Origin: Acidobacteria bacterium RIFCSPLOWO2_12_FULL_66_21
Lineage (GTDB): Bacteria > Acidobacteriota > Vicinamibacteria > Vicinamibacterales > 2-12-FULL-66-21
DNA: 64,000 bases
NCBI GenBank assembly: GCA_001767455.1
Contig: MELC01000024.1
Location: 1-64,000 of the forward strand
Direction: 5' to 3'
Below are positions 1 to 64,000 of this stretch, piece by piece. Made by a program: the position numbers and the translations under genes. Numbering within the stretch: position 1 is the first letter of the stretch; every line of letters starts with the position of its first letter. The notes below the pieces were generated by a model that worked only from the letters and a program-made list of their open reading frames with translations, was not told where the DNA came from and ran no database searches.

Positions 1-690
1 TGCACGGCGACACGGTTCATCGCACGAAGACCACGAAGGACACCAAGGACACGAAGACAGAAAGACGATTCAGTCTTCATGTCCCGCTATCCCGCTGTTC
101 CGCTGGTCCACTATCCCGCTGCACGGCGACACGGTTCATCGCACGAAGACCACGAAGGACACCAAGGACACGAAGACAGCAGACAGAAAGACGATTCAGT
201 CTTCATGTCCCGCTATCCCGCTGTTCCGCTGGTCCACTATCGCGCTGCACGACGACACGGTTCATCGCACGAAGACCACGAAGGACACGAAGGACACGAA
301 GACAGCAGACAGAAAGACGATTCAGTCTTCATGTCCCGCTGTCCCGCTGTCCCGCTGCACGGCGACACGGTTCATCGCACGAAGACCACGAAGGACACCA
401 AGGACACGAAGACAGAAAGACGATTCAGTCTTCATGTCCCGCTATCCCGCTGTTCCGCTGGTCCACTATCGCGCTGCACGACGACACGGTTCATCGCACG
501 AAGACCACGAAGGACACGAAGGACACGAAGACAGCAGACAGAAAGACGATTCAGTCTTCATGTCCCGCTGTCCCGCTGTCCCGCTGCACGACCACACGGT
601 TCATTGCACGCAGATCACGAAACACACGAAGGCGATCACGATGAAGACCGTGAGGTGTCACGCCTCAGCGGAACATCAGACGCGGCGGCG
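1..690. repeat. Tandem array of ~110-126 bp units
   Basis: Six unit starts share the phrase gcac(g)-N-cgacacggttcatcgcacg, at about 1, 120, 246, 356, 475 and 585, giving periods of about 119, 126, 110, 119 and 110 bp. Each unit has a purine-rich half made of iterated 'accacgaagg/acacgaag' words and a pyrimidine-rich half made of 'tcccgctgt/tcccgctat' words. Unit length varies by whole words (for example an extra gcagacag or a missing gttccgctggtcc). The last unit decays near 640-690. Open frames crossing the array only reflect the periodicity and are not genes. The array begins at or before the window edge. Confidence 0.9.
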
Positions 691-767
691 CCGTCGAGCG
701 CCGGCCGCATGACTTGCGAGGCCGACTGTCCTTGCCGCGCTGCGCGCGGCTCGACGGCACAGCCTCG

Positions 768-882
768 ATCGTGACTGTCTTCGTGCCCTTCGCGATCTTC
801 GCGGTGTTCGTGCGATCACAGCCGTCGGCGCGGGCCAGCGGGACAGCGGGACAGTTTGGTGACGTGTCCCGAAATGTAGTAC
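768..882 (-). repeat. Inverted, diverged copy of the tandem unit
   Basis: Read on the minus strand, this stretch shows the same two halves as the upstream array: tcccgctgtcccgctgg words followed by cgcacgaacaccgcg/cacgaagacag words. It is therefore an inverted partial unit facing the direct array, separated from it by about 80 bp without recognisable repeat. No gene is seen between the array and the DinB gene. Confidence 0.75.
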
Positions 883-922
883 AGAGGGGAAGCAGATTTC
901 TCTCTGCGAGTTGGAGGACACG

Positions 923-1402
923 ATGGACGAAGGCGCCCTGTTCTTGAAGTTGTGGGAAAAAGAAGCGGCTGCGACGCGGAAGGTGCTCTCGCGCATTCCC
1001 GAAGGCTCCGACTATCGGCCCGACCCGAAGTCACGTACCGCGCGGGAAATCGCGTGGCTGATCGTGCGGGAGGAGATCGCGCTCGGCGAGGGGCTCCGGA
1101 AAGGCGTCATGGAATGGACTGAGGTACCCGCGCCGGCGACGATGAAGGAAGTGCTCGATGCGTACGACCGTAATCACGACCAGGTCACGGAACAGTTTCG
1201 GGGCTTGGACGCGGCCCGTTGGCAGACCCGCGTGCCGTTCATGTACGGCGGCCAGCAGGTGATGAACGAGACGGCGTCGGACAACGGGTTCGGCTTCCTG
1301 TTGGACATCATCCATCACCGCGGACAGCTCTCCACCTACCTGCGACCGATGGGAGCGAAGGTACCGCAGATCTACGGTCCCAGCGCGGACGAGCCGATGT
1401 AG
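923..1402 (+). CDS. DinB family protein
   Basis: A 159-residue protein of the DinB/YfiT-like four-helix bundle superfamily, proteins that commonly bind a divalent metal through three histidines and often act as thiol-dependent transferases or damage-inducible proteins of unknown substrate. The C-terminal metal-site signature H-H-R-G-Q-L (around residue 130) followed by S-T-Y-L-R is clear; the usual first histidine on an early helix is not obvious, so metal binding may be altered. ATG 923 is preferred over the in-frame TTG at 911 because GGAGG lies 5 nt upstream (913-917). It stands alone, convergent with narK. Function beyond the family is unknown. Confidence 0.8.
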   Translation: MDEGALFLKLWEKEAAATRKVLSRIPEGSDYRPDPKSRTAREIAWLIVREEIALGEGLRKGVMEWTEVPAPATMKEVLDAYDRNHDQVTEQFRGLDAARWQTRVPFMYGGQQVMNETASDNGFGFLLDIIHHRGQLSTYLRPMGAKVPQIYGPSADEPM

Positions 1403-1406
1403 CGGA

Positions 1407-1461
1407 GCTATCAGCTATCAGCCATCAGCCTGCTGAGAGCTGATGGCTGGCGGCTGATAGC
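1407..1461. repeat. Imperfect palindrome built from 'agctatc/agccatc' words
   Basis: Left arm 1407-1429 and right arm 1439-1461 pair at 20 of 23 positions around a 9-nt loop. The arms are themselves iterations of gctatca/gccatca. It sits between the convergent DinB and narK genes and contains the narK stop codon, so the last residues of NarK are encoded by the repeat. It may act as a bidirectional terminator, although no U-tract is present. Confidence 0.65.
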
Positions 1462-2755
1462 CGGCCGGCGACGGTGAGTACTTGAGGACCCAGGTCATGG
1501 CCAGCGACAGCAGCGCGAGGAAGACGAAGACGATGAACCCGATCGCGTAGCCGCGCGGGCCTATCTGGCGGACGGCGAACGCGAGGATCGGCGGGATGAC
1601 GAAGCCGCCGAACGCGCCGATGCCGCCGACCCAGCCGGCCGCGCCGCCGACGGCTCGCGGGACGACCTGCGGCACCATCTTGAACACCGCCGCGTTGCAG
1701 AGTCCCATCCCGACGGCGAGCAGGATCTCTCCCGGCACGGCCAGCTCGAAGTCCCCGGCGACGGTCATCAACAGCGCGCCCGACAACATCACGAGCAATG
1801 CGAGCACGCTGGTGTTCGAGCCGCCCTGCTGAAGGCGATCCGCCATCACGCCGCCGAGGATGCGAATGAGTGACGCGAGCAGCGAGTACACCGCCGTCAG
1901 GATGCCCGCGGTGACCGCGGTCACGCCGAACGCGGAGGTCCAGTACGTCGGCAGCCAGGCGGTGAGTGCGACGAACCCGCCGAAGGTGCTGAAGTAGATC
2001 GCCACGAGCGCCCACGTCTGCCAGGTTCCCGCCGAGATCCGCAGCGTATCCATCGTGGTCCCTGCCGGGAACAGCTCCTGCCCGAGGGCGCGCGCGTGGA
2101 CGCGCGCCTCGTCGGGCTTCTCACCCGCCGCCATCAACTGGAACAGCCACGCGTTGCGGCCGAGCAGCGCGTAGGCGACCAGGCCGAGCGCGAGAAACAC
2201 CAGCCACGCCAGGTACGAGCCCGCCAGGCCGAGCGAGACGAACGCCATGGGCATGAGCAGCGAGAACAGGCCGGGCGCGAGGTTGCCGAAGCCCGCGTAG
2301 ACCGCGAGCGCGCGTCCCTGTCCGCGCTGTGGAAACCAGTACGCCACCTGGCTGATGCCGACAGAGAAGGTCGCGATGCCGCATCCGCACAACAGGCCGA
2401 GCACGAGCAGCAGGGGATAGAGCTCGGGACTGAGCCTGTCCGGATAGCGGGTCGCGACGATGGCCGCGACGCCAATCATGCCGGCGAGCGACAACCCGAG
2501 CAGCACGAGAAACGGCTTGCGCCCGCCGGTCGTGTCGACCCACGCGGAAAACGGGATGCGCAGCAGCGAGCCGGACAACGCGGGCATGGCCACCAGGAAC
2601 CCCACGGCCATCGCGCTGAGATGCATGGACTGCTGGAAGCGCACCGCCGTGGGGCCGAAGAGCGCGACTGCGGCGAACCCGACGAAGAACCCGATCGTCG
2701 CGCCGGTCAGCCCCGCGCGAGGTGTGCCCTTGACGACGGGAGAGGGTGCTGTCAC
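1418..2755 (-). CDS. narK: Nitrate/nitrite transporter NarK (MFS)
   Basis: A 445-residue polytopic inner-membrane transporter of the nitrate/nitrite porter family of the major facilitator superfamily, moving nitrate in and/or nitrite out for the adjacent nitrate reductase. Family hallmarks are the early helix with an R-x-x-S-W-D-like loop (RIPFSAWVD then GGRKP), and the two glycine/asparagine-rich nitrate signatures: GFGNLAPGLFSLLMP in the middle and GWVGGIGAFGGFVIPP near the end. The start is GTG at 2755; its first bases lie next to the narI stop at 2757, so it is the last gene of the nar operon. The final residues derive from an intergenic repeat. Direction of transport cannot be told from sequence. 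Confidence 0.93.
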   Translation of the reverse strand: MTAPSPVVKGTPRAGLTGATIGFFVGFAAVALFGPTAVRFQQSMHLSAMAVGFLVAMPALSGSLLRIPFSAWVDTTGGRKPFLVLLGLSLAGMIGVAAIVATRYPDRLSPELYPLLLVLGLLCGCGIATFSVGISQVAYWFPQRGQGRALAVYAGFGNLAPGLFSLLMPMAFVSLGLAGSYLAWLVFLALGLVAYALLGRNAWLFQLMAAGEKPDEARVHARALGQELFPAGTTMDTLRISAGTWQTWALVAIYFSTFGGFVALTAWLPTYWTSAFGVTAVTAGILTAVYSLLASLIRILGGVMADRLQQGGSNTSVLALLVMLSGALLMTVAGDFELAVPGEILLAVGMGLCNAAVFKMVPQVVPRAVGGAAGWVGGIGAFGGFVIPPILAFAVRQIGPRGYAIGFIVFVFLALLSLAMTWVLKYSPSPAGYQPPAISSQQADG

Positions 2756-2756
2756 G

Positions 2757-3506
2757 TCAGGCTCCTACGTGGTGTCCGGCCTGCCGCGCCGTCTCGTCCG
2801 CCGGAGCCTGCCGCGCCGTAGCGCGAACGCGCGAAGGCGGGGGCCAGCGGACGACTTGCGGCCGGCGCCACAAATACGGGTTGGGAACCGCCAGCACGTG
2901 CACGAGACGGCTGAACGGGAAGATGGCGACGAGCAGGTACGCCAGAACGACGTGCGCCTTTGCGAGCAGCGGCAGCGTCGCGGCGGCCGTCGTGTCGGGG
3001 TTCAGCCGCACCAGCGACCAGAGATAAGGCGCCACGGCGGCGGCAAACCAGGAAGATCCCCAGGTGTGCCGGAGGGCAACCGCGACGCCGAGCGCAATCT
3101 GCGCGACGAGCAATGCGTACACGCACCAGTCCCACGCGCTGGTGACACGCTGCAGCCTGGCGTCGGCGCCGCGGCGGAAGCCAACCACGAGAAAACCAAG
3201 AAGCGCTGCGATCCCGCACGCCAGAAGGGCCACTTCGGCCGCGTAGAGCCGGACCGGCCGTGCATTCCACCTGAGAACCAGCGAGGGGAACAGGAACCAG
3301 GCCACATGGGCGGCAAGCACGGCGAGGATGCCGAGATGGAAGGGCATGATGCCCCAGAAGTGACGCCGGTTCTCGAAGAACTGCGACGAGAGGCTCGTGA
3401 CCGAAAAACTGTGCCTGCGGTAGCGCTCGATGGTCCCCACCACGCACACGACGATGGCGGCGTACGGCAGCACCACGAGCAGAAGCAGATCGAGAGGAAA
3501 CGGCAT
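2757..3506 (-). CDS. narI: Respiratory nitrate reductase gamma subunit (cytochrome b)
   Basis: A 249-residue membrane cytochrome b that oxidises quinol and passes electrons to NarH. The di-heme ligand set is intact: H57 and H67 (ten apart, as H55/H65 in E. coli) and a C-terminal pair inside AKAHVVLAYLLVAIFPFSRL...H with the 18-residue spacing of H186/H204. Five membrane helices can be traced. The C-terminal tail (about 30 residues, Arg/Ala rich) is longer than needed and may be cytoplasmic. The stop of narI is immediately next to the narK GTG and its ATG follows the narJ stop by one nucleotide, so translation of the operon is tightly linked. Confidence 0.95.
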   Translation of the reverse strand: MPFPLDLLLLVVLPYAAIVVCVVGTIERYRRHSFSVTSLSSQFFENRRHFWGIMPFHLGILAVLAAHVAWFLFPSLVLRWNARPVRLYAAEVALLACGIAALLGFLVVGFRRGADARLQRVTSAWDWCVYALLVAQIALGVAVALRHTWGSSWFAAAVAPYLWSLVRLNPDTTAAATLPLLAKAHVVLAYLLVAIFPFSRLVHVLAVPNPYLWRRPQVVRWPPPSRVRATARQAPADETARQAGHHVGA

Positions 3507-3507
3507 G

Positions 3508-4001
3508 TCAGCCTCCGGCGGCGTCGGTCGCGAGGACGCCGGTAATCAGGTGCGCGTACGGATTCGCGCGCACGGCCAGCGCGGCGTGCAGCTTCCCGAG
3601 CGCGGGCGCGATGATTCCACGAAGCTCCGCACGCCGCGAGTCCTCCAGCCGATCGAGCAGCACCAGCACCGTGGGGAGATGATCCGGCAGCTCGTTCCTC
3701 TCGGCGATTCCGAGTTCGCAGAGCTCGGCCCGCAGCCGCGCGAGCAACGCGCCGCGCTCGTACGTCTCCCCGAACAGGTGCCACCCGAGATCGAGCGTGC
3801 ACGAGGGATCGAGATCGAAGGCGTCCACGTACAGCTCCTGCAGCCGCTTGATGGACAGTCCCTCGATCCCGCGCGCGAACCGTGAAACAGGCGATTCGGT
3901 CCCGGGAGCGCCGGCGTCGCGGCACTCCTTCAGGACCGAGAAGAACGTCGCGTCCGGGTACTGGAGGAGCGCCGACAGGCGCCCGGCAGGAAGGACGCCC
4001 G

Positions 4002-4005
<4 letters not shown>
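3508..4005 (-). CDS. narJ: Nitrate reductase assembly chaperone NarJ
   Basis: A 165-residue cytoplasmic chaperone of the TorD/NarJ family needed for molybdenum cofactor and FeS insertion into NarG and for membrane anchoring of NarGH. The family features are L-S-x-L-L-x-Y-P-D near the N terminus and the central Y-V-x-x-F-D-L-D-P-x-C-T-L-D-L-x-x-H-L-F-G-E block, followed by acidic L-P-D-H-L-P. The start is the GTG at 4005: it overlaps the narH stop (GTGA) and has ggagagg 4 nt before it. Longer readings upstream lie inside narH and are not coding in this frame. Confidence 0.93.
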
Positions 4006-5489
<1,484 letters not shown>

Positions 5490-5494
5490 GACGC

Positions 5495-9132
<3,638 letters not shown>

Positions 9133-9136
<4 letters not shown>

Positions 9137-9966
9137 CGCGATCCTCCGGACATGGACACGAGTGGCCGCCGCACGGCGCGGAACCTGTCGCGCCAGATAA
9201 TCCCGATCGCGAGAAAGCCTGCGACGGTGGCCGCAAGCGCGAGACCGGCAAACGCCGCCGCGCGTGGGAGACCGGACTGCGGCGCCGCCGTCGCTTCCGC
9301 ATCGAGGAAAGCCGCGAGCGCCCTCACTTCGTCAGCCGCCAGTGGCGCGCGCCGGTACACCGAGCGCATCACCGGGGTCGGCGGTGACGCGAGCCACGCG
9401 GACAGCCCGTTGGCTCCATTCAGCCGCGTGGTGACCCCGGCGAGCGCCGGGCCAAAGGAGCCCGCGCCCAGGAGGTCTGCCGCGCCGGCGGCATGGCAGG
9501 ACAAGCACGAGGGACCGTGACCCGCCAGCCGAAGATCGCCTCGATACAGCGCCCGGCCGCGCGCGATGTCCTCCGGCGTGAAGGTCGGAGGCGGCCCCGC
9601 GGCGGCGGGCGCCGCGTCAGCGCCGGAGCGCGATGCGATGTAGTCGAGGATCGCGAGAATCGACGCACGGTCCAGCCCCTCGGGAGCCGGCATCAGGGCG
9701 CCGTCGTACATCCGGAGCAGCTCGGCGGCGCGCGGATCGCCGCTCCGGGTGACCGCTTCGGGATTGAGAATGAACTTGAGGAGCCATTCGCGATCGCGCT
9801 GCGCCGTCACCCCTTTGAGGTCCGGCGCGCCGTTCGCACCGCCGCCGATGGTGTGGCAGGCGGCGCAATGCTGATCGAACAGGGCGCGGCCATCCTGGCC
9901 GGATGTCGGGGCCGCGGGGAGGAGCAGCATCGCCACGGCCACGAGGTACGGAGTCGGACGCTTCAT
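9133..9966 (-). CDS. Membrane-anchored diheme cytochrome c, first gene of nar operon (NarC-like)
   Basis: A 277-residue secreted cytochrome with an N-terminal signal peptide, CAACH (C34-H38) and CLSCH (C154-H158) heme c sites in two domains, and a C-terminal transmembrane helix followed by a short basic tail. It is cotranscribed with and overlaps narG. In Thermus thermophilus the nar operon also begins with a diheme cytochrome c gene (narC) needed for active, membrane-attached NarGHI and for electron flow from a dedicated dehydrogenase; the same role is inferred here from gene order and heme count, not from close alignment. ATG 9966 with GGAG 8 nt upstream is preferred to the GTG at 9975. Confidence 0.85.
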
Positions 9967-10040
9967 GGGCGGCACTCCGAGATGACGGAGTCGACGGCTT
10001 TCCGGTAAACCGGGACGGGACGTGCAACAGGTGATCCGGA

Positions 10041-10054
10041 TTGATGAGGATTAG
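10041..10054 (-). promoter_or_regulatory. Possible FNR/CRP-type site upstream of nar operon
   Basis: TTGAT-N4-ATTAG matches the FNR consensus TTGAT-N4-ATCAA at 8 of 10 positions, one half-site being perfect. Its centre lies about 80 bp before the narC-like start, so a class II promoter would give a leader of about 40 nt. A short inverted repeat CCGGT-AA-ACCGG sits at 10002-10013 between the site and the gene. No strong -10 box is seen, so this is only a candidate. Confidence 0.3.
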
Positions 10055-10157
10055 AGATGCCGAGTGGTGGGGTGGGAGCGGCGTCGTCGGTCCCGATGAC
10101 GCCGGATTTCCGTCAGCCTTCTCCATTCTACGTTGCGATCCATGTAGTCCCGCACGG

Positions 10158-10442
10158 CTACTTCTGAACGATCAGCGAGATCGGCTTCACAGCCACATCC
10201 CCGACTTTGAGCTCGACGGCTCGATCCCGCAGTTCGGCGAGAAACTCCGGGTCCGTGGCCTGGGTGGCGGCAACTCCGTCGAGCGCGATGATGAGGTAAA
10301 GGCCCGGACGAATGGCATCCAATTCGAACGTGCCCGATCGATCGGAGCGCGCGACACGGGTGGCGCCGATCGCCTCGGACCACTTCGACGGATCGGCCGG
10401 ATACAGGATCACGGTGGCCTCGAGCGGCTGGCCTCTACGCAA
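10158..10442 (-). pseudogene. C-terminal remnant of a carboxypeptidase-regulatory-like protein
   Basis: About 94 codons resembling the end of acidobacterial secreted proteins that close with a carboxypeptidase regulatory-like (Ig-type) domain: a beta-rich stretch with G-T-F-E-L-D-A-I-R-P-G-L-Y-L then a D-P-E-F-L-x-x-L motif and a short final strand. Only the tail of the domain is present; a TGA codon lies three codons before the first possible (TTG) start and no signal peptide precedes it. The missing N-terminal part is not found upstream (10443-10569). Read as a 3' gene fragment left by deletion; a genuine short cytoplasmic protein is less likely. Confidence 0.5.
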
Positions 10443-10569
10443 GCAGAATCACTCAAATTCGCTTGACTGAAGTACCGCGGTCCCTGAATCTAGGACCCGT
10501 ATGCACGTGTCTTTACGCACACGGGAAGGCGGAGCAGGACACCCTCAACGGGACGAAGGGTAGACGCTC

Positions 10570-10902
10570 GTGCTGAACAAGATCACCGATGTGTTCGTGA
10601 TCGCCGCCTGCATTGTCGCCATCGGAGTGGGCGTCGGAAGGCTGCGAGAGCGCAGTGCATCAAGGCCACAGGCCGGGTACCAGGCTGGCGATGTGCTGGC
10701 CGATGAAGATGCCGGCTTGCCCGCGAGTTGTTTCGAGCAACGCCAGCGAACCCTGGTTCTGTACGTGAGCAGCCATTGCCGTTTCTGCACGGCAAGCATG
10801 AAGTTCTATCGCGAGCTGGCGGCGGCGGCATCCCGGCGTCAGAGCGGGCAGGTGCGGCTGGTCGCGGTTGGCCGCGAGGATTTGTCCACGCTGACGAAGT
10901 GA
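10570..10902 (+). pseudogene. Truncated membrane-anchored thioredoxin-like protein
   Basis: 110 codons: an N-terminal membrane anchor (residues 5-23), a short linker, and the first half of a thioredoxin fold with S-S-H-C-R-F-C at residues 67-73, a CxxC redox site as in TlpA-type proteins. Full-length members of this type need about 60 more residues including the cis-proline strand, which is missing. A stop ends the frame at 10902, and another frame continues for 30 codons (to about 10993) with plausible residues, suggesting a frameshift plus loss of the 3' end. Start is GTG 10570. The gene lies in a cluster of fragments (10158-12817). Confidence 0.5.
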
Positions 10903-11094
10903 TGTCCTGCCCGACGTTCTCCACGAAGACTGGGTGGTCACGAAGTACACGCTCAACGACCCGACGGCAGCGAGCCGATTCCGCGAGCACTGACGATGCG
11001 CGTCACGCGGGCCGGTGTTTCTGACGCGTCCCCAGCGAACCTGGAAAGAGCCGGGCATGCGTGCCGCGCAGTGCTCCGCGACCCGGGATGCGGC

Positions 11095-12441
11095 ATGACA
11101 CGGCGGAGCTTTCTCGGGACTCTCGCGCTCACGTCGGTCGCGCCACGCTGGTCCGCACAGGTGAGGGGACGGCGTGTCAACATCGGCAGCCTCATCGGGC
11201 GCATCACGAACGTCAAGCTGTACGGAGCCGAGCGCCCCTGGGCGGGCGCCAATCGCGTCGCCTATTCCGATGCGGACGTCGAGGCCCGGGGTTACGTCAT
11301 GCGGCTCATGACCGCCGCTGGTGTTCAGCCGCGCATTGATGCGGCTGGCAATATCTTCGGCCGGAGGCCCGGTAGCGATCCGTCGCTCGCACCGATCCTG
11401 TTCGGATCCCACATCGATTCGGTTCCCAACGGCGGCGCGTTCGACGGAACCCTGGGCGCTCTGGCGGCCCTCGGCGTCATCGAAGACTGTGACTTCGAGG
11501 GGATTGGTACCCGACATCCACTCGAGATGGTGATCTGGGCGCACAGCGAGCACGTGGCCTTCAACCGCGGGCTCGCGGGCAGCCGCATCGCCGCCGGAGA
11601 CGTCGCGCCGTCGGATTTCGACGAGGTGTGGAACGGCATGCGCCGCGCAGATGCTATACGAAAAATCGGCGGCGATCCCGATCGCATCACGGAGGCGTCG
11701 ATACGACCCGGATCCGTGCATTGCTATCTGGAACTGCACGTTGAGCAAGGGCCGGTCCTCGAGCGACTGGATGTACCGATTGGAGTCGTGGAGGGCATTG
11801 TCGGCGTCGATCGTCATCACGTGAGCATCGCGGGCGTCTCCCGGCCGGCCGGGTCGACGCCGATGGATGAGCGGCGCGATGCGTTGGTGGCCGCATCGCA
11901 TTTGACGATCGCGGTGCGCGACGCCGTCGTTCGCGCTGCCGCCGCCGTAACGGGAACGGTCGATCGCCTCGATATGGAACCCAACGCGCCGGGCATGGTT
12001 CCCGGGACCGTTCGACTCACGATCGACCTGCGCGGCATGTCCGACGCACCGCTGCGCGCGATTGCCGCCGACATCGCCGGGCGCGCTGCCGCCATTGCGA
12101 CTGGGACGGGAACGTCGATAACCATTGCCGAGCCGAGCCGCAGCGCGCCGGTTGCGACAACCGACGCCCTGCGCGAAGCGATCGAACGGGCGGCGGCTTC
12201 GCTGCGGCTCAAGACGGCACCTCTCGCCAGCGGCCTGCCCCACGACGCCCAGAGGATCGCCCGGCTTGCGCCGATGGGGATGATCTTCGTGCCGAGCGCA
12301 GGCGGTGTGACACATGCACCTGACGAACAAACGTCGCCTATGCTCTGTAGCTACGGGGCGGATGTCCTCCTGCGGACGGTGCTCGACGTGGACCGGTCCC
12401 TACCCGACAGGCTGGGCGGACCGGCCGGTGCGGAGGCCTGA
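11095..12441 (+). CDS. Tat-exported M20-family amidase (hydantoinase/carbamoylase type) with altered active site
   Basis: A 448-residue protein beginning T-R-R-S-F-L-G, a twin-arginine signal, followed by an M20/M28-type di-zinc amidohydrolase of the N-carbamoyl-amino-acid hydrolase/allantoate amidohydrolase group. Recognisable blocks are G-S-H-I-D-S-V-P-N-G-G-A-F-D-G, H-V-E-Q-G-P-V-L-E and the C-terminal L-P-H-D-A-Q with G-G-V-T-H-A-P-D-E. Two normally conserved positions are changed: the catalytic Glu-Glu pair reads S151-E152, and the lid-domain His of H-A-G-x-x-P-M reads P251. Metal ligands look intact but the general base is missing, so activity is doubtful. ATG 11095 is chosen because it directly precedes the Tat motif. 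Confidence 0.75.
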   Translation: MTRRSFLGTLALTSVAPRWSAQVRGRRVNIGSLIGRITNVKLYGAERPWAGANRVAYSDADVEARGYVMRLMTAAGVQPRIDAAGNIFGRRPGSDPSLAPILFGSHIDSVPNGGAFDGTLGALAALGVIEDCDFEGIGTRHPLEMVIWAHSEHVAFNRGLAGSRIAAGDVAPSDFDEVWNGMRRADAIRKIGGDPDRITEASIRPGSVHCYLELHVEQGPVLERLDVPIGVVEGIVGVDRHHVSIAGVSRPAGSTPMDERRDALVAASHLTIAVRDAVVRAAAAVTGTVDRLDMEPNAPGMVPGTVRLTIDLRGMSDAPLRAIAADIAGRAAAIATGTGTSITIAEPSRSAPVATTDALREAIERAAASLRLKTAPLASGLPHDAQRIARLAPMGMIFVPSAGGVTHAPDEQTSPMLCSYGADVLLRTVLDVDRSLPDRLGGPAGAEA

Positions 12442-12817
12442 CTTGGAATGGCACAAAGGAGCTCGAGTCGTTGAGTACTACCAGGCCTGTAGTGACAACA
12501 TGATCGGAACCCAAGTTTACTGTTGGATCACCTGCGGCGGCCTGATCGGCACAAACGGCGGGTACGCGGAGGTAGGCGCTATTCGTGCGCGGGATGTGTC
12601 TGATCTCGTCGCCGAGGTTGTGGAGGAGTGCCGGGAGGAAGTGTCGCGTCTCTTTCGCGCGTTCTTCCGCGGCGGCGGTCTTCTCCCCGGCCTGGGGCTT
12701 TGCCTGAGGTTGTGGGTCAGCCTGCGCGAGCGCCTGCGACGATGGCAGCCAGAGCGCAAAGGCGAGCACGGCGATCGGAATCAGCCTGTGAGACGGGGTC
12801 CACCTGAGCATTTGCAC
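12338..12817 (-). pseudogene. N-terminal remnant of a secreted PAP2-type phosphatase
   Basis: The frame starts with a good signal peptide (about residues 8-32, ending A-L-A-Q-A), a Lys/Glu-rich linker, and a short stretch H-F-L-P-A-L-L-H-N-L-G-D-E-I-R-H-I-P typical of the region just before the first helix in acidobacterial secreted PAP2 phosphatases. After about residue 75 similarity stops and none of the phosphatase motifs (K-x6-R-P, P-S-G-H, S-R-x5-H-x3-D) follow. The frame then runs antisense into the end of the upstream amidase gene. Interpreted as a gene that has lost its 3' two thirds; the match is from memory of the family, so treat as tentative. Confidence 0.45.
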
Positions 12818-12871
12818 CCTCCGCGGGCTGAAAGGGAGAGCAAGACACCCGCCCGCCTGGCCGACTCAGCC

Positions 12872-13270
12872 CTAACGGATTCCGTTGAGGTTGGAACCTT
12901 TGACGTCTTTTATGATGAAGACTACTTCGCCGGGGCGGATAAGACCCAGGTCCTGGCGGGCGATGGCTTCGATGGCGGACGGGTCCTCGTTCAGCCGGCG
13001 GACTTCTTCGCGCAGGCGCGCGTTGTCGCGCCGCAGCGCATCGACCGATCCGGCGATGTCGCGGTACTGCCGCCGCGCGCGAAGCGTCTCGAGAAAGCCC
13101 TTGTCGCCCACGAGCGCGTCGGCCATCAACACGACCGCGGCGAAGACCAGTATCGCGTTGAGGATCCGCCGGCGCCGGTCGGGCCGAGCGGGCGCAAGAC
13201 GGCTGCGGCGCATGGGCTGCACGGCGCCTTCGCGCCTGGAAATGGGCCTGGAGTCGAGAACTTGTGGCAT
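12872..13270 (-). CDS. ftsB: FtsB/DivIC-type septum formation initiator
   Basis: A 132-residue bitopic membrane protein: a basic cytoplasmic N terminus, one helix at about residues 38-57 (ILNAILVFAAVVLMADAL), then a coiled coil rich in Arg/Glu/Leu heptads (R-R-D-N-A-R-L-R-E-E-V-R-R-L) and the conserved end P-x-x-I-E-x-I-A-R-x-x-L-G-L-I-R-P-G-E-x-V-F. This is the FtsB/DivIC divisome family that bridges FtsL and FtsQ. ATG 13270 and ATG 13213 are both possible starts; neither has a strong ribosome site. Divergent from cutA. Confidence 0.82.
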   Translation of the reverse strand: MPQVLDSRPISRREGAVQPMRRSRLAPARPDRRRRILNAILVFAAVVLMADALVGDKGFLETLRARRQYRDIAGSVDALRRDNARLREEVRRLNEDPSAIEAIARQDLGLIRPGEVVFIIKDVKGSNLNGIR

Positions 13271-13385
13271 CGGGCGGTCTTGGACGTGATTAACGTACAA
13301 TAGTTTCGCTCCCGCGCACCCGCGAAAATAGGGTCCCACGGCAGAAAATCTTTCCCGTTCGCGCGTGAACGGGTTGGTGGAACCG

Positions 13386-13706
13386 ATGAACCACGAGTAC
13401 GCGATCGTCCTGACGACGCTCCCCGCCGATGCCGACGCGCAGTCGTTTGCGCGGACGCTGGTCGACGAGCGGCTCGCGGCGTGCGTCAACCTGCTTCCGG
13501 CGATGGAGTCGGTTTACCGGTGGGGTGGAAAGATCGAGCAGGAGGCGGAGCGCCAGATCGTGATCAAGACCTCACGCGATCGCGTCGTCGCGCTCTGGGA
13601 ACGGGTGAGAGATCTCCACCCGTACGACGTCCCCGAGTTCATCGTCCTTGCCATCGTGGACGGAAACGACGCCTACCTCAGGTGGATCGCCGAGGCCACA
13701 ACCTGA
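13386..13706 (+). CDS. cutA: Divalent-cation tolerance protein CutA
   Basis: A 106-residue cytoplasmic protein of the CutA1 family, trimeric ferredoxin-like folds that bind Cu(II) and are linked to metal tolerance, though the physiological role is uncertain. The family blocks A-R-x-L-V-D-E-R-L-A-A-C-V-N-L-L-P, S-V-Y-R-W-x-G-K-I-E and H-P-Y-D-V-P-E-F-I-V-L are all intact. ATG 13386 is chosen over the upstream in-frame GTG 13365, since it gives the usual family N terminus. Confidence 0.93.
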   Translation: MNHEYAIVLTTLPADADAQSFARTLVDERLAACVNLLPAMESVYRWGGKIEQEAERQIVIKTSRDRVVALWERVRDLHPYDVPEFIVLAIVDGNDAYLRWIAEATT

Positions 13707-13749
13707 GAGTGGGTCAGCCGAACCGCGGCAATTCCCGTGCTATTCCGCG

Positions 13750-14907
13750 TTACGCGAGCGCCTGCGTGAGATCGTCGATCAGGTCGGCCGGATCCTCGAT
13801 GCCGACGGAGATGCGGACGAGGCTCTCCGTGAGGCCAATCGCGGCGCGGCGCTCCGGCGGTACCGAGGCGTGCGTCATCGACGCCGGGTGACAAATCAGC
13901 GTCTCGACCCCGCCGAGGCTCTCGGCCAGCGACATCAGCCGGACGCGGTTGCAGACCTGCCGCGCGGCCTCGAACGTGCCCACATCGAACGAGAGCATCC
14001 CGCCGAACCCGCGCATCTGCCGCTTTGCGAGCTCGTGCTGCGGATGGGCCGGCAGCCCCGGGTAGACCACTGACTTCACCTTCGGGTGCGAGGCGAGGAA
14101 CTCGGCGACCGCCTGTCCGTTGATGTTGTGCTGCGCCATGCGGACGGCCAGTGTCTTCGTGCCGCGCAGCACGAGCCACGAATCGAAGGGGCTCAGGATG
14201 GCGCCGGCCGCGTTCTGCACGAACTTCAGCCACTCGATGTCGTCGTCGCGCACGGCGACGACGATGCCGCCCACGCTGTCGCTGTGACCGTTCAGGTACT
14301 TCGTCGTGCTGTGCATGACCATGTCGGCGCCGAATTCAATCGGGCGCTGCACGCACGGGCTGGCGAAGGTGTTGTCGACGACGAGGCGGATCCCGTGCCC
14401 GTGGGCGATCTCCGCCACGCGCGCGATGTCGGTCAGCCGCAGCACGGGGTTGGTCGGTGTTTCGACGAAGAGCATCCTCGTCTCGGGGCGCATGGCGCGC
14501 TCGACCAGCTCCGGCTGCGACGTGTCGACGTAGCTGAAGGCCAGCTGGTAGCGCGACAGCACCTTGTCGAACAGCCGGAACGTGCCGCCGTACGTGTTGT
14601 CGGTGACGATGACGTGGTCGCCCGACTTCAGGCTGCTGGTGATGGCGCCGATGGCCGCCATGCCGGAGGCAAAGGCGGAGGCCGCCTTGCCCCCTTCGAT
14701 TGCCGCGATGTTGCGCTCGAGCGTCGCGCGCGTCGGGTTCTGCGTCCGCGCGTACTCGTAGCCCTTGTGCTTGCCCAGCTCTTCCTGCACGTAGGTGGAC
14801 GTCTGGAAGATCGGCGTGATGATGGCGCCCGTCGAGGGGTCCGGCTCCTGGCCGGCATGAATACAGATGGTGGAAAAGCGAGCATGCGCTGGAAGTTTCA
14901 CGCGCAA
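13750..14907 (-). CDS. Cystathionine gamma-synthase / gamma-lyase (PLP)
   Basis: A 385-residue PLP enzyme of the Cys/Met metabolism family. It has Y-E-Y-A-R-T-Q-N-P-T-R near the N terminus, the G-x-x-Y-G-G-T-F-R cofactor loop, D-N-T-F-A-S-P and the Schiff-base lysine in S-T-T-K-Y-L-N-G-H-S-D. The sequence is of the MetB/MccB branch; synthase (methionine synthesis from O-acyl-homoserine) and lyase (transsulfuration to cysteine) cannot be separated here. The TTG at 14907 has aggtgg 7 nt upstream and is preferred over the GTG at 14901. It is the first of two such enzymes in the window (see 57842-59059). Stands alone, divergent from the phosphatase gene. Confidence 0.88.
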   Translation of the reverse strand: MRVKLPAHARFSTICIHAGQEPDPSTGAIITPIFQTSTYVQEELGKHKGYEYARTQNPTRATLERNIAAIEGGKAASAFASGMAAIGAITSSLKSGDHVIVTDNTYGGTFRLFDKVLSRYQLAFSYVDTSQPELVERAMRPETRMLFVETPTNPVLRLTDIARVAEIAHGHGIRLVVDNTFASPCVQRPIEFGADMVMHSTTKYLNGHSDSVGGIVVAVRDDDIEWLKFVQNAAGAILSPFDSWLVLRGTKTLAVRMAQHNINGQAVAEFLASHPKVKSVVYPGLPAHPQHELAKRQMRGFGGMLSFDVGTFEAARQVCNRVRLMSLAESLGGVETLICHPASMTHASVPPERRAAIGLTESLVRISVGIEDPADLIDDLTQALA

Positions 14908-14967
14908 GACTTTACCACCTGATGCGTGGGGCGCCGGATCACTGTTATCATTCAGTCGTTTACGCCG

Positions 14968-17106
14968 ATGGGCACCCCACGAGTCCCCGAGAGGGCCGAA
15001 GCGTCGCGCCGTCGCACGGGGGCGCCCGCGCTTCCGCCCGCCGCCGGGTCGCCGCCCGCCGCCCGCGCGCTGCTTCTGGGCTCGTGGCCCGGGCGGCTCT
15101 TCCTTGTCGCCGCCGCGGTCAAGCTCCTCATCGCCGCGATCCGGCTCGTCGGTGAGCTGCCGCGCGCCATACAGATGGTCAGCAGCGCGGCGACGATCGT
15201 CCTCGTCCTCTCCGTCGGGTATTTCGTCTACCGGCTGTTCGTGCTGGCCAAGCGGCGGCTGCTGTGGCGCGTCCGCCGCAAGCTGATCCTCTCCTACATC
15301 TTCATCGGCGTGGTTCCGGCGCTGCTCATCGCCGCGTTCTTCCTGGTGGGCGCGTTCACGGTCTCGCTGACTGTCAGCGCCTACCTGTTCAAGGACGGGT
15401 ACGACAAGGTCGTTGACGATGTGAAGCAAGTCGCGCAGTCGGCCGCGACGGACATCGGCCGGGAGCCGATGAAGGCCCAGGACAACCTCGATCGCGCCCA
15501 ACTGACGGGGCAGCAACAGTATCGCGGACTGTCGATCGTGTTCATCCCGGCGCCGAAATCCGAGGCCCACGCCGCGCGCACGGGCCGCTGGGAGCATGTG
15601 ACACCGCCCGGCACCGCGCCGGGCTGGATTCCGGCCGAGGGATTCTGGGGCGCGATCCCGTTGCCCATGCCGGATCGTCCCGGCGAAGTGGAGCTGGTCG
15701 TGCGCGCGGCGATCCCGGCACGCGTGGGGCGTGGCGGCCGCATGGGTCTCGTGATCGCCGACGTCCCGCTCGCGCGTGAAGTCCTCGACGGCCTGCACGA
15801 GAGGACCGGCGTGAAAGTCGGGACGGTCTCGGTCAGCAACGAGCCCGACTCGATCCTCGCGGCGAGTCAGCGGGCGAGCAGCAGCAACTTCACGCTGTTC
15901 GGCAACAGCCTCGCGTTTCTCGACTGCCAGGACTGGGCGAATGGCAAAGTGTCGCGGGCGTCGGTCGGATTGACCTATCGCCTGGGAGAGGTCTACGACC
16001 GGCTGTCCAAGGCGCAGTCGGTGCAGGTGACGGGCAAGCGGACGCTCGGCGAGGTGTTTCTCGGGGCGCTCATCTTCGTCGCCGTGCTGTTCCTGATCAT
16101 CGAGATTGCCGCGCTGGTGATGGGCCTCACGCTGGCGCGCTCGATCACGAGCGCGATCCACGAGCTGTTCACGGGCACCGAGCGCGTGCGGCTCGGGGAT
16201 TTCACGCACCGCATCAGCGTGCACACCAGGGACCAGCTCGGCGAGCTGGCGTCCTCGTTCAACGAAATGACCGGGAGCATCGAGGGCCTGCTCCAGACCG
16301 CGGCCGACAAGAAGCGGATGGAGGAGGAACTTCGTATCGCGCGGCAGATCCAGATGTCGCTGCTCCCGCGCGGTCCGCTCGACGCCCCGGGCCTCGGGAT
16401 CACGGCGCTCTGCGTGCCCGCGCGTGAAGTGGGCGGGGATTACTACGACTTCTTCCCGCTGCCTGGCGAGCGCCTCGGTGTGCTCATCGCCGACGTGGCG
16501 GGCAAGGGGACGTCGGCGGCGCTGTACATGGCCGAGCTGAAGGGGGTGGTTCTCGCGCTGAGCCAGCGCTATGACTCCCCGCGCGAGCTGCTCATCGAAG
16601 TGAACCACATCATCTCGGAGAACCTCGACAGCCGCAGCTTCATCACCGTCACCTACGCGGTCATCGATCGCAACCGCGGCACCATGGCGTACTGCCGCGC
16701 CGGGCACACGCCGATCATCCACCTGACCGAACCCGGCTCCGGCGCGGCGAGGGCGCGGGTCCTCACGCCGAGCGGAATGGTGCTCGGGCTGCGCATCGAC
16801 GGGGCGGAGGAGAAGTTCGCCGCGCTGCTCGAGGAGGATCGCATCGACCTTCGCGTCGGCGACGTCATCGTGCTCTATACCGACGGCATCACCGAGGCCA
16901 TGAACGAGGACAGCGACCTGTTCGGCGAGGCGCGTCTCAGCCGCATCGTCGAGGAACACGGCCATCTCGATTCGGGCGAGCTCCGCGAGCGGATCCTGCG
17001 CGAGATCGAGGCCTTCGTCGGCACCGCCGATCAGCACGACGACATGACGATGATCCTGCTGAAGGTCGAGCACGTGGCGGCCATGGCGGAAGCGGTGGCG
17101 GTGTGA
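14968..17106 (+). CDS. Membrane sensor Ser/Thr phosphatase (HAMP + SpoIIE/PP2C)
   Basis: A 712-residue sensor. After a proline-rich cytoplasmic N terminus come two or three membrane helices (about residues 40-130), an extracytoplasmic sensing region, another helix near residue 375, a HAMP domain (T-L-A-R-S-I-T then G-D-F-T-H-R-I), a short coiled coil (E-E-E-L-R-I-A-R-Q-I-Q-M-S-L-L-P) and a SpoIIE-type PP2C phosphatase with R-E-V-G-G-D-Y-Y-D-F, D-V-A-G-K-G, and D-Q-H-D-D-M-T-M. Such RsbU-like enzymes dephosphorylate anti-sigma antagonists in partner-switching; no RsbW/RsbV-like partner is in the window. ATG 14968 is preferred to GTG 14926. The downstream amidohydrolase starts 4 nt after the stop, suggesting an operon. 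Confidence 0.9.
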   Translation: MGTPRVPERAEASRRRTGAPALPPAAGSPPAARALLLGSWPGRLFLVAAAVKLLIAAIRLVGELPRAIQMVSSAATIVLVLSVGYFVYRLFVLAKRRLLWRVRRKLILSYIFIGVVPALLIAAFFLVGAFTVSLTVSAYLFKDGYDKVVDDVKQVAQSAATDIGREPMKAQDNLDRAQLTGQQQYRGLSIVFIPAPKSEAHAARTGRWEHVTPPGTAPGWIPAEGFWGAIPLPMPDRPGEVELVVRAAIPARVGRGGRMGLVIADVPLAREVLDGLHERTGVKVGTVSVSNEPDSILAASQRASSSNFTLFGNSLAFLDCQDWANGKVSRASVGLTYRLGEVYDRLSKAQSVQVTGKRTLGEVFLGALIFVAVLFLIIEIAALVMGLTLARSITSAIHELFTGTERVRLGDFTHRISVHTRDQLGELASSFNEMTGSIEGLLQTAADKKRMEEELRIARQIQMSLLPRGPLDAPGLGITALCVPAREVGGDYYDFFPLPGERLGVLIADVAGKGTSAALYMAELKGVVLALSQRYDSPRELLIEVNHIISENLDSRSFITVTYAVIDRNRGTMAYCRAGHTPIIHLTEPGSGAARARVLTPSGMVLGLRIDGAEEKFAALLEEDRIDLRVGDVIVLYTDGITEAMNEDSDLFGEARLSRIVEEHGHLDSGELRERILREIEAFVGTADQHDDMTMILLKVEHVAAMAEAVAV

Positions 17107-17110
17107 ACGC

Positions 17111-18760
17111 ATGCTGGTCATGATGACGGCGATCCTGATGTCCTTCGCCTCCGCCGCCCAGAGCCCCTGCACGCCCGACGTGGTGATCGTCAACGCGAAG
17201 GTGCACACCGTGGACCCGCAGAAGAGGTCGGCCGAGGCGGTTGCGATTTGCGGCGAGACCATCGCGCGCGTCGGATCGACGGCGGAGGTGAAGCGGCTCG
17301 CGGGTCCGTCGACCCGGGTGATCGACGCCGGCGGACGGCTCGTCGTGCCCGGGTTCAACGATGCGCACGTGCACCTGCTCAGCGGCGCGGACGAGCTCCT
17401 CGGCGTGGATCTAAGACCATCCACGAGCGAGCTGGACTTCGCGGCGCGGCTCGCGGCGTACGCGCGCACGCTGCCGAAGGGGCGCTGGATTGTCGGCGGC
17501 TACTGGGACCACGAGAGGTGGCCGGGGAGACGCCTTCCGACGCGGCAACTGATCGACGCGGCCACGCCGGACAACCCGGTGTTCGTGCAGCGCCTCGACG
17601 GCCACATGGGCGTCGCCAACTCGCTGGCGCTCGCCCTGGCGCGCGTCGGGCGCGACGCGGTGGCCCCCGACGGCGGCACGATCCTCCGTGACGCCGGCGG
17701 CGAGCCGACGGGTCTGCTCAAGGACAACGCCATGGGCCTCGTGCTGCGGGCGGTTCCGGCCGATTCGCTCGAGGACACGATGGCCAAGGCGAAGGCGGCA
17801 CTGAAGCACGCCGCCGAGGTCGGCGTGACCACCATCCAGGACCTCACGGCCAGCCAGACCGAGCTGCGGGCGTATCAGGCGCTTCGCGCGCAGGGCGATC
17901 TGACCTCGCGCATCTACTCGACCCAGTCCCACGGGATCGCCGGCCTGCGCGCGGCGGGCGTCATGACCGGGTTCGGCGACGACTGGCTGCGGATCGGGGG
18001 CGTCAAGTTCTTCGTCGACGGCTCGATGGGCTCGAGCACCGCCGCGTTCTTCGAGGGCTACGCCGACGACCCGAAGAATACCGGGCTGCTGCTCCAGCCG
18101 CCCGACGCGCTCGAGAAGGCGCTGTTCGACGCCGACGCCGCGGGCTTTCAGCTCGTCGTCCACGCCATCGGCGATCGCGCGAACGCCATCGTCCTCGACA
18201 TCTTCGAGAAGCTGCAGCGCGAGCGGGGCGCGCGCGACCGGCGCCCGCGCGTCGAGCACGCGCAGGTCGTCCGCGCCGCCGACAAGGCGCGCTTCGCGAA
18301 GCTGGGGGCGATCGCGTCCATACAACCCAGCCACTGCATCGACGACATGCGCTGGGCGGAGCAGCGGATCGGCCCGGCGCGCGCGGCGCTCTCCTACAAT
18401 TTCAGGTCCTTCGTCGACGCCGGGGCGCGTGTCGCCTTCGGGACCGACTGGTTCGTCGAGCCGCTCGATCCGATGCTCGGCCTCTACGCCGCGGTCACGC
18501 GGCAATTCCCCGACGGCACGCCGCCCGGCGGCTGGCACCCGGGGGAGCGCATCTCGATGGCGCAGGCGATCGAGTTCTACACGCTGGGATCCGCCTACGC
18601 GGAATTCGCCGAGCGGCGCAAGGGATCGATCACCGAGGGCAAGCTCGCCGATCTCGTCATCCTGTCGCGGGATCTGCTCACGATCGCGCCGCGCGAGATT
18701 CTCACCACCCATCCCGTGCTGACCATGGTCGGCGGCCGGGTCGTGTTCGAAGCCCGCTGA
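17111..18760 (+). CDS. Secreted YtcJ-like amidohydrolase (Amidohydro_3)
   Basis: A 549-residue metal-dependent hydrolase with a short signal peptide (ending A-S-A-A-Q-S). Family marks are the N-terminal P-G-F-N-D-A-H-V-H metal motif, G-G-Y-W-D-H-E-R-W, the helix with K-F-F-V-D-G-S-M-G-S, H-A-I-G-D-R-A, V-E-H-A-Q and F-G-T-D-W near the end. The YtcJ group hydrolyses amides or imidic compounds; substrate unknown. Its stop codon overlaps the ATG of the RNase III fusion by one base (TGATG), so the two are translationally coupled. Confidence 0.88.
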   Translation: MLVMMTAILMSFASAAQSPCTPDVVIVNAKVHTVDPQKRSAEAVAICGETIARVGSTAEVKRLAGPSTRVIDAGGRLVVPGFNDAHVHLLSGADELLGVDLRPSTSELDFAARLAAYARTLPKGRWIVGGYWDHERWPGRRLPTRQLIDAATPDNPVFVQRLDGHMGVANSLALALARVGRDAVAPDGGTILRDAGGEPTGLLKDNAMGLVLRAVPADSLEDTMAKAKAALKHAAEVGVTTIQDLTASQTELRAYQALRAQGDLTSRIYSTQSHGIAGLRAAGVMTGFGDDWLRIGGVKFFVDGSMGSSTAAFFEGYADDPKNTGLLLQPPDALEKALFDADAAGFQLVVHAIGDRANAIVLDIFEKLQRERGARDRRPRVEHAQVVRAADKARFAKLGAIASIQPSHCIDDMRWAEQRIGPARAALSYNFRSFVDAGARVAFGTDWFVEPLDPMLGLYAAVTRQFPDGTPPGGWHPGERISMAQAIEFYTLGSAYAEFAERRKGSITEGKLADLVILSRDLLTIAPREILTTHPVLTMVGGRVVFEAR

Positions 18761-19704
18761 TGTCCGAACTCGTCGTCATCTTCACGACCCCGTCGCAGAG
18801 CGAAGCGGATGTGGTCCGCGGCCTGCTCGAGACGCACGGCATCATGGCCCTGATCGCGTGCGACATGGCGCGCACGCCGTTTCCGATGTCGGTGAACGAG
18901 CTGCGCGTGGCGGTGCAGGAAGAGGACGCCGCCCGCGCCACCCGCATCATCGAGAGCCACCGCGAGCAGAGCGGCCCGGCCAACGTCGTGCCGTTCGGGT
19001 CCGAGCTCGAGCCGCTCGAGCGGCGTATCGGCTACCGCTTCAAGGACCGGGGTCTCCTCGAGCACGCGCTGACGCACCGGTCGCGCGTGCACGAGGACGC
19101 GAGCGGCGGCGTGTTCGACAACGAGTCGATGGAGTTCCTCGGCGACTCGGTGCTCGGGTTCGTCGTCGCCGACATGCTCTTCCGCGAGTTCCCGCAGCAC
19201 AACGAGGGGCAGAAATCGAAGCTGAAGGCGTCGATTGTCTCCGCCACGGCGCTCGCGCGGCTCGGCGAGAAGCTGAACCTCGGAGACTTCCTGATCCTCG
19301 GCCGGGGCGAGGAGAAGACGGGCGGCCGCGGCAAGCGGGCGCTGATCGCCGACGGCTACGAGGCCCTGATCGCGGCCGTCTACCTGGACGGCGGCATCGA
19401 CGCGGTGCGCGGGTTCATCGAGCGGCAGTTCGCCGACCTCCTGGAAGAGGCGAGGCGCACGGGCGTGCGCGCGGCGTTCACCGAGGACTACAAGTCCGCC
19501 CTGCAGGAGTGGCTGCAGTCACACGAGCGCGGCCTGCCGTCGTACCGGCTGGCCGGCGAGATCGGACCGGCGCACCGCCGGCGGTTCGACGTCGAGGTGC
19601 TCGTCAACGGCGAGGTGGTCGGACGCGCGGAAGGCCAGAGCAAGAAGGAAGCGGCGCAGGAGGCGGCGAAGCACGCGCTCGAGGTTCTCAGTCGATCTCA
19701 ATGA
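18760..19704 (+). CDS. rnc: Ribonuclease III with extra N-terminal DUF2007-like domain
   Basis: A 314-residue protein, about 80-90 residues longer than usual RNase III. Residues 1-70 resemble DUF2007 (S-E-A-D-V-V-R-G-L-L-E-T-H-G-I, then V-x-E-E-D-A-x-x-A), a small ferredoxin-like domain found in proteins of putative signalling role. From about residue 85 follow the RNase III catalytic domain with N-E-S-M-E-F-L-G-D-S-V-L and D-G-Y-E-A-L-I-A-A-V-Y-L-D-G-G (two of the acidic metal ligands in each), and a C-terminal dsRNA-binding domain (E-D-Y-K-S-A-L-Q-E-W, ending K-K-E-A-A-Q-E-A-A-K-H-A-L). It should process rRNA and other double-stranded RNA. Starts inside the amidohydrolase stop. Confidence 0.92.
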   Translation: MSELVVIFTTPSQSEADVVRGLLETHGIMALIACDMARTPFPMSVNELRVAVQEEDAARATRIIESHREQSGPANVVPFGSELEPLERRIGYRFKDRGLLEHALTHRSRVHEDASGGVFDNESMEFLGDSVLGFVVADMLFREFPQHNEGQKSKLKASIVSATALARLGEKLNLGDFLILGRGEEKTGGRGKRALIADGYEALIAAVYLDGGIDAVRGFIERQFADLLEEARRTGVRAAFTEDYKSALQEWLQSHERGLPSYRLAGEIGPAHRRRFDVEVLVNGEVVGRAEGQSKKEAAQEAAKHALEVLSRSQ

Positions 19705-20886
19705 TGCCCCAGGTCTTCTCCCTGTCGCCGCCGGCGTCAGCGGCCCCGGCCATCGCCAGGCCCGGCGCGGCGTCGCCCTGGGGCAGCCGCTGGATGACGT
19801 AGGCCTGCACTTCGCGCGCGATGTCCTCTTCGGACGGCGGGGCCGGGCGGCCGTGCAGCCGCACCCAGAGCCGCAGCATCGGATCGATGAAGCTGTAGCG
19901 CTTCTCCCGCGATTCAATCAGATCGACGTCCTCGAGCCACGACAGGTAGTCCTTCGTGGAGCCCGGGGTGCGATTCAGCCGCAGCGCGATCTTCGTCAGC
20001 GTCAGCGGCTCCTCGTCCGCCAGAACCGAGAGGATCGCCTTCAGCGCGCCGTAGCCGCGCGCGCGATGCAGACGCAGCTCGTAACAGAAGCGGCAGGCGT
20101 TGGCCAACGCGCCGCCCGGCGCGAGCAGCGCACTCAGCGCGCTGACCGGATCCGCCGCGTCGCGCTCGGCCAGCGCCGCCGCGGTTTCGGCGATCAGCCG
20201 CGCGTACGCCGGACGGCCGTCCGACAGCGCGCGCACGAGACGCGCGAGGTCGTCGCGCGCCCGATCGTCGAGGTCCTCGAGCGAGCCGGACACCGTGCGC
20301 GAGACCGGGGCGCCGGGCAGCGTCGCCCGGATTTCCGCGGCGGTCAGCGGCGACACGCGGATGATCTCGAACAGCGCCGGCGCGTCGCGCAGCAGCCGCT
20401 CGGCGCGCGCCGCGTACCGCGTCGTCAGCACGAATCGGTTGCCGCTCGACCCGAGCGCGCCGATGAGGTCGCGCAGCACCGTCCGGAGTCCCGGAAAGCT
20501 CTCGAAGGTCCGCAGCTCCAGGAACTCGTCGAGCAGGAAGGTGACCGGCGCGTGGCCCGAGACGCGCGCCGTGTCCAGGAAGGCGAGCGACGCGTCGAAC
20601 GACTCGCGCGTGCCCGGCTCGGCACCCTGCGTGCGGCCGTACGGGTGCGCGGAGAACGGCGACGCCTCGACGAGGCTCTTCAGAAAGCGCTCCGGGGTCG
20701 TCGCGATCGCCTCGACGTTGACGTACTGCGCCGAGGTCCGTCCGATCAGATCGCGCAGCCGCAGCAGCAGCGACGTCCGTCCGGTCCCGCAGCCGCCCAG
20801 GACGACCGGAATCCGCGTGCCGCCGCCCGCGGCGCCGTCCAGGGCCGCGAGGACGCGGCGCTCGAGCACGGGACGCTCCGGGATCA

Positions 20887-20890
<4 letters not shown>
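19688..20890 (-). CDS. Archaeal-type AAA ATPase with winged-helix C terminus
   Basis: A 400-residue P-loop ATPase resembling the MNS/archaeal ATPase group (Pfam ATPase_2 type). Walker A reads G-G-C-G-T-G-R38-T-S, an Arg replacing the nearly invariant Lys; Walker B is F-L-L-D-E-F. The C-terminal third contains a winged-helix ([14 protein letters not shown][10 protein letters not shown]) and D-P-M-L-R-L-W-V typical of these ATPases. ATG 20890 overlaps the hutU stop (ATGA) with ggagg 9 nt upstream, so it is coupled to the histidine genes. The 3' end overlaps the convergent RNase III gene by 17 bp. Biological role unknown. Confidence 0.75.
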
Positions 20891-22560
<1,670 letters not shown>

Positions 22561-22660
22561 AACGGATCGCTGTCCCGACGCTTCGCGGGCGAGTGCTTCA
22601 GACAACCGCACGCGGTGAAGCTATGCAATCTAAAAACGTACGCGCGCGTTGTCAAATTGA

Positions 22661-22680
22661 AAGTGAAAAATTTCTCACTT
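22661..22680. promoter_or_regulatory. Near-perfect 20-bp palindrome between hutH and hutU
   Basis: AAGTGA-N8-TCACTT with an A/T core (aaaatttc); 9 of 10 base pairs match with no loop. It overlaps the hutH stop codon (22675-22677) and lies about 100 bp before the hutU start in an AT-rich patch, unlike the surrounding DNA. The absence of a loop and T-run favours an operator over a terminator. The regulator is unknown; it does not match the classic HutC box. Confidence 0.5.
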
Positions 22681-24192
22681 GACTTCAACACCGCACGCAC
22701 TCTTGAGCGATCCATCCACGATCATGCGGGCGATCGCCTCGATGTCGGGCGACGGCGGGCGATCGCCGGCGAGCGCCGGCACCTCCGATCGGATCCGCGC
22801 GTGCACCCGGCCGAGCGCGCGCGACGTCTCGAGCGGCGCCAGCAGATCGATCGCCTGCGCGGCGCACAGAATCTCGACCGCGAGCACGTGCGCCGCGAGA
22901 TCGACGGCGCGCGCGGCCTTCAGCGCCGCCCCCATGCTCATGCTGACGTGGTCTTCGCGGTTCGCCGAGGTCGGGATCGAATCGACGCCGGCGGGGTGCG
23001 CGAGCGTCTTCACCTCCGACGTCAGCGCCGCCGAGGTCACCTGCGCCATCATGAACCCCGACTGCAGGCCGCTGTTCGGGGTCAGGAACGCGGGGAGGCC
23101 GCTGAGCGCCGGGTTGACCAGCCGGTCGGCCCGGCGTTCGCTGATCGTGCAGAACTGCGCGACCGCGATCGCGAGCAGATCCGCCGCGATCGCCACCGGC
23201 GCGCCGTGAAAGTTGCCCCCGGACACGATCGCGTCGTCTTCGGCGAACACCATGGGGTTGTCGGTCGCCGAATTCGCCTCGATCGTGACGATCGTCCGCA
23301 CGAAGCGCAGCGCGTCGCGCGCCGCGCCGTGCACCTGCGCCGCGCAGCGGAGCGAGTAGGCGTCCTGCACGCGCCCGCAGTGCTCGTGCGACTTGTTGAT
23401 CCCGCTTCCGGAGAGCAGCCGCAGGATGTTCGCCGCCGAGTCCGCCTGGCCGGGGTGCGGCCGCGCCCGGTGGATGCGCGCCTCGAAGGGATGCACCGAC
23501 CCGCGCAGCGCGTCGATCGACAAGGCGGCGGCGATGTCTGCCGCGGCGGCCAGCTGGCCCGCGTCCACCGCGGCGAGCGCCGCGACGGCGGCCGAGGGCT
23601 GCGTGCCGTTGATGAGCGCGATGCCTTCCTTCGCGGCGAGCGTGACCGGAGACAGGCCCGCGCGCGCCAGCGCCTCGCGTCCGGGCAGCAGCCGGGGGTC
23701 GTCGCCTACCGTGGCCGCGCCTTCTCCCACCAGCACGAGCGCGAGGTGCGCCAGCGGCGCGAGGTCGCCGCTCGCGCCAACCGAGCCGCGGCCGGGCACC
23801 CGCGGGTGGACGCGCCGGTTCAGCAGCGCGAGGAGCAGGTCGAGCGTCGAGCGGCGCAGGCCCGAGAAGCCCTTCGCGAGGACGTTGGCCCTCAGCGCCA
23901 TGGACGCGCGGACCGCCCGCACCGGCAGCGGGTCGCCGATGCCGGCCGCGTGGCTGCGCAGCAGGTTGATCTGCAGCGTGCCCAGCGCCTCGTGCGGGAT
24001 GCGCGTTTCGGCGAGCGCGCCAAACCCCGTGTTGATGCCGTAGACCGGCTCGTCCCCTTCGGCATGGCGGTCCACCACGGCGCGCGCGGCATCCACGCGC
24101 CGCGCCGCGTCCGGCGCAAGCCCGACTTCCGCGCCGTCGGCGATCGCGGCGAGCGCATCGAGCGTGAGTGATTCGCCGTCGAGCAGGATCAT
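22675..24192 (-). CDS. hutH: Histidine ammonia-lyase
   Basis: A 505-residue enzyme converting histidine to urocanate and ammonia. The self-forming MIO prosthetic group site A-S-G lies in G-S-V-G-A-S-G-D-L-A-P-L-A-H. Y-G-I-N-T-G-F-G, L-I-N-G-T-Q, Q-D-A-Y-S-L-R-C and S-A-N-R-E-D-H-V-S-M are all present. Length is typical. ATG 24192 is chosen as it precedes the conserved L-D-G-x-S-L-T start; ggag lies rather far upstream (14 nt). First gene of the hut operon; hutI and hutG/hutF are not in the window. Confidence 0.95.
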   Translation of the reverse strand: MILLDGESLTLDALAAIADGAEVGLAPDAARRVDAARAVVDRHAEGDEPVYGINTGFGALAETRIPHEALGTLQINLLRSHAAGIGDPLPVRAVRASMALRANVLAKGFSGLRRSTLDLLLALLNRRVHPRVPGRGSVGASGDLAPLAHLALVLVGEGAATVGDDPRLLPGREALARAGLSPVTLAAKEGIALINGTQPSAAVAALAAVDAGQLAAAADIAAALSIDALRGSVHPFEARIHRARPHPGQADSAANILRLLSGSGINKSHEHCGRVQDAYSLRCAAQVHGAARDALRFVRTIVTIEANSATDNPMVFAEDDAIVSGGNFHGAPVAIAADLLAIAVAQFCTISERRADRLVNPALSGLPAFLTPNSGLQSGFMMAQVTSAALTSEVKTLAHPAGVDSIPTSANREDHVSMSMGAALKAARAVDLAAHVLAVEILCAAQAIDLLAPLETSRALGRVHARIRSEVPALAGDRPPSPDIEAIARMIVDGSLKSACGVEVK

Positions 24193-24210
24193 TGGGCTGG
24201 TCGGGAACTC

Positions 24211-24257
24211 CACACTACAAACTCCAAACTGCAAACTCACAACTCAAAACTGGAAAC
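24211..24257. repeat. Iterated 'caaactc/caaactg' words
   Basis: About five imperfect repeats of a 7-9 nt word (cacactaca, aactccaa, actgcaaac, tcacaactc, aaaactgg) lie in the short divergent gap between hutH and purA. They belong to the same style of iterated intergenic phrase seen at 1407, 28142, 35775, 46707 and 61068. Confidence 0.55.
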
Positions 24258-24277
24258 TTCGGAATGACAGGTAGAAT
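24251..24277 (+). promoter_or_regulatory. Candidate purA promoter (near-leaderless)
   Basis: A -10 like TAGAAT at 24272-24277 and a weak -35 TGGAAA at 24251-24256 (spacing 15). The purA ATG begins 8 nt after the -10, so the transcript would start at or next to the start codon; no ribosome site is present. Confidence 0.4.
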
Positions 24278-24279
24278 AG

Positions 24280-25578
<1,299 letters not shown>

Positions 25579-26319
25579 CTACTCGTCCTTGACCTTGCTG
25601 CAGAAGTCGTCCATCGCGGCCGCGTCCGCGTCGCTGAACTCCACGCCCGCGCGATAGCGCGGCGGCGTCGATCCCTTCGGCAGCTCGAACTTCGCCCACG
25701 CGATCGATCCCCGCAGGCGCATCACGAACTCGTCGTTGGGAATGCTCACGCGCACCTTCTGGTTCGGCCGCAGGACCGTTCCCGACACCACCTGCGCCCC
25801 GACGGCGGAGAGGTCCACCACGCTCGCCGGGTTGCCATCCACCTGGATCTCGACGCCGGTGCGCACGCGATACCGCGGCGCGCGGCGCGTGCCGTGCCAG
25901 TCGAGCCTCCGCGCTTCCGAGCTGAGCGACGAGGCCTCGGGCGCCGCGGCCGGCGCGTGCCCGTGCGGACGGGGGTGCGCGTGGCCGAGCGGCTGACTCT
26001 GGACGGCGGCGGCCCCCGACGCGGTCGCCTGCACCTGCGGGCGCGCCACCTGCCGGCTGTAGTCTCCCGAATGCGACATCACGCGCACCTCGGCGTTGCC
26101 GAGCTGCGGATCCGTCTTGATGCGATTGATGAGCGCCGCGCCACGCGGCGTGGCCGCGAAGAGCCGCTCCAGGACGATGAGCGACGGGCGGTGCTCGAGG
26201 ATCGCCTGCAGCGCCTGGATGGGTTCGGTGTCCGCAAACGTCAGGAGCTCGCCTTCGGGCGCGAGGCGCTCCTGCAGCGACGGCATGAGGTTGACGGCAG
26301 CAATCACGACCGCGGGCAT
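25579..26319 (-). CDS. PilZ-domain protein with receiver-like N terminus
   Basis: A 246-residue cytoplasmic protein. Residues 1-90 look like a degenerate response-regulator receiver fold (hydrophobic strand V-V-I-A-A-V, then P-S-L-I-V-L-E) without a clear phospho-acceptor Asp pair. A His/Pro/Ala-rich linker (G-H-A-H-P-R-P-H-G-H-A) follows. The C-terminal PilZ domain has R-R-A-P-R-Y-R-V-R-T, the RxxxR c-di-GMP motif, and V-V-D-L-S-A-V-G-A-Q as the D/NxSxxG motif, so c-di-GMP binding is likely. A TATATT box 7 nt before the ATG suggests a leaderless mRNA. Confidence 0.82.
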   Translation of the reverse strand: MPAVVIAAVNLMPSLQERLAPEGELLTFADTEPIQALQAILEHRPSLIVLERLFAATPRGAALINRIKTDPQLGNAEVRVMSHSGDYSRQVARPQVQATASGAAAVQSQPLGHAHPRPHGHAPAAAPEASSLSSEARRLDWHGTRRAPRYRVRTGVEIQVDGNPASVVDLSAVGAQVVSGTVLRPNQKVRVSIPNDEFVMRLRGSIAWAKFELPKGSTPPRYRAGVEFSDADAAAMDDFCSKVKDE

Positions 26320-26365
26320 CGGCCGCAATATACCACGCGTCAAATTAGCTCGGCCGTGCTACCTC

Positions 26366-26371
26366 TATAAT
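26366..26371 (+). promoter_or_regulatory. Consensus -10 box (TATAAT) before UbiB stub
   Basis: A perfect TATAAT whose last base is 6 nt before the GTG at 26378, so the transcript should be leaderless. The -35 region is weak (ttag-like at about 26345). It presumably drives the UbiB stub, HAD and ROK genes. The divergent PilZ gene has its own box (TATATT on the minus strand, 26327-26332). Confidence 0.5.
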
Positions 26372-26377
26372 GGGCCC

Positions 26378-26509
26378 GTGGGACTTTCGCTGCGTCCCGA
26401 GCGGCTCAGGCGCTGTCGCGACATCGCGAAGCTGCCGTTCAGGTACGGCCGGGCCGACATGGTGGCGGGATCGGGGCTCGACGAGCCGCCGCGCGGGCCG
26501 CGGCGTTGA
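26378..26509 (+). pseudogene. N-terminal stub of a UbiB/ABC1 (AarF) kinase
   Basis: A 43-codon frame from GTG 26378: G-L-S-L-R-P-E-R-L-R-R-C-R-D-I-A-K-L then Y-G-R-A-D-M-V. This resembles the first helix of bacterial AarF/ABC1/UbiB atypical kinases (L-K-R-Y-x-D-I-A-x-L-x-x-K-Y-G-R-x-D-L-V). The kinase body (about 450 residues) is absent and the frame ends in a short Pro/Arg tail. The stop overlaps the TTG start of the HAD gene as TTGA. Likely a gene reduced by a large in-place deletion while its promoter and coupling to the next gene stay usable; chance similarity of a short peptide is the alternative. Confidence 0.45.
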
Positions 26510-27237
26510 GCGAGCCGCGTCCGCCGGTGCGCGCCGTCCTTTTCGATCTCGATGACACCCTGTTCGACCATCAATACTCGACGCGCGCGGCACTCGAGGC
26601 CGTGCGCGGATGTCACGACTGTTTCCGCGCGGTGGCGTTCGACGAGCTGGACCGCACGCACGCGCGGTTCCTCGAGGAACTGCACCACGACGTCACGTTC
26701 GGGCGCATCGCGCTCGACGACGCGCGGCGCGAACGCTTCCGGCGCCTGTTCGAGGCCATGGGCGTCGCCGCGGACGCCTCACTCACCGCCATGGCCGCGG
26801 CGGCCTATCGGGAGCGCTATCAGACGGTGCGGCGGGCGATTGACGGCGCCGGCGCGCTGCTGACGCGCATCAGGTCGCGCGCGCGGGTCGGCATCGTGTC
26901 CAACAACCTGCTGGAGGAGCAGGCGGAGAAGCTGCGGCACTGCGGCCTGGATCGGTTCATCGACACGCTCGTGGTCTCCGGCGAAGCCGGCGTGTCGAAG
27001 CCGGACCCGCGCATCTTCAGGATCGCGCTGGATCGACTCGGGTGCGAGCCGGCCGAAGCCGTGATGATTGGCGATTCGTGGACGGCGGATGTCGCCGGGG
27101 CGCGCGCGGCGGGCATCCGCGCCATCTGGTTCAACCCGGCCGGCCGCGAGCGGCCGGACGCCTCGGTCCCGCGGCTCGCGTCGCTGGCGCCCCCGGACGT
27201 CCCGATGAGGATGATTTTCGATGCGGATTGGGATTGA
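26506..27237 (+). CDS. HAD-family hydrolase
   Basis: A 243-residue phosphatase-like enzyme of the haloacid dehalogenase superfamily. All four motifs are visible: nucleophile D-L-D-D-T-L near residue 15, Ser/Thr motif V-S-N-N, Lys in S-K-P-D-P-R-I-F and the acidic G-D-S-W-T-A-D. The helical cap between motifs I and II is of the C1 type. Substrate unknown (pyrophosphatase or sugar phosphatase both possible). TTG 26506 overlaps the stop of the UbiB stub; a GTG at 26527 is an alternative. The 3' end overlaps the ROK kinase by 17 nt. Confidence 0.85.
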   Translation: MSEPRPPVRAVLFDLDDTLFDHQYSTRAALEAVRGCHDCFRAVAFDELDRTHARFLEELHHDVTFGRIALDDARRERFRRLFEAMGVAADASLTAMAAAAYRERYQTVRRAIDGAGALLTRIRSRARVGIVSNNLLEEQAEKLRHCGLDRFIDTLVVSGEAGVSKPDPRIFRIALDRLGCEPAEAVMIGDSWTADVAGARAAGIRAIWFNPAGRERPDASVPRLASLAPPDVPMRMIFDADWD

Positions 27238-28135
27238 TCTCGGCGGCAGCAAGATCGAGGCGATCGGATTGGACGCGGGCGGTGTCGAGCGTTTCCGCCG
27301 CCGTGTAACCACGCCGCGGGGCGACTACGACGCGACGGTCGCGGCCATCGCGAGCCTCGTCGAGAGCGCCAGCCGCGAGGTCGGACCGGCGCCGGTCGGC
27401 ATCGGCATTCCCGGCGTGGCGTCGCCGGTCACCGGCCTGATCAAGAACGCCAACTCGACGTGGCTCAACGGCCGGAACCTGGTGGAGGACCTGGCCCGGG
27501 TGCTCGGCCGCGACGTGCGCCTCGCGAACGACGCGAACTGCTTTGCGCTGTCCGAAGCCGTGGACGGCGCCGGCGCCGGCTGTCGCGTCGTGTTCGGCGT
27601 CATCATCGGCACGGGCACCGGCGGCGGGATCGTCGTCAACCGCGAGGTGCTCGTGGGCGCGAACGCGATTGGCGGCGAATGGGGTCACAACCCGATGCCC
27701 TGGCCGGAGGCGGGTGAATGGCCGGGAACGCCGTGCTACTGCGGACGGACCGGCTGCATCGAGACGTTTCTCTCAGGGCCCGGCCTGTCGCGTGACCATG
27801 CCTCGCGAACGGGGCGGCCGCTGGACGCCGCGGCCATCGCCGCGCGCGCGGCCATGGACGACCGCGATGCCGTGGAGACGATGTCGCGCTACGAGGGCCG
27901 GATGGCGCGGGCGCTCGCGTCGATCATCAACGTCGTGGATCCCGACGTCATCGTTCTCGGCGGGGGTCTGTCCAATATTGCGCGGCTGTACGACAACGTG
28001 CCGCGCTTATGGTCGCGCTACGTCTTTTCTGATGTGGTGACGACCCGCCTGCTGCCGGCCCGGCATGGCGACTCGAGCGGCGTGCGCGGCGCGGCATGGT
28101 TGTGGGATACGCACGCCTTACGCGTGAATTCGTGA
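27221..28135 (+). CDS. ROK-family sugar kinase (fructokinase/glucokinase type)
   Basis: A 304-residue ATP-dependent sugar kinase. The phosphate loop I-D-L-G-G-S-K is at the very N terminus, the catalytic Asp is in N-D-A-N-C-F-A, and the ROK signature runs G-G-E-W-G-H-N-P followed by the zinc-binding C-Y-C-G-R-T-G-C-I-E-T. The E-W-G-H form fits fructokinase (Mak) or N-acetylglucosamine kinase. ATG 27221 lies inside the HAD gene, so the two are cotranslated. Confidence 0.88.
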   Translation: MRIGIDLGGSKIEAIGLDAGGVERFRRRVTTPRGDYDATVAAIASLVESASREVGPAPVGIGIPGVASPVTGLIKNANSTWLNGRNLVEDLARVLGRDVRLANDANCFALSEAVDGAGAGCRVVFGVIIGTGTGGGIVVNREVLVGANAIGGEWGHNPMPWPEAGEWPGTPCYCGRTGCIETFLSGPGLSRDHASRTGRPLDAAAIAARAAMDDRDAVETMSRYEGRMARALASIINVVDPDVIVLGGGLSNIARLYDNVPRLWSRYVFSDVVTTRLLPARHGDSSGVRGAAWLWDTHALRVNS

Positions 28136-28141
28136 ATTTCT

Positions 28142-28259
28142 GAATTGGTGAGTCGGTGAATTGAGGGTATCCAGCTGAAGTCGTCCGGCCGGATGGCGCG
28201 AGCCACCCTCACAATTCACCAACTCACTAATTCACTAATTTACTAATTCACTAATTTCG
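28142..28259. repeat. Large imperfect hairpin of 'gaattggtga/ttcactaa' words
   Basis: Left arm 28142-28167 pairs with right arm 28206-28233 with few mismatches around a ~38-nt loop; further ttcactaa/tttactaa words continue to 28259. It is much more AT-rich than its surroundings and lies between the convergent ROK gene and a hypothetical gene, so it may terminate both. Same style as the palindromes at 1407 and 46707. Confidence 0.7.
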
Positions 28260-28550
28260 TCAGTGTGACCTGGTGTGAAACCCCGCGGCTTCCAGATGCG
28301 TGCGCGCATCGGCAAACACCGACGCCGCGTCGGCAGGGATCTCCAGTGTCCCGCGCGTCAGTATCCTGTCGACGTTGAACATTCTGAAGCGGATGCCTTC
28401 CATGTGGAACGCGTCGATGGCGACCACGAGCGCCTTGCACTCACGCACCAGCGCGTTCCGCTCGGGCGTCTCCGGCTGAGCCTCGAGGATCGCCGCGAGC
28501 GCCACGATCTTCTCTCCCGCGGCCTTGCGATGATCGGTGGTCGTCGACAT
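28260..28550 (-). CDS. Hypothetical protein
   Basis: A 96-residue soluble, mostly helical protein (M-S-T-T-T-D-H start; central E-R-N-A-L-V-R-E-C-K-A-L and D-A-F-H-M-E-G-I-R-F-R-M-F-N-V). No known domain recognised. The coding frame shows normal codon bias for this genome and the gene is divergent from the chlorite-dismutase-family gene. A TATGTT box 12 nt before the ATG could serve as a -10. Confidence 0.5.
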   Translation of the reverse strand: MSTTTDHRKAAGEKIVALAAILEAQPETPERNALVRECKALVVAIDAFHMEGIRFRMFNVDRILTRGTLEIPADAASVFADARTHLEAAGFHTRSH

Positions 28551-28656
28551 GGTCGTCAGTTGAACATAGCGGCACCCGCCTCGTTCGTCAACGGATCCGT
28601 CGCCCGGGCGCGATTCGGCTTGACGGTTCCGGGCGCGGCGGAGGATAACGAGAGGG

Positions 28657-29379
28657 ATGAGCGACGGACGTTCCCGTATCGAGCCGCCGGACATCTCCGA
28701 AAAGGGAGGCCTGAAGGACGGGCGGCCGCAGCGATCGGACGAGCGGTTGTTCGTGCAGCTTCTGGCCTTTGGCGGCTGCCACGACCCTCGTGCCGTCGTC
28801 AATCACCTCGCGCGGGCGCCGATCGGCACCGTGGTGTACGAGGATCTGCACGATCCGCTGGGTATCGGGGTGCTGGCCTTCGCGACCGACGAGAGCGCGT
28901 TCATGGACGTGCTGCGCCCGCAACTGAAGGCCGGCCCCTTCGCGTCGATGGCGCAGAAACCGGAATACACCATGTTCGGGCGGACCTACTCGCTCGGCTA
29001 TGAGCCGGACCTTCGCGAGGCACTGACCGAGTGGCCACGCCGGACCGTGCTCAACCCGGACTGGCCGTGGGCGATTTGGTACCCCCTGCGCCGAAGCGGC
29101 GCGTTCACGCAGCTTCCCGCCGACGAGCAGCGGACGATCCTCGCCGAACACGGACAGATCGGCATCGCCTTCGGCGCGGCGGACTACGCGCACGACGTGC
29201 GGCTGGCCTGCCACGGGCTGGGGCGCGAGGACAACGACTTCGTGATCGGTCTCATCGGCAAGGAGCTGTTTCCGCTGTCCGCGGTGATCCAGGCGATGCG
29301 CCGCACACAGCAGACCTCGCTCTATCTGGATCGCCTCGGCCCGTTCTTCATCGGCCGGCGCATCGCGGCCGCGCTGTAG
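28657..29379 (+). CDS. Chlorite dismutase / HemQ family heme protein
   Basis: A 240-residue protein of the Cld fold. The second half has W-x-I-W-Y-P-L-R-R, the G-Q-I-G-I-A-F stretch, A-C-H-G-L-G-R-E-D-N-D-F with a histidine in the proximal heme-ligand position, and M-R-R-T-Q-Q-T-S-L-Y near the end. Members include coproheme decarboxylases (HemQ) and chlorite dismutases. No other heme synthesis or chlorite genes are near, and the active-site residue separating the two activities is not clear to me, so only family assignment is made. A gagaggg stretch directly precedes the ATG. Confidence 0.78.
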   Translation: MSDGRSRIEPPDISEKGGLKDGRPQRSDERLFVQLLAFGGCHDPRAVVNHLARAPIGTVVYEDLHDPLGIGVLAFATDESAFMDVLRPQLKAGPFASMAQKPEYTMFGRTYSLGYEPDLREALTEWPRRTVLNPDWPWAIWYPLRRSGAFTQLPADEQRTILAEHGQIGIAFGAADYAHDVRLACHGLGREDNDFVIGLIGKELFPLSAVIQAMRRTQQTSLYLDRLGPFFIGRRIAAAL

Positions 29380-29517
29380 ACGAGGCGGCGGCCCGCGACG
29401 GAGCTTTCAGGAGCAGGCGGAGCAGATCCGCTCTGCCATCAGGGTTCGTGCCATCGAGCTCGGCCGCTCGGCCGCCATGGCTTGCATTCTGCAGAGGCCG
29501 TCAGCGACGAGGTGCTC

Positions 29518-29988
29518 ATGCGCAAAGCCGTAGTCGTTCTGACAGTCGCCACGCTGATCGCGGTAGGTTCCGGTGCCTGCCGCCGCACTGAGAAGAAAAC
29601 GGCGCCGGTCGCTGAAATTCAGACACAGAGCCAGGCCCAGCCGGTGAACCAGCCCACGACTGTGATCGGATGTCTGCGCGCCGGAGAGGCGAGCGACACC
29701 TTTGTGCTCACCACGGGGGCAGACGACCGCAACCAGACCGCCACTTATCAGCTCGCCGGCGCCGGCGATATCAAGCTCGCCGACCACGTGGGTGAGCGCA
29801 TCGAAGTGAGCGGCGTCGTGACCGAGCAGCAGGTGATCGGCACGGTGGCGAGCGGTCCGGCCCGGCAGAAGACGACGGGCACGTCGGGCGGCGCCAACGC
29901 GCCGAGGGTCGAAACAACGACCGAGCTGAACATCCGGCGCATGGACGTCAGCGCCATCCGGCCGCTTGGCGGCCGCTGCGCCAGGTGA
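29518..29988 (+). CDS. Putative lipoprotein
   Basis: A 156-residue secreted protein. The signal sequence ends G-S-G-A-C, a passable lipobox, followed by a Lys/Thr/Gln-rich linker and a small beta domain (T-V-I-G-C-L-R-A-G, Y-Q-L-A-G, H-V-G-E-R-I-E-V-S-G-V-V) resembling short OB-like secreted domains common in acidobacteria. ATG 29518 has gaggtg 3 nt upstream. Its stop lies 9 nt before the GTG of the nucleotidyltransferase. Function unknown. Confidence 0.65.
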   Translation: MRKAVVVLTVATLIAVGSGACRRTEKKTAPVAEIQTQSQAQPVNQPTTVIGCLRAGEASDTFVLTTGADDRNQTATYQLAGAGDIKLADHVGERIEVSGVVTEQQVIGTVASGPARQKTTGTSGGANAPRVETTTELNIRRMDVSAIRPLGGRCAR

Positions 29989-29997
29989 GTCACCCGC

Positions 29998-30903
29998 GTG
30001 CCCAGTCCACGAGGCAGACGGCCGCGGACGCTGACGCCTGAGGAGCGGAAGTCGCTCACGCACGGCGATTTCTGGATCCCCGACGCGGAGCGCGACGTGT
30101 ACCAGCGCGCGCTCGAAGCGCTCAACGCGGCTGGAGTGCCCTACGTCATCGCCGGCGCGTACGCGATCTACGAGCACACGGGCATCTACCGCAAGACCAA
30201 GGATCTCGATCTGTTCTTCGAGCCGAAGACGGTGGTCGCCGCGGCGCGCGCGCTCGGCGGCGCGGGGTTCCGGACGCGACTCGAGGACGCGCACTGGCTT
30301 GCCAAGGCCACGATGGGCGACTCTTTCGTCGACCTGATCTACGGCATGGGCAACGGTGTCGCGACCATTGACGAAGGCTGGCTGCGCCACAGCCGTCCGG
30401 GCATTCTGGCGGCGATCCCCGTCCGCATCGCTCCGCCGGAGGAGCTGATCTGGCATCGACTCTTCATCAGCGAGCGCCATCGCCACGACATGTCCGACAT
30501 CGTCCACCTGATCCTGTGTCTCGGAGATACCCTCGACTGGGAACGGCTCGTCGATCGCGTGGGGGAGCACTGGCCGCTGCTGCTGTCGCAGATCCTGATG
30601 TTCGGCTACGTGTATCCGGGCTACCGGACCAACATTCCCGCCTGGGTCCCCGAAAAACTCCTCGCCCTCGCGCGAGAGACGGTGGGGAAGGACGACGTCG
30701 ATCTCGACGTCACGCGCGGCCCCATGATCTCGCGGTTCAGCTTCACCATCGACGTGAGGGAATGGGGGTTCAGCGATCCGCGCAGCGAGCTGGTCCGCGC
30801 CGCCCAGAACAGCCCGCAAATCCGCGCGATCGCGGACGCCGACGTGTGGGACGAGCGCGGCGAGGACCACTCCCAGGCCCGGGACGAAGCGGTAGCGCTC
30901 TGA
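29998..30903 (+). CDS. Nucleotidyltransferase-fold protein
   Basis: A 301-residue protein with an N-terminal minimal nucleotidyltransferase domain: Y-V-I-A-G-A-Y-A-I-Y-E-H then R-K-T-K-D-L-D-L-F-F, which has the G-[GA]-x-A helix and paired Asp of the Pol-beta fold. The C-terminal half (D-V-T-R-G-P-M-I-S-R-F) is not recognised. Related folds occur in toxin-antitoxin nucleotidyltransferases (AbiEii-like), but no antitoxin-like partner precedes it; the neighbour is a lipoprotein. GTG 29998 has aggtgag 8 nt upstream. Confidence 0.65.
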   Translation: MPSPRGRRPRTLTPEERKSLTHGDFWIPDAERDVYQRALEALNAAGVPYVIAGAYAIYEHTGIYRKTKDLDLFFEPKTVVAAARALGGAGFRTRLEDAHWLAKATMGDSFVDLIYGMGNGVATIDEGWLRHSRPGILAAIPVRIAPPEELIWHRLFISERHRHDMSDIVHLILCLGDTLDWERLVDRVGEHWPLLLSQILMFGYVYPGYRTNIPAWVPEKLLALARETVGKDDVDLDVTRGPMISRFSFTIDVREWGFSDPRSELVRAAQNSPQIRAIADADVWDERGEDHSQARDEAVAL

Positions 30904-31049
30904 GTTCAAGGCGCGCACGGCGCGCCTGCGAGGGAGCGGCGTGGGGCGCAGGGTCCCCGCCCTTCGACATTGCACAGGGCGTGCTGAGCCCCGTCGAAGC
31001 ACGCGAGCGACCGAGCCGGGGTCCGGGGCGGAGCCCGGGACCACTAAGA

Positions 31050-31079
31050 TTGACAGCCGAGCGTCCTCGCTCCGATACT
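31050..31079 (+). promoter_or_regulatory. Sigma70-type promoter of the blaI-like gene
   Basis: A perfect -35 TTGACA (31050-31055), 18-bp spacer, and -10 GATACT (31074-31079). The ATG at 31091 starts 11 nt after the -10, giving a leader of about 5 nt or less. BlaI-type repressors usually bind a dyad over their own promoter; no clear dyad was found here. Confidence 0.55.
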
Positions 31080-31090
31080 GCTACGGACAC

Positions 31091-31549
31091 ATGTTGACCG
31101 GACTCTGGGGGGCACGCTGGCGCCGCGCCGGCGATCCGCTCGATGGCACGCTGGGGAGCCTCGAACGCGCCGTCATGGCCGTCGTCTGGGAGCAGCCGGA
31201 GGTCACCGTTCGCGACGTCCATGCGCGCCTGACCCGTTCGGTCGCGTACACGACGGTGATGACGACCCTCGACCGCCTCTACAAGAAAGGACTCGTCCAG
31301 CGCACGCGGATCGGGCGCGCGTTTGTCTACAGCGCGGCGCAGACGCGTGAGGAGCTCGAGGCCGCGGTGGCGGGCGGCGTGCTGCGCGGCCTCCTGACGA
31401 ATGGCTCAGGGGCGGCCCTGCCGATCCTCTCGAACCTCGTGGAGGCGGTGGGGCGCCAGGACGGCGCCGTGGATCTGCTGAACGAGCTCGAGAAGATCGT
31501 GCGCGACAAGCGCGAGCGCATGGAGCGCGAGCGGAAGGACCCCTCATGA
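31091..31549 (+). CDS. BlaI/MecI/CopY-family winged-helix repressor
   Basis: A 152-residue repressor. The winged helix is clear: L-G-S-L-E-R-A-V-M-A-V-V-W-E, V-T-V-R-D-V-H-A-R-L, Y-T-T-V-M-T-T-L-D-R-L-Y-K-K-G-L-V, R-x-G-R-A-F-V-Y. The C-terminal half would dimerise and hold the cleavage region. It overlaps the M56 peptidase gene (ATGA), the standard sensor/repressor pair. Target genes are unknown; no beta-lactamase lies directly beside it. Confidence 0.9.
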   Translation: MLTGLWGARWRRAGDPLDGTLGSLERAVMAVVWEQPEVTVRDVHARLTRSVAYTTVMTTLDRLYKKGLVQRTRIGRAFVYSAAQTREELEAAVAGGVLRGLLTNGSGAALPILSNLVEAVGRQDGAVDLLNELEKIVRDKRERMERERKDPS

Positions 31550-32496
31550 TCCGCATGCTGGCGACGGCCGTTCTGCTGGCACTGGCGTGGTATGCGGCGC
31601 TGAACGTGGCGGCGTCGATGCTGGCGTGGATCGCCGCTCGCGCGATCCTGCCCACGCGCAACGCGGATCGTCCGGCCACGCTTCTCGCGATCCGGATGCT
31701 CCCCTCGGCGTTGTCCATCTTCTTCGTCGTCGCGCTGTTCGTGCCGGCGCACTGGCGCTTCGAGCCGAGGGACGCGCGAGATCCGATCGGGCTGTTGCTG
31801 AAGCTGATGGCGGCTCTTGGAGCGGCGCTGCTGCTGCGGTGCGTGATGCGCGCCGTGGCGGTATCGAAGGCCGAGTGGCGTCTCCACGCCTGGTTTACCG
31901 CCGCGGGACAGAAACGCGGACCGTCGGTTCGCGTCGTCGAGGGGCTGCCGGGCCTGACGCTCGCCGGTCTCGTGCGCCCGCTGATCCTGGTTGGCTCCGC
32001 CGCCCGCCGGCAACTGACGCCGGCCGAGCTGGATGTCGCGCTCGCCCACGAGCGCGCGCACAAGCGCGCCTTCGACAACATCAAGCGAGTCCTGATGTTC
32101 TCCGCGCCGGACGTCTTCGGTTTGACGCGGGCGGGACGGCAGATTGAGGCGCGGTGGCGTGAGAGTGCGGAGCTGGTGGCCGACGCCCGCGCCGTGCATG
32201 GCGACCGTGCGCGGGCGGTGCACCTCGCCTCAGCGCTCGTGAAAGTCGCGCGACTGGAGCCGGCCGCGTCGCATCCCCGAGTCGGCTCCCCCGTGTGGAG
32301 CACGCTGCACGAGGGGGCGCTGCTCGAGCTGCGCGTACGGCGTCTGCTGGAGGGCGCGCCGGTCGAGCCGCGCGAGGGCAGGTGGAGCCCCGCGGTCGCC
32401 GCCGCGATCGCGCTTGGCGGCGCCGCCATCTGCGGCCCGATCGGCGCATACGGGGTTCACCAGGCGACGGAGCTGCTCGTCCGTTTTCTCCCCTGA
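31546..32496 (+). CDS. M56-family membrane metallopeptidase (BlaR1-like, no sensor domain)
   Basis: A 316-residue membrane protein with three or four helices (about residues 5-30, 50-70, 85-100, 285-305) and the zinc motif H-E-R-A-H (HExxH) in A-L-A-H-E-R-A-H-K. It matches the peptidase half of BlaR1/MecR1, which cleaves BlaI-type repressors, but the C-terminal penicillin-binding sensor is absent. The signal sensed is therefore unknown. Coupled to the repressor gene by a 4-nt overlap. Confidence 0.83.
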   Translation: MIRMLATAVLLALAWYAALNVAASMLAWIAARAILPTRNADRPATLLAIRMLPSALSIFFVVALFVPAHWRFEPRDARDPIGLLLKLMAALGAALLLRCVMRAVAVSKAEWRLHAWFTAAGQKRGPSVRVVEGLPGLTLAGLVRPLILVGSAARRQLTPAELDVALAHERAHKRAFDNIKRVLMFSAPDVFGLTRAGRQIEARWRESAELVADARAVHGDRARAVHLASALVKVARLEPAASHPRVGSPVWSTLHEGALLELRVRRLLEGAPVEPREGRWSPAVAAAIALGGAAICGPIGAYGVHQATELLVRFLP

Positions 32497-32578
32497 CAGT
32501 GCGTGTGCCTCGTACGACCGCTGGCAGGCCGTGACCGCGCGACATCGGTTCACGCGCTGAACCGCCGGCCGTCCAGCA

Positions 32579-32604
32579 GCGCCTGACGTCAATCCGTCAG
32601 GCGC
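32579..32604. terminator. Perfect 10-bp hairpin after the BlaI/M56 pair
   Basis: gcgcctgacg / cgtcaggcgc with a 6-nt loop (tcaatc). No T-run follows, so factor-independent termination is not certain. It sits in the 235-bp gap before the cytochrome gene. Confidence 0.45.
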
Positions 32605-32731
32605 GCGGCGGCGCTCTCCGTAACTCGTTCGCCCGTCGTCAGTTCTCCGATAGACGAGCGGGCACGCGCTTTGAAGTTGTCGGGTTATCGACAGCTTCAT
32701 CTCTCGGAATCCCGTTGCCGACAGGAGACAT

Positions 32732-33157
32732 ATGTCCGCTCAAGCCGTACGCCGCACCCTCGTATTCGCCTTCGCGCTGAGTTTTGGCGCCGCGTTCGCC
32801 GTTCAGCAGGTCCAGGCGCAGGCCGCCAAGGAACCGAAGACCGTCGTGCTCAAGGGCTCGCCGATGGGCGGAGTGAAGTTCGAGCACACGCTTCACACCA
32901 AGGATCGCAACATCAAGTGCGACACCTGCCACCATGCGTCCAAGCCCGAGAAGGCGAAGACCTCCGACTACCAGAAGTGCACCGACTGCCACACGAAGGT
33001 CGCGACCGCCCCGATGAAGACGAAGACCCAGGCGGCCTTCCACGACCCGATGGCGAAGAAGGGCGTCTGCGTCGATTGCCACCTCGCCGAGAACGCGAAG
33101 GGCAAGAAGGCGCCGACGAGCAAGTGCGCCGACTGTCACAAGAAGGAACACGTCTAA
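32732..33157 (+). CDS. Secreted tetraheme cytochrome c (c3/c7 family)
   Basis: A 141-residue periplasmic protein with a signal peptide (ending V-Q-A-Q-A) and four heme c sites: C-D-T-C-H, C-T-D-C-H, C-V-D-C-H and C-A-D-C-H, plus extra histidines (V-K-F-E-H-T-L-H-T) for bis-His ligation. It is rich in lysine. Such cytochromes shuttle low-potential electrons in the periplasm. aggag lies 4 nt before the ATG. It is followed by a strong terminator and is monocistronic, so its redox partners are not revealed by context. Confidence 0.92.
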   Translation: MSAQAVRRTLVFAFALSFGAAFAVQQVQAQAAKEPKTVVLKGSPMGGVKFEHTLHTKDRNIKCDTCHHASKPEKAKTSDYQKCTDCHTKVATAPMKTKTQAAFHDPMAKKGVCVDCHLAENAKGKKAPTSKCADCHKKEHV

Positions 33158-33188
33158 GTCCGGCTCTCTCCCTCCTCATTGCTCCGTT

Positions 33189-33228
33189 GATCCGCGGCGT
33201 GTCGAACGCGCCGCGGATCGTTTTCTTT
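33189..33228 (+). terminator. Rho-independent terminator
   Basis: An 11-bp perfect GC-rich stem (gatccgcggcg / cgccgcggatc), 9-nt loop, then gttttcttt. It lies 32 nt after the tetraheme cytochrome stop. Confidence 0.85.
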
Positions 33229-33303
33229 GCCTGGCAACCAATTCTCCCGGCTCTCCCGTCTAAGATTCCGCCAGCCCGTTTCGTCCTGCCAGACGGTGAC
33301 TTA

Positions 33304-34099
33304 TGCATTCCATGTTGTGCGGAGTGGTGTGTCTCTCCTTGCTGGCGTCGGCCGGCCTCGCCCGGGCCGACGACCAGACCGAGGCGCTGATGCGCCAGGG
33401 ACACTGGAAACGCGTGCGCGCGATCGCGTCGGGATGATGCTGTTCTACAACCGCGCCCCCGGAATCATCGGTGGCGACAAGGCGAAGGCGCTTCGGGAAG
33501 TCGAAGCCATCGCGCGGATCGATCGCGCCAAGGGCTACATGGCGCAGGCGCGGCTGGCGCAAGAGCAGGCACAGCGTCCGCCGCTCGAGGATCTGTACAA
33601 GAAGGCCATCGAGGCGAACCCGGATGACTACGAGGCGCACATTGCGCTCGGCAACATCTACCTCGGCTCGAACGTCCGCCGCTTCGCCGACGCGGAGTCA
33701 CACGCCAGGCGCGCCCTGGCCATCGAGCCGACGCGCAGCTCCGGCCACAGCGTCCTGGCCGCGGCGATGGCGGCCGGGAAGCGGTGGGACGACCTCGATC
33801 GCGTCCTCGCCGCGGCGGAACGCGCGAACGCCGACGACCTCGCGCCGTACTATGTCGCCGGCAGCATCCTGCTGCGCGACGGCACGGATCTCCCGCGCGC
33901 CGAACGCTGTTTCCGAAAGTACCTGACACAGGAGCGCGAAGGAGGGCAGGCGTCCCACGCCGCGGCGCAGTGGCGGCGTGGACTGGTGCTGGAGAAGGCG
34001 GGCCGTCGGGCCGAGGCCATTTCGGCGCTGGAGACGGCCGTGCGGCTCGATCCGTCCTTCGAAGCGGCGAAGAAGGATCTGAAGCGGATGAAGGGGTGA
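33304..34099 (+). pseudogene. TPR protein, broken by internal deletion and frameshift
   Basis: Frame one (33304-33437) encodes a signal peptide (M-H-S-M-L-C to L-A-R-A) and D-D-Q-T-E-A-L-M-R-Q-G-H-W-K-R-V-R-A-I-A, then stops. Another frame carries on from ATG 33434 with L-F-Y-N-R-A-P-G-I-I-G-G-D-K-A-K-A and several TPR motifs (N-P-D-D-Y-E-A-H-I-A-L-G-N-I-Y-L, and G-R-R-A-E-A-I-S-A-L-E-T-A-V-R-L-D-P) to 34099. Both halves belong to one acidobacterial family of secreted TPR proteins, which normally have about 80 more residues at the junction. A missing segment plus frame change is inferred. The 3' part could still be translated by stop-start (ATGATG) coupling but without export. Confidence 0.6.
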
Positions 34100-34245
34100 C
34101 GATTTTCCGGCATCCGGTCACCGAATGGCGGAATTCTGGCCGTTTTTTCACGCAAATCGACGCCGGGACCATGCCTTGCATCGCCACCCGGCGTCCACGT
34201 TTCCTGTTTGGCTGGTCTTGTTTCGAATCGAGGTCTTCGAACACC

Positions 34246-34494
34246 ATGGCGATGCTGATTGTCGAGGAGTGCATCAGTTGCGGAGCGTGCGAGCCGGAGT
34301 GCCCGAACACGGCAATCTCCGCCGGTGATTCCATTTATCTGATCAATGCGGAACACTGCACCGAGTGCGTCGGGGCGTTCGACTCACCGCAGTGCGTGAC
34401 CGTGTGCCCGGTCGAGGGCTGCATCGTGACCGACCCGGCTCACTCCGAAGCCCGCGAAGAGCTCGAAGCGAAGTACGCGCGGCTGCACGGTTAA
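34246..34494 (+). CDS. 2[4Fe-4S] ferredoxin (YfhL type)
   Basis: An 82-residue ferredoxin. Cluster one is C-I-S-C-G-A-C-E-P-E-C-P; cluster two is C-T-E-C-V-x6-C-x3-C-P with the enlarged loop (G-A-F-D-S-P-Q) that defines the Allochromatium/YfhL type of low-potential ferredoxin. ATG 34246 gives the usual M-A-M-L-I start. It could serve the indolepyruvate oxidoreductase at 41765-43974, but there is no direct genetic link. Confidence 0.9.
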   Translation: MAMLIVEECISCGACEPECPNTAISAGDSIYLINAEHCTECVGAFDSPQCVTVCPVEGCIVTDPAHSEAREELEAKYARLHG

Positions 34495-34500
34495 TCCCCG

Positions 34501-35813
34501 TCAGAGGCTTGTCCCGCCGGAGCCCGAAGGGCGAAGGCGGGCGAAGGCGGAGGCCGCCGCTCGCGCGCTCGACCATGCCCACTGAAAATTGAAGCCGCCG
34601 ATCCGGCCGTCGACATCCAGCGCTTCGCCCACGACGAACAGTCCAGGCGCCGTCCGGGATGCCATCGTGCGGGGATCCACCTCGTCGAGCGCGATGCCCC
34701 CGGCGGTGGCTTCCGCGTAGTTGTAACCCCGGCTTCCGATCACGTCGAGCGGCCATTCCGCCAGGGCGCGGCGAGGTGGCGCCGATCGTCGCGCGTCAGG
34801 CGCGCCAGCGCCGTCGATCCTTCAATTCCACGAATCTCCAGCAGCGCGCGCGCGACCGATGCGGGCAGCGCGGCTGACAGCGCGGTGTGCAGCGCGGCGC
34901 GCGGCCGTTCCCGTGCGAGCGCCGTCCATCGCGCGTCGATGGTCTCCAGCCGTTCGCCGGGATCGAACGACGCGGTCAGGCGGACCGCGCGTCCTTCGAG
35001 CTGGCCGCGGAGCCAGTGCCGCGACGCGTTCAGCGCCACCGGGCCGCTGATCCCGAAGTGGGTCCACAGCAGCGATCCCGCCAGGCGGATGGCGACGCGG
35101 CCGTCAATCCAGACACTGAGCTCCACGGGATGCGCGACGCCGGTCGAGCGGCGGTGCAGCGCGCCGGGCTCGTCGCGAAGGAGCAGCGGCACGAGCGCGG
35201 GTGTCGCCGGCACGATCGTGTGGCCAAGGCGCTCGGCGAATTCGAACCCGGCGCCGTCGCTGCCGCTCTTCGGAAGGGACTGGCCCCCGGTCGCGAGCAC
35301 GACCGCGCGCGCGTGGACGGCGCCGCCGGCGGTCTGGAGTTGAAATCCGCCGTCTGACGGCGCGATCGCGAGGACGCGTGTGAGGGTGGCAAGCTGGGCG
35401 CCCGCTCGCCGTACTTCGATCAGAAGGGCCTCGAGCACGTCGCGCGCGCGGTTGGTGTCTGGGAAGAGTCTGCCGTCCTCCTCTTCGTGAAGCGTAACGC
35501 CGAGGCCCGCGAAAAAGGCGACGGTGTCGGGGACGGGGAAGGCGCGGAGGACCGTTCGGATGATGGTCCGTCTTCCGCCCCAGAAGTCGCGTTCGGTCAC
35601 CGTCGCGTTCGTGACGTTGCAGCGGCTACCGCCGCTGACGAGGATCTTGGCGCCGGGGCGGCGCGCCCCCTCGAGGACCAGCACGCGTACGCGCGGGTTC
35701 AGCCGCCGCGTGAAAATCGCCGTCGCCAGGCCGGCCGCCCCCGCGCCGACGATCGCGACATCTGTCTCGTACGGAAGTTGGGAATTGGAAGTTGGGGGTT
35801 GGGAGTTGTCCAC
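34501..35813 (-). pseudogene. HI0933/YhiN-family flavoprotein with a single frameshift
   Basis: A BaiN/HI0933-type NAD(P)/FAD-dependent oxidoreductase of about 437 residues. The N-terminal dinucleotide motif V-A-I-V-G-A-G-A-A-G-L-A, G-A-K-I-L-V-S-G-G-S-R-C-N-V-T-N, V-V-L-A-T-G-G and T-H-F-G-I-S-G-P are intact in the frame from GTG 35813. That frame shifts to a stop at 34740, while the true C terminus (L-A-E-W-P-L-D-V then G-Y-N-Y-A-E-A-T-A-G-G, G-R-I-G-G-F-N-F-Q-W-A) continues in another frame to 34501. One base is missing at about 34765-34766. A recent mutation or a sequencing error would both explain it. The first dozen residues after the start come from an iterated intergenic phrase. Confidence 0.8.
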
Positions 35814-35814
35814 C

Positions 35815-36036
35815 TTACCCGCGGCCGTCCTGCGTGGCGGGCCCCCACCACCCGTCCTTCGTGAACGTCTCGTTCAACTCGAGCCACCGCTGGTGCACCT
35901 GGTCCGATGTCGCGAATCGCTCGGTTCGCTGCTGTCCGTTTCCCTCGGTGATGATGATCTCGTATCCCGGTCCGTCCGCCGCGACGCGCACTTCACACTG
36001 GACGGTTTCGTTTCCCTTCTTGAAGAAATAGAACAC
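35815..36036 (-). CDS. Small hypothetical protein, leaderless
   Basis: A 73-residue protein (M-F-Y-F-F-K-K-G start, E-I-I-I-T-E-G-N-G, W-L-E-L-N-E-T-F) predicted as a small beta-rich domain with a C-terminal helix; no family recognised with certainty. A consensus TATAAT (minus strand, 36048-36043) ends 6 nt before the GTG, so its mRNA should begin at the start codon. It lies directly upstream of the flavoprotein gene and probably shares its transcript. Confidence 0.6.
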   Translation of the reverse strand: MFYFFKKGNETVQCEVRVAADGPGYEIIITEGNGQQRTERFATSDQVHQRWLELNETFTKDGWWGPATQDGRG

Positions 36037-36102
36037 GGACGGATTATAACCTCGCCGCAGCTCGCAGCTCGGCGGGAGTCTGGTTGTTGGGAGTCGGGCT
36101 GA

Positions 36103-36555
36103 TCAGCCCTGGACATCCAGGAGCTCGACCTCGAAGATGATCGTCGCGTTCCCTGGAATCGTGCCCGGCACGCCGCCGGTGCCGTAGGCGAGATCGGGCG
36201 GTAGAATCAGGCGCCGCACGCCGCCGACCTTCATGCCCGGGACGCCCTGGTCCCAGCCCTTGATCACCTGTCCGATGCCGATGGTGAACGTGAAGGGGGT
36301 CCTGCCCACCGACGTGTCGAACTGTTTGCCTTTGTGGTCGGCCGCCGCCTCGTCGTACAGCCAGCCCGTGTAGTTGACGGTGAGCTGCTTGCCCGTCGTC
36401 GCCTCTGTGCCGGTCCCGGTCACGAGATCCGTCGTGCTGTACGGCACGTTGAGCGGCGCCGGCGCGACGGGGATCGCTTCGCCGGCGCAGCCGCCGAGCA
36501 CGGCGAGAGCAGCGCCAACCAGCGCGGGCGCGATCTTGCGGTGTGTCAGGGTCAT
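36103..36555 (-). CDS. FKBP-type peptidyl-prolyl isomerase, lipoprotein
   Basis: A 150-residue secreted isomerase. The signal sequence ends L-G-G-C (lipobox). The FKBP domain has V-N-Y-T-G-W-L, F-D-T-S, V-I-K-G-W-D-Q-G-V-P-G-M-K-V-G-G, L-I-L-P-P-D-L-A-Y-G and I-P-G-N-A-T-I-I-F-E-V-E-L-L, so catalytic residues are intact. ggag is 5 nt before the ATG at 36555. Role: folding of exported proteins. Confidence 0.93.
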   Translation of the reverse strand: MTLTHRKIAPALVGAALAVLGGCAGEAIPVAPAPLNVPYSTTDLVTGTGTEATTGKQLTVNYTGWLYDEAAADHKGKQFDTSVGRTPFTFTIGIGQVIKGWDQGVPGMKVGGVRRLILPPDLAYGTGGVPGTIPGNATIIFEVELLDVQG

Positions 36556-36696
36556 TTGTACTCCACAGGCGTTGGGCAACCGATTGTATCGGACTGGCGG
36601 GCGCGGGACCAGCGGGTTCTGGCGGCAATCCGGCAGCTTCGGCGGCAGCCCCCTTGCTAATCCGAGGGTCGTCCTTGTTTTCCGCCGGAGGCCCGC

Positions 36697-38367
36697 ATGA
36701 ACTACCCCATCTGGGAGCTGCCAGCCAGCGGCCTGCTCATCGCCGTCGTGGCCGTCGTCCACGTGTTCGTCGCGCACTTCGCGGTCGGCGGCGGCCTGTT
36801 TCTCGTTCTGACCGAACGCAAGGCGCGGCGCGAAGGCGACGCCGCCCTGCTGGCCTTCGTTCGGACGCACAGCCGGTTCTTTGCGCTGCTGACGCTGGTC
36901 TTTGGCGCGATCACCGGGGTCGGCATCTGGTTCACGATCGGCCTCGTGCACCCCTCGGCCACCTCCGCCCTCATTAACACGTTCGTGTGGGCCTGGGCGA
37001 TCGAGTGGACCTTCTTCTTCGTCGAGATCGCGGCCGCGATGGTCTATTTCTACGGGTGGGACCGGCTCACCCCCGCAACCCACATGACGGTCGGGTGGAT
37101 CTACTTCTGGGCCGCATGGCTCAGCCTCGCGGTGATCAACGGCGTCCTCTCTTTCATGCTCACGCCCGGACTGTGGCTGACGACCGGGGGATTCTGGGAC
37201 GGCGTCCTGAATCCCGGCTACCTGCCGTCGGTCGTGGCGCGCACGTGTGGAGCGGTGGGCCTCGCCGGCGTGTATGCGCTGCTGACCGCCTCGCGCTCCG
37301 GCGATCCCGTGCTGCGGGAGAAGGTCGCCCGCTACGCCGTGCTGCGCTGGATTGCGCCCATGGCCGTCCTGCTGCCCGCGAGCGTCGTCTGGTCGCTGCA
37401 TGCCGCGTCGGCGGCGGGCGTGCCCGTCAGGGAGATATTCGGATCGGCAACGGGTGGATGGCTGTCCATCGTCACCGGCATCGTGGGAGGCAGTGCGACC
37501 GGGCAGCCCATCGCGCAGCTCGCGGCGCGCGTGCTCCTGGCCGCGTGTGCCGGCGGCCTGGTGTTGTGTGGGATCGTGCTGGCGCGAGGGCGGGCGTATG
37601 GGCCGTGGCTTGCGTCGACGGTCATGCTGTCGGCCTTTCTTGCGCTTGGCGCCGCCGAATGGGTGCGCGAGGATTTGCGCAAGCCGTTCGTGATTGGCAA
37701 CTACATGTTCGTGAACAGCGTCCGGCTGGCCGATCTGCGGACCATTGACAGCGACGGCGTGTTGAAGACGGCGCTGTGGACGCGCCTGCCCGGCGATCTC
37801 GACGCGCGCCCGGCGGAGACGGCCATGCCCGAAAAGGGCAGGGAGGTCTTTCGTCTCGAATGCTCGACGTGCCACACCATCGACGGTCACCTCGCGATCC
37901 GGCCGCTCGTCCAGGGCGTGGCGCCCGGTGCGCTGGATGCGATGCTGGGACGTCTCGCGGCGCCAGCGGCGGATCAGGTCTGGGAGGACACGCAACTCCG
38001 GCTGCGCACGTGGCGGGGACGGCGGATGCCGCCGTTTGCCGGGACGCGGGACGAGCGGCGCGCCCTTGCCGTGTACCTTGCCGGCCTTGGAGGCGCGCCG
38101 CCCGAGGCGGCCGCGCGCTACGGCGCGGAGGGGGACGTGGGAGAGCGGTTCTTCAACGAGAACTGCTCGATGTGCCACGGCGCGGACGGCGATTTCACGT
38201 TCGACGCGAAAGGGCGGTCCGCCGACACGCTGTACGAGATGATCGGCCGCCTGCCGCGCATCAACGACGCGATGCCGCCGCTCGAGGCAAGCGGCGCCGA
38301 GCGGCGCGCGCTCGCCGAGCATCTCGCGACGCTTCACGGAACAGCGCGGAAAGGGGGCTCCGAATGA
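36697..38367 (+). CDS. Cytochrome bd-superfamily subunit I with two fused c-type heme sites
   Basis: A 556-residue membrane protein. The first ~360 residues form about eight or nine helices of the CydA fold: H22 nine residues before a Gly, like the high-spin heme b ligand H19 of E. coli CydA; I-T-G-V-G-I-W-F and V-E-I-A-A-A-M-V-Y-F-Y-G-W-D-R-L match the helix 3 region. The rest contains two cytochrome c motifs, C389-S-T-C-H and C490-S-M-C-H. The quinol Q-loop of CydA is not recognisable. Fits the bd-superfamily branches with heme c extensions rather than classic quinol oxidase; electrons may come from or pass through c hemes. Overlaps the next gene by 4 nt (ATGA). Confidence 0.82.
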   Translation: MNYPIWELPASGLLIAVVAVVHVFVAHFAVGGGLFLVLTERKARREGDAALLAFVRTHSRFFALLTLVFGAITGVGIWFTIGLVHPSATSALINTFVWAWAIEWTFFFVEIAAAMVYFYGWDRLTPATHMTVGWIYFWAAWLSLAVINGVLSFMLTPGLWLTTGGFWDGVLNPGYLPSVVARTCGAVGLAGVYALLTASRSGDPVLREKVARYAVLRWIAPMAVLLPASVVWSLHAASAAGVPVREIFGSATGGWLSIVTGIVGGSATGQPIAQLAARVLLAACAGGLVLCGIVLARGRAYGPWLASTVMLSAFLALGAAEWVREDLRKPFVIGNYMFVNSVRLADLRTIDSDGVLKTALWTRLPGDLDARPAETAMPEKGREVFRLECSTCHTIDGHLAIRPLVQGVAPGALDAMLGRLAAPAADQVWEDTQLRLRTWRGRRMPPFAGTRDERRALAVYLAGLGGAPPEAAARYGAEGDVGERFFNENCSMCHGADGDFTFDAKGRSADTLYEMIGRLPRINDAMPPLEASGAERRALAEHLATLHGTARKGGSE

Positions 38368-39482
38368 CGCCCGTCATCCCGGCACTGGATCCGCTGCCGC
38401 TGCCCGCCCCTCTGTGGCTGTTGTGGGCCCTTCTCATGTTGACCTTCACGCTTCACGTGCTCGCCATGAATCTGGTGCTCGGCGGATCCGTGGTGGCGGC
38501 GGTCTCGGTGTGGAAAGCGCGGAGAGGCGATCCGAATCACAAGGAGCTGTCGCGACTCGTTGGCAAGTCGATGCCCGTCGCGATCTCGGCAACGGTAACG
38601 CTCGGCGTTGCCGCGCTGCTCTTCCTTCAGGCGCTGTACGGCCGCGTATTCTTCACGTCATCGGCGCTGATGGCGTGGTGGTGGTTTGCCGTCGTGCCGC
38701 TCGTCATCGTGGCGTACTACTCCGCCTATGCGGTGGCGTTCCATACCCGCGGGTCGTCCGCGCTCCCGTACGCGATCGCGGCGATCTTCCTCGCGATCGC
38801 GTTCGTGTACACCAACAACATGACGTTGATGGTGCGGCCGGAGGCGTTCCGGGAGATGTACGCGACAAGCGGCCGCGGATTGACGCTCCACCTTGCCGAT
38901 CGCATGCTCCTGCCGCGCTTTCTGCACATGGTCGCGGGCGCCATCGCGATTGGCGGCCTTGGCGTCGTCGCGCTCGCGCTGCTGCGGCGCGCGGGGACAG
39001 CCGATTTCCGCATGTGGGCGTCGCGATACGGCTCGCGATGGTTCGCGCACGCGACGATCGTCAATGTAGCCGTCGGCGTGTGGCTTCTCGGAAGCCTGCC
39101 GGTCGACACGCTGTTGCAGCTGATCGGGCGGAACGCGGTCGCCAGCGCCGTGCTTGCGGCCGGTATCTTGTCGGCGGGCGCGACCGTCGCGGCGATTCTT
39201 GCCGCGGCCCGTTCGGGCAGGCCCGGCCGCATGTTCGCCGTGGGGATCGGCGCCGGCCTCGCGACGCTCGCGCTGATGATTCTGACGCGCGATTTCATGC
39301 GACGGACACTGCTCGCCGCCGCCGGGTTCGAGCCGGCCCGCTGGATCGCTCCGCAATGGGGCCCGATTGCGATCTTTGGCGTGCTCCTGATCGTCGCGGT
39401 CCTGCTGACCGCATGGATGGTTGCGACGTTGGTCAGAGCGCCCGCGCCGGGCTCCGTGGGTTCTGAGGTTTTAGAACCCTAG
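38364..39482 (+). CDS. Second bd-superfamily subunit (CydA-like, not CydB)
   Basis: A 372-residue protein with about nine helices. Its N-terminal part repeats the CydA-like pattern of its partner: H31 nine residues before G in T-L-H-V-L-A-M-N-L-V-L-G-G, then W-W-W-F-A-V-V-P. This suggests a CydA-like paralogue (A') rather than the usual CydB. It has no c-heme motif. Cotranslated with the upstream subunit, so the two probably form one complex. Its end overlaps the convergent acyl-CoA synthetase by 12 bp. Whether the complex reduces oxygen cannot be told. Confidence 0.72.
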   Translation: MTPVIPALDPLPLPAPLWLLWALLMLTFTLHVLAMNLVLGGSVVAAVSVWKARRGDPNHKELSRLVGKSMPVAISATVTLGVAALLFLQALYGRVFFTSSALMAWWWFAVVPLVIVAYYSAYAVAFHTRGSSALPYAIAAIFLAIAFVYTNNMTLMVRPEAFREMYATSGRGLTLHLADRMLLPRFLHMVAGAIAIGGLGVVALALLRRAGTADFRMWASRYGSRWFAHATIVNVAVGVWLLGSLPVDTLLQLIGRNAVASAVLAAGILSAGATVAAILAAARSGRPGRMFAVGIGAGLATLALMILTRDFMRRTLLAAAGFEPARWIAPQWGPIAIFGVLLIVAVLLTAWMVATLVRAPAPGSVGSEVLEP

Positions 39483-41783
39483 AACCTGCCGATCCCCCGG
39501 CTGGCTGAACTCGTCGACCCAGCGCTCCATCTGTGCCCGCACGGTATGGTTGAAGCGCTCCTCGACGAAGATGTTCAGCAGGCGCATCGCGCGGTCGGCC
39601 GTGCGGAACGTGGGGATGCCCCCTTCCTGCAGCCGCTGCGCGAACGGGTCGTACAGCCCGCCGGCATCGACGACGGCAATCCACGGCTTGGCGATCTCGT
39701 CCTTCAGCCGCAGGAGGCGGCTGGCGATCGAGTCGTCGCGAAGAAGGTCCTCCGCGTGCGCGCCGCCGGCGGCGAGCGTGTTCAACGCGGGAGTGGCGGG
39801 GACGCAGCCGATCACGCCGGCATCGACGTTGTCGTCCTCGAGGATCCTGCGCACCGCCATCTCGTATCCCTCGTCGTTGAGGATCGGCGTCACGTCGAGC
39901 GGGTTGTGCACGTCGACGACGGTGCTCAGCCGCGCCCGCTCGAGGATCGCGGTCAGGCGCGCCTCGGTTCCTTCCGTGAATGCGGGCAGCTCGAGATCGC
40001 CGAGATTGTCGGCGATGGCGACGCATTCGTAGCCGGCGTTCGACAACGCGCCAATCCGGCGCCCGAACACCGCCTTCGACTCGAGCAATGTGAACATCCG
40101 CACGAGATCGGTGAAGTCGTCGAGCGTCTCGGCGACGATGGCTCCCTCGGCGCGCGCGAGCTGCCGCGTGACCGTGTAGTCGCCCGCCACCGACCCGGTG
40201 TGGCTGACCGTCGCGCGCGCGCCCTCGCGCGTGCGGCCTCCGCGGTACAGCACGACCGTTCGTCCGGAGGCCGTGATGCGGCCGACGATCTCCATCGTGG
40301 CGCGGCCGTCGAGCGGCCGGAACCCCTCGACGTAGATGCCGAACACCTTGAGATCGGGATCTCCTTCGAGATAGCGCAGGTAATCGCCGACGGTCAGGTC
40401 CATCTGGTTGCCGACGGTGATCGAGTACTTCGGGTGGATCCCGGTCAGCCGGGTCGTGCGCGACACGGCGAACGCGCCGCTCTGCGCGACGAGCGCCACC
40501 GGCGACACGGGGCCGGCGGCGACACCCAGCTTGTGCGCCGGAATGAACATCGTGTCGTAATGCCCGGGCCGCGACTGGATCCCGAGGCAGTTGCCGCCGT
40601 TCACGACGGGACCCTTCCAGTCGGTCGCGCGCGCTTCGCACAGCGTCTCGTGCATCTGGCGGACGAGACCCTCGGTCCCGGACTTCTCCTCCAGGCCCGC
40701 GGGAATCACGATCACGCTCTCGGCCTTGCGATGCTCGACGACGTCGATCAGGAGGTCGGGGACCTGCGCGGCCGAGACGCTGAGGATCAACAGGTCGACC
40801 GGCCGCGGCAGCGAGCGGATGGTCGGCACCGCCTGGCACCCCTCGAACTGCGTGATGCCCGGCTTGACCACGAACAGCGAGCCGCGATCGAATCCCTCAC
40901 GGACGATGTTGTTCAGGATCACGTGGCCGGGGTTCATGCTGGCCGAGACGCCGGCGATGGCAATCGTCGACGGCGTCAGCAGGTGCCGCAGCTTGGAAAA
41001 CGGCCGCGGCGGACGTTCCTCGAGCGGGCGCGTTCCGATCGCGACGAGCACGTCCAGCGCGACGAGCTCGCCCTTGGAGGGCACGAGCGGATTGATCTCG
41101 AGCTCGGTGATGCCGTCCGGCCGGCACACGGCGGCGAGCCGGCTGAACTTCGACACCACATCGGCCAGCCGTTCCACCGTGGTCCGCGCCGGCTGTCGCC
41201 GGATGCCGCCCGTTGCCAGCGGGGTGAGCGCGAGCCGCTTCAGGCCGGCGAGCATCTGCTCGCGCGAGGTCCGGCGCGGCGGGAAGATGGCGACGTCGCG
41301 TCCGGTCTGGAGCGCGGCCGCGAGAAACTCCGTCGCGACGCCGCCCGGTCCCACCGTGACCACGGGGCCGAACTCGTCCGTCCAGCGCAGTCCGAGCAGC
41401 CACTCTCCGCCCGGCGACGGATCGTACGGGATGAATTCGCTGATGGAGTAGCCGGCCACGTCCTGCCCCGCAAAGCTACGCGCCATGCGCTCGATGGCCG
41501 CGACGACCGACTGACGATCGTTCGGGACCATCGCCACGCCGCCGACCTCGCTCTTGTGCGCGATGGAGGGAGCGACGACTTTCACGACGACCTGGGCGCC
41601 GCCGAGCGTCGCCGGATCGAGCAGATCGGCCTCCGCCACACCGCTGGCGAACAGACGCTTGGGGCATCGGATCCCTGCCGCTTCGAGAATCTTGAAGCCG
41701 TCGGTCTCGAGGAGCGCGTTCGCGCCTCCCGCCCGCGCCGCCGTGACAAGACGGGATGCGGTCTTCACTGCTTCGCCGTACAT
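39471..41783 (-). CDS. ADP-forming acyl-CoA synthetase (fused beta-alpha)
   Basis: A 770-residue NDP-forming acyl-CoA synthetase conserving energy as ATP from an acyl-CoA. The N-terminal ATP-grasp domain has P-S-I-A-H-K-S-E-V-G-G-V with the phospho-accepting His; the second half has the CoA-binding and ligase domains with V-A-Q-S-G-A-F and S-H-T-G-S-V-A-G (catalytic His). Domain order (beta then alpha) is reversed relative to most fused bacterial forms. ATG 41783 lies inside the iorB end, with a strong aggaggt 6 nt upstream. The pairing with ior suggests it converts aryl- or branched acyl-CoAs made from 2-oxoacids. Confidence 0.88.
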   Translation of the reverse strand: MYGEAVKTASRLVTAARAGGANALLETDGFKILEAAGIRCPKRLFASGVAEADLLDPATLGGAQVVVKVVAPSIAHKSEVGGVAMVPNDRQSVVAAIERMARSFAGQDVAGYSISEFIPYDPSPGGEWLLGLRWTDEFGPVVTVGPGGVATEFLAAALQTGRDVAIFPPRRTSREQMLAGLKRLALTPLATGGIRRQPARTTVERLADVVSKFSRLAAVCRPDGITELEINPLVPSKGELVALDVLVAIGTRPLEERPPRPFSKLRHLLTPSTIAIAGVSASMNPGHVILNNIVREGFDRGSLFVVKPGITQFEGCQAVPTIRSLPRPVDLLILSVSAAQVPDLLIDVVEHRKAESVIVIPAGLEEKSGTEGLVRQMHETLCEARATDWKGPVVNGGNCLGIQSRPGHYDTMFIPAHKLGVAAGPVSPVALVAQSGAFAVSRTTRLTGIHPKYSITVGNQMDLTVGDYLRYLEGDPDLKVFGIYVEGFRPLDGRATMEIVGRITASGRTVVLYRGGRTREGARATVSHTGSVAGDYTVTRQLARAEGAIVAETLDDFTDLVRMFTLLESKAVFGRRIGALSNAGYECVAIADNLGDLELPAFTEGTEARLTAILERARLSTVVDVHNPLDVTPILNDEGYEMAVRRILEDDNVDAGVIGCVPATPALNTLAAGGAHAEDLLRDDSIASRLLRLKDEIAKPWIAVVDAGGLYDPFAQRLQEGGIPTFRTADRAMRLLNIFVEERFNHTVRAQMERWVDEFSQPGDRQVLGF

Positions 41784-42352
41784 CTGGCCACCTCCTGGCC
41801 CGCCCGAAATGCGGCAAGATTGCGCTCGACGACCTCGGCTCCTTTTCGCCCGAAGCGCGCGCGGACCGAGCGTTCAATGGTGCCCACGCGAATGGGCAAC
41901 AGTGGCGCGGCGGCGCCGGCCATGACCATGTTGGTCGCCTGCGCGAGCCCGGCCGCCTGCGCGAGCCCGGCCGCATCGACGAGGATGGCGCGCGGGAGCG
42001 TCCGGATCGCGGTGAGCAGCTCCTCGATCGGGGGATAGTCCTTCACGTTGGCCAGCGGGGCGGCCGCCGTCACGACCGCACCGTCCGGCGCGAGCATCTC
42101 GAGGTAGCGCAGGCTCTCGAGCGGCTCGAGGCTGAGAATCATGGCCGCGCGCCCGACCGGCACGAGGTCGCTTTCGATCGGCGCGTCGGCGAGGCGCAGG
42201 TGCGCCGTCACGGCGCCGCCGCGCTGCGCCATGCCGTGCACCTCCGACTGCTTGACGAAGAGTCCCTCCTCGAGCGCCGCCGCCGCGATGATGCCGGACA
42301 GCGACAGCACGCCCTGCCCGCCGACGCCCGCCAGCACGATGTCGTACGTCAT
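41765..42352 (-). CDS. iorB: Indolepyruvate oxidoreductase beta subunit
   Basis: A 195-residue gamma-type 2-oxoacid oxidoreductase subunit: I-V-L-A-G-V-G-G-Q-G-V-L, E-V-H-G-M-A-Q-R-G-G-A-V. It forms the binding partner of IorA in oxidative decarboxylation of aryl pyruvates to aryl-CoA. Near its end an 18-bp sequence is duplicated in tandem (41937-41972), giving G-L-A-Q-A-A-G-L-A-Q-A. ATG 42352 overlaps the iorA stop (ATGA). Confidence 0.9.
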   Translation of the reverse strand: MTYDIVLAGVGGQGVLSLSGIIAAAALEEGLFVKQSEVHGMAQRGGAVTAHLRLADAPIESDLVPVGRAAMILSLEPLESLRYLEMLAPDGAVVTAAAPLANVKDYPPIEELLTAIRTLPRAILVDAAGLAQAAGLAQATNMVMAGAAAPLLPIRVGTIERSVRARFGRKGAEVVERNLAAFRAGQEVARCTAKQ

Positions 42353-43974
42353 GACGTCCCTACCGTCTCCTTGTGCATCCGCTTGCGGCTGCGCGCCGCC
42401 TCCACGCACACCCGGGCGGCGACGACCACCGACAGCCCGCGGTGCTCGATCTCGCGGCGGACGCGCGCGGCGTTCTCGGTGGTCCGCCGCGGATGGGCGT
42501 CGAGGACGACACAATGATCCGGGTTCACGCCGAGTCCCAGGAGCAGGGCGGGCAGCCGCGACGAGGGCAGCAGCGTGGGCTGCGCCCCCGTCATCCCGAC
42601 GACTTCGTTGTCGAGAATGATCACGGTCATGTCGGTGTCGGCCGCCACCGCGTCCATCAGCGGCGTCACGCCCGAGTGCAGGAACGTGCTGTCACCGATG
42701 ACCGCGACAGCGGGCCGCACGCCCGCATCGCTCGCGCCCTTGGCCATGCCAATCGACGCTCCCATGCAGACACAGGAGTCAATGGCGGACAGCGGCGGCA
42801 GCGCCGCGAGCGTGTAGCACCCGATGTCCGAGGTCACGATCCCTCTGGGCAATCCCGCGAGCGCGCGCTCCAGGGCGTGGAAGGAATCGGTGTGCGGACA
42901 GCCGGCACAGAGCTGCGGCGGGCGATCGGGCACGTTGATCGGCGCGATCGGGCCGGAGCATCGAAGCGGGAGCCCGAGCGCCTCGCGCACGGTGTCGGGA
43001 GTCAGCTCGCCGTCGGGCGGCAGATGGCCCGACTCGCGGCCGATCACGGCGACGCGTGGCGGGATCAACCCGCGGACCGCCCGCTCGACGTACGGGTAGC
43101 CGTCCTCGAGGATCAGCACGGTCTCCAGGCGTTCGACCAGCCGCCGGACGAGTGCCGCCGGAATGGGATACGCGCCGACGTGCAGGTGCGACGGCGCCTC
43201 GGCGAGATCCGCGACGTTCTCGCGCAGGTAGTTCCGCGCGATGCCCGCGGTGATGACGCCGAGCGGGCCCGGCGCGATCTGCAGCTCGTTGTGCGGCGTG
43301 GTCCCGGTGAAGGCGTGGAATGCGGGCTGGCGTTCGAGAAGCGTGCGCCACCGCCGGCGCGCGTTCGCCGGCAGCAGAATCCAGTCGCGGCTGTCCTCCG
43401 GGTGGGCGATCGGCCGCTGCGCCTCGGGCTCGCCGGCGCGGACGACGGCCCGGCTGTGCGCGAGGCGCGTGACGAGGCGCACCATCACAGGCGTGCCGAA
43501 CCGTTCCGACAGTTCGAAGGCCTCGCGCGTCATCTCGTAGGCTTCCTGCTGGTTGCGGGGCTCGAGGCAGATGACGCGCGCGAAGTCGGCGAGCAGGCGG
43601 CTGTCCTGCTCGTTCTGCGAGCTGTGCATGCCCGGGTCGTCGGCGACCGCGAGCACGAGCCCTCCGGAAATCGCGAGCAGGGCCGAGTTGACGAACGGGT
43701 CGGCCGCGACGTTGAGGCCGACGTGCTTCATCGCGACGAGCGCGCGCCGCCCGGCCATCGACACGCCGAGCGCCTGCTCGAAGGCCGTTTTCTCGTTGGC
43801 CGTCCACGCCGCGACCGGCGCGTCGCCGCCGTACGCGTCAGCACCGCCGCGCTGGAGGATGTATTCGAGAATCTCGGTGGATGGCGTCCCTGGATAGGCG
43901 TACGCGGACGTGATCCCCGCATGCAGGGCGCCGAGGGCCACGGCCTCGTCGCCGAGCAGGACGCGAGCCGACAT
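42349..43974 (-). CDS. iorA: Indolepyruvate oxidoreductase alpha subunit lacking ferredoxin domain
   Basis: A 541-residue TPP enzyme. The pyrimidine-binding domain starts A-Y-A-Y-P-G-T-P-S-T-E-I, the TPP motif is G-D-S-T-F-L-H-S-G with following L-D-N, and C-A-G-C-P-H is the conserved pre-TPP motif. Typical IorA ends with a 2[4Fe-4S] ferredoxin domain of about 60-80 residues; here the sequence stops after A-A-R-V-C-V-E-A-A-R-S-R-K-R with no C-x2-C-x2-C-x3-C-P. Electrons must leave through another protein. ggag lies 6 nt before ATG 43974. First gene of the ior-acyl-CoA synthetase operon. Confidence 0.9.
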   Translation of the reverse strand: MSARVLLGDEAVALGALHAGITSAYAYPGTPSTEILEYILQRGGADAYGGDAPVAAWTANEKTAFEQALGVSMAGRRALVAMKHVGLNVAADPFVNSALLAISGGLVLAVADDPGMHSSQNEQDSRLLADFARVICLEPRNQQEAYEMTREAFELSERFGTPVMVRLVTRLAHSRAVVRAGEPEAQRPIAHPEDSRDWILLPANARRRWRTLLERQPAFHAFTGTTPHNELQIAPGPLGVITAGIARNYLRENVADLAEAPSHLHVGAYPIPAALVRRLVERLETVLILEDGYPYVERAVRGLIPPRVAVIGRESGHLPPDGELTPDTVREALGLPLRCSGPIAPINVPDRPPQLCAGCPHTDSFHALERALAGLPRGIVTSDIGCYTLAALPPLSAIDSCVCMGASIGMAKGASDAGVRPAVAVIGDSTFLHSGVTPLMDAVAADTDMTVIILDNEVVGMTGAQPTLLPSSRLPALLLGLGVNPDHCVVLDAHPRRTTENAARVRREIEHRGLSVVVAARVCVEAARSRKRMHKETVGTS

Positions 43975-44155
43975 GAGTCACTCCGGTTATGAAAGCCGAT
44001 CGCTCGAATGAACCGAACGACGGGTAAATGACGATTCGCGGAGCAACTATCGTGCTCGTCTGGATGGGCGGGTTCGGGCGAAATTCTCACGAAGAACGAA
44101 GGATCCGAGCGGGAATGGTGGCGGGATTCCGGCACACCTGCCGTAGGCCCGACCC

Positions 44156-44539
44156 TCAGGTGACCGTTACGCCATCGCACTCGACCCACGCGTGGGCGTC
44201 GAGTTGGCGCGCCGGATCGACGCGGACTCCGATGACAAAGCGGGGCGAACGTCCCGCGCGGCGGAGCAGGCATTCGGCGGCGAGCGCCGCCGCCAGACAG
44301 CGCGCCGCGGGGACGAGCGTGCGCGCGCGCGCGACGGCGCGGGCGCACTCCTCGGATGTCAGGCCCGACGACCGGCGTGAAGGCCGCATGGCCTCGACCG
44401 CGCGGCGGATGCGGCGGTACGGAATGACCCTGAGCGACAGGTGAGAGACAAGCAGCCAGCCGAGCGCCGCGCACGCCTGCCGCTGTTCGCGCGACGAGAG
44501 GCGCAAGCCGCGCACGACCAGAGAAGACTGCGGGGCCAT
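44156..44539 (-). CDS. Lasso peptide B2-type transglutaminase-like peptidase (orphan)
   Basis: A 127-residue protein of the Transglut_core3 / lasso peptide B2 family, cysteine peptidases that remove the leader from lasso peptide precursors. The hallmark R-C81-L-x-x-A-L-x-x-x-x-L-L-R-R-A-G and the histidine motif A-H116-A-W-V-E-x-D-G are intact; after these the protein stops within 4-5 residues, about 15-20 residues short of usual. No precursor (A), RRE protein (B1) or cyclase (C) gene is near; the flanks are iorA and a repeat cluster. ATG 44539. Confidence 0.75.
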   Translation of the reverse strand: MAPQSSLVVRGLRLSSREQRQACAALGWLLVSHLSLRVIPYRRIRRAVEAMRPSRRSSGLTSEECARAVARARTLVPAARCLAAALAAECLLRRAGRSPRFVIGVRVDPARQLDAHAWVECDGVTVT

Positions 44540-44559
44540 GGACGGAGATCAGTGTAGTC

Positions 44560-44900
44560 CTGCGCACGAAGACTGTCACGCTGGCTTCGCCGATCACGGT
44601 CTTTTCACACGAAGCGCACCGAGGCCACGAAGTTCACGAAGACTGGACGGTCTTCTTTCTCTGCTGTGTCACGCTGGCTTCGCTGATCACGGTTTTCCCC
44701 ACCAACGATGTCACGCTGACATGAGCTGACGCTCGACATGTCGACGGCGACACCGACCAGCGCGGGGGAGCGGCAGGCTTCTTCTTGTCTGTCTTCGTGT
44801 CCTTTGTGATCTTCGTGACAGAAGAGCCGTCAGCGCGTTCAGCGGGACAGCGGGGGAGCGGGACAGCGGACAGCGGTACAGGGTGGCAGTGTGGCGTGTT
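44560..44900. repeat. Second cluster of 'cacgaag/cccgctg' words, both orientations
   Basis: 44565-44645 carries cgcacgaagact, caccgaggccacgaagttcacgaagac in the forward orientation plus two copies of gtcacgctggcttcgc-gatcacgg; 44780-44920 carries the reverse complement words tcttcgtgtcctttgtgatcttcgtg and agcgggacagcgg. This is a decayed version of the array at 1-690, arranged as two arms facing each other across about 130 bp. It fills the 436-bp gap between the B2 peptidase and the M28 peptidase; no gene is seen here. A TATAGT box at 44931-44936 may be the -10 of the M28 gene. Confidence 0.7.
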
Positions 44901-44975
44901 TCCGTCTTCGTGTGCGTGAGGCGGGGATGGTATAGTGGCCGCTCCAGACAACCCGATTTCCCGGGAGAGTACGCA

Positions 44976-46703
44976 ATGAGACGCAATCATGTATTCAGGC
45001 TCGCGCTTGTCGCGACGACGGTTGGCGTCCTCGCGACGCTGCCGATTGGCGCCATCGGTGAGAAGATCGACTACGACGCCATCAACAAGATCAAGGCCCA
45101 GGGCATGCAGCCCCAGAACTCCAAGGTCATGGAGATAGCGAGCTGGCTGACCGACGTGTACGGCCAGCGGCTGACCGGCTCGCCGAACACGCAGAAGGCC
45201 GCCGACTGGGCCGTCGGGAAATTGAAGGAATGGGGTCTCCAGAACGTCGCGCTCGACAAATGGACGGACCCGAACGGGTTCAAGACCGGGTGGACGAACG
45301 AGAAGTTCTACATGGCCGCGGTCTCGCCCGAGCCGTTCCCGATTCCGGGAACGCCCACCGCGTGGACGGCGGGGACCAACGGCCTCGTCCGCGGCGAGGT
45401 CATCCTCGTCACCGAAACGACGCAGGAAGATCTCCAGAAGTACGCGGGCCGGTTGAAGGGCAAGTGGATCCTGACGCAGGCGGCGCCGGACGTCGCGGCG
45501 TACTGGACGGCGCCCGCCTCCCGCACGTCGCTCGAAAACCTCGACAAGATGGAGCTGGCGACGCCGGCGGGTCTCGAGTTCGGCGTGACGCCGCCCGGAG
45601 CCGGTCGTGGCGGCCGGCAAGGCGCCCCGGCGGCCGGAGCGCCGGCGGCGCCCGGAGCACCCGGCGGCCGTGGCCGCGGTCAGGCGGGGGGCTTCAACCG
45701 CAACGACTTCTTCCGCGCCGAAGGGGCCATGGGCCTGCTGTCCACGGCGCCGCGCGGACATGGCATCTACACGATCGGCGGCAATCGCAACGGCGACGAG
45801 GCGACCACGCTTCCCGCGGTCGCGATTCCGGCCGAGCAGTACGGCCGCATGGCGCGCATGCTCGCGAAGAACGTTCCGGTGACGATCGAGGCCGAGATCA
45901 AGAACACGTTCACGCCGACCCCGATGATGTTCAACGTGGTGGGAGAGATTCCCGGCACCGACAAGGCGGACGAGATCGTGATGCTCGGCGCGCACTTCGA
46001 CTCCTGGCATGCCTCCACCGGCGCGACCGACAACGCGGCGGGTTCCGCGGCGATGATGGAAGCGATGCGCATCCTGAAGCAGAGCGGCGTGACGCTGCGG
46101 CGCACGGTGCGGATCGGGCTGTGGACCGGGGAAGAGCAGGGGCTGATCGGATCGAGGGAGTACGTCCTCGCGCACCTGGCCGGACGCGGCGCGCCGCCTG
46201 CCGCCCCCGCGGGTGCGGCGCCGGCGGCCGCGGCGCCGGGGCCGGGCGGCGGACGCGGCCCGCAGGGCCCGATTCTGCCGAAGCCGGAACACGCGAAGTT
46301 CGCCGGCTACTTCAACATCGACAACGGCACCGGCGCGATCCGCGGCGTGTATCTCCAGGGGAACGACGCGGTCGGGCCGATCTTCCGCGAGTGGATGGAG
46401 CCGTTCCGCAGCCTGGGCATGACCCACCTGACCATCCGGAACACGGGTGGCACCGATCACCAGTCGTTCGACGCGGTCGGACTGCCGGGCTTCCAGTTCA
46501 TCCAGGACGAGGTGGAATACAACACGATGACGCACCACACGAACCTGGACAGCTACGAGCGGCTGCAGCCGAGCGACATGATGAAGAACGCCACCATCGC
46601 CGCGGCGTTCGCGTATCTTGCCGCCAACCGCGACGAGAAACTCCCCCGCAAGCCGATGCCGACGGGCACGGGGGGTGGACGCAGGGGGTCCGGACAGAAC
46701 TGA
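44976..46703 (+). CDS. Secreted M28 family metallopeptidase
   Basis: A 575-residue exported aminopeptidase-like enzyme with a signal peptide. The M28 di-zinc set is complete: G-A-H-F-D-S-W, A-T-D-N-A-A-G, G-E-E-Q-G-L-I-G-S, N-I-D-N-G-T-G and T-H-H-T-N-L-D. A protease-associated-type region precedes it, and two Ala/Pro/Gly-rich inserts (around residues 212-245 and 405-435) are low-complexity additions. gggagag is 6 nt before ATG 44976. Likely cleaves peptides outside the cytoplasm. Confidence 0.9.
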   Translation: MRRNHVFRLALVATTVGVLATLPIGAIGEKIDYDAINKIKAQGMQPQNSKVMEIASWLTDVYGQRLTGSPNTQKAADWAVGKLKEWGLQNVALDKWTDPNGFKTGWTNEKFYMAAVSPEPFPIPGTPTAWTAGTNGLVRGEVILVTETTQEDLQKYAGRLKGKWILTQAAPDVAAYWTAPASRTSLENLDKMELATPAGLEFGVTPPGAGRGGRQGAPAAGAPAAPGAPGGRGRGQAGGFNRNDFFRAEGAMGLLSTAPRGHGIYTIGGNRNGDEATTLPAVAIPAEQYGRMARMLAKNVPVTIEAEIKNTFTPTPMMFNVVGEIPGTDKADEIVMLGAHFDSWHASTGATDNAAGSAAMMEAMRILKQSGVTLRRTVRIGLWTGEEQGLIGSREYVLAHLAGRGAPPAAPAGAAPAAAAPGPGGGRGPQGPILPKPEHAKFAGYFNIDNGTGAIRGVYLQGNDAVGPIFREWMEPFRSLGMTHLTIRNTGGTDHQSFDAVGLPGFQFIQDEVEYNTMTHHTNLDSYERLQPSDMMKNATIAAAFAYLAANRDEKLPRKPMPTGTGGGRRGSGQN

Positions 46704-46706
46704 CCA

Positions 46707-46864
46707 AGTCGATAGCCGATAGTCAAAGTCCGGAGTCGCGGATAACAGTCGAAGTCAGAGTCGACCGTCGCAGTTGAATCAGAGTCAGAGTCGCTCGGCG
46801 AACGCGAGCGACTTCGACTTTGACTTTGATTGCGACTGTCGATTTTGACTATCGACTATCGACT
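46707..46864. repeat. Long imperfect palindrome of 'gtcgata/gtcaaagtc' words
   Basis: Outer arms 46707-46730 and 46841-46864 pair at 22 of 24 positions; between them inner words (gtcgaagtcagagtcgac and gacttcgactttgactttgat) pair again. It fills the gap between the M28 and CoA-transferase genes. Same architecture, different words, as 1407-1461 and 28142-28259. Confidence 0.75.
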
Positions 46865-46878
46865 GACACTTCTCTCTG

Positions 46879-47721
46879 ATGTCGCTCCCGCTTCAAGACA
46901 TCCAAATCGTAAGTCTCGCGACCAATGTGCCCGGACCGGTCGCCGCGGCGGCGCTGCGCGACATGGGCGCCGGCGTGCTGAAGGCGGAGCCGCCGGGCGG
47001 CGACCCGCTGGCGTTTCTGAGCGCGGCGTGGCACGACGAGCTGTGCCGCGGCATGGCCCGCGAGCGGTTCGATCTCAAGTCGAGCGGGGACCGCGCGCGT
47101 TTCGACGGTCACCTCGCGGCCGCCGACGTCTTGCTCACCTCGTCACGTCCCGAGGCGCTGACCCGGCTCGGCCTCGGGTGGCCGGATCTCCATCTCCGCC
47201 ATCCGCGCCTCTCCATGGTTTCGATCGTCGGGTACCCTTCGCCGCGGCAGAATGTCGCGGGACACGACCTGACCTACCAGGCAGAAGCCGGACTTGTCAC
47301 GCCTCCCGCGCTGCCGCGCTCGCTCGTGTCCGATCTCGCGGGTGCACAGCAGGCGGTGATCGCGGTGCTCGGGCTGCTGTTCGCCCGGGAGCGCGGCGGT
47401 GAAGGCGGCTTTGCGGAGATCGCGCTGGCCGACAGCGCGCGCGCGTTCGCGAACCCCGCCACGCGCGGCCTGACGAGTCCGGACGGCATGCTCGGCGGCG
47501 CGCTGCCGGTGTACAACGTCTATCCCGCGCGTGAAGGCTGGGTGGCGATTGCCGCGCTGGAAGTGCGCTTCCGCAACGCGATCGAGCGCGAGCTCAACGT
47601 CGATGCGGCGGACGGCGAGGCGCTGGCACGCGTGTTCGCTCAGCGCACCGCGCGCGAGTGGCAGGCGTGGGCCGAAGCGCGTGATCTCCCGCTCGTCGAA
47701 GTCGTCGTGCCGCGTGTGTAA
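46879..47721 (+). CDS. Short class III CoA-transferase (CaiB/BaiF family)
   Basis: A 280-residue protein with the family start (I-V-S-L-A-T-N-V-P-G-P, then D-M-G-A-x-V-L-K-x-E-P-P-G-G-D-P) and the catalytic Asp in A-G-H-D-L-T-Y-Q-A. Usual members have 380-450 residues; the middle and C-terminal parts are shortened but the frame is open throughout. It could be a compact member or a derived enzyme. It would move CoA between carboxylic acids. Followed at 145 bp by a class I CoA-transferase. Confidence 0.78.
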   Translation: MSLPLQDIQIVSLATNVPGPVAAAALRDMGAGVLKAEPPGGDPLAFLSAAWHDELCRGMARERFDLKSSGDRARFDGHLAAADVLLTSSRPEALTRLGLGWPDLHLRHPRLSMVSIVGYPSPRQNVAGHDLTYQAEAGLVTPPALPRSLVSDLAGAQQAVIAVLGLLFARERGGEGGFAEIALADSARAFANPATRGLTSPDGMLGGALPVYNVYPAREGWVAIAALEVRFRNAIERELNVDAADGEALARVFAQRTAREWQAWAEARDLPLVEVVVPRV

Positions 47722-47853
47722 GAACTCGACAGGACTAACGGGAATACGGCCGCGGACGCTCCGTCAGCGCGACGACGGAGCGCCGGCACCTCGCGTGCGC
47801 GAATTCGCGTGCAGTTTGTCCCGCGGCGACGAGCGCGGGCGCCGCATCGGGTG

Positions 47854-47859
47854 TACATT
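47854..47859 (+). promoter_or_regulatory. -10 box of the class I CoA-transferase gene
   Basis: TACATT ends 7 nt before the ATG at 47867; no ribosome site is present, so the mRNA is probably leaderless. The box is inside a small dyad GTAC-attt-GTAC. Confidence 0.4.
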
Positions 47860-47866
47860 TGTACGC

Positions 47867-49180
47867 ATGGCATCATCCACCTGGAAAGATCACGCGGTTT
47901 CTCCCGAGGAAGCCGTCTCGATCGTGAAACACGGGATGAACGTGTTCGTGCACGGCGCGGCGGCGACTCCCACTCCACTCCTCGATGCGCTGGCGCAGCG
48001 CACCGATCTCATGGGCGTCAAGCTCTATCACATGCACACGGCGGGTCCGGCGACGTTTGCCGAGCCCGAACACGCGGGCCGCTTCCTGTCGGTGTCGTTG
48101 TTCACCGGCGCCCCGGTTCGAAAGGCCATCGAGGAAGGGCGCGCTGATTACGTCCCGATCTTCCTGTCCGACATCCCGGTGCTCTTCTCGACGGGGCGGA
48201 TCAAGCTCGACGTCGCGCTGCTGCAGTTGTCGCCGCCCGACGCGCATGGCTACTGCACGCTCGGCACGTCGGTGGACACCGCGATGGCGGCGTTCCAGTC
48301 GGCGCGGTACGTCATCGCCGAGATCAACGAGCAGATGCCGCGGACCCACGGCAACACGCTCGTGCACGTCGACCGCGTCACGATCTGGACCCACACGGAC
48401 CGGCCGATCTACGTCTACGAGCGCTCGATCCCGAACCCCACGGAGGACGCGATCGGCGGCCACGCGGCGGCGTTGATTCCGGACGGCGCGACACTCCAGA
48501 TGGGCATCGGCGCGATTCCCGACGCGGTGCTGCGCCGGCTCATGGACAGGATCGACCTCGGCATCCACACCGAGATGTTCTCGGACGGCGTCGTCGATCT
48601 CGCCGAAGCCGGCGCGATTACGAACCGGCTGAAGAAGGTCCATCCGGGGCGGATCATCACGAGTTTCGTGATGGGCACGCAGCGCGTCTACGACTTCGTC
48701 AACGACAACCCGTTCGTCGAGTTCCACCCCTGCGATCACACCAACGACACGGCGCGCATCCGCAAGAACGACAACGTCGTCGCCATCAACTCCGCGATCG
48801 AGGTCGACATCACCGGACAGGTGTGCGCCGACTCAATCGGGACGCGCATCTACTCGGGGATTGGCGGGCAGATGGACTTCATCCGCGGGTCGGCGCTGTC
48901 CCGCGGGGGGAAGCCGATCATCGCGCTGCCGTCGACGGCCAAGGGCGGCAAGATGTCGCGGATCACGCCGACGCTGACGCCCGGGGCGGGCGTCGTCACG
49001 ACGCGCGGGCACGTGCACTGGATCGTGACGGAGTACGGGGCCGTGGACCTGTTCGGCAAGAGCCTGCGGCAGCGGGCGGAGGCGCTGATCTCGATCGCGC
49101 ACCCGGACTTCCGCGGAGAGCTGCGGCGCGCCTTCGCCGAAGTCCGCCGCATCGTCCTGCCCGAGACGGTGATGGCGTAA
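47867..49180 (+). CDS. 4-hydroxybutyrate/acetate-type CoA-transferase (family I)
   Basis: A 437-residue CoA-transferase of the acetyl-CoA hydrolase/4-hydroxybutyrate CoA-transferase family. The catalytic Glu lies in I-H-T-E-M-F-S-D-G-V, and G-I-G-A-I-P-D-A-V, Y-S-G-I-G-G-Q-M-D-F-I-R-G and H-V-H-W-I-V-T-E-Y-G are present. Acyl substrate unknown. Ends at a strong hairpin terminator. Confidence 0.9.
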   Translation: MASSTWKDHAVSPEEAVSIVKHGMNVFVHGAAATPTPLLDALAQRTDLMGVKLYHMHTAGPATFAEPEHAGRFLSVSLFTGAPVRKAIEEGRADYVPIFLSDIPVLFSTGRIKLDVALLQLSPPDAHGYCTLGTSVDTAMAAFQSARYVIAEINEQMPRTHGNTLVHVDRVTIWTHTDRPIYVYERSIPNPTEDAIGGHAAALIPDGATLQMGIGAIPDAVLRRLMDRIDLGIHTEMFSDGVVDLAEAGAITNRLKKVHPGRIITSFVMGTQRVYDFVNDNPFVEFHPCDHTNDTARIRKNDNVVAINSAIEVDITGQVCADSIGTRIYSGIGGQMDFIRGSALSRGGKPIIALPSTAKGGKMSRITPTLTPGAGVVTTRGHVHWIVTEYGAVDLFGKSLRQRAEALISIAHPDFRGELRRAFAEVRRIVLPETVMA

Positions 49181-49184
49181 CGCG

Positions 49185-49215
49185 CGAAAGGCCCGACTGA
49201 AGGTCGGGCCTTTCG
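49185..49215 (+). terminator. Strong hairpin terminator
   Basis: A perfect 13-bp stem cgaaaggcccgac / gtcgggcctttcg with a 5-nt loop, 4 nt after the CoA-transferase stop. The T-run is within the stem end only, but stability is high. Confidence 0.8.
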
Positions 49216-49401
49216 CCTCGGAGCTCGCAGCTCGCGGCCCGCCCGGGCGCCCTCCTTCCAAGGCCACTTACCGTCGAGGTCGACAGCAAGAAGCCCGCTG
49301 CGACGCCTGTTTTTTCGGCTGAAACATCTTGACCGACCGAAATGGTCGGATATACAGTCGGAAGAACTTTGAGACTTGTCTCATTTTCGGGAGGCCCTTT
49401 C

Positions 49402-50751
49402 ATGACGCGACCCTCGCCAGCACTTATCGGCTGCGCGCTCCTGGCAGCCCTGCTTTGCATCCCTTCGGCGTCCGGCGCCCAGGACACGCCCAAACCCGCC
49501 GGCAAACCCGCGCCGGCTGTGGCGCCCGTTCCGCCTGATTCCGAAAGCCAGGCGCCCGATCAGAAGAAAGACCTCGACGAACTGCGGCGACAGATTGAGG
49601 TGCTCGCCGCGGAGGTCGAGGCGCTGCGCAGCGGCGAGACTCGCGGGACTGTCTTGACGGCCGGCGAGCGCCGGATGCTCGGGCTGGGACCATCGGCGGC
49701 ATCGGTGTACGAGCACAAGCCGGGCGTTTCGTTCGCCGGGTACGGTGAGGTCCTGTACGACAACACCGCCCGGTCCAACGAGAGCGGCGGTGGCGGAGCC
49801 GTGGCGTCCAGAATCGACCTGCTCCGGGCGATTGTCTACACGGGCTATCGCTTCAACGACAGGTTCCTCTTCAACTCGGAGATCGAGTTCGAGCATGGCG
49901 GGGACGAGGTGAGCGTGGAGTTCGCGTATCTCGACTACCGCGTGAGCAGCGGCGTATCGCTGCGCGGGGGAATGCTGCTCGTGCCGCTGGGCCTCACGAA
50001 CGAATTCCACGAGCCGAACGTGTTCATCGGCACGCATCGGCCCGAGACCGAACGGCGCATCATCCCCTCGACATGGCACGAGAACGGTGTCGGCGTTGTC
50101 GGCAGCGCCGGGCGTGTCAGTTACCGGGCCTATCTCGTGAACGGCTTCGACGCCGGAGGCTTCACGGCGGGCGGACTGCGAGGAGGACGCCAGGGCGGCG
50201 CGGAAGCCCTCGCCAACGATTGGGGATTCGCCGGACGTCTGGACGTCACGCCGGTGCCCGGCGTGTTTGCGGGCGCGGGGCTGTATCGCGGCAACTCCGG
50301 CCAGGGAACGGTCGGAGCGGCCGATGTGGCGACGACGATCGTCGAGCTGCACGCGCAGGCCCAGGTGCGCGGCGTCGACGTGCGCGGCCTGTTCGCCCGC
50401 GCGTCGGTCGGCGATGCCGCCGCGCTCAACGATTCGCTCGGTCTCGCCGGGAGCGCGTCAGTCGGGAGGACCCTGGCCGGGGGATACGCGCAGGTGGGCT
50501 ATAACGTGCTCTCGCAGCGCACCACGCGAGTCGCCTTCACGCCGTACTACCGGTTCGAACAGCTCGACACGCAGAAGTCCGTCCCGGCCGGGTTCCTGAG
50601 GAACGGTGCGAACGATGTGCGGTTCCATACCTTCGGCGCCGAACTGAAGCCGATTGGCAACATCGTGGTGAAGGCCGACTACCAGTGGGTTTCCAACCGG
50701 GCGAAGACGGGACGCGATCAATTCAGCGTCGCCCTGGGCTACGCGTTCTGA
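49402..50751 (+). CDS. Outer-membrane beta-barrel porin, first gene of flavin cassette
   Basis: A 449-residue secreted protein: signal peptide (ending S-A-S-G-A-Q), Pro/Ala linker, a short coiled coil (L-D-E-L-R-R-Q-I-E-V-L-A-A-E-V-E-A-L-R) and a barrel of alternating strands ending Q-F-S-V-A-L-G-Y-A-F with the aromatic C-terminal residue of outer-membrane proteins. The coiled coil plus barrel plan resembles phosphate-selective porin O/P and other trimeric porins. gggagg is 7 nt before ATG 49402. Its stop overlaps the next ATG (TGATG), linking it to the FMN-binding protein. Confidence 0.8.
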   Translation: MTRPSPALIGCALLAALLCIPSASGAQDTPKPAGKPAPAVAPVPPDSESQAPDQKKDLDELRRQIEVLAAEVEALRSGETRGTVLTAGERRMLGLGPSAASVYEHKPGVSFAGYGEVLYDNTARSNESGGGGAVASRIDLLRAIVYTGYRFNDRFLFNSEIEFEHGGDEVSVEFAYLDYRVSSGVSLRGGMLLVPLGLTNEFHEPNVFIGTHRPETERRIIPSTWHENGVGVVGSAGRVSYRAYLVNGFDAGGFTAGGLRGGRQGGAEALANDWGFAGRLDVTPVPGVFAGAGLYRGNSGQGTVGAADVATTIVELHAQAQVRGVDVRGLFARASVGDAAALNDSLGLAGSASVGRTLAGGYAQVGYNVLSQRTTRVAFTPYYRFEQLDTQKSVPAGFLRNGANDVRFHTFGAELKPIGNIVVKADYQWVSNRAKTGRDQFSVALGYAF

Positions 50752-51317
50752 TGCGCATGATGGTGCGGCGGCGTGCCGCCGAGGTCGCGGCGGCGATGGT
50801 GGTGCTATGGGCGGGCGCGGCCGCCGGCACCACCGCCGACACGCTCACGCGCGAGGCGGCGCTCGCGCACGCGTACCCGGGCGCGACGTTCACGGCGGAA
50901 CGCGTGTTCCTGACGATTGAAGAGCAGCGGCGGGCCGCGGAGGGCGCCGGGCAGCCGATCGCCTCCGCGCTCGTCGCGCGATACGTCGCCACGAAGGACG
51001 GGAGCACGATCGGGCGCGCCTACGTGGACACGCACGTCGTGCGCACGAAAAAGGAATCGCTGCTGATTTCGCTGGACGCGGCAGGAGCGGTCCAGCGCGT
51101 CGATGCGATCGCCTTCCTCGAACCGCCGGAATTCGCCGCGCCCCGGGCGTTCCTCAATCAGTACACAGGCAAGCGCCTGACCGGCGATCTGCGTGTGAAT
51201 CGCGCGATCAGGCCCCTCGCCGGCGCGACGCTGACGGCCAACGCCACCACCGACGCCGTGCGCCGCGTGCTCGCCATAGACGCGGTGCTGCAGACGTCAA
51301 GAGCGGGTCGCAAGTGA
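50751..51317 (+). CDS. Exported FMN-binding domain protein
   Basis: A 188-residue secreted protein with a signal peptide and a C-terminal FMN-binding domain of the NqrC/RnfG type. The covalent FMN attachment motif appears as L-A-G-A-T160-L-T, the Thr being the site normally flavinylated by ApbE, whose gene is two genes downstream. No membrane anchor beyond the signal is seen. Start ATG 50751 overlaps the porin stop by one base; the stop overlaps the GTG of the next gene (GTGA). Confidence 0.82.
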   Translation: MRMMVRRRAAEVAAAMVVLWAGAAAGTTADTLTREAALAHAYPGATFTAERVFLTIEEQRRAAEGAGQPIASALVARYVATKDGSTIGRAYVDTHVVRTKKESLLISLDAAGAVQRVDAIAFLEPPEFAAPRAFLNQYTGKRLTGDLRVNRAIRPLAGATLTANATTDAVRRVLAIDAVLQTSRAGRK

Positions 51318-51769
51318 CACGCTGGAAGAAGTACTCGTTCTCCGCCCTCGCCATGACGGTCTCGCTGAGCGGCGGCGCGTACGGATGGATGAAATACCTG
51401 CTGACCACCGACGACCCCTTCGCCGTCGTCAATCATCCGCTCCAGCCGCTCATGCTGCACCTGCACGTCGCCTCGGCACCTGCCTTTCTCGTCCTGTTCG
51501 GCATTCTGCTGGACTCGCACGTCGCGGAGCGCATCGGCCGGGACCTTCCGAACCGCGGCTCCGGCCTGCTCTCATTCGGAACGATCCTGGTTATGAGCGT
51601 TTCCGGCTACGCACTGCAAATCGTCACCGGCGATCGGGCACGGTAGGTCTGGGTGGCGGCGCACCTCGGCAGCGGGCTGCTCTTCGCCGTCGCGTACTCA
51701 GTGCATCTATTCGTCAGCGTGTGGATGTGGCTGACGTCGCCGCCGCCGCAGCGCACGTCAATCACATGA
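51314..51769 (+). pseudogene. Small membrane b-type cytochrome interrupted by in-frame TAG
   Basis: From GTG 51314 the frame gives 110 residues with two or three membrane helices and histidines H51 and H69, then TAG at 51644-51646. The same frame then continues without another stop for 40 codons (W-V-A-A-H117-L-G-S-G-L-L-F-A-V-A-Y-S-V-H131) to TGA 51767-51769, which overlaps the ApbE start as ATGA. The continuation is clearly the missing last helix: H51/H69 and H117/H131 look like two heme b ligand pairs of a DUF4405-like cytochrome. Without readthrough the product loses two predicted ligands. Nonsense mutation, sequencing error, or suppression are all possible. Confidence 0.75.
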
Positions 51770-52794
51770 CCTGGGCGCTCGCCATTGCCCTTGTCCTCGT
51801 GCCGCTCGCGACCGGTGGGGCAGGGGGCAAATCCGCGCCCTTCTCGCGCGAAGCGTACGTGATGGGCACGCGCGTGACGTTGACGACGTGGGACAGCAGC
51901 CGCGTGCGCGGCCTCGCCCGGCTCGAGCAGTTGCTCCAGCCGATCGAAGCGACGGATCGGCAGTTGAGCACGTGGCGGTCCGACAGCGAAGTCAGCCGGT
52001 TGAACGCGGCGGGCGCTCCGTTTCGTCTGTCGCCGTCGCTCTGCGCGCTGTTGACCGGGCTGGAGCGATGGACGACCGCTTCCGACAGCGCGTTCGATCC
52101 CGCGATCGGTGCGTTGAGTCTGGCCTGGGGGATTCACACGGGCGGACGCCTGCCGTCAGCCTCCGTCGTTGCCGCCGCGCAGCAGGCGTCCGGGTGGCAG
52201 CGGCTCGGATTCGACGCGGCCAGGTGCACGATCGCGAAATCCGCGGACGTCGCACTCGACGTCGGCGGGTTCGGGAAAGGAGAGGCGCTCGATCGGGCAC
52301 GCGCCGCAGTGTCCCCCGCCGAGGCATGGCTCATCGACCTTGGCGGCCAGGTGGCGGTCAACCTCGCGCCGCCGGGGCGCGTGGGATGGCCTGTGGGCAT
52401 CGCGCATCCACAGCGGCGTCAGAAGGCTGCGCTCATCCTCGAGATGTCCTCCGGTTCGATCGCCACGAGCGCCGGATCCGAACGCGATCTGTACGCAGAC
52501 GGCAGGCGCATCAGCCACATCCTCGATCCCCGCACCGGCCGGCCCGCGACGTTTACGGGGTCCGTGACCGTCTGGCACGACGACGCCCTTGCCGCCGACG
52601 CCCTGTCCACCGCGCTGTTCGTGATGGGACCCGAGCGTGGCTTGCGCTGGGCCGAGGCGCACGCGGTGGCCGCCTGCTACCTGATTCCCACCGCAGATAG
52701 TCCGCCCGAGGTTCGCTCTTCGTCCGCCTTCACGACGAAATTTCCCCGCCTCCGCAAGCTCGCCGGCCGCCGGGGCACGGCCGGAAACCCGTAA
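51766..52794 (+). CDS. apbE: FAD:protein FMN transferase ApbE
   Basis: A 342-residue exported enzyme that transfers FMN from FAD to a Thr of FMN-binding domains, here almost certainly T160 of the neighbour. Motifs: Y-V-M-G-T-R-V-T near the N terminus, D-V-G-G-F-G-K-G, L-I-D-L-G-G-Q, I-A-T-S-A-G-S-E-R, H-I-L-D-P-R-T-G-R-P and D-A-L-S-T-A-L-F-V-M-G. ATG 51766 overlaps the readthrough stop of the cytochrome gene, which supports the full-length reading of that gene. Signal peptide T-W-A-L-A-I-A-L-V-L. Confidence 0.93.
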   Translation: MTWALAIALVLVPLATGGAGGKSAPFSREAYVMGTRVTLTTWDSSRVRGLARLEQLLQPIEATDRQLSTWRSDSEVSRLNAAGAPFRLSPSLCALLTGLERWTTASDSAFDPAIGALSLAWGIHTGGRLPSASVVAAAQQASGWQRLGFDAARCTIAKSADVALDVGGFGKGEALDRARAAVSPAEAWLIDLGGQVAVNLAPPGRVGWPVGIAHPQRRQKAALILEMSSGSIATSAGSERDLYADGRRISHILDPRTGRPATFTGSVTVWHDDALAADALSTALFVMGPERGLRWAEAHAVAACYLIPTADSPPEVRSSSAFTTKFPRLRKLAGRRGTAGNP

Positions 52795-52892
52795 GCGGGG
52801 CACCGCGGACGCTCCATTTGGCTGCGTTTATTGGGGAATTGCCGAGGTGCGGCGTTTGCATTTCGGGGAGGCCCGGTCAGGGAGGAGGTCGC

Positions 52893-53342
52893 ATGACATT
52901 GCGCGCCGACGTTGAAGCGTTCCTGTCAGAGCCGGTCCTCGCGGTGGTGGGCGCGTCGCGAACGGGAAAGAAATTCGGCAACATCGCCTGTCGGGAGCTG
53001 CGCGCCAAGGGATTCCGCGTCTATCCGGTGCACCCCACCGCGGATCGCATTGACGGGGTCCAGTGCTACCCTCGACTCGCGGATCTGCCGGAGCGCGTCA
53101 AATCGCTGCTCGTGGTCGTGCCGCCCGCGCAGGCCGAGATCGTCGTGCGGGAAGCGGCGGCGGCGGGCGTCGATCGCGTGTGGCTCCAGCAGGGGGCCGC
53201 GTCCGCCTCGGTCCTGTCCACCTGCCGGGAGCTGGGGCTGCGCACCGTCGCCGGCGAATGCATCCTGATGTTCGCGGAGCCCGCCGGCTTCCATCGCGCG
53301 CACCGCTGGGTCTGGAAGGTGCTGCGAAAACTCCCCGCATAG
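52893..53342 (+). CDS. CoA-binding domain protein (YccU type)
   Basis: A 149-residue Rossmann-fold protein: A-V-V-G-A-S-R-T-G-K-K-F-G-N, Y-P-V-H-P, L-L-V-V-V-P-P and W-L-Q-Q-G-A match the single-domain CoA-binding family (YccU-like). Function unknown; possibly CoA-dependent regulation. ggaggagg is 4-5 nt before ATG 52893. Confidence 0.88.
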   Translation: MTLRADVEAFLSEPVLAVVGASRTGKKFGNIACRELRAKGFRVYPVHPTADRIDGVQCYPRLADLPERVKSLLVVVPPAQAEIVVREAAAAGVDRVWLQQGAASASVLSTCRELGLRTVAGECILMFAEPAGFHRAHRWVWKVLRKLPA

Positions 53343-53401
53343 ATCGCTGCCCGCGGCGTGCGATACTCGGTCTCGAGGCCTTGCCCCATGGAGGAGGAAC
53401 C

Positions 53402-54313
53402 ATGTGCGTGCCCGCCCGTACGATTCTGTGTGCCGCCCTGGCCGTGATCGCGTGCGCCGGGCCGGCCGTCGCGCAGAGGCTGCCCGCCGATTACCAGGAC
53501 GCGCTCGCGTACCTCGGCAGGCAGGGAGACTACAAGGCAGACGTCTTCAAGGTGAACATTCCCCGCGGCGATCTCGCGGTGACGGTCGCCGGCGTGAACA
53601 CGCCAACGCCCTTCGGGTTCGGCGGATGGGTGGCGATGACCAAGGGAGACGGCGGGATGGACGTGATGATGGGGGATCTCGTCCTGACGCAGGATGAGGT
53701 CAACCCGGTCATGTCCGCCCTGCTCGAGCGCGGGCTCGACGTGACGGCGCTCCACAATCACTTCTTCTGGGACGAGCCCCGCATCTTCTACATGCACGTC
53801 CACGGCCGCGGCACGCCCTTCGATCTGGCGCATCGGCTCAAGCCGGCGCTCGATCTGATCGGGCGCGGATCGGCACGTCCCGCGCCGGCGGCCGCGTCAC
53901 GGCCGGCAAGTCCGCCGCTCGACGCCGATGCGCTCGCAAAGACCGTCGGCCACGAGGGGGAGCGGTCGGGCGATGTCTACAAGATCACCATCGGGCGGCC
54001 GGACATCGCGCTCGTCGAGCATGGCGCGCCAATCACGGCGCGCATGGGATTGAATACCTGGGCGGCGTTCTATGGATCCGCCGCGAACGCCGTGATTGCG
54101 GGGGATATCGCGATGCTCTCGGGTGAAGTGACGCCGGTCCTCAAAGCGCTGCGCGCGCACGGGCTCGACGTCGTCGCTATCCACCACCACATGACCGGGA
54201 CCGATCCCGTCGTCATCTTCCTTCACTACTGGGGGAAGGGACGCGCGGAGGATCTCGCCGCCGGGTTCAAGGCGGCGCTCGACGAGACCGGGAAAGGCCC
54301 CCGCATGCACTGA
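53402..54313 (+). CDS. DUF1259 secreted protein (LppY/LpqO type)
   Basis: A 303-residue exported protein with a signal peptide (ending A-V-A-Q-R) and two tandem DUF1259 repeats: first with F-G-F-G-G-W-V-A-M, H-N-H-F-F-W-D-E-P-R-I-F-Y-M-H-V-H, second with A-I-H-H-H-M-T-G-T-D-P-V-V-I-F-L-H-Y-W-G. The histidine-rich segments suggest metal binding. Function unknown. ggaggagg upstream of ATG 53402. Confidence 0.85.
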   Translation: MCVPARTILCAALAVIACAGPAVAQRLPADYQDALAYLGRQGDYKADVFKVNIPRGDLAVTVAGVNTPTPFGFGGWVAMTKGDGGMDVMMGDLVLTQDEVNPVMSALLERGLDVTALHNHFFWDEPRIFYMHVHGRGTPFDLAHRLKPALDLIGRGSARPAPAAASRPASPPLDADALAKTVGHEGERSGDVYKITIGRPDIALVEHGAPITARMGLNTWAAFYGSAANAVIAGDIAMLSGEVTPVLKALRAHGLDVVAIHHHMTGTDPVVIFLHYWGKGRAEDLAAGFKAALDETGKGPRMH

Positions 54314-54362
54314 GGACGCGAGGTCAGGCCGTGCGCCTGACCCCGACAGATTCCAGACCGGT

Positions 54363-54974
54363 TCAGAACGTCGTCAGCGGCTGCGGCAGGCCGACTCCGA
54401 CGATAGTCCCTGACACGAAATTCACGAGGACCAGGACCACGATCACGATGATCGCGGACACGACCATGTACGGGACCACTTTCGCCTGCGGCGTCTTCAT
54501 GAGGACCGGCAGACCCAGGTAGAAGAGATAGATCGAGTAGAGTCCCCCGATAATCGCAATCGGCGCGAGGGCGGGGATGATGGTCACGACGCCGGCAATC
54601 CAGGATGCGGTGGAGGCGTACGCCACGAGCTTCAAAGCCTGGATGGTGCTCGGCTTCGACTCGAAGGTGGGCGCGAGCTTGTCGATCACGAGCGCGCAGA
54701 TGTATACGCCGACAAGCGTCAGCACGTAGTTGACGATCGCGTGGCTGAGGCCGCGCATGAAGCCAAGGCGGTACCCGAACACTCCGAAGACCGTCAACCC
54801 GATGAAGCCCGCGATCGCCGGAATCGCGGCGAGCGGGACGATGTACCCGCCATACAGCTTCGCGGTGTCCGTCGCTTCAGCGTCGATGACGTTCCACTCG
54901 CTCTTCGGGTCTTTGAGGATCCTGGTCACGCGGTCCTGGATCGCTGTGACGTTCATCTCGCCGGTGGCTACCAT
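54363..54974 (-). CDS. Yip1-family membrane protein
   Basis: A 203-residue polytopic protein with five helices and the Yip1 domain order (I-L-K-D-P-K-S-E-W at the N terminus, then G-Y-I-V-P-L-A-A-I-P and L-P-V-L-M-K-T-P near the end). Function in bacteria unknown. aaagga is 6 nt before the ATG at 54974. Convergent with the DUF1259 gene. Confidence 0.85.
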   Translation of the reverse strand: MVATGEMNVTAIQDRVTRILKDPKSEWNVIDAEATDTAKLYGGYIVPLAAIPAIAGFIGLTVFGVFGYRLGFMRGLSHAIVNYVLTLVGVYICALVIDKLAPTFESKPSTIQALKLVAYASTASWIAGVVTIIPALAPIAIIGGLYSIYLFYLGLPVLMKTPQAKVVPYMVVSAIIVIVVLVLVNFVSGTIVGVGLPQPLTTF

Positions 54975-55140
54975 GGGCGCTCCTTTCTGACAAGTGACTC
55001 TGGCGGCGCCAGTCTACATGCATGTGGCGGTGGATGCCATCATCGAGCGGCACCCGACATGCTTCCACAGGCCATTGCGGGCATTTTCCCGTGAAACGAC
55101 CAACAACTTTGTAATCCGCTGACGGTTCCGGTGTGCTGCC

Positions 55141-55689
55141 ATGGCTGACGAGCGAACGACCGACTACTACGAGGTCCTGCAGGTGTCCGCGACGGCGGAC
55201 CCCGAGACGATCCACCGGATCTACCGGCTGCTCGCCCAGCGCTTTCATCCCGACAACCTCGAGACCGGCAGCGACAGCCGGTTCCGGATGATCAGCGAGG
55301 CGTATACCGTCCTCAGCAATCCGCAGGAGCGCGCCCGCTACGACGTCGCGTACCAGCGGCAGAAACAGGACCGTTGGCGGCTGGTGGCGGCGGGAGCCGA
55401 GGCGGACAACGACTTCGAGTCGGAGCAGACCGCGCGCATGACGGTGCTCGAAGTGCTCTACACGAAGCGCCGCACCGAGCCGAGGGAGCCGGCCATCTTC
55501 ACACTCGACCTGGAGGAGATGACCGGCCGCCCGCGCGAGCACCTGGAGTTCACGATCTGGTATCTGATCCAGAAGAAGCTCGTGCAGCGCGACGACAACT
55601 CCCGCCTGGTGATCACGGCGGAAGGGGTCGAGTTCCTGGAAGCGAACTACCGGACGAACACCCGCCGCCGGCTGCACGCCGCGAGCTGA
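55141..55689 (+). CDS. J-domain protein with C-terminal winged helix
   Basis: A 182-residue protein. Residues 8-68 form a J-domain (D-Y-Y-E-V-L-Q-V, R-F-H-P-D-N with the H-P-D motif, A-Y-T-V-L-S-N-P-Q-E-R-A-R-Y-D) able to stimulate DnaK. Instead of zinc-finger and substrate domains the rest is a helical linker and a small winged-helix-like domain (E-E-M-T-G-R-P-R-E-H-L-E-F-T-I-W-Y-L, R-L-V-I-T-A-E-G-V-E-F-L-E). It may bring DnaK to a DNA or protein target. Confidence 0.82.
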   Translation: MADERTTDYYEVLQVSATADPETIHRIYRLLAQRFHPDNLETGSDSRFRMISEAYTVLSNPQERARYDVAYQRQKQDRWRLVAAGAEADNDFESEQTARMTVLEVLYTKRRTEPREPAIFTLDLEEMTGRPREHLEFTIWYLIQKKLVQRDDNSRLVITAEGVEFLEANYRTNTRRRLHAAS

Positions 55690-55700
55690 TCCCCCCTTCC

Positions 55701-55746
55701 GGGGTCTGACCCCGGTCTGACCCCGGTGCGGCCCCGGTCTGACCCC
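55701..55746. repeat. Tandem 'ggtctgacccc' words
   Basis: Three copies of ggtctgacccc, itself an almost perfect palindrome (ggggtc-tgacccc), lie just after the J-domain gene. They may form alternative hairpins and stop transcription before the padR promoter. Confidence 0.65.
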
Positions 55747-55844
55747 GCTGCGGCACCGCGAAGGACATCTGCCTGAAGAAAGAGTAGCAGGGCGGTGGCG
55801 TTTTCTGATGGACGTGGCCTCTTAGGTAGATTATCTTCTTGAGC

Positions 55845-56195
55845 ATGCCGAAACGGGGCGCGCCGCCCATGCAGGGGGACATGCTGCAGGGCACGCTCGA
55901 CCTGCTCATTCTCAAGACGATCGCGATCGGCCCGGCGCACGGCCACACCATCGCGCACGCGATCGAGCGGCGGTCTGACGACGTTCTGCAGGTCGAGCAC
56001 GGGTCGCTCTATCCCGCCCTGCATCGCCTCGAGAACCGCGGCTGGATCTCCTCCTTCTGGGGCACCTCCGAAAACAACCGCCGCGCGCGCTACTACCGCC
56101 TCACGCCGAAGGGCCGCGCGCAGCTCGCCGAACAAACGTCGCGGTGGGACCAAATCGTTCGCGCCGTCAACGCCATCCTCCGGCCGGCCGACTGA
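55845..56195 (+). CDS. PadR-family repressor
   Basis: A 116-residue winged-helix repressor: [41 protein letters not shown]. Short PadR proteins of this type pair with acidobacterial orphan permeases, as here. TAGATT at 55827-55832 is a likely -10; the TTG at 55839 lies 6 nt after it and would give a leaderless start two codons longer. Confidence 0.9.
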
Positions 56196-56202
56196 GAACG
56201 CC

Positions 56203-57814
56203 ATGGGCTGGTCTCGCTTCTTCCGCCGGAGCCGCTGGGACGCCGAGCGTGCGACAGAGCTCCAGGACTACCTCGCGCGCGAGATTGACGACAACCTCGC
56301 GCGAGGCCGCAGCCGCGACGACGCCGTTCGCGCGGCGCGCCGCAAGCTCGGCAACGTCACACGGATCCGCGAGGACATCTACGAGATGAACACCCTCGGC
56401 CTGATCGAAACCATCTGGCAGGACCTCCGTTTCGGCGTGCGGCTGCTGCGGAAGAACCCCACGTTCTCCATCGTCGCCATTCTCACCCTGGCGCTCGGAA
56501 CCGGAGCCAACGCGGCGATTTTTCAGCTCGTGAACGCCGCGCGCCTTCGGACGCTGCCGGTCGAGAAGCCGCGGGAACTTGCGTCGATCGGGATCGACAT
56601 GCACGGCGGCAAACGTGTCGGCCAGGGTTATCGCGGCCGTTCGGTTCATACCGAGCCGCTCTGGCAGGCGATTCGCGCGAACCAGCCGGCGTTCTCGTCG
56701 GTGTTCGCCTGGGGCAGCGACACCTGGGATCTCTCCGTGGAAGGGGAGTCGCACCCGGCGCAGGGCCTGTATGTCAGCGGCGGCTTCTTCGACGCGCTTG
56801 GCGTTCGCGCGCACGTCGGGCGCGTGTTCGCGGCGGCCGACGATCGGAAGGGATGCGGCTCTCCGGGCGCGGTGCTCTCGTACGGATTCTGGCAGGCGCG
56901 TTATGGCGGCAGTCCCGGCGTCATCGGCCGAAAGATCACGCTCGACGGCCAGCCCTTCGGGATCGCCGGCGTCGCGCCTCCGCAGTTCTTCGGTGTCGAG
57001 GTCGGCCGCAGCTTCGACGTGGCGATCCCGTTGTGCGCCGAGCCGATCATCCGCGGCGATCAGGCCGGCACCGGCCAGGCTCACGTGTGGTGGCTCGACA
57101 TCATGGGCGAGGCCGGCGATCCGGTACTCAGGCTGCGGCCTGCCCGTGGTGGCTTGCACCGTGAACCGCTGGCCGAGCGGCGAGGCGCCGGAGAAATACC
57201 GGCGGGCGAACGACGGCGATCTGCGTGAGGAGTACAAGCCGATCGCGTACCTCGCGCTGTCGCAGGAAGCGGATCTGGAGCCTTATGTGGATGTGATCGT
57301 ACGTTCGGACCTGCCGCTGGCGTCAGCGTCAGCCGGGCTCACACGAGGGATTCTCGGCGCGGCGCCCGGCGCCGCGGTCTCGTACCGGGCCATCAGCACC
57401 TACGTGAACGACTCGCTGGCCACCGATCGCCTGATGGCGTCTCTGTCGGGATGCTTTGGAGCCCTGGCTGTGCTCATCGCGACCCTCGGACTCTACGGCG
57501 TCGTCTCGTGCATGGTTGCGCGCAGGAAAGTCGAAATCGGCATTCGCATGGCCCTGGGCGCCGATGCGCGCCTGATCGTGCGGATGGTGCTCGTCGAGAC
57601 TGGCGTGCTCCTCGCCGGGGGACTGGCCATCGGCGTGCCGCTCGCCGTGGTGACCCTGCGCTGGGCGGCGAGCCTGCTCTACGGCGTTGGGCCGTGGGAC
57701 CCGCTATCGTTCGCGGCCGCCACAGGCGCCCTGGCGTTCGTGAGTCTCGTCGCCGCGTGGATTCCAGCCCGGCGCGCCTCACCGCTCGCGCCGACCATCG
57801 CGCTCAGCGAGTAG
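56203..57814 (+). pseudogene. ADOP-type MacB/FtsX permease, deleted and partly inverted
   Basis: The N terminus (residues 1-60, helical cap with R-E-D-I-Y-E-M-N; then helix one with N-P-T-F-S-I-V-A-I-L-T-L-A-L-G-T-G-A-N) and the first periplasmic domain are intact to W-W-L-D-I-M-G at about 57106. The C-terminal FtsX part is intact in another frame from G-D-L-R-E-E-Y-K-P-I-A-Y-L (57215) to 57814. Between them, 57107-57213 reads correctly only on the minus strand (F-A-R-R-Y-F-S-G-A-S-P-L-G-Q-R-F-T-V), a typical MacB periplasmic motif that belongs directly before G-D-L-R. So about 105 bp are inverted and about 300 codons of the normal 800-residue protein are missing. Not functional. Confidence 0.8.
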
Positions 57815-57841
57815 CTGGCCGGGATGTGACCCTGGCTGACG

Positions 57842-59059
57842 CTACGCGCGGGCCGGCTCCGGAACCCGCTCCAGTTCCTCCAGGCACCGCCAGATGGCGT
57901 CGCTCGCGCGGCTGATGTCGTTGTCCAGGCCCACGGAAAAGCGCACCAGTCCGTCGGTCAATCCCATCGCGTGGCGCTCGGCGGCTGGTATCTCCGACGA
58001 TGTGCTGGAGCCGGGCGCGCTGAAGAGCGTCTTGAAATATCCGAGGCTGACGGCGAGATAGCCGACCTTCTCGTCCTGCATGCGCATCATGAGCCGCGAC
58101 GCCCGGTCGTGCGTGCCGACGTCCAGGGTCAGCATGCCGCCGTACCCGAATCCCGGATTCGCCAGGGACGCGATGAGCGTGTGCTGCGGGTGCGACGGCA
58201 GGCCCGGGTAGTGCACGGGGAGCCCGCGTGCCGTCAGGTCGCGCGCCAGCGTGAGCGCGTTGTCGCCATGCTTCCGGATGCGCAGGTGCAGGCTGTGCAG
58301 GTTCTTGAGGATGCTCGCGGCGCGCAGGCTGTCGAGCACCGGGCCAAGCAGCATGCTCGTGCCGGAGTTCGGGTCGTTGAGACGGTTGATGAAATCGGCG
58401 GAGGAGATGACGCAGCCGGCGACGCAGTCGCTCGTGCCGTTCACGAACTTCGTCAGGCTGTGCACGACGATATCGGCGCCCAGCCGGATCGGCGAGAGGA
58501 TCATCGGGCTGAACGTGTTGTCGACGACGAGCCTGGCGCCGTGCTCGTGCGCGATCCGCGCCACGGCGGGAATGTCGCAGACCTCGAGCAGCGGGTTGCT
58601 GATCGATTCGACGTAGACGACGCGGGTGCGCGAGGTCATCGCGCGGCGGACCGCTTCATGGCTGCGCGTGTCCACGAACCGCGTCGTGACGCCGAAGCGC
58701 GGCAGCAGGTTCTTGAAGAACGCGTACGTGCCGCCGTAGATCGTGCGGCCGGCGACGATCTCGTCGCCGGCCGAGCACAGCGCCAGGATCGTGCAGGTGA
58801 TCGCGCCCATGCCCGAGGCCATCACCTGGGCCGCCTCCGCGTCTTCCATGCGCGCGAGCGCGTCGGCGAGGAACTTGTCGGTGGGGTTCCAGTGACGCGA
58901 GTACAGGAAGCACCCCGCGATGTCGTGCTCGAAGGCTTCCTCCATCCGCTGCGGGTTGAGGAAGGTGTAGGTCGTCGAATCGGTGATCGACGGGTTGACG
59001 TCGCCGAACTCACCGAACACCAGGAAATCCTGCACGCGGGCGGCGGGATCGAACGGCAT
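57842..59059 (-). CDS. PLP-dependent Cys/Met metabolism enzyme (methionine gamma-lyase-like)
   Basis: A 405-residue PLP enzyme. Y-S-R-H-W-N-P-T near the N terminus, S-G-M-G-A-I, G-R-T-I-Y-G-G-T-Y-A-F-F, D-N-T-F-S-P and the Schiff-base lysine in S-L-T-K-F-V-N-G-T-S-D. The Y-S-R-H-W-N-P-T form and the acidic N-terminal extension separate it from the MetB-type gene at 13750; gamma-lyase or O-acylhomoserine sulfhydrylase are possible activities. ggaga is 7-8 nt before ATG 59059. Confidence 0.85.
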   Translation of the reverse strand: MPFDPAARVQDFLVFGEFGDVNPSITDSTTYTFLNPQRMEEAFEHDIAGCFLYSRHWNPTDKFLADALARMEDAEAAQVMASGMGAITCTILALCSAGDEIVAGRTIYGGTYAFFKNLLPRFGVTTRFVDTRSHEAVRRAMTSRTRVVYVESISNPLLEVCDIPAVARIAHEHGARLVVDNTFSPMILSPIRLGADIVVHSLTKFVNGTSDCVAGCVISSADFINRLNDPNSGTSMLLGPVLDSLRAASILKNLHSLHLRIRKHGDNALTLARDLTARGLPVHYPGLPSHPQHTLIASLANPGFGYGGMLTLDVGTHDRASRLMMRMQDEKVGYLAVSLGYFKTLFSAPGSSTSSEIPAAERHAMGLTDGLVRFSVGLDNDISRASDAIWRCLEELERVPEPARA

Positions 59060-59096
59060 GGCAGCTCTCCGAGCGTCGGCGCTCAATTTTGAAGAC

Positions 59097-60917
59097 TCAC
59101 AAGCGGCAGATCAAAAGCTCTCTCTCGTAGACCATCTCCGGGGGCAGACGATCGTGCAGGTCGATGAACAGGCGCTCGTGGTCGAGGACTTCACGCTTCC
59201 ACGCCTCGCGATCGAAGGCCTGCAGCTCCTCGAACGTGGCGCGCGCAAACGGCAGCCCCGTCCAGTCGATGTCCTCGTAGCGGGGCATCCAGCCGATGGG
59301 TGTCTCCCGCGCGAGCGCCCGATCGCGGACGCGATCCACGATCCACGTCATGATCCGCATGTTCTCACGGTAGCCGGGCCACAGCAGCCCGCCGTTCGCG
59401 CCCCTGCGGAACCAGTTGACGTGGAAGATCTTCGGTGTCTCGCTGAGGCTTCGCTGCATCGTGATCCAGTGGCGGAAGTAGTCGCCCATGTGGTAGCCGC
59501 AGAAGGGCAGCATCGCCATCGGGTCGCGGCGCACTTTTCCCACCTCGCCGACCGCCGCGGCCGTCGTCTCCGATCCCATGGTGGCGCCGGCATAGACGCC
59601 CGCCGTCCAGTTGAACGCCTCGAACACCAGCGGCACCGTCGACGCGCGCCGGCCGCCGAAGATGAACGCGCTGATCGGCACGCCGTCGGGTGACTCCCAG
59701 TCGGCGTCGATGATCGGGCACTGCGCGGCGGGGGCGGTGAAGCGCGAATTCGGATGCGCCGCGGTCGTGCCGCTCGTCCTGGCAATCTCCGGCGTCCAGG
59801 GCCGTCCGCGCCAGTCGAGGCACTCGGACGGCGGCTCGTCGGTCATGCCTTCCCACCAGACGCCGCCGTCCGGCGTCAGGCCGACGTTGGTGAAGATCGT
59901 GTTTCTCGCGATGGTCGCCATCGCGTTGGGATTGGTCTTCGCCGACGTTCCGGGCGCGACGCCGAAGAATCCGGCTTCGGGATTGATGGCGCGCAGGCGG
60001 CCCGCAGGGTCCGGCTTGATCCACGCGAGGTCGTCGCCGACCGTGGACACCTTCCATTGCTTCAACCCGTCGGGCGGGATGAGCATCGCCAGATTGGTCT
60101 TGCCGCACGCGCTCGGGAACGCCGCGGCCACGTAGGTCTTCTCTCCGTGCGGATCCTCGAACCCGAGGATCAGCATGTGCTCGGCCATCCAGCCCTCGTC
60201 GCGGGCCATCGCCGACGCGATTCGCAGGCCGAAACATTTCTTTCCGAGCAGGGCGTTGCCGCCGTACCCCGAGCCGTACGACCAGATCTCGCGCGTCTCC
60301 GGAAAATGCACGATGTACTTCTCGTCGTTGCAGGGCCAGGGCACGTCGCGCTCGCCGGGCGACAGCGGCCTGCCGACGCTGTGCAGGCACGCGACGACAC
60401 GCTTGCCGCCGCGATCGATCTCGTGCAGCACCCGCGCCCCGGCTCGCGTCATGATCCGCATATTGACGACCACGTAGGGGGAGTCGGTGAGCTGGATGCC
60501 GATCTGCGACGTCGGCGATTCGACGGGTCCCATGCAGTAGGCCAGCACGTACATCGTGCGCCCCGCCATCGAGCCGGCGAACAGCTTTCGGAGCCGGGTG
60601 CGCATCTCGTACGGGTTGACCCAGTTGTTGGTCGGCCCGGCGGCATCCTTCGACAACGAGCAGATGAACGTGCGCTGCTCCACGCGCGCGACGTCGTTCG
60701 GATCCGATCGCGCGTAGAAGCATCCAGGCCACGCGGCCTCGTTGAGCCGCAGGAACGTGCCGCTCTCCACCATCTCGTCGCACAACTGCGCGTACTCCTC
60801 CTGCGAGCCGTCGACCCAGTGAATCGCGGCCGGCCGCGTCAGCTCGCGCATCTTGTCGACCCAGCGCAGGAGATGTTTGTTGGTGGCGAGCGGAATGGAA
60901 CAATCGCGTGCTCGCAT
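59097..60917 (-). CDS. pckG: Phosphoenolpyruvate carboxykinase (GTP)
   Basis: A 606-residue cytosolic enzyme converting oxaloacetate and GTP to PEP, CO2 and GDP. GTP-type motifs are present: [22 protein letters not shown], the P-loop [12 protein letters not shown] with the hyper-reactive Cys, and D-D-L-A-W-I-K. Full length. ATG 60917 has ggagg 7 nt upstream and is preferred to longer frames. Central to gluconeogenesis from amino acids degraded elsewhere in the window. Confidence 0.97.
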
Positions 60918-61316
60918 ATGAGTGCCTCCGCCTGACACTACCACTCTGGTGTGTTGACGGCGCTTCAAAGTTCGCCGTTCGCGCGCGCGATCGATGCGCG
61001 CGCGGCGTTGTGGAGGATCTCGTCAACCGTGCCGGACTTCCGTCGCGCCACACGGACAGCGCTCGGGGCTCGGGGCTCGGCCCTCGGCGCTCAGGACTGG
61101 CCGTCAACTTTGATAGATGCTGCCGGGAAACGCGAGGAGCGCGGCGGCCTACAGAACGCCCGCCACAATCTGGACGATGAGCCTGTCGCCTGCCGCAGGC
61201 CTCTTGCGACCGAAACAGAACCATCCCTGCAGCCTGCCACCATTATTTCACCCGCCGATCACGAGCACGCCACTGTCTACTCGTTAATCAGGGTGGGAGG
61301 CAGACGGAGGTGCCAC
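60918..61316. other. Intergenic region with iterated 'ggctcgg' words
   Basis: No gene is seen. It holds a run of four or five gctcgggg/gctcggcc/gctcaggac words (61068-61096), a purine/pyrimidine alternating gcgcgcgcgatcgatgcgcgcg segment near 60980, and the presumed divergent promoters for pckG and the downstream secreted protein. Neither promoter shows strong -10/-35 boxes. Confidence 0.5.
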
Positions 61317-61898
61317 GTGACGCTGGCCATGCGGACCCGGCCGGTCCTTCCGCCCCGGGGCGCGACACTCGTTGCCATCATCGTGTCTGGCGCGATGCTC
61401 CTGCCGGCCTCCGCTGGTGCCGCAAGGCAGGACGCCGGCGCGCGGCCGATCGTGAGCGGCACTCGCATCCGCCCGCTCGACGCGAAGGCCGCCGACCTGC
61501 TCGAGCAGGGGCCGCTTCGCTCGCGGACGATCAAGCGCCTCATTGACACGCTCGAACAAAGCGACGTGATCGTGTTCGTCAGCACGGGCCTTCTGATGAT
61601 TTCCGGCGAGACCGTGTTCGTCACGGAATCCTCGGGCACGCGGTTCCTGCGAATCGTGCTCAGCGTTCCCGAAGCGGACGACCGGCTTCTCGGCTGGCTC
61701 GGGCACGAGCTGCAGCATGCCGTCGAGATCGCCACGGCGCCCGAGGTGACGAGCGTCGAAACGATGGCCGCCTTCTACCGGCACGTCGGAAATGTGTCGG
61801 GCAGCGGCGTGTGCACGCCCGAGGCACAGAAGTTGACGGCGACGGTGAGTGCCGAGGTCGCGGCCGAACCCTGGCCCTGGAGAGAGCTACGACACTGA
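61317..61898 (+). CDS. Small secreted protein with HExxH zinc motif
   Basis: A 193-residue exported protein with a signal peptide (L-V-A-I-I-V-S-G-A-M-L-L-P-A-S-A-G-A). The second half contains L-G-H-E-L-Q-H-A-V-E-I-A (HExxH) followed after about ten residues by S-V-E-T-M, a possible third zinc ligand, suggesting a minimal metallopeptidase. No family assigned. GTG 61317 has ggagg 6 nt upstream; the in-frame ATG at 61329 is an alternative. The 3' end overlaps the convergent hydrolase by 12 bp. Confidence 0.75.
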   Translation: MTLAMRTRPVLPPRGATLVAIIVSGAMLLPASAGAARQDAGARPIVSGTRIRPLDAKAADLLEQGPLRSRTIKRLIDTLEQSDVIVFVSTGLLMISGETVFVTESSGTRFLRIVLSVPEADDRLLGWLGHELQHAVEIATAPEVTSVETMAAFYRHVGNVSGSGVCTPEAQKLTATVSAEVAAEPWPWRELRH

Positions 61899-63119
61899 CT
61901 TGAGCATTCGGCCGATGAACTCGTCGAGCTGCCGCGTCGTGCCGATCCAGCGGACGACGGCGACGATGTCGTGGTCCCAGTCGATATAGATGATGTTCTG
62001 GCCGTTGCCCCGGAAGGTGACGCTCGACTCGGGCGCCGAGGGCAGCGACTTCCTTGCGGGGTTCAGGAACCAGTTGCAGAAGCCGTACTCCGCGTTCGCG
62101 GGACCCGGTGTCCGCGCCATCTGGATCCACTTCGGCGAGACGATCTCGCGATCGTTCCAGCGGCCGTTGCGCAGGAACAGGTAGCCGAACCGCGCCATGT
62201 CGTAGGCGTGGATGAACATGCCGCCGCCCCAGTGGCCGCCGCCGGTCATCGACTGGATCTTTCGGCCGTCGAGCTCGATCCAGGCGTTCTCGTACCCGTA
62301 CCAGCGCCACGTCGAAGAGGCGCCGATCGGTTCCATGACCTGCTCGCGCAGGACTTCCGGCAGCGGACGGCGCCACACGTGCAGCGCCGCGAGCGCGAGC
62401 ACGTTGATGCGGACGTCGTTGTACTTGTAGTGGGTGCCCGGCTCCCACAGCTTCCGGTTCGGCCAGTCGGACGGTCTCTCGCCTTCGGGCCGGTCGGCCC
62501 AGTCCGGTTTACCCCAGAGCGTGCCCTGCCAGTCGCTCGTCTGCCGGAGCAGGTGGTCCCATTTGATCGTCTGGTTGTGCGGCGCCTCGAAGAGATCGAC
62601 GTCGGGCGGCATATAGCCCCGCGCGTAGTCGTTCACGTCCCGGATCAACCCGCGCTGCCACGCCACGCCGACGACGGTCGAGAGAAACGTCTTCGTGACG
62701 CTGAAGGTCATGTCCACGCGGCTTGGGTCGCCCCATTCGGCGACGATGTAGCCGTGCCGCGTGATCACGCCGTTGGCGGCGCCGCGCGCCTTCAGTGGAC
62801 CGATGGGCGTGTCGAACGGCTCGCGGCCGCCGAAGGTGGTCGCCAGGTTGTCCGCGAGGTCTTTCGTCGACGTCGCTTCGCTCGCGACCGCGAACTTCAC
62901 GGCGTCGTCGAGCGCGGCCGTGTCGATGCCAACGTCCCGCGGGTTCTTGTGCTGCCAGTCGAGCCGGGCAGGGAAGTAGGGCGCCTGGGCCGGAGGTGCT
63001 GCTCGCGGCGGCGTCGCAGCCGGACGCTGGCCGGCCAGCGCGGGTGCGCCGGCGAGTCCGAGTACCCCGGGCACGAAAGTGATGCCGACGACGAGCGTTC
63101 GGACAGCGGCGCGCAGCAT
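61887..63119 (-). CDS. Secreted serine hydrolase, class C beta-lactamase fold
   Basis: A 410-residue exported enzyme with a signal peptide (G-L-A-G-A-P-A-L-A) and Pro/Ala linker. The catalytic S-V-T-K (SxxK) and the Y-K-Y-N (YxN) motifs are clear; the third K-T-G-like motif is replaced, as in many esterase/peptidase members. Esterase or D-amino-acid peptidase activity is more likely than antibiotic hydrolysis. ggagg is 6 nt before ATG 63119. Confidence 0.9.
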   Translation of the reverse strand: MLRAAVRTLVVGITFVPGVLGLAGAPALAGQRPAATPPRAAPPAQAPYFPARLDWQHKNPRDVGIDTAALDDAVKFAVASEATSTKDLADNLATTFGGREPFDTPIGPLKARGAANGVITRHGYIVAEWGDPSRVDMTFSVTKTFLSTVVGVAWQRGLIRDVNDYARGYMPPDVDLFEAPHNQTIKWDHLLRQTSDWQGTLWGKPDWADRPEGERPSDWPNRKLWEPGTHYKYNDVRINVLALAALHVWRRPLPEVLREQVMEPIGASSTWRWYGYENAWIELDGRKIQSMTGGGHWGGGMFIHAYDMARFGYLFLRNGRWNDREIVSPKWIQMARTPGPANAEYGFCNWFLNPARKSLPSAPESSVTFRGNGQNIIYIDWDHDIVAVVRWIGTTRQLDEFIGRMLKSVS

Positions 63120-63225
63120 GTGATCCTCCAGACGGTCCGGCGCGGGACGATGGAATTCGCGGTTCCTGAGCGCCGCGATTATATCCGTGGCCGAGCCGTT
63201 CGGCGGGACTGTCTGTCGCCTCGCG

Positions 63226-63348
63226 TCAGAAGCGATAACGAAACCCCAGTGTGGGCCGTATGTGGGCGCCGAGTTCCGCCGGGGTCAGCGGCATGCGCGT
63301 AGCGGTGAGGGTGACCGTGACTTCCAGTTCGAAGAGGATCTCCTTCAT
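63226..63348 (-). pseudogene. Possible C-terminal fragment of an outer-membrane protein
   Basis: A 40-codon frame from ATG 63348: alternating hydrophobic residues (F-E-L-E-V-T-V-T-L-T-A-T) and a C-terminal G-F-R-Y-R-F with final Phe, the pattern of a last beta-barrel strand. No signal peptide and no N-terminal part are found in the remaining intergenic DNA (63120-63484). Either a leftover of a deleted gene or chance. Weak evidence. Confidence 0.25.
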
Positions 63349-63484
63349 GCTCACGATCAATACCGAAGCGCGCCTCGCGCTGTCGTGAGGATCGTCTGAA
63401 GAAGAGTGAGGAATCGTGAGGCCGTGCGGCTCACCTTGTTCCGGGCGAGCGAGTTGCCGCGTTTCAGTGTGAAATAATCGGGTC

Positions 63485-64000
63485 GTGGCCTCACCGATCG
63501 GCCCCGATACCCTGCGGTTTCTCCGCGCGCTGAAGCGCAACAACAACCGCGCGTGGTTTCAGGCCCGGCGCGACGTTTACGAGCGGGACGTGAAGGGGCC
63601 GATGCTCGCCGTAATCGCGCGGCTCGCCGCGGATTTCAAGCGGTTTGCGCCGGAGATGGTGAGCGCCCCGGATTCTCTCTTCCGGATCTACCGCGACACG
63701 CGCTTCACCGAGGACAAGACACCGTACAAGACCCACGCCGCCGCGTCGTTCTGGTCGCGTGGCCTGGGGCGCGGCCGCGGCGCGGGACTGTACTTCGAGG
63801 TCGCGCCCGGCTGGACGTGGATGGGCGGTGGATTCTACGCCCCGGAACCCGCCGACCTCGTCCGGATCCGCGCGCACATCGCTGACACCTACCCGGAGAT
63901 TCACCGCACCGTGCGGTCAGCCGCGTTCAGGCGCGGTTTCGGGGAGCTGGCCGGGGATCGCCTGACGCGGGTGCCCCGGGGATACGCGAAGGACCACGAG
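63485..64000 (+). CDS. DUF2461 (TIGR02453) family protein, partial
   Basis: The first 172 codons of a protein of the DUF2461 family: L-R-F-L-R-A-L-K-R-N-N-N-R-A-W-F, F-R-I-Y-R-D-T-R-F-T-E-D-K-T-P-Y-K-T-H and G-L-Y-F-E-V are the conserved blocks. The window ends about 40-60 residues before the usual C terminus. Function unknown. Start is GTG 63485; an AATAAT box (63473-63478) ends 6 nt before it, so the mRNA is probably leaderless. Confidence 0.85.
   Translation, partial: MASPIGPDTLRFLRALKRNNNRAWFQARRDVYERDVKGPMLAVIARLAADFKRFAPEMVSAPDSLFRIYRDTRFTEDKTPYKTHAAASFWSRGLGRGRGAGLYFEVAPGWTWMGGGFYAPEPADLVRIRAHIADTYPEIHRTVRSAAFRRGFGELAGDRLTRVPRGYAKDHE

Follow-up and report, generated by a model that had tools for sequence, protein, structure and literature searches.

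In the window, a 64,000-nucleotide stretch of the genome of Acidobacteria bacterium RIFCSPLOWO2_12_FULL_66_21, an earlier note had described four overlapping or closely coupled genes. We confirm them at 49402-52794 on the + strand, where genes for a porin, an FMN protein, a small membrane cytochrome and ApbE follow each other end to end and are translationally coupled by ATG overlaps. This cassette probably equips the cell envelope with a ferric reductase that is flavin-based and iron-regulated, comes with its own porin and is predicted to serve the assimilation of iron. The proposal builds on the observed gene set, its order and conservation, fold models of the products and an association with iron genes in relatives.

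Layout and conservation of the cassette

The features of the region are listed in Table 1. None of the neighbouring genes is related to the cassette: genes for a CoA-transferase III and an acetyl-CoA hydrolase lie 5' of it, those for a CoA-binding protein and a DUF1259 protein 3' of it. The inverted repeat upstream would separate two transcription units. A Pfam scan of the window revealed no iron genes in the flanks of its cassette, and the window holds no known RNA elements at gathering scores. The promoter element is perfect in the window and is present in one copy in this genome when up to three mismatches are allowed.

Table 1. Features of the cassette and its upstream region in the window.
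Feature	Position	Strand	Remarks
Inverted repeat AAGGCCCGA-N7-TCGGGCCTT, terminator-like	49188..49212	.	Between upstream acyl-CoA hydrolase-like gene and cassette; presumed function
Promoter element TTGACCGACC-gaaat-GGTCGGATATA, -35/-10-like, dyad in spacer	49329..49354	+	Same upstream element carried by relatives' cassettes
Palindrome TGAGACTTGTCTCA	49370..49383	.	14-bp variant of relatives' 15-bp iron-operator-like TGAGACTnAGTCTCA
Outer-membrane porin	49402..50751	+	Signal peptide, coiled coil, 16-strand-type barrel, OprO/OprP-like
Secreted FMN_bind protein, predicted ApbE acceptor Thr160 in AGATLT	50751..51317	+	Profile and motif
Four-helix membrane cytochrome b-like gene, TAG read through	51314..51769	+	Invariant His41, 51, 69, 117, 131
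In-frame TAG, codon 111	51644..51646	+	Costs the gene TM4 and His117/His131; possible GTG restart at 51653
ApbE, FAD:protein FMN transferase, signal peptide	51766..52794	+	Pfam match and conserved motifs

Our sample was drawn from the phylum Acidobacteriota only. Relatives of the FMN protein occur in 34 of 149 genomes of the window's class, and the cytochrome profile found matches in 104 of the 396 sampled genomes, belonging to 58 of the 211 genera of the phylum. The cytochrome is present in 65 of the 71 loci read in wide context; these figures count loci and not independent genomes, since the set includes short contigs and represents one genome twice. Among the 65 cytochrome-bearing loci, the order porin-fmn-cyt-apbE is found in 29, apbE-porin-fmn-cyt in 15 and porin-fmn-cyt with no nearby apbE in 9. 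The order porin-fmn-cyt is maintained and apbE switches between the ends. In one locus (L040), cytochrome and ApbE are fused in a single ORF of 491 aa. The conserved co-occurrence and order of the four families, on which the earlier note had made its interpretation depend, were found in dozens of genera. As identical genes return in identical order in so many genera, a chance grouping of the four genes is excluded and the operon is real and conserved.

The FMN protein and ApbE

The identity of ApbE, as claimed before, is certain: the window gene scores 214.5 bits against PF02424 (cut-off 25.6), and the active-site motifs GS.aTS..SER and H.lDPRTG are conserved. The FMN protein of the window scores 19.2 bits against FMN_bind (PF04205), just under the curated cut-off of 22. 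In the alignment of its family, 21 of 29 members match FMN_bind at E<=0.01 (best 8.9e-7), and the family profile matches RnfG at 7.6e-6. The predicted acceptor Thr160 (AGAT-L-T) is invariant across the aligned set. The notion of an FMN carrier with a target threonine for ApbE is therefore upheld as far as the residue is concerned; the motif of the window, AGAT, departs from the canonical [S/T]GA[S/T] and is shared by most members, a few having VGAT or TGAT.

FMN_bind domains such as those of RnfG, NqrC and PplA are usually carriers (PMC8238504, PMC10979944). The cassette protein has a predicted FMN_bind domain and the ApbE-acceptor-like threonine in common with the FMN-carrying subunits RnfG and NqrC. 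It differs from them in being free and secreted, with no TM helix besides the signal peptide, and in having AGAT in place of SGAT. No Rnf or Nqr genes were seen near the cassette. The usual carrier role, together with a cassette without an enzyme, would also agree with a different function, in which the cassette serves some periplasmic enzyme for reduction or repair whose gene lies elsewhere (acting on methionine sulfoxide, copper or nitrogen oxides) and the FMN protein is merely the carrier. However, iron genes recur beside the cassette in different families, and no enzyme family does. Neighbour clustering in the 71 loci revealed no constant reductase partner, and the PSD/DUF1592-DUF1552 and TonB-receptor genes beside the cassette in one family were set aside as candidates, being confined to single clades or abundant anyway. 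We consider a partner enzyme of this kind very unlikely.

The porin

The first gene encodes an outer-membrane barrel, as had been claimed. Its model (pLDDT 78.6) is of low confidence in the first 100 residues and shows a coiled coil (about residues 51-76) that precedes a barrel with the 16-strand OprP/OprO fold. The closest structures are OprO/OprP (4rjw; Z 27.5, 310 aligned residues, rmsd 3.2). The cassette porin shares the barrel fold with these phosphate/polyphosphate porins but differs from them in sequence (14% identity), in the redox context of its operon and in Pfam, as none of 25 porin members matched a Pfam porin family at E<=0.01. In three distant loci (L116, L117, L139) a DUF6662 protein occupies the position of the porin. 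A precedent for a porin role in iron entry is the ordinary porin OmpC (PMC7315122). There is a slight chance that the OprP-like porin joins with the flavinylated protein to form one electron conduit across the outer membrane, comparable to the MtrAB porin-cytochrome complex but built on flavin. Iron minerals or chelates would then receive their electrons at the cell surface instead of in the periplasm.

The cytochrome and its interrupted gene

A small multi-His membrane protein had been placed at 51314-51646. The start of this gene is correct. The annotated ORF, however, is only a part of it, and its interruption by TAG had been missed: the TAG at 51644-51646 stops the ORF at codon 111 of a 151-codon frame. 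Past the TAG, the same frame runs on for 39-40 codons to a TGA at 51767-51769 in an ATGA overlap with the apbE start, a type of coupling that is also found in many relatives. The tail cut off in this way holds TM4 with the invariant residues His117, Phe124, Tyr128 and His131, and its GC by codon position (0.62, 0.51, 0.90) is a coding-type composition. The short, TAG-ended ORF gave no cytochrome match whatsoever; the read-through frame reaches 18.0 bits against DUF4405 (PF14358), below the cut-off of 26.7.

With the TAG read as Trp, AlphaFold predicts four helices (3-29, 44-75, 81-103 and 107-141; mean pLDDT 83), with four intramembrane histidines on TM2 and TM4, compared with the six TM helices and four central histidines of the cytochromes in PMC11334425. 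The best natural structural match is cytochrome b6 (Z 11.8, 129 aligned, rmsd 3.1), a match that is only suggestive because helical bundles reach middling Z by chance. Other top matches are hydrogenase-1 cytochrome b, superoxide oxidase and formate dehydrogenase cytochrome. Foldseek returned nothing significant for the model, and the cytochrome profile yielded weak rhodopsin-like matches only among PDB sequences. In the model, His51 and His69 on TM2 and His117 and His131 on TM4 would be suitably placed for a stack of two bis-His hemes, each close to one face of the membrane. The TAG takes away one ligand of each predicted heme, and the truncated window product should therefore not work as a diheme cytochrome of this kind.

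At the position of the TAG, all aligned relatives have an open codon and none has a split gene. Because all relatives keep TM4 and its histidines past this point, the window allele either has lost its end, contains a sequencing error, or is expressed by read-through or restart. A second cytochrome copy was not found in the window's genome. A programmed stop common to relatives had been flagged in the cytochromes of G301, G315, G229 and G436 and was rejected on re-reading: L101-L103 have no stop or only the natural terminal one, and L100 (G436) has none.

Two explanations of the TAG concern the window allele only. The cassette of the window might be decaying after a recent nonsense mutation and a shortening of its operator, with a non-functional product and with porin, FMN protein and ApbE remaining. 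We hold this to be a tentative possibility that deserves attention and that is compatible with our explanation for the family as a whole. Besides the TAG at codon 111 and the palindrome of 14 bp, it would agree with the presence of the cassette in only 2 of 12 genomes of the window's family. On the other hand, all invariant residues are kept in the codons past the TAG, whose GC3 is 0.90, the cassette has a perfect promoter element and three further intact frames, and an error of base calling or assembly would give the same picture. Alternatively, the TAG could be real but bypassed by amber read-through or by a restart at GTG 51653, in frame and 6 nt past the TAG, which would divide the cytochrome into a part with three helices and a part with one. 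The intact downstream frame and its ATGA overlap with apbE are in line with a bypass. Yet 6 of 42 long ORFs of the window end in TAG, which is therefore an ordinary stop here, and no relative has a split cytochrome; a bypass appears highly improbable.

Iron genes and a shared operator-like palindrome

The earlier note had suggested looking for a linked reductase in relatives. None was found, and iron genes are linked instead. Fur adjoins the cassette in 10 of 40 loci of distant families (6 of the 10 were scanned against Pfam and the others placed by BLAST clustering). Neighbouring genes encode FeoB in L112, L134 and L137 and FTR1 in L115, L116 and L128, and a DtxR/FeoA-domain protein adjoins the cassette in L134. 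A single run, bar a minor flanking regulator gene, joins the cassette to the genes for Fur and FeoB in L134 and L112. Across the families of the window's own class, no iron gene is a constant neighbour of the cassette. Given that the genes linked in relatives are those for Fur, FeoB, FTR1, ferritin and TonB receptors, the substrate is most likely ferric iron.

Nearer relatives carry TTGACCGACC-N5-GGTCGGATATA followed by TGAGACTnAGTCTCA upstream of the porin. This 7-1-7 palindrome, a candidate Fur-type operator, was found at two mismatches or fewer in 17 of 24 relatives, compared with an average of five to six mismatches in shuffled upstream sequences; the window has the 14-bp form only. In the eight relatives that were scanned genome-wide, sites of this type number 1-9 per genome. 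Further copies precede feoA-feoB (L166), a feoA-feoB fusion (L171), ferritin-like genes (L173, L175), TonB receptors (L162, L163, L164), a PepSY_TM gene (L169) and the ATPase gene of an ABC transporter (L170); those of L167, L168, L172 and L176 resemble chance sites. Some members (L036, L037) have TGAAAATGATTTTCA and TGAAATTCATTATCA, which we take to be close to the classical Fur box.

Since the palindrome is common to the cassette and to feoAB, ferritin and TonB-receptor genes, its distribution indicates that the cassette is part of an iron regulon in relatives, and Fur itself would be the protein that binds the site. The palindrome was also looked for at the feoAB genes of the window's own genome: within one mismatch, the 15-bp form has no copy in this genome, including upstream of its two feoAB loci. 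Judged by homology, iron control is likely in the window's genome as well, if less clearly so than in relatives, because the palindrome there is one base short.

The cassette could also be an outlet for electrons, either respiratory (dissimilatory) or for redox in general, that places them onto Fe(III), humics or another small acceptor admitted by the porin, for the sake of energy or redox balance and not of iron uptake. No cytosolic NADH module is linked to the cassette, which makes an outlet fed by quinol plausible, and the cassette is found in many large genomes. However, the linkage to Fur, FeoB and FTR1 and the operator in common with feoAB, ferritin and TonB-receptor genes point to assimilation, and for extracellular electron transfer the window's genome has another locus, with an MtrB/PioB barrel and a multiheme-type cytochrome. 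An outlet is thus unlikely.

Proposed pathway and relation to known systems

In the assimilatory pathway that we propose, electrons would pass from the quinone pool, the presumed donor, through the small four-helix diheme b-type cytochrome across the inner membrane, with the histidines of TM2 and TM4 holding one heme near each membrane face. From the cytochrome they would reach the periplasmic FMN_bind protein, on whose Thr160 the co-encoded ApbE would have placed FMN. In the periplasm, the flavin would reduce Fe(III) as such or in small chelates. The dedicated OprP-like porin would admit iron or chelate, and Fe(II) would enter the cytoplasm via FeoB or FTR1-type transporters encoded adjacent or elsewhere. 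An electron path of this general kind had been suggested earlier and fits the conservation, the fold models and the cytochrome-ApbE fusion. In the window's genome, however, the pathway may be broken because the cytochrome gene is interrupted by TAG, unless this codon is a sequence error or is bypassed.

The cassette probably belongs with the known flavinylated iron-assimilation systems and differs from them in makeup. In the survey of Meheust et al. (2021, eLife; PMC8238504), flavinylation clusters with iron transporters and Fur represses PepSY-like clusters; FMN-binding genes with P19-FTR1 as well as PepSY-like/DUF2271 and MsrQ-like/VIT1 clusters are also described. Such clusters share with the cassette ApbE, a secreted flavin carrier, a heme-type transmembrane electron carrier (or FTR1), predicted in the case of the cassette, and a link to an iron transporter or Fur, a link that we found in relatives of several families. 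In contrast to them, the cassette has a different and smaller cytochrome, the FMN_bind motif AGAT and a porin as a constant member; the main text of PMC8238504 mentions no porin. Huang et al. (2024; PMC11334425) demonstrated heme b in FezC and in one DUF4405 protein. As in our cassette, a small multi-His membrane cytochrome lies beside apbE in these clusters. However, the DUF4405 proteins of that study come from Proteobacteria and Firmicutes, have six TM helices and often a flavodoxin partner, whereas the cassette cytochrome has four TM helices, an FMN_bind partner and a porin and stays below the DUF4405 cut-off. In the open-access literature, we found no description of a cassette that contains a porin.

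Soils are rich in Acidobacteriota, most of which have not been cultured. If our proposal is true, a phylum-wide, iron-linked flavin reductase operon with a porin would provide a concrete and testable route for ferric iron in these bacteria, and would add a minimal cytochrome family outside Pfam and a porin to the flavinylated iron systems.

Promoter and leader of the cassette

In the promoter of the porin-fmn-cyt-apbE cassette, a second dyad, TTGACCGACC-N5-GGTCGGATATA, is placed between -35 and -10, and it is also present at loci L193-L203. It occurs once in the genome from which the window comes and 0-3 times in each relative genome, against 0 in the control. The dyad may be the site for a second regulator. 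It adjoins the iron-operator palindrome upstream of feoAB in relative genome G102 and upstream of a different gene on contig C112 of G071.

In nine relatives' loci (L034, L046, L050, L056, L057, L059, L061, L062 and L069), the porin is preceded by a 5' leader of ~150-400 nt that contains a conserved hairpin, GCCCGC.GGTGcggcaaCACC.GCGGGC; the window lacks this leader and its hairpin. An operator-like palindrome at L172, apparently inside tRNA-like sequence, is probably due to chance.

Variant loci and a paralogue

The table lists a cytochrome-ApbE fusion (L040) and the genes that follow apbE in one family (L048). At the distant loci L116, L117 and L139, a DUF6662 protein replaces the porin ahead of fmn, and in L116 the cytochrome is followed by FTR1, with Fur divergent.

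A paralogous FMN_bind protein carries AGSSFT or AGASFT in place of the cassette protein's AGATLT (L060, L050, L055, L058, L063-L065). At the loci examined (L060, L063, L065, L058) its gene adjoins one for a small DUF5671-type membrane protein, and neither the cytochrome nor apbE is in place beside it.

Coordinates of the features discussed
Feature	Locus	Position	Strand
Second dyad	window	49329-49354	
Cytochrome-ApbE fusion, single 491-aa open frame	L040	3258-4730	-
PSD/DUF1592-type cytochrome-like protein directly 3' of apbE, then DUF1552-like gene (one family)	L048 and related loci	12192-15964 (L048)	
FMN_bind paralogue	L060	5674-6949	
Operator-like palindrome	L172	near 3286	
feoB-feoA region	L188 (window's genome, contig C30)	about 168600-174000	

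Elsewhere in the window's own genome, the neighbours of feoB-feoA are a CxxCH-rich cytochrome and an outer-membrane barrel that matches MtrB/PioB at 302 bits; this region may be an extracellular electron-transfer locus.
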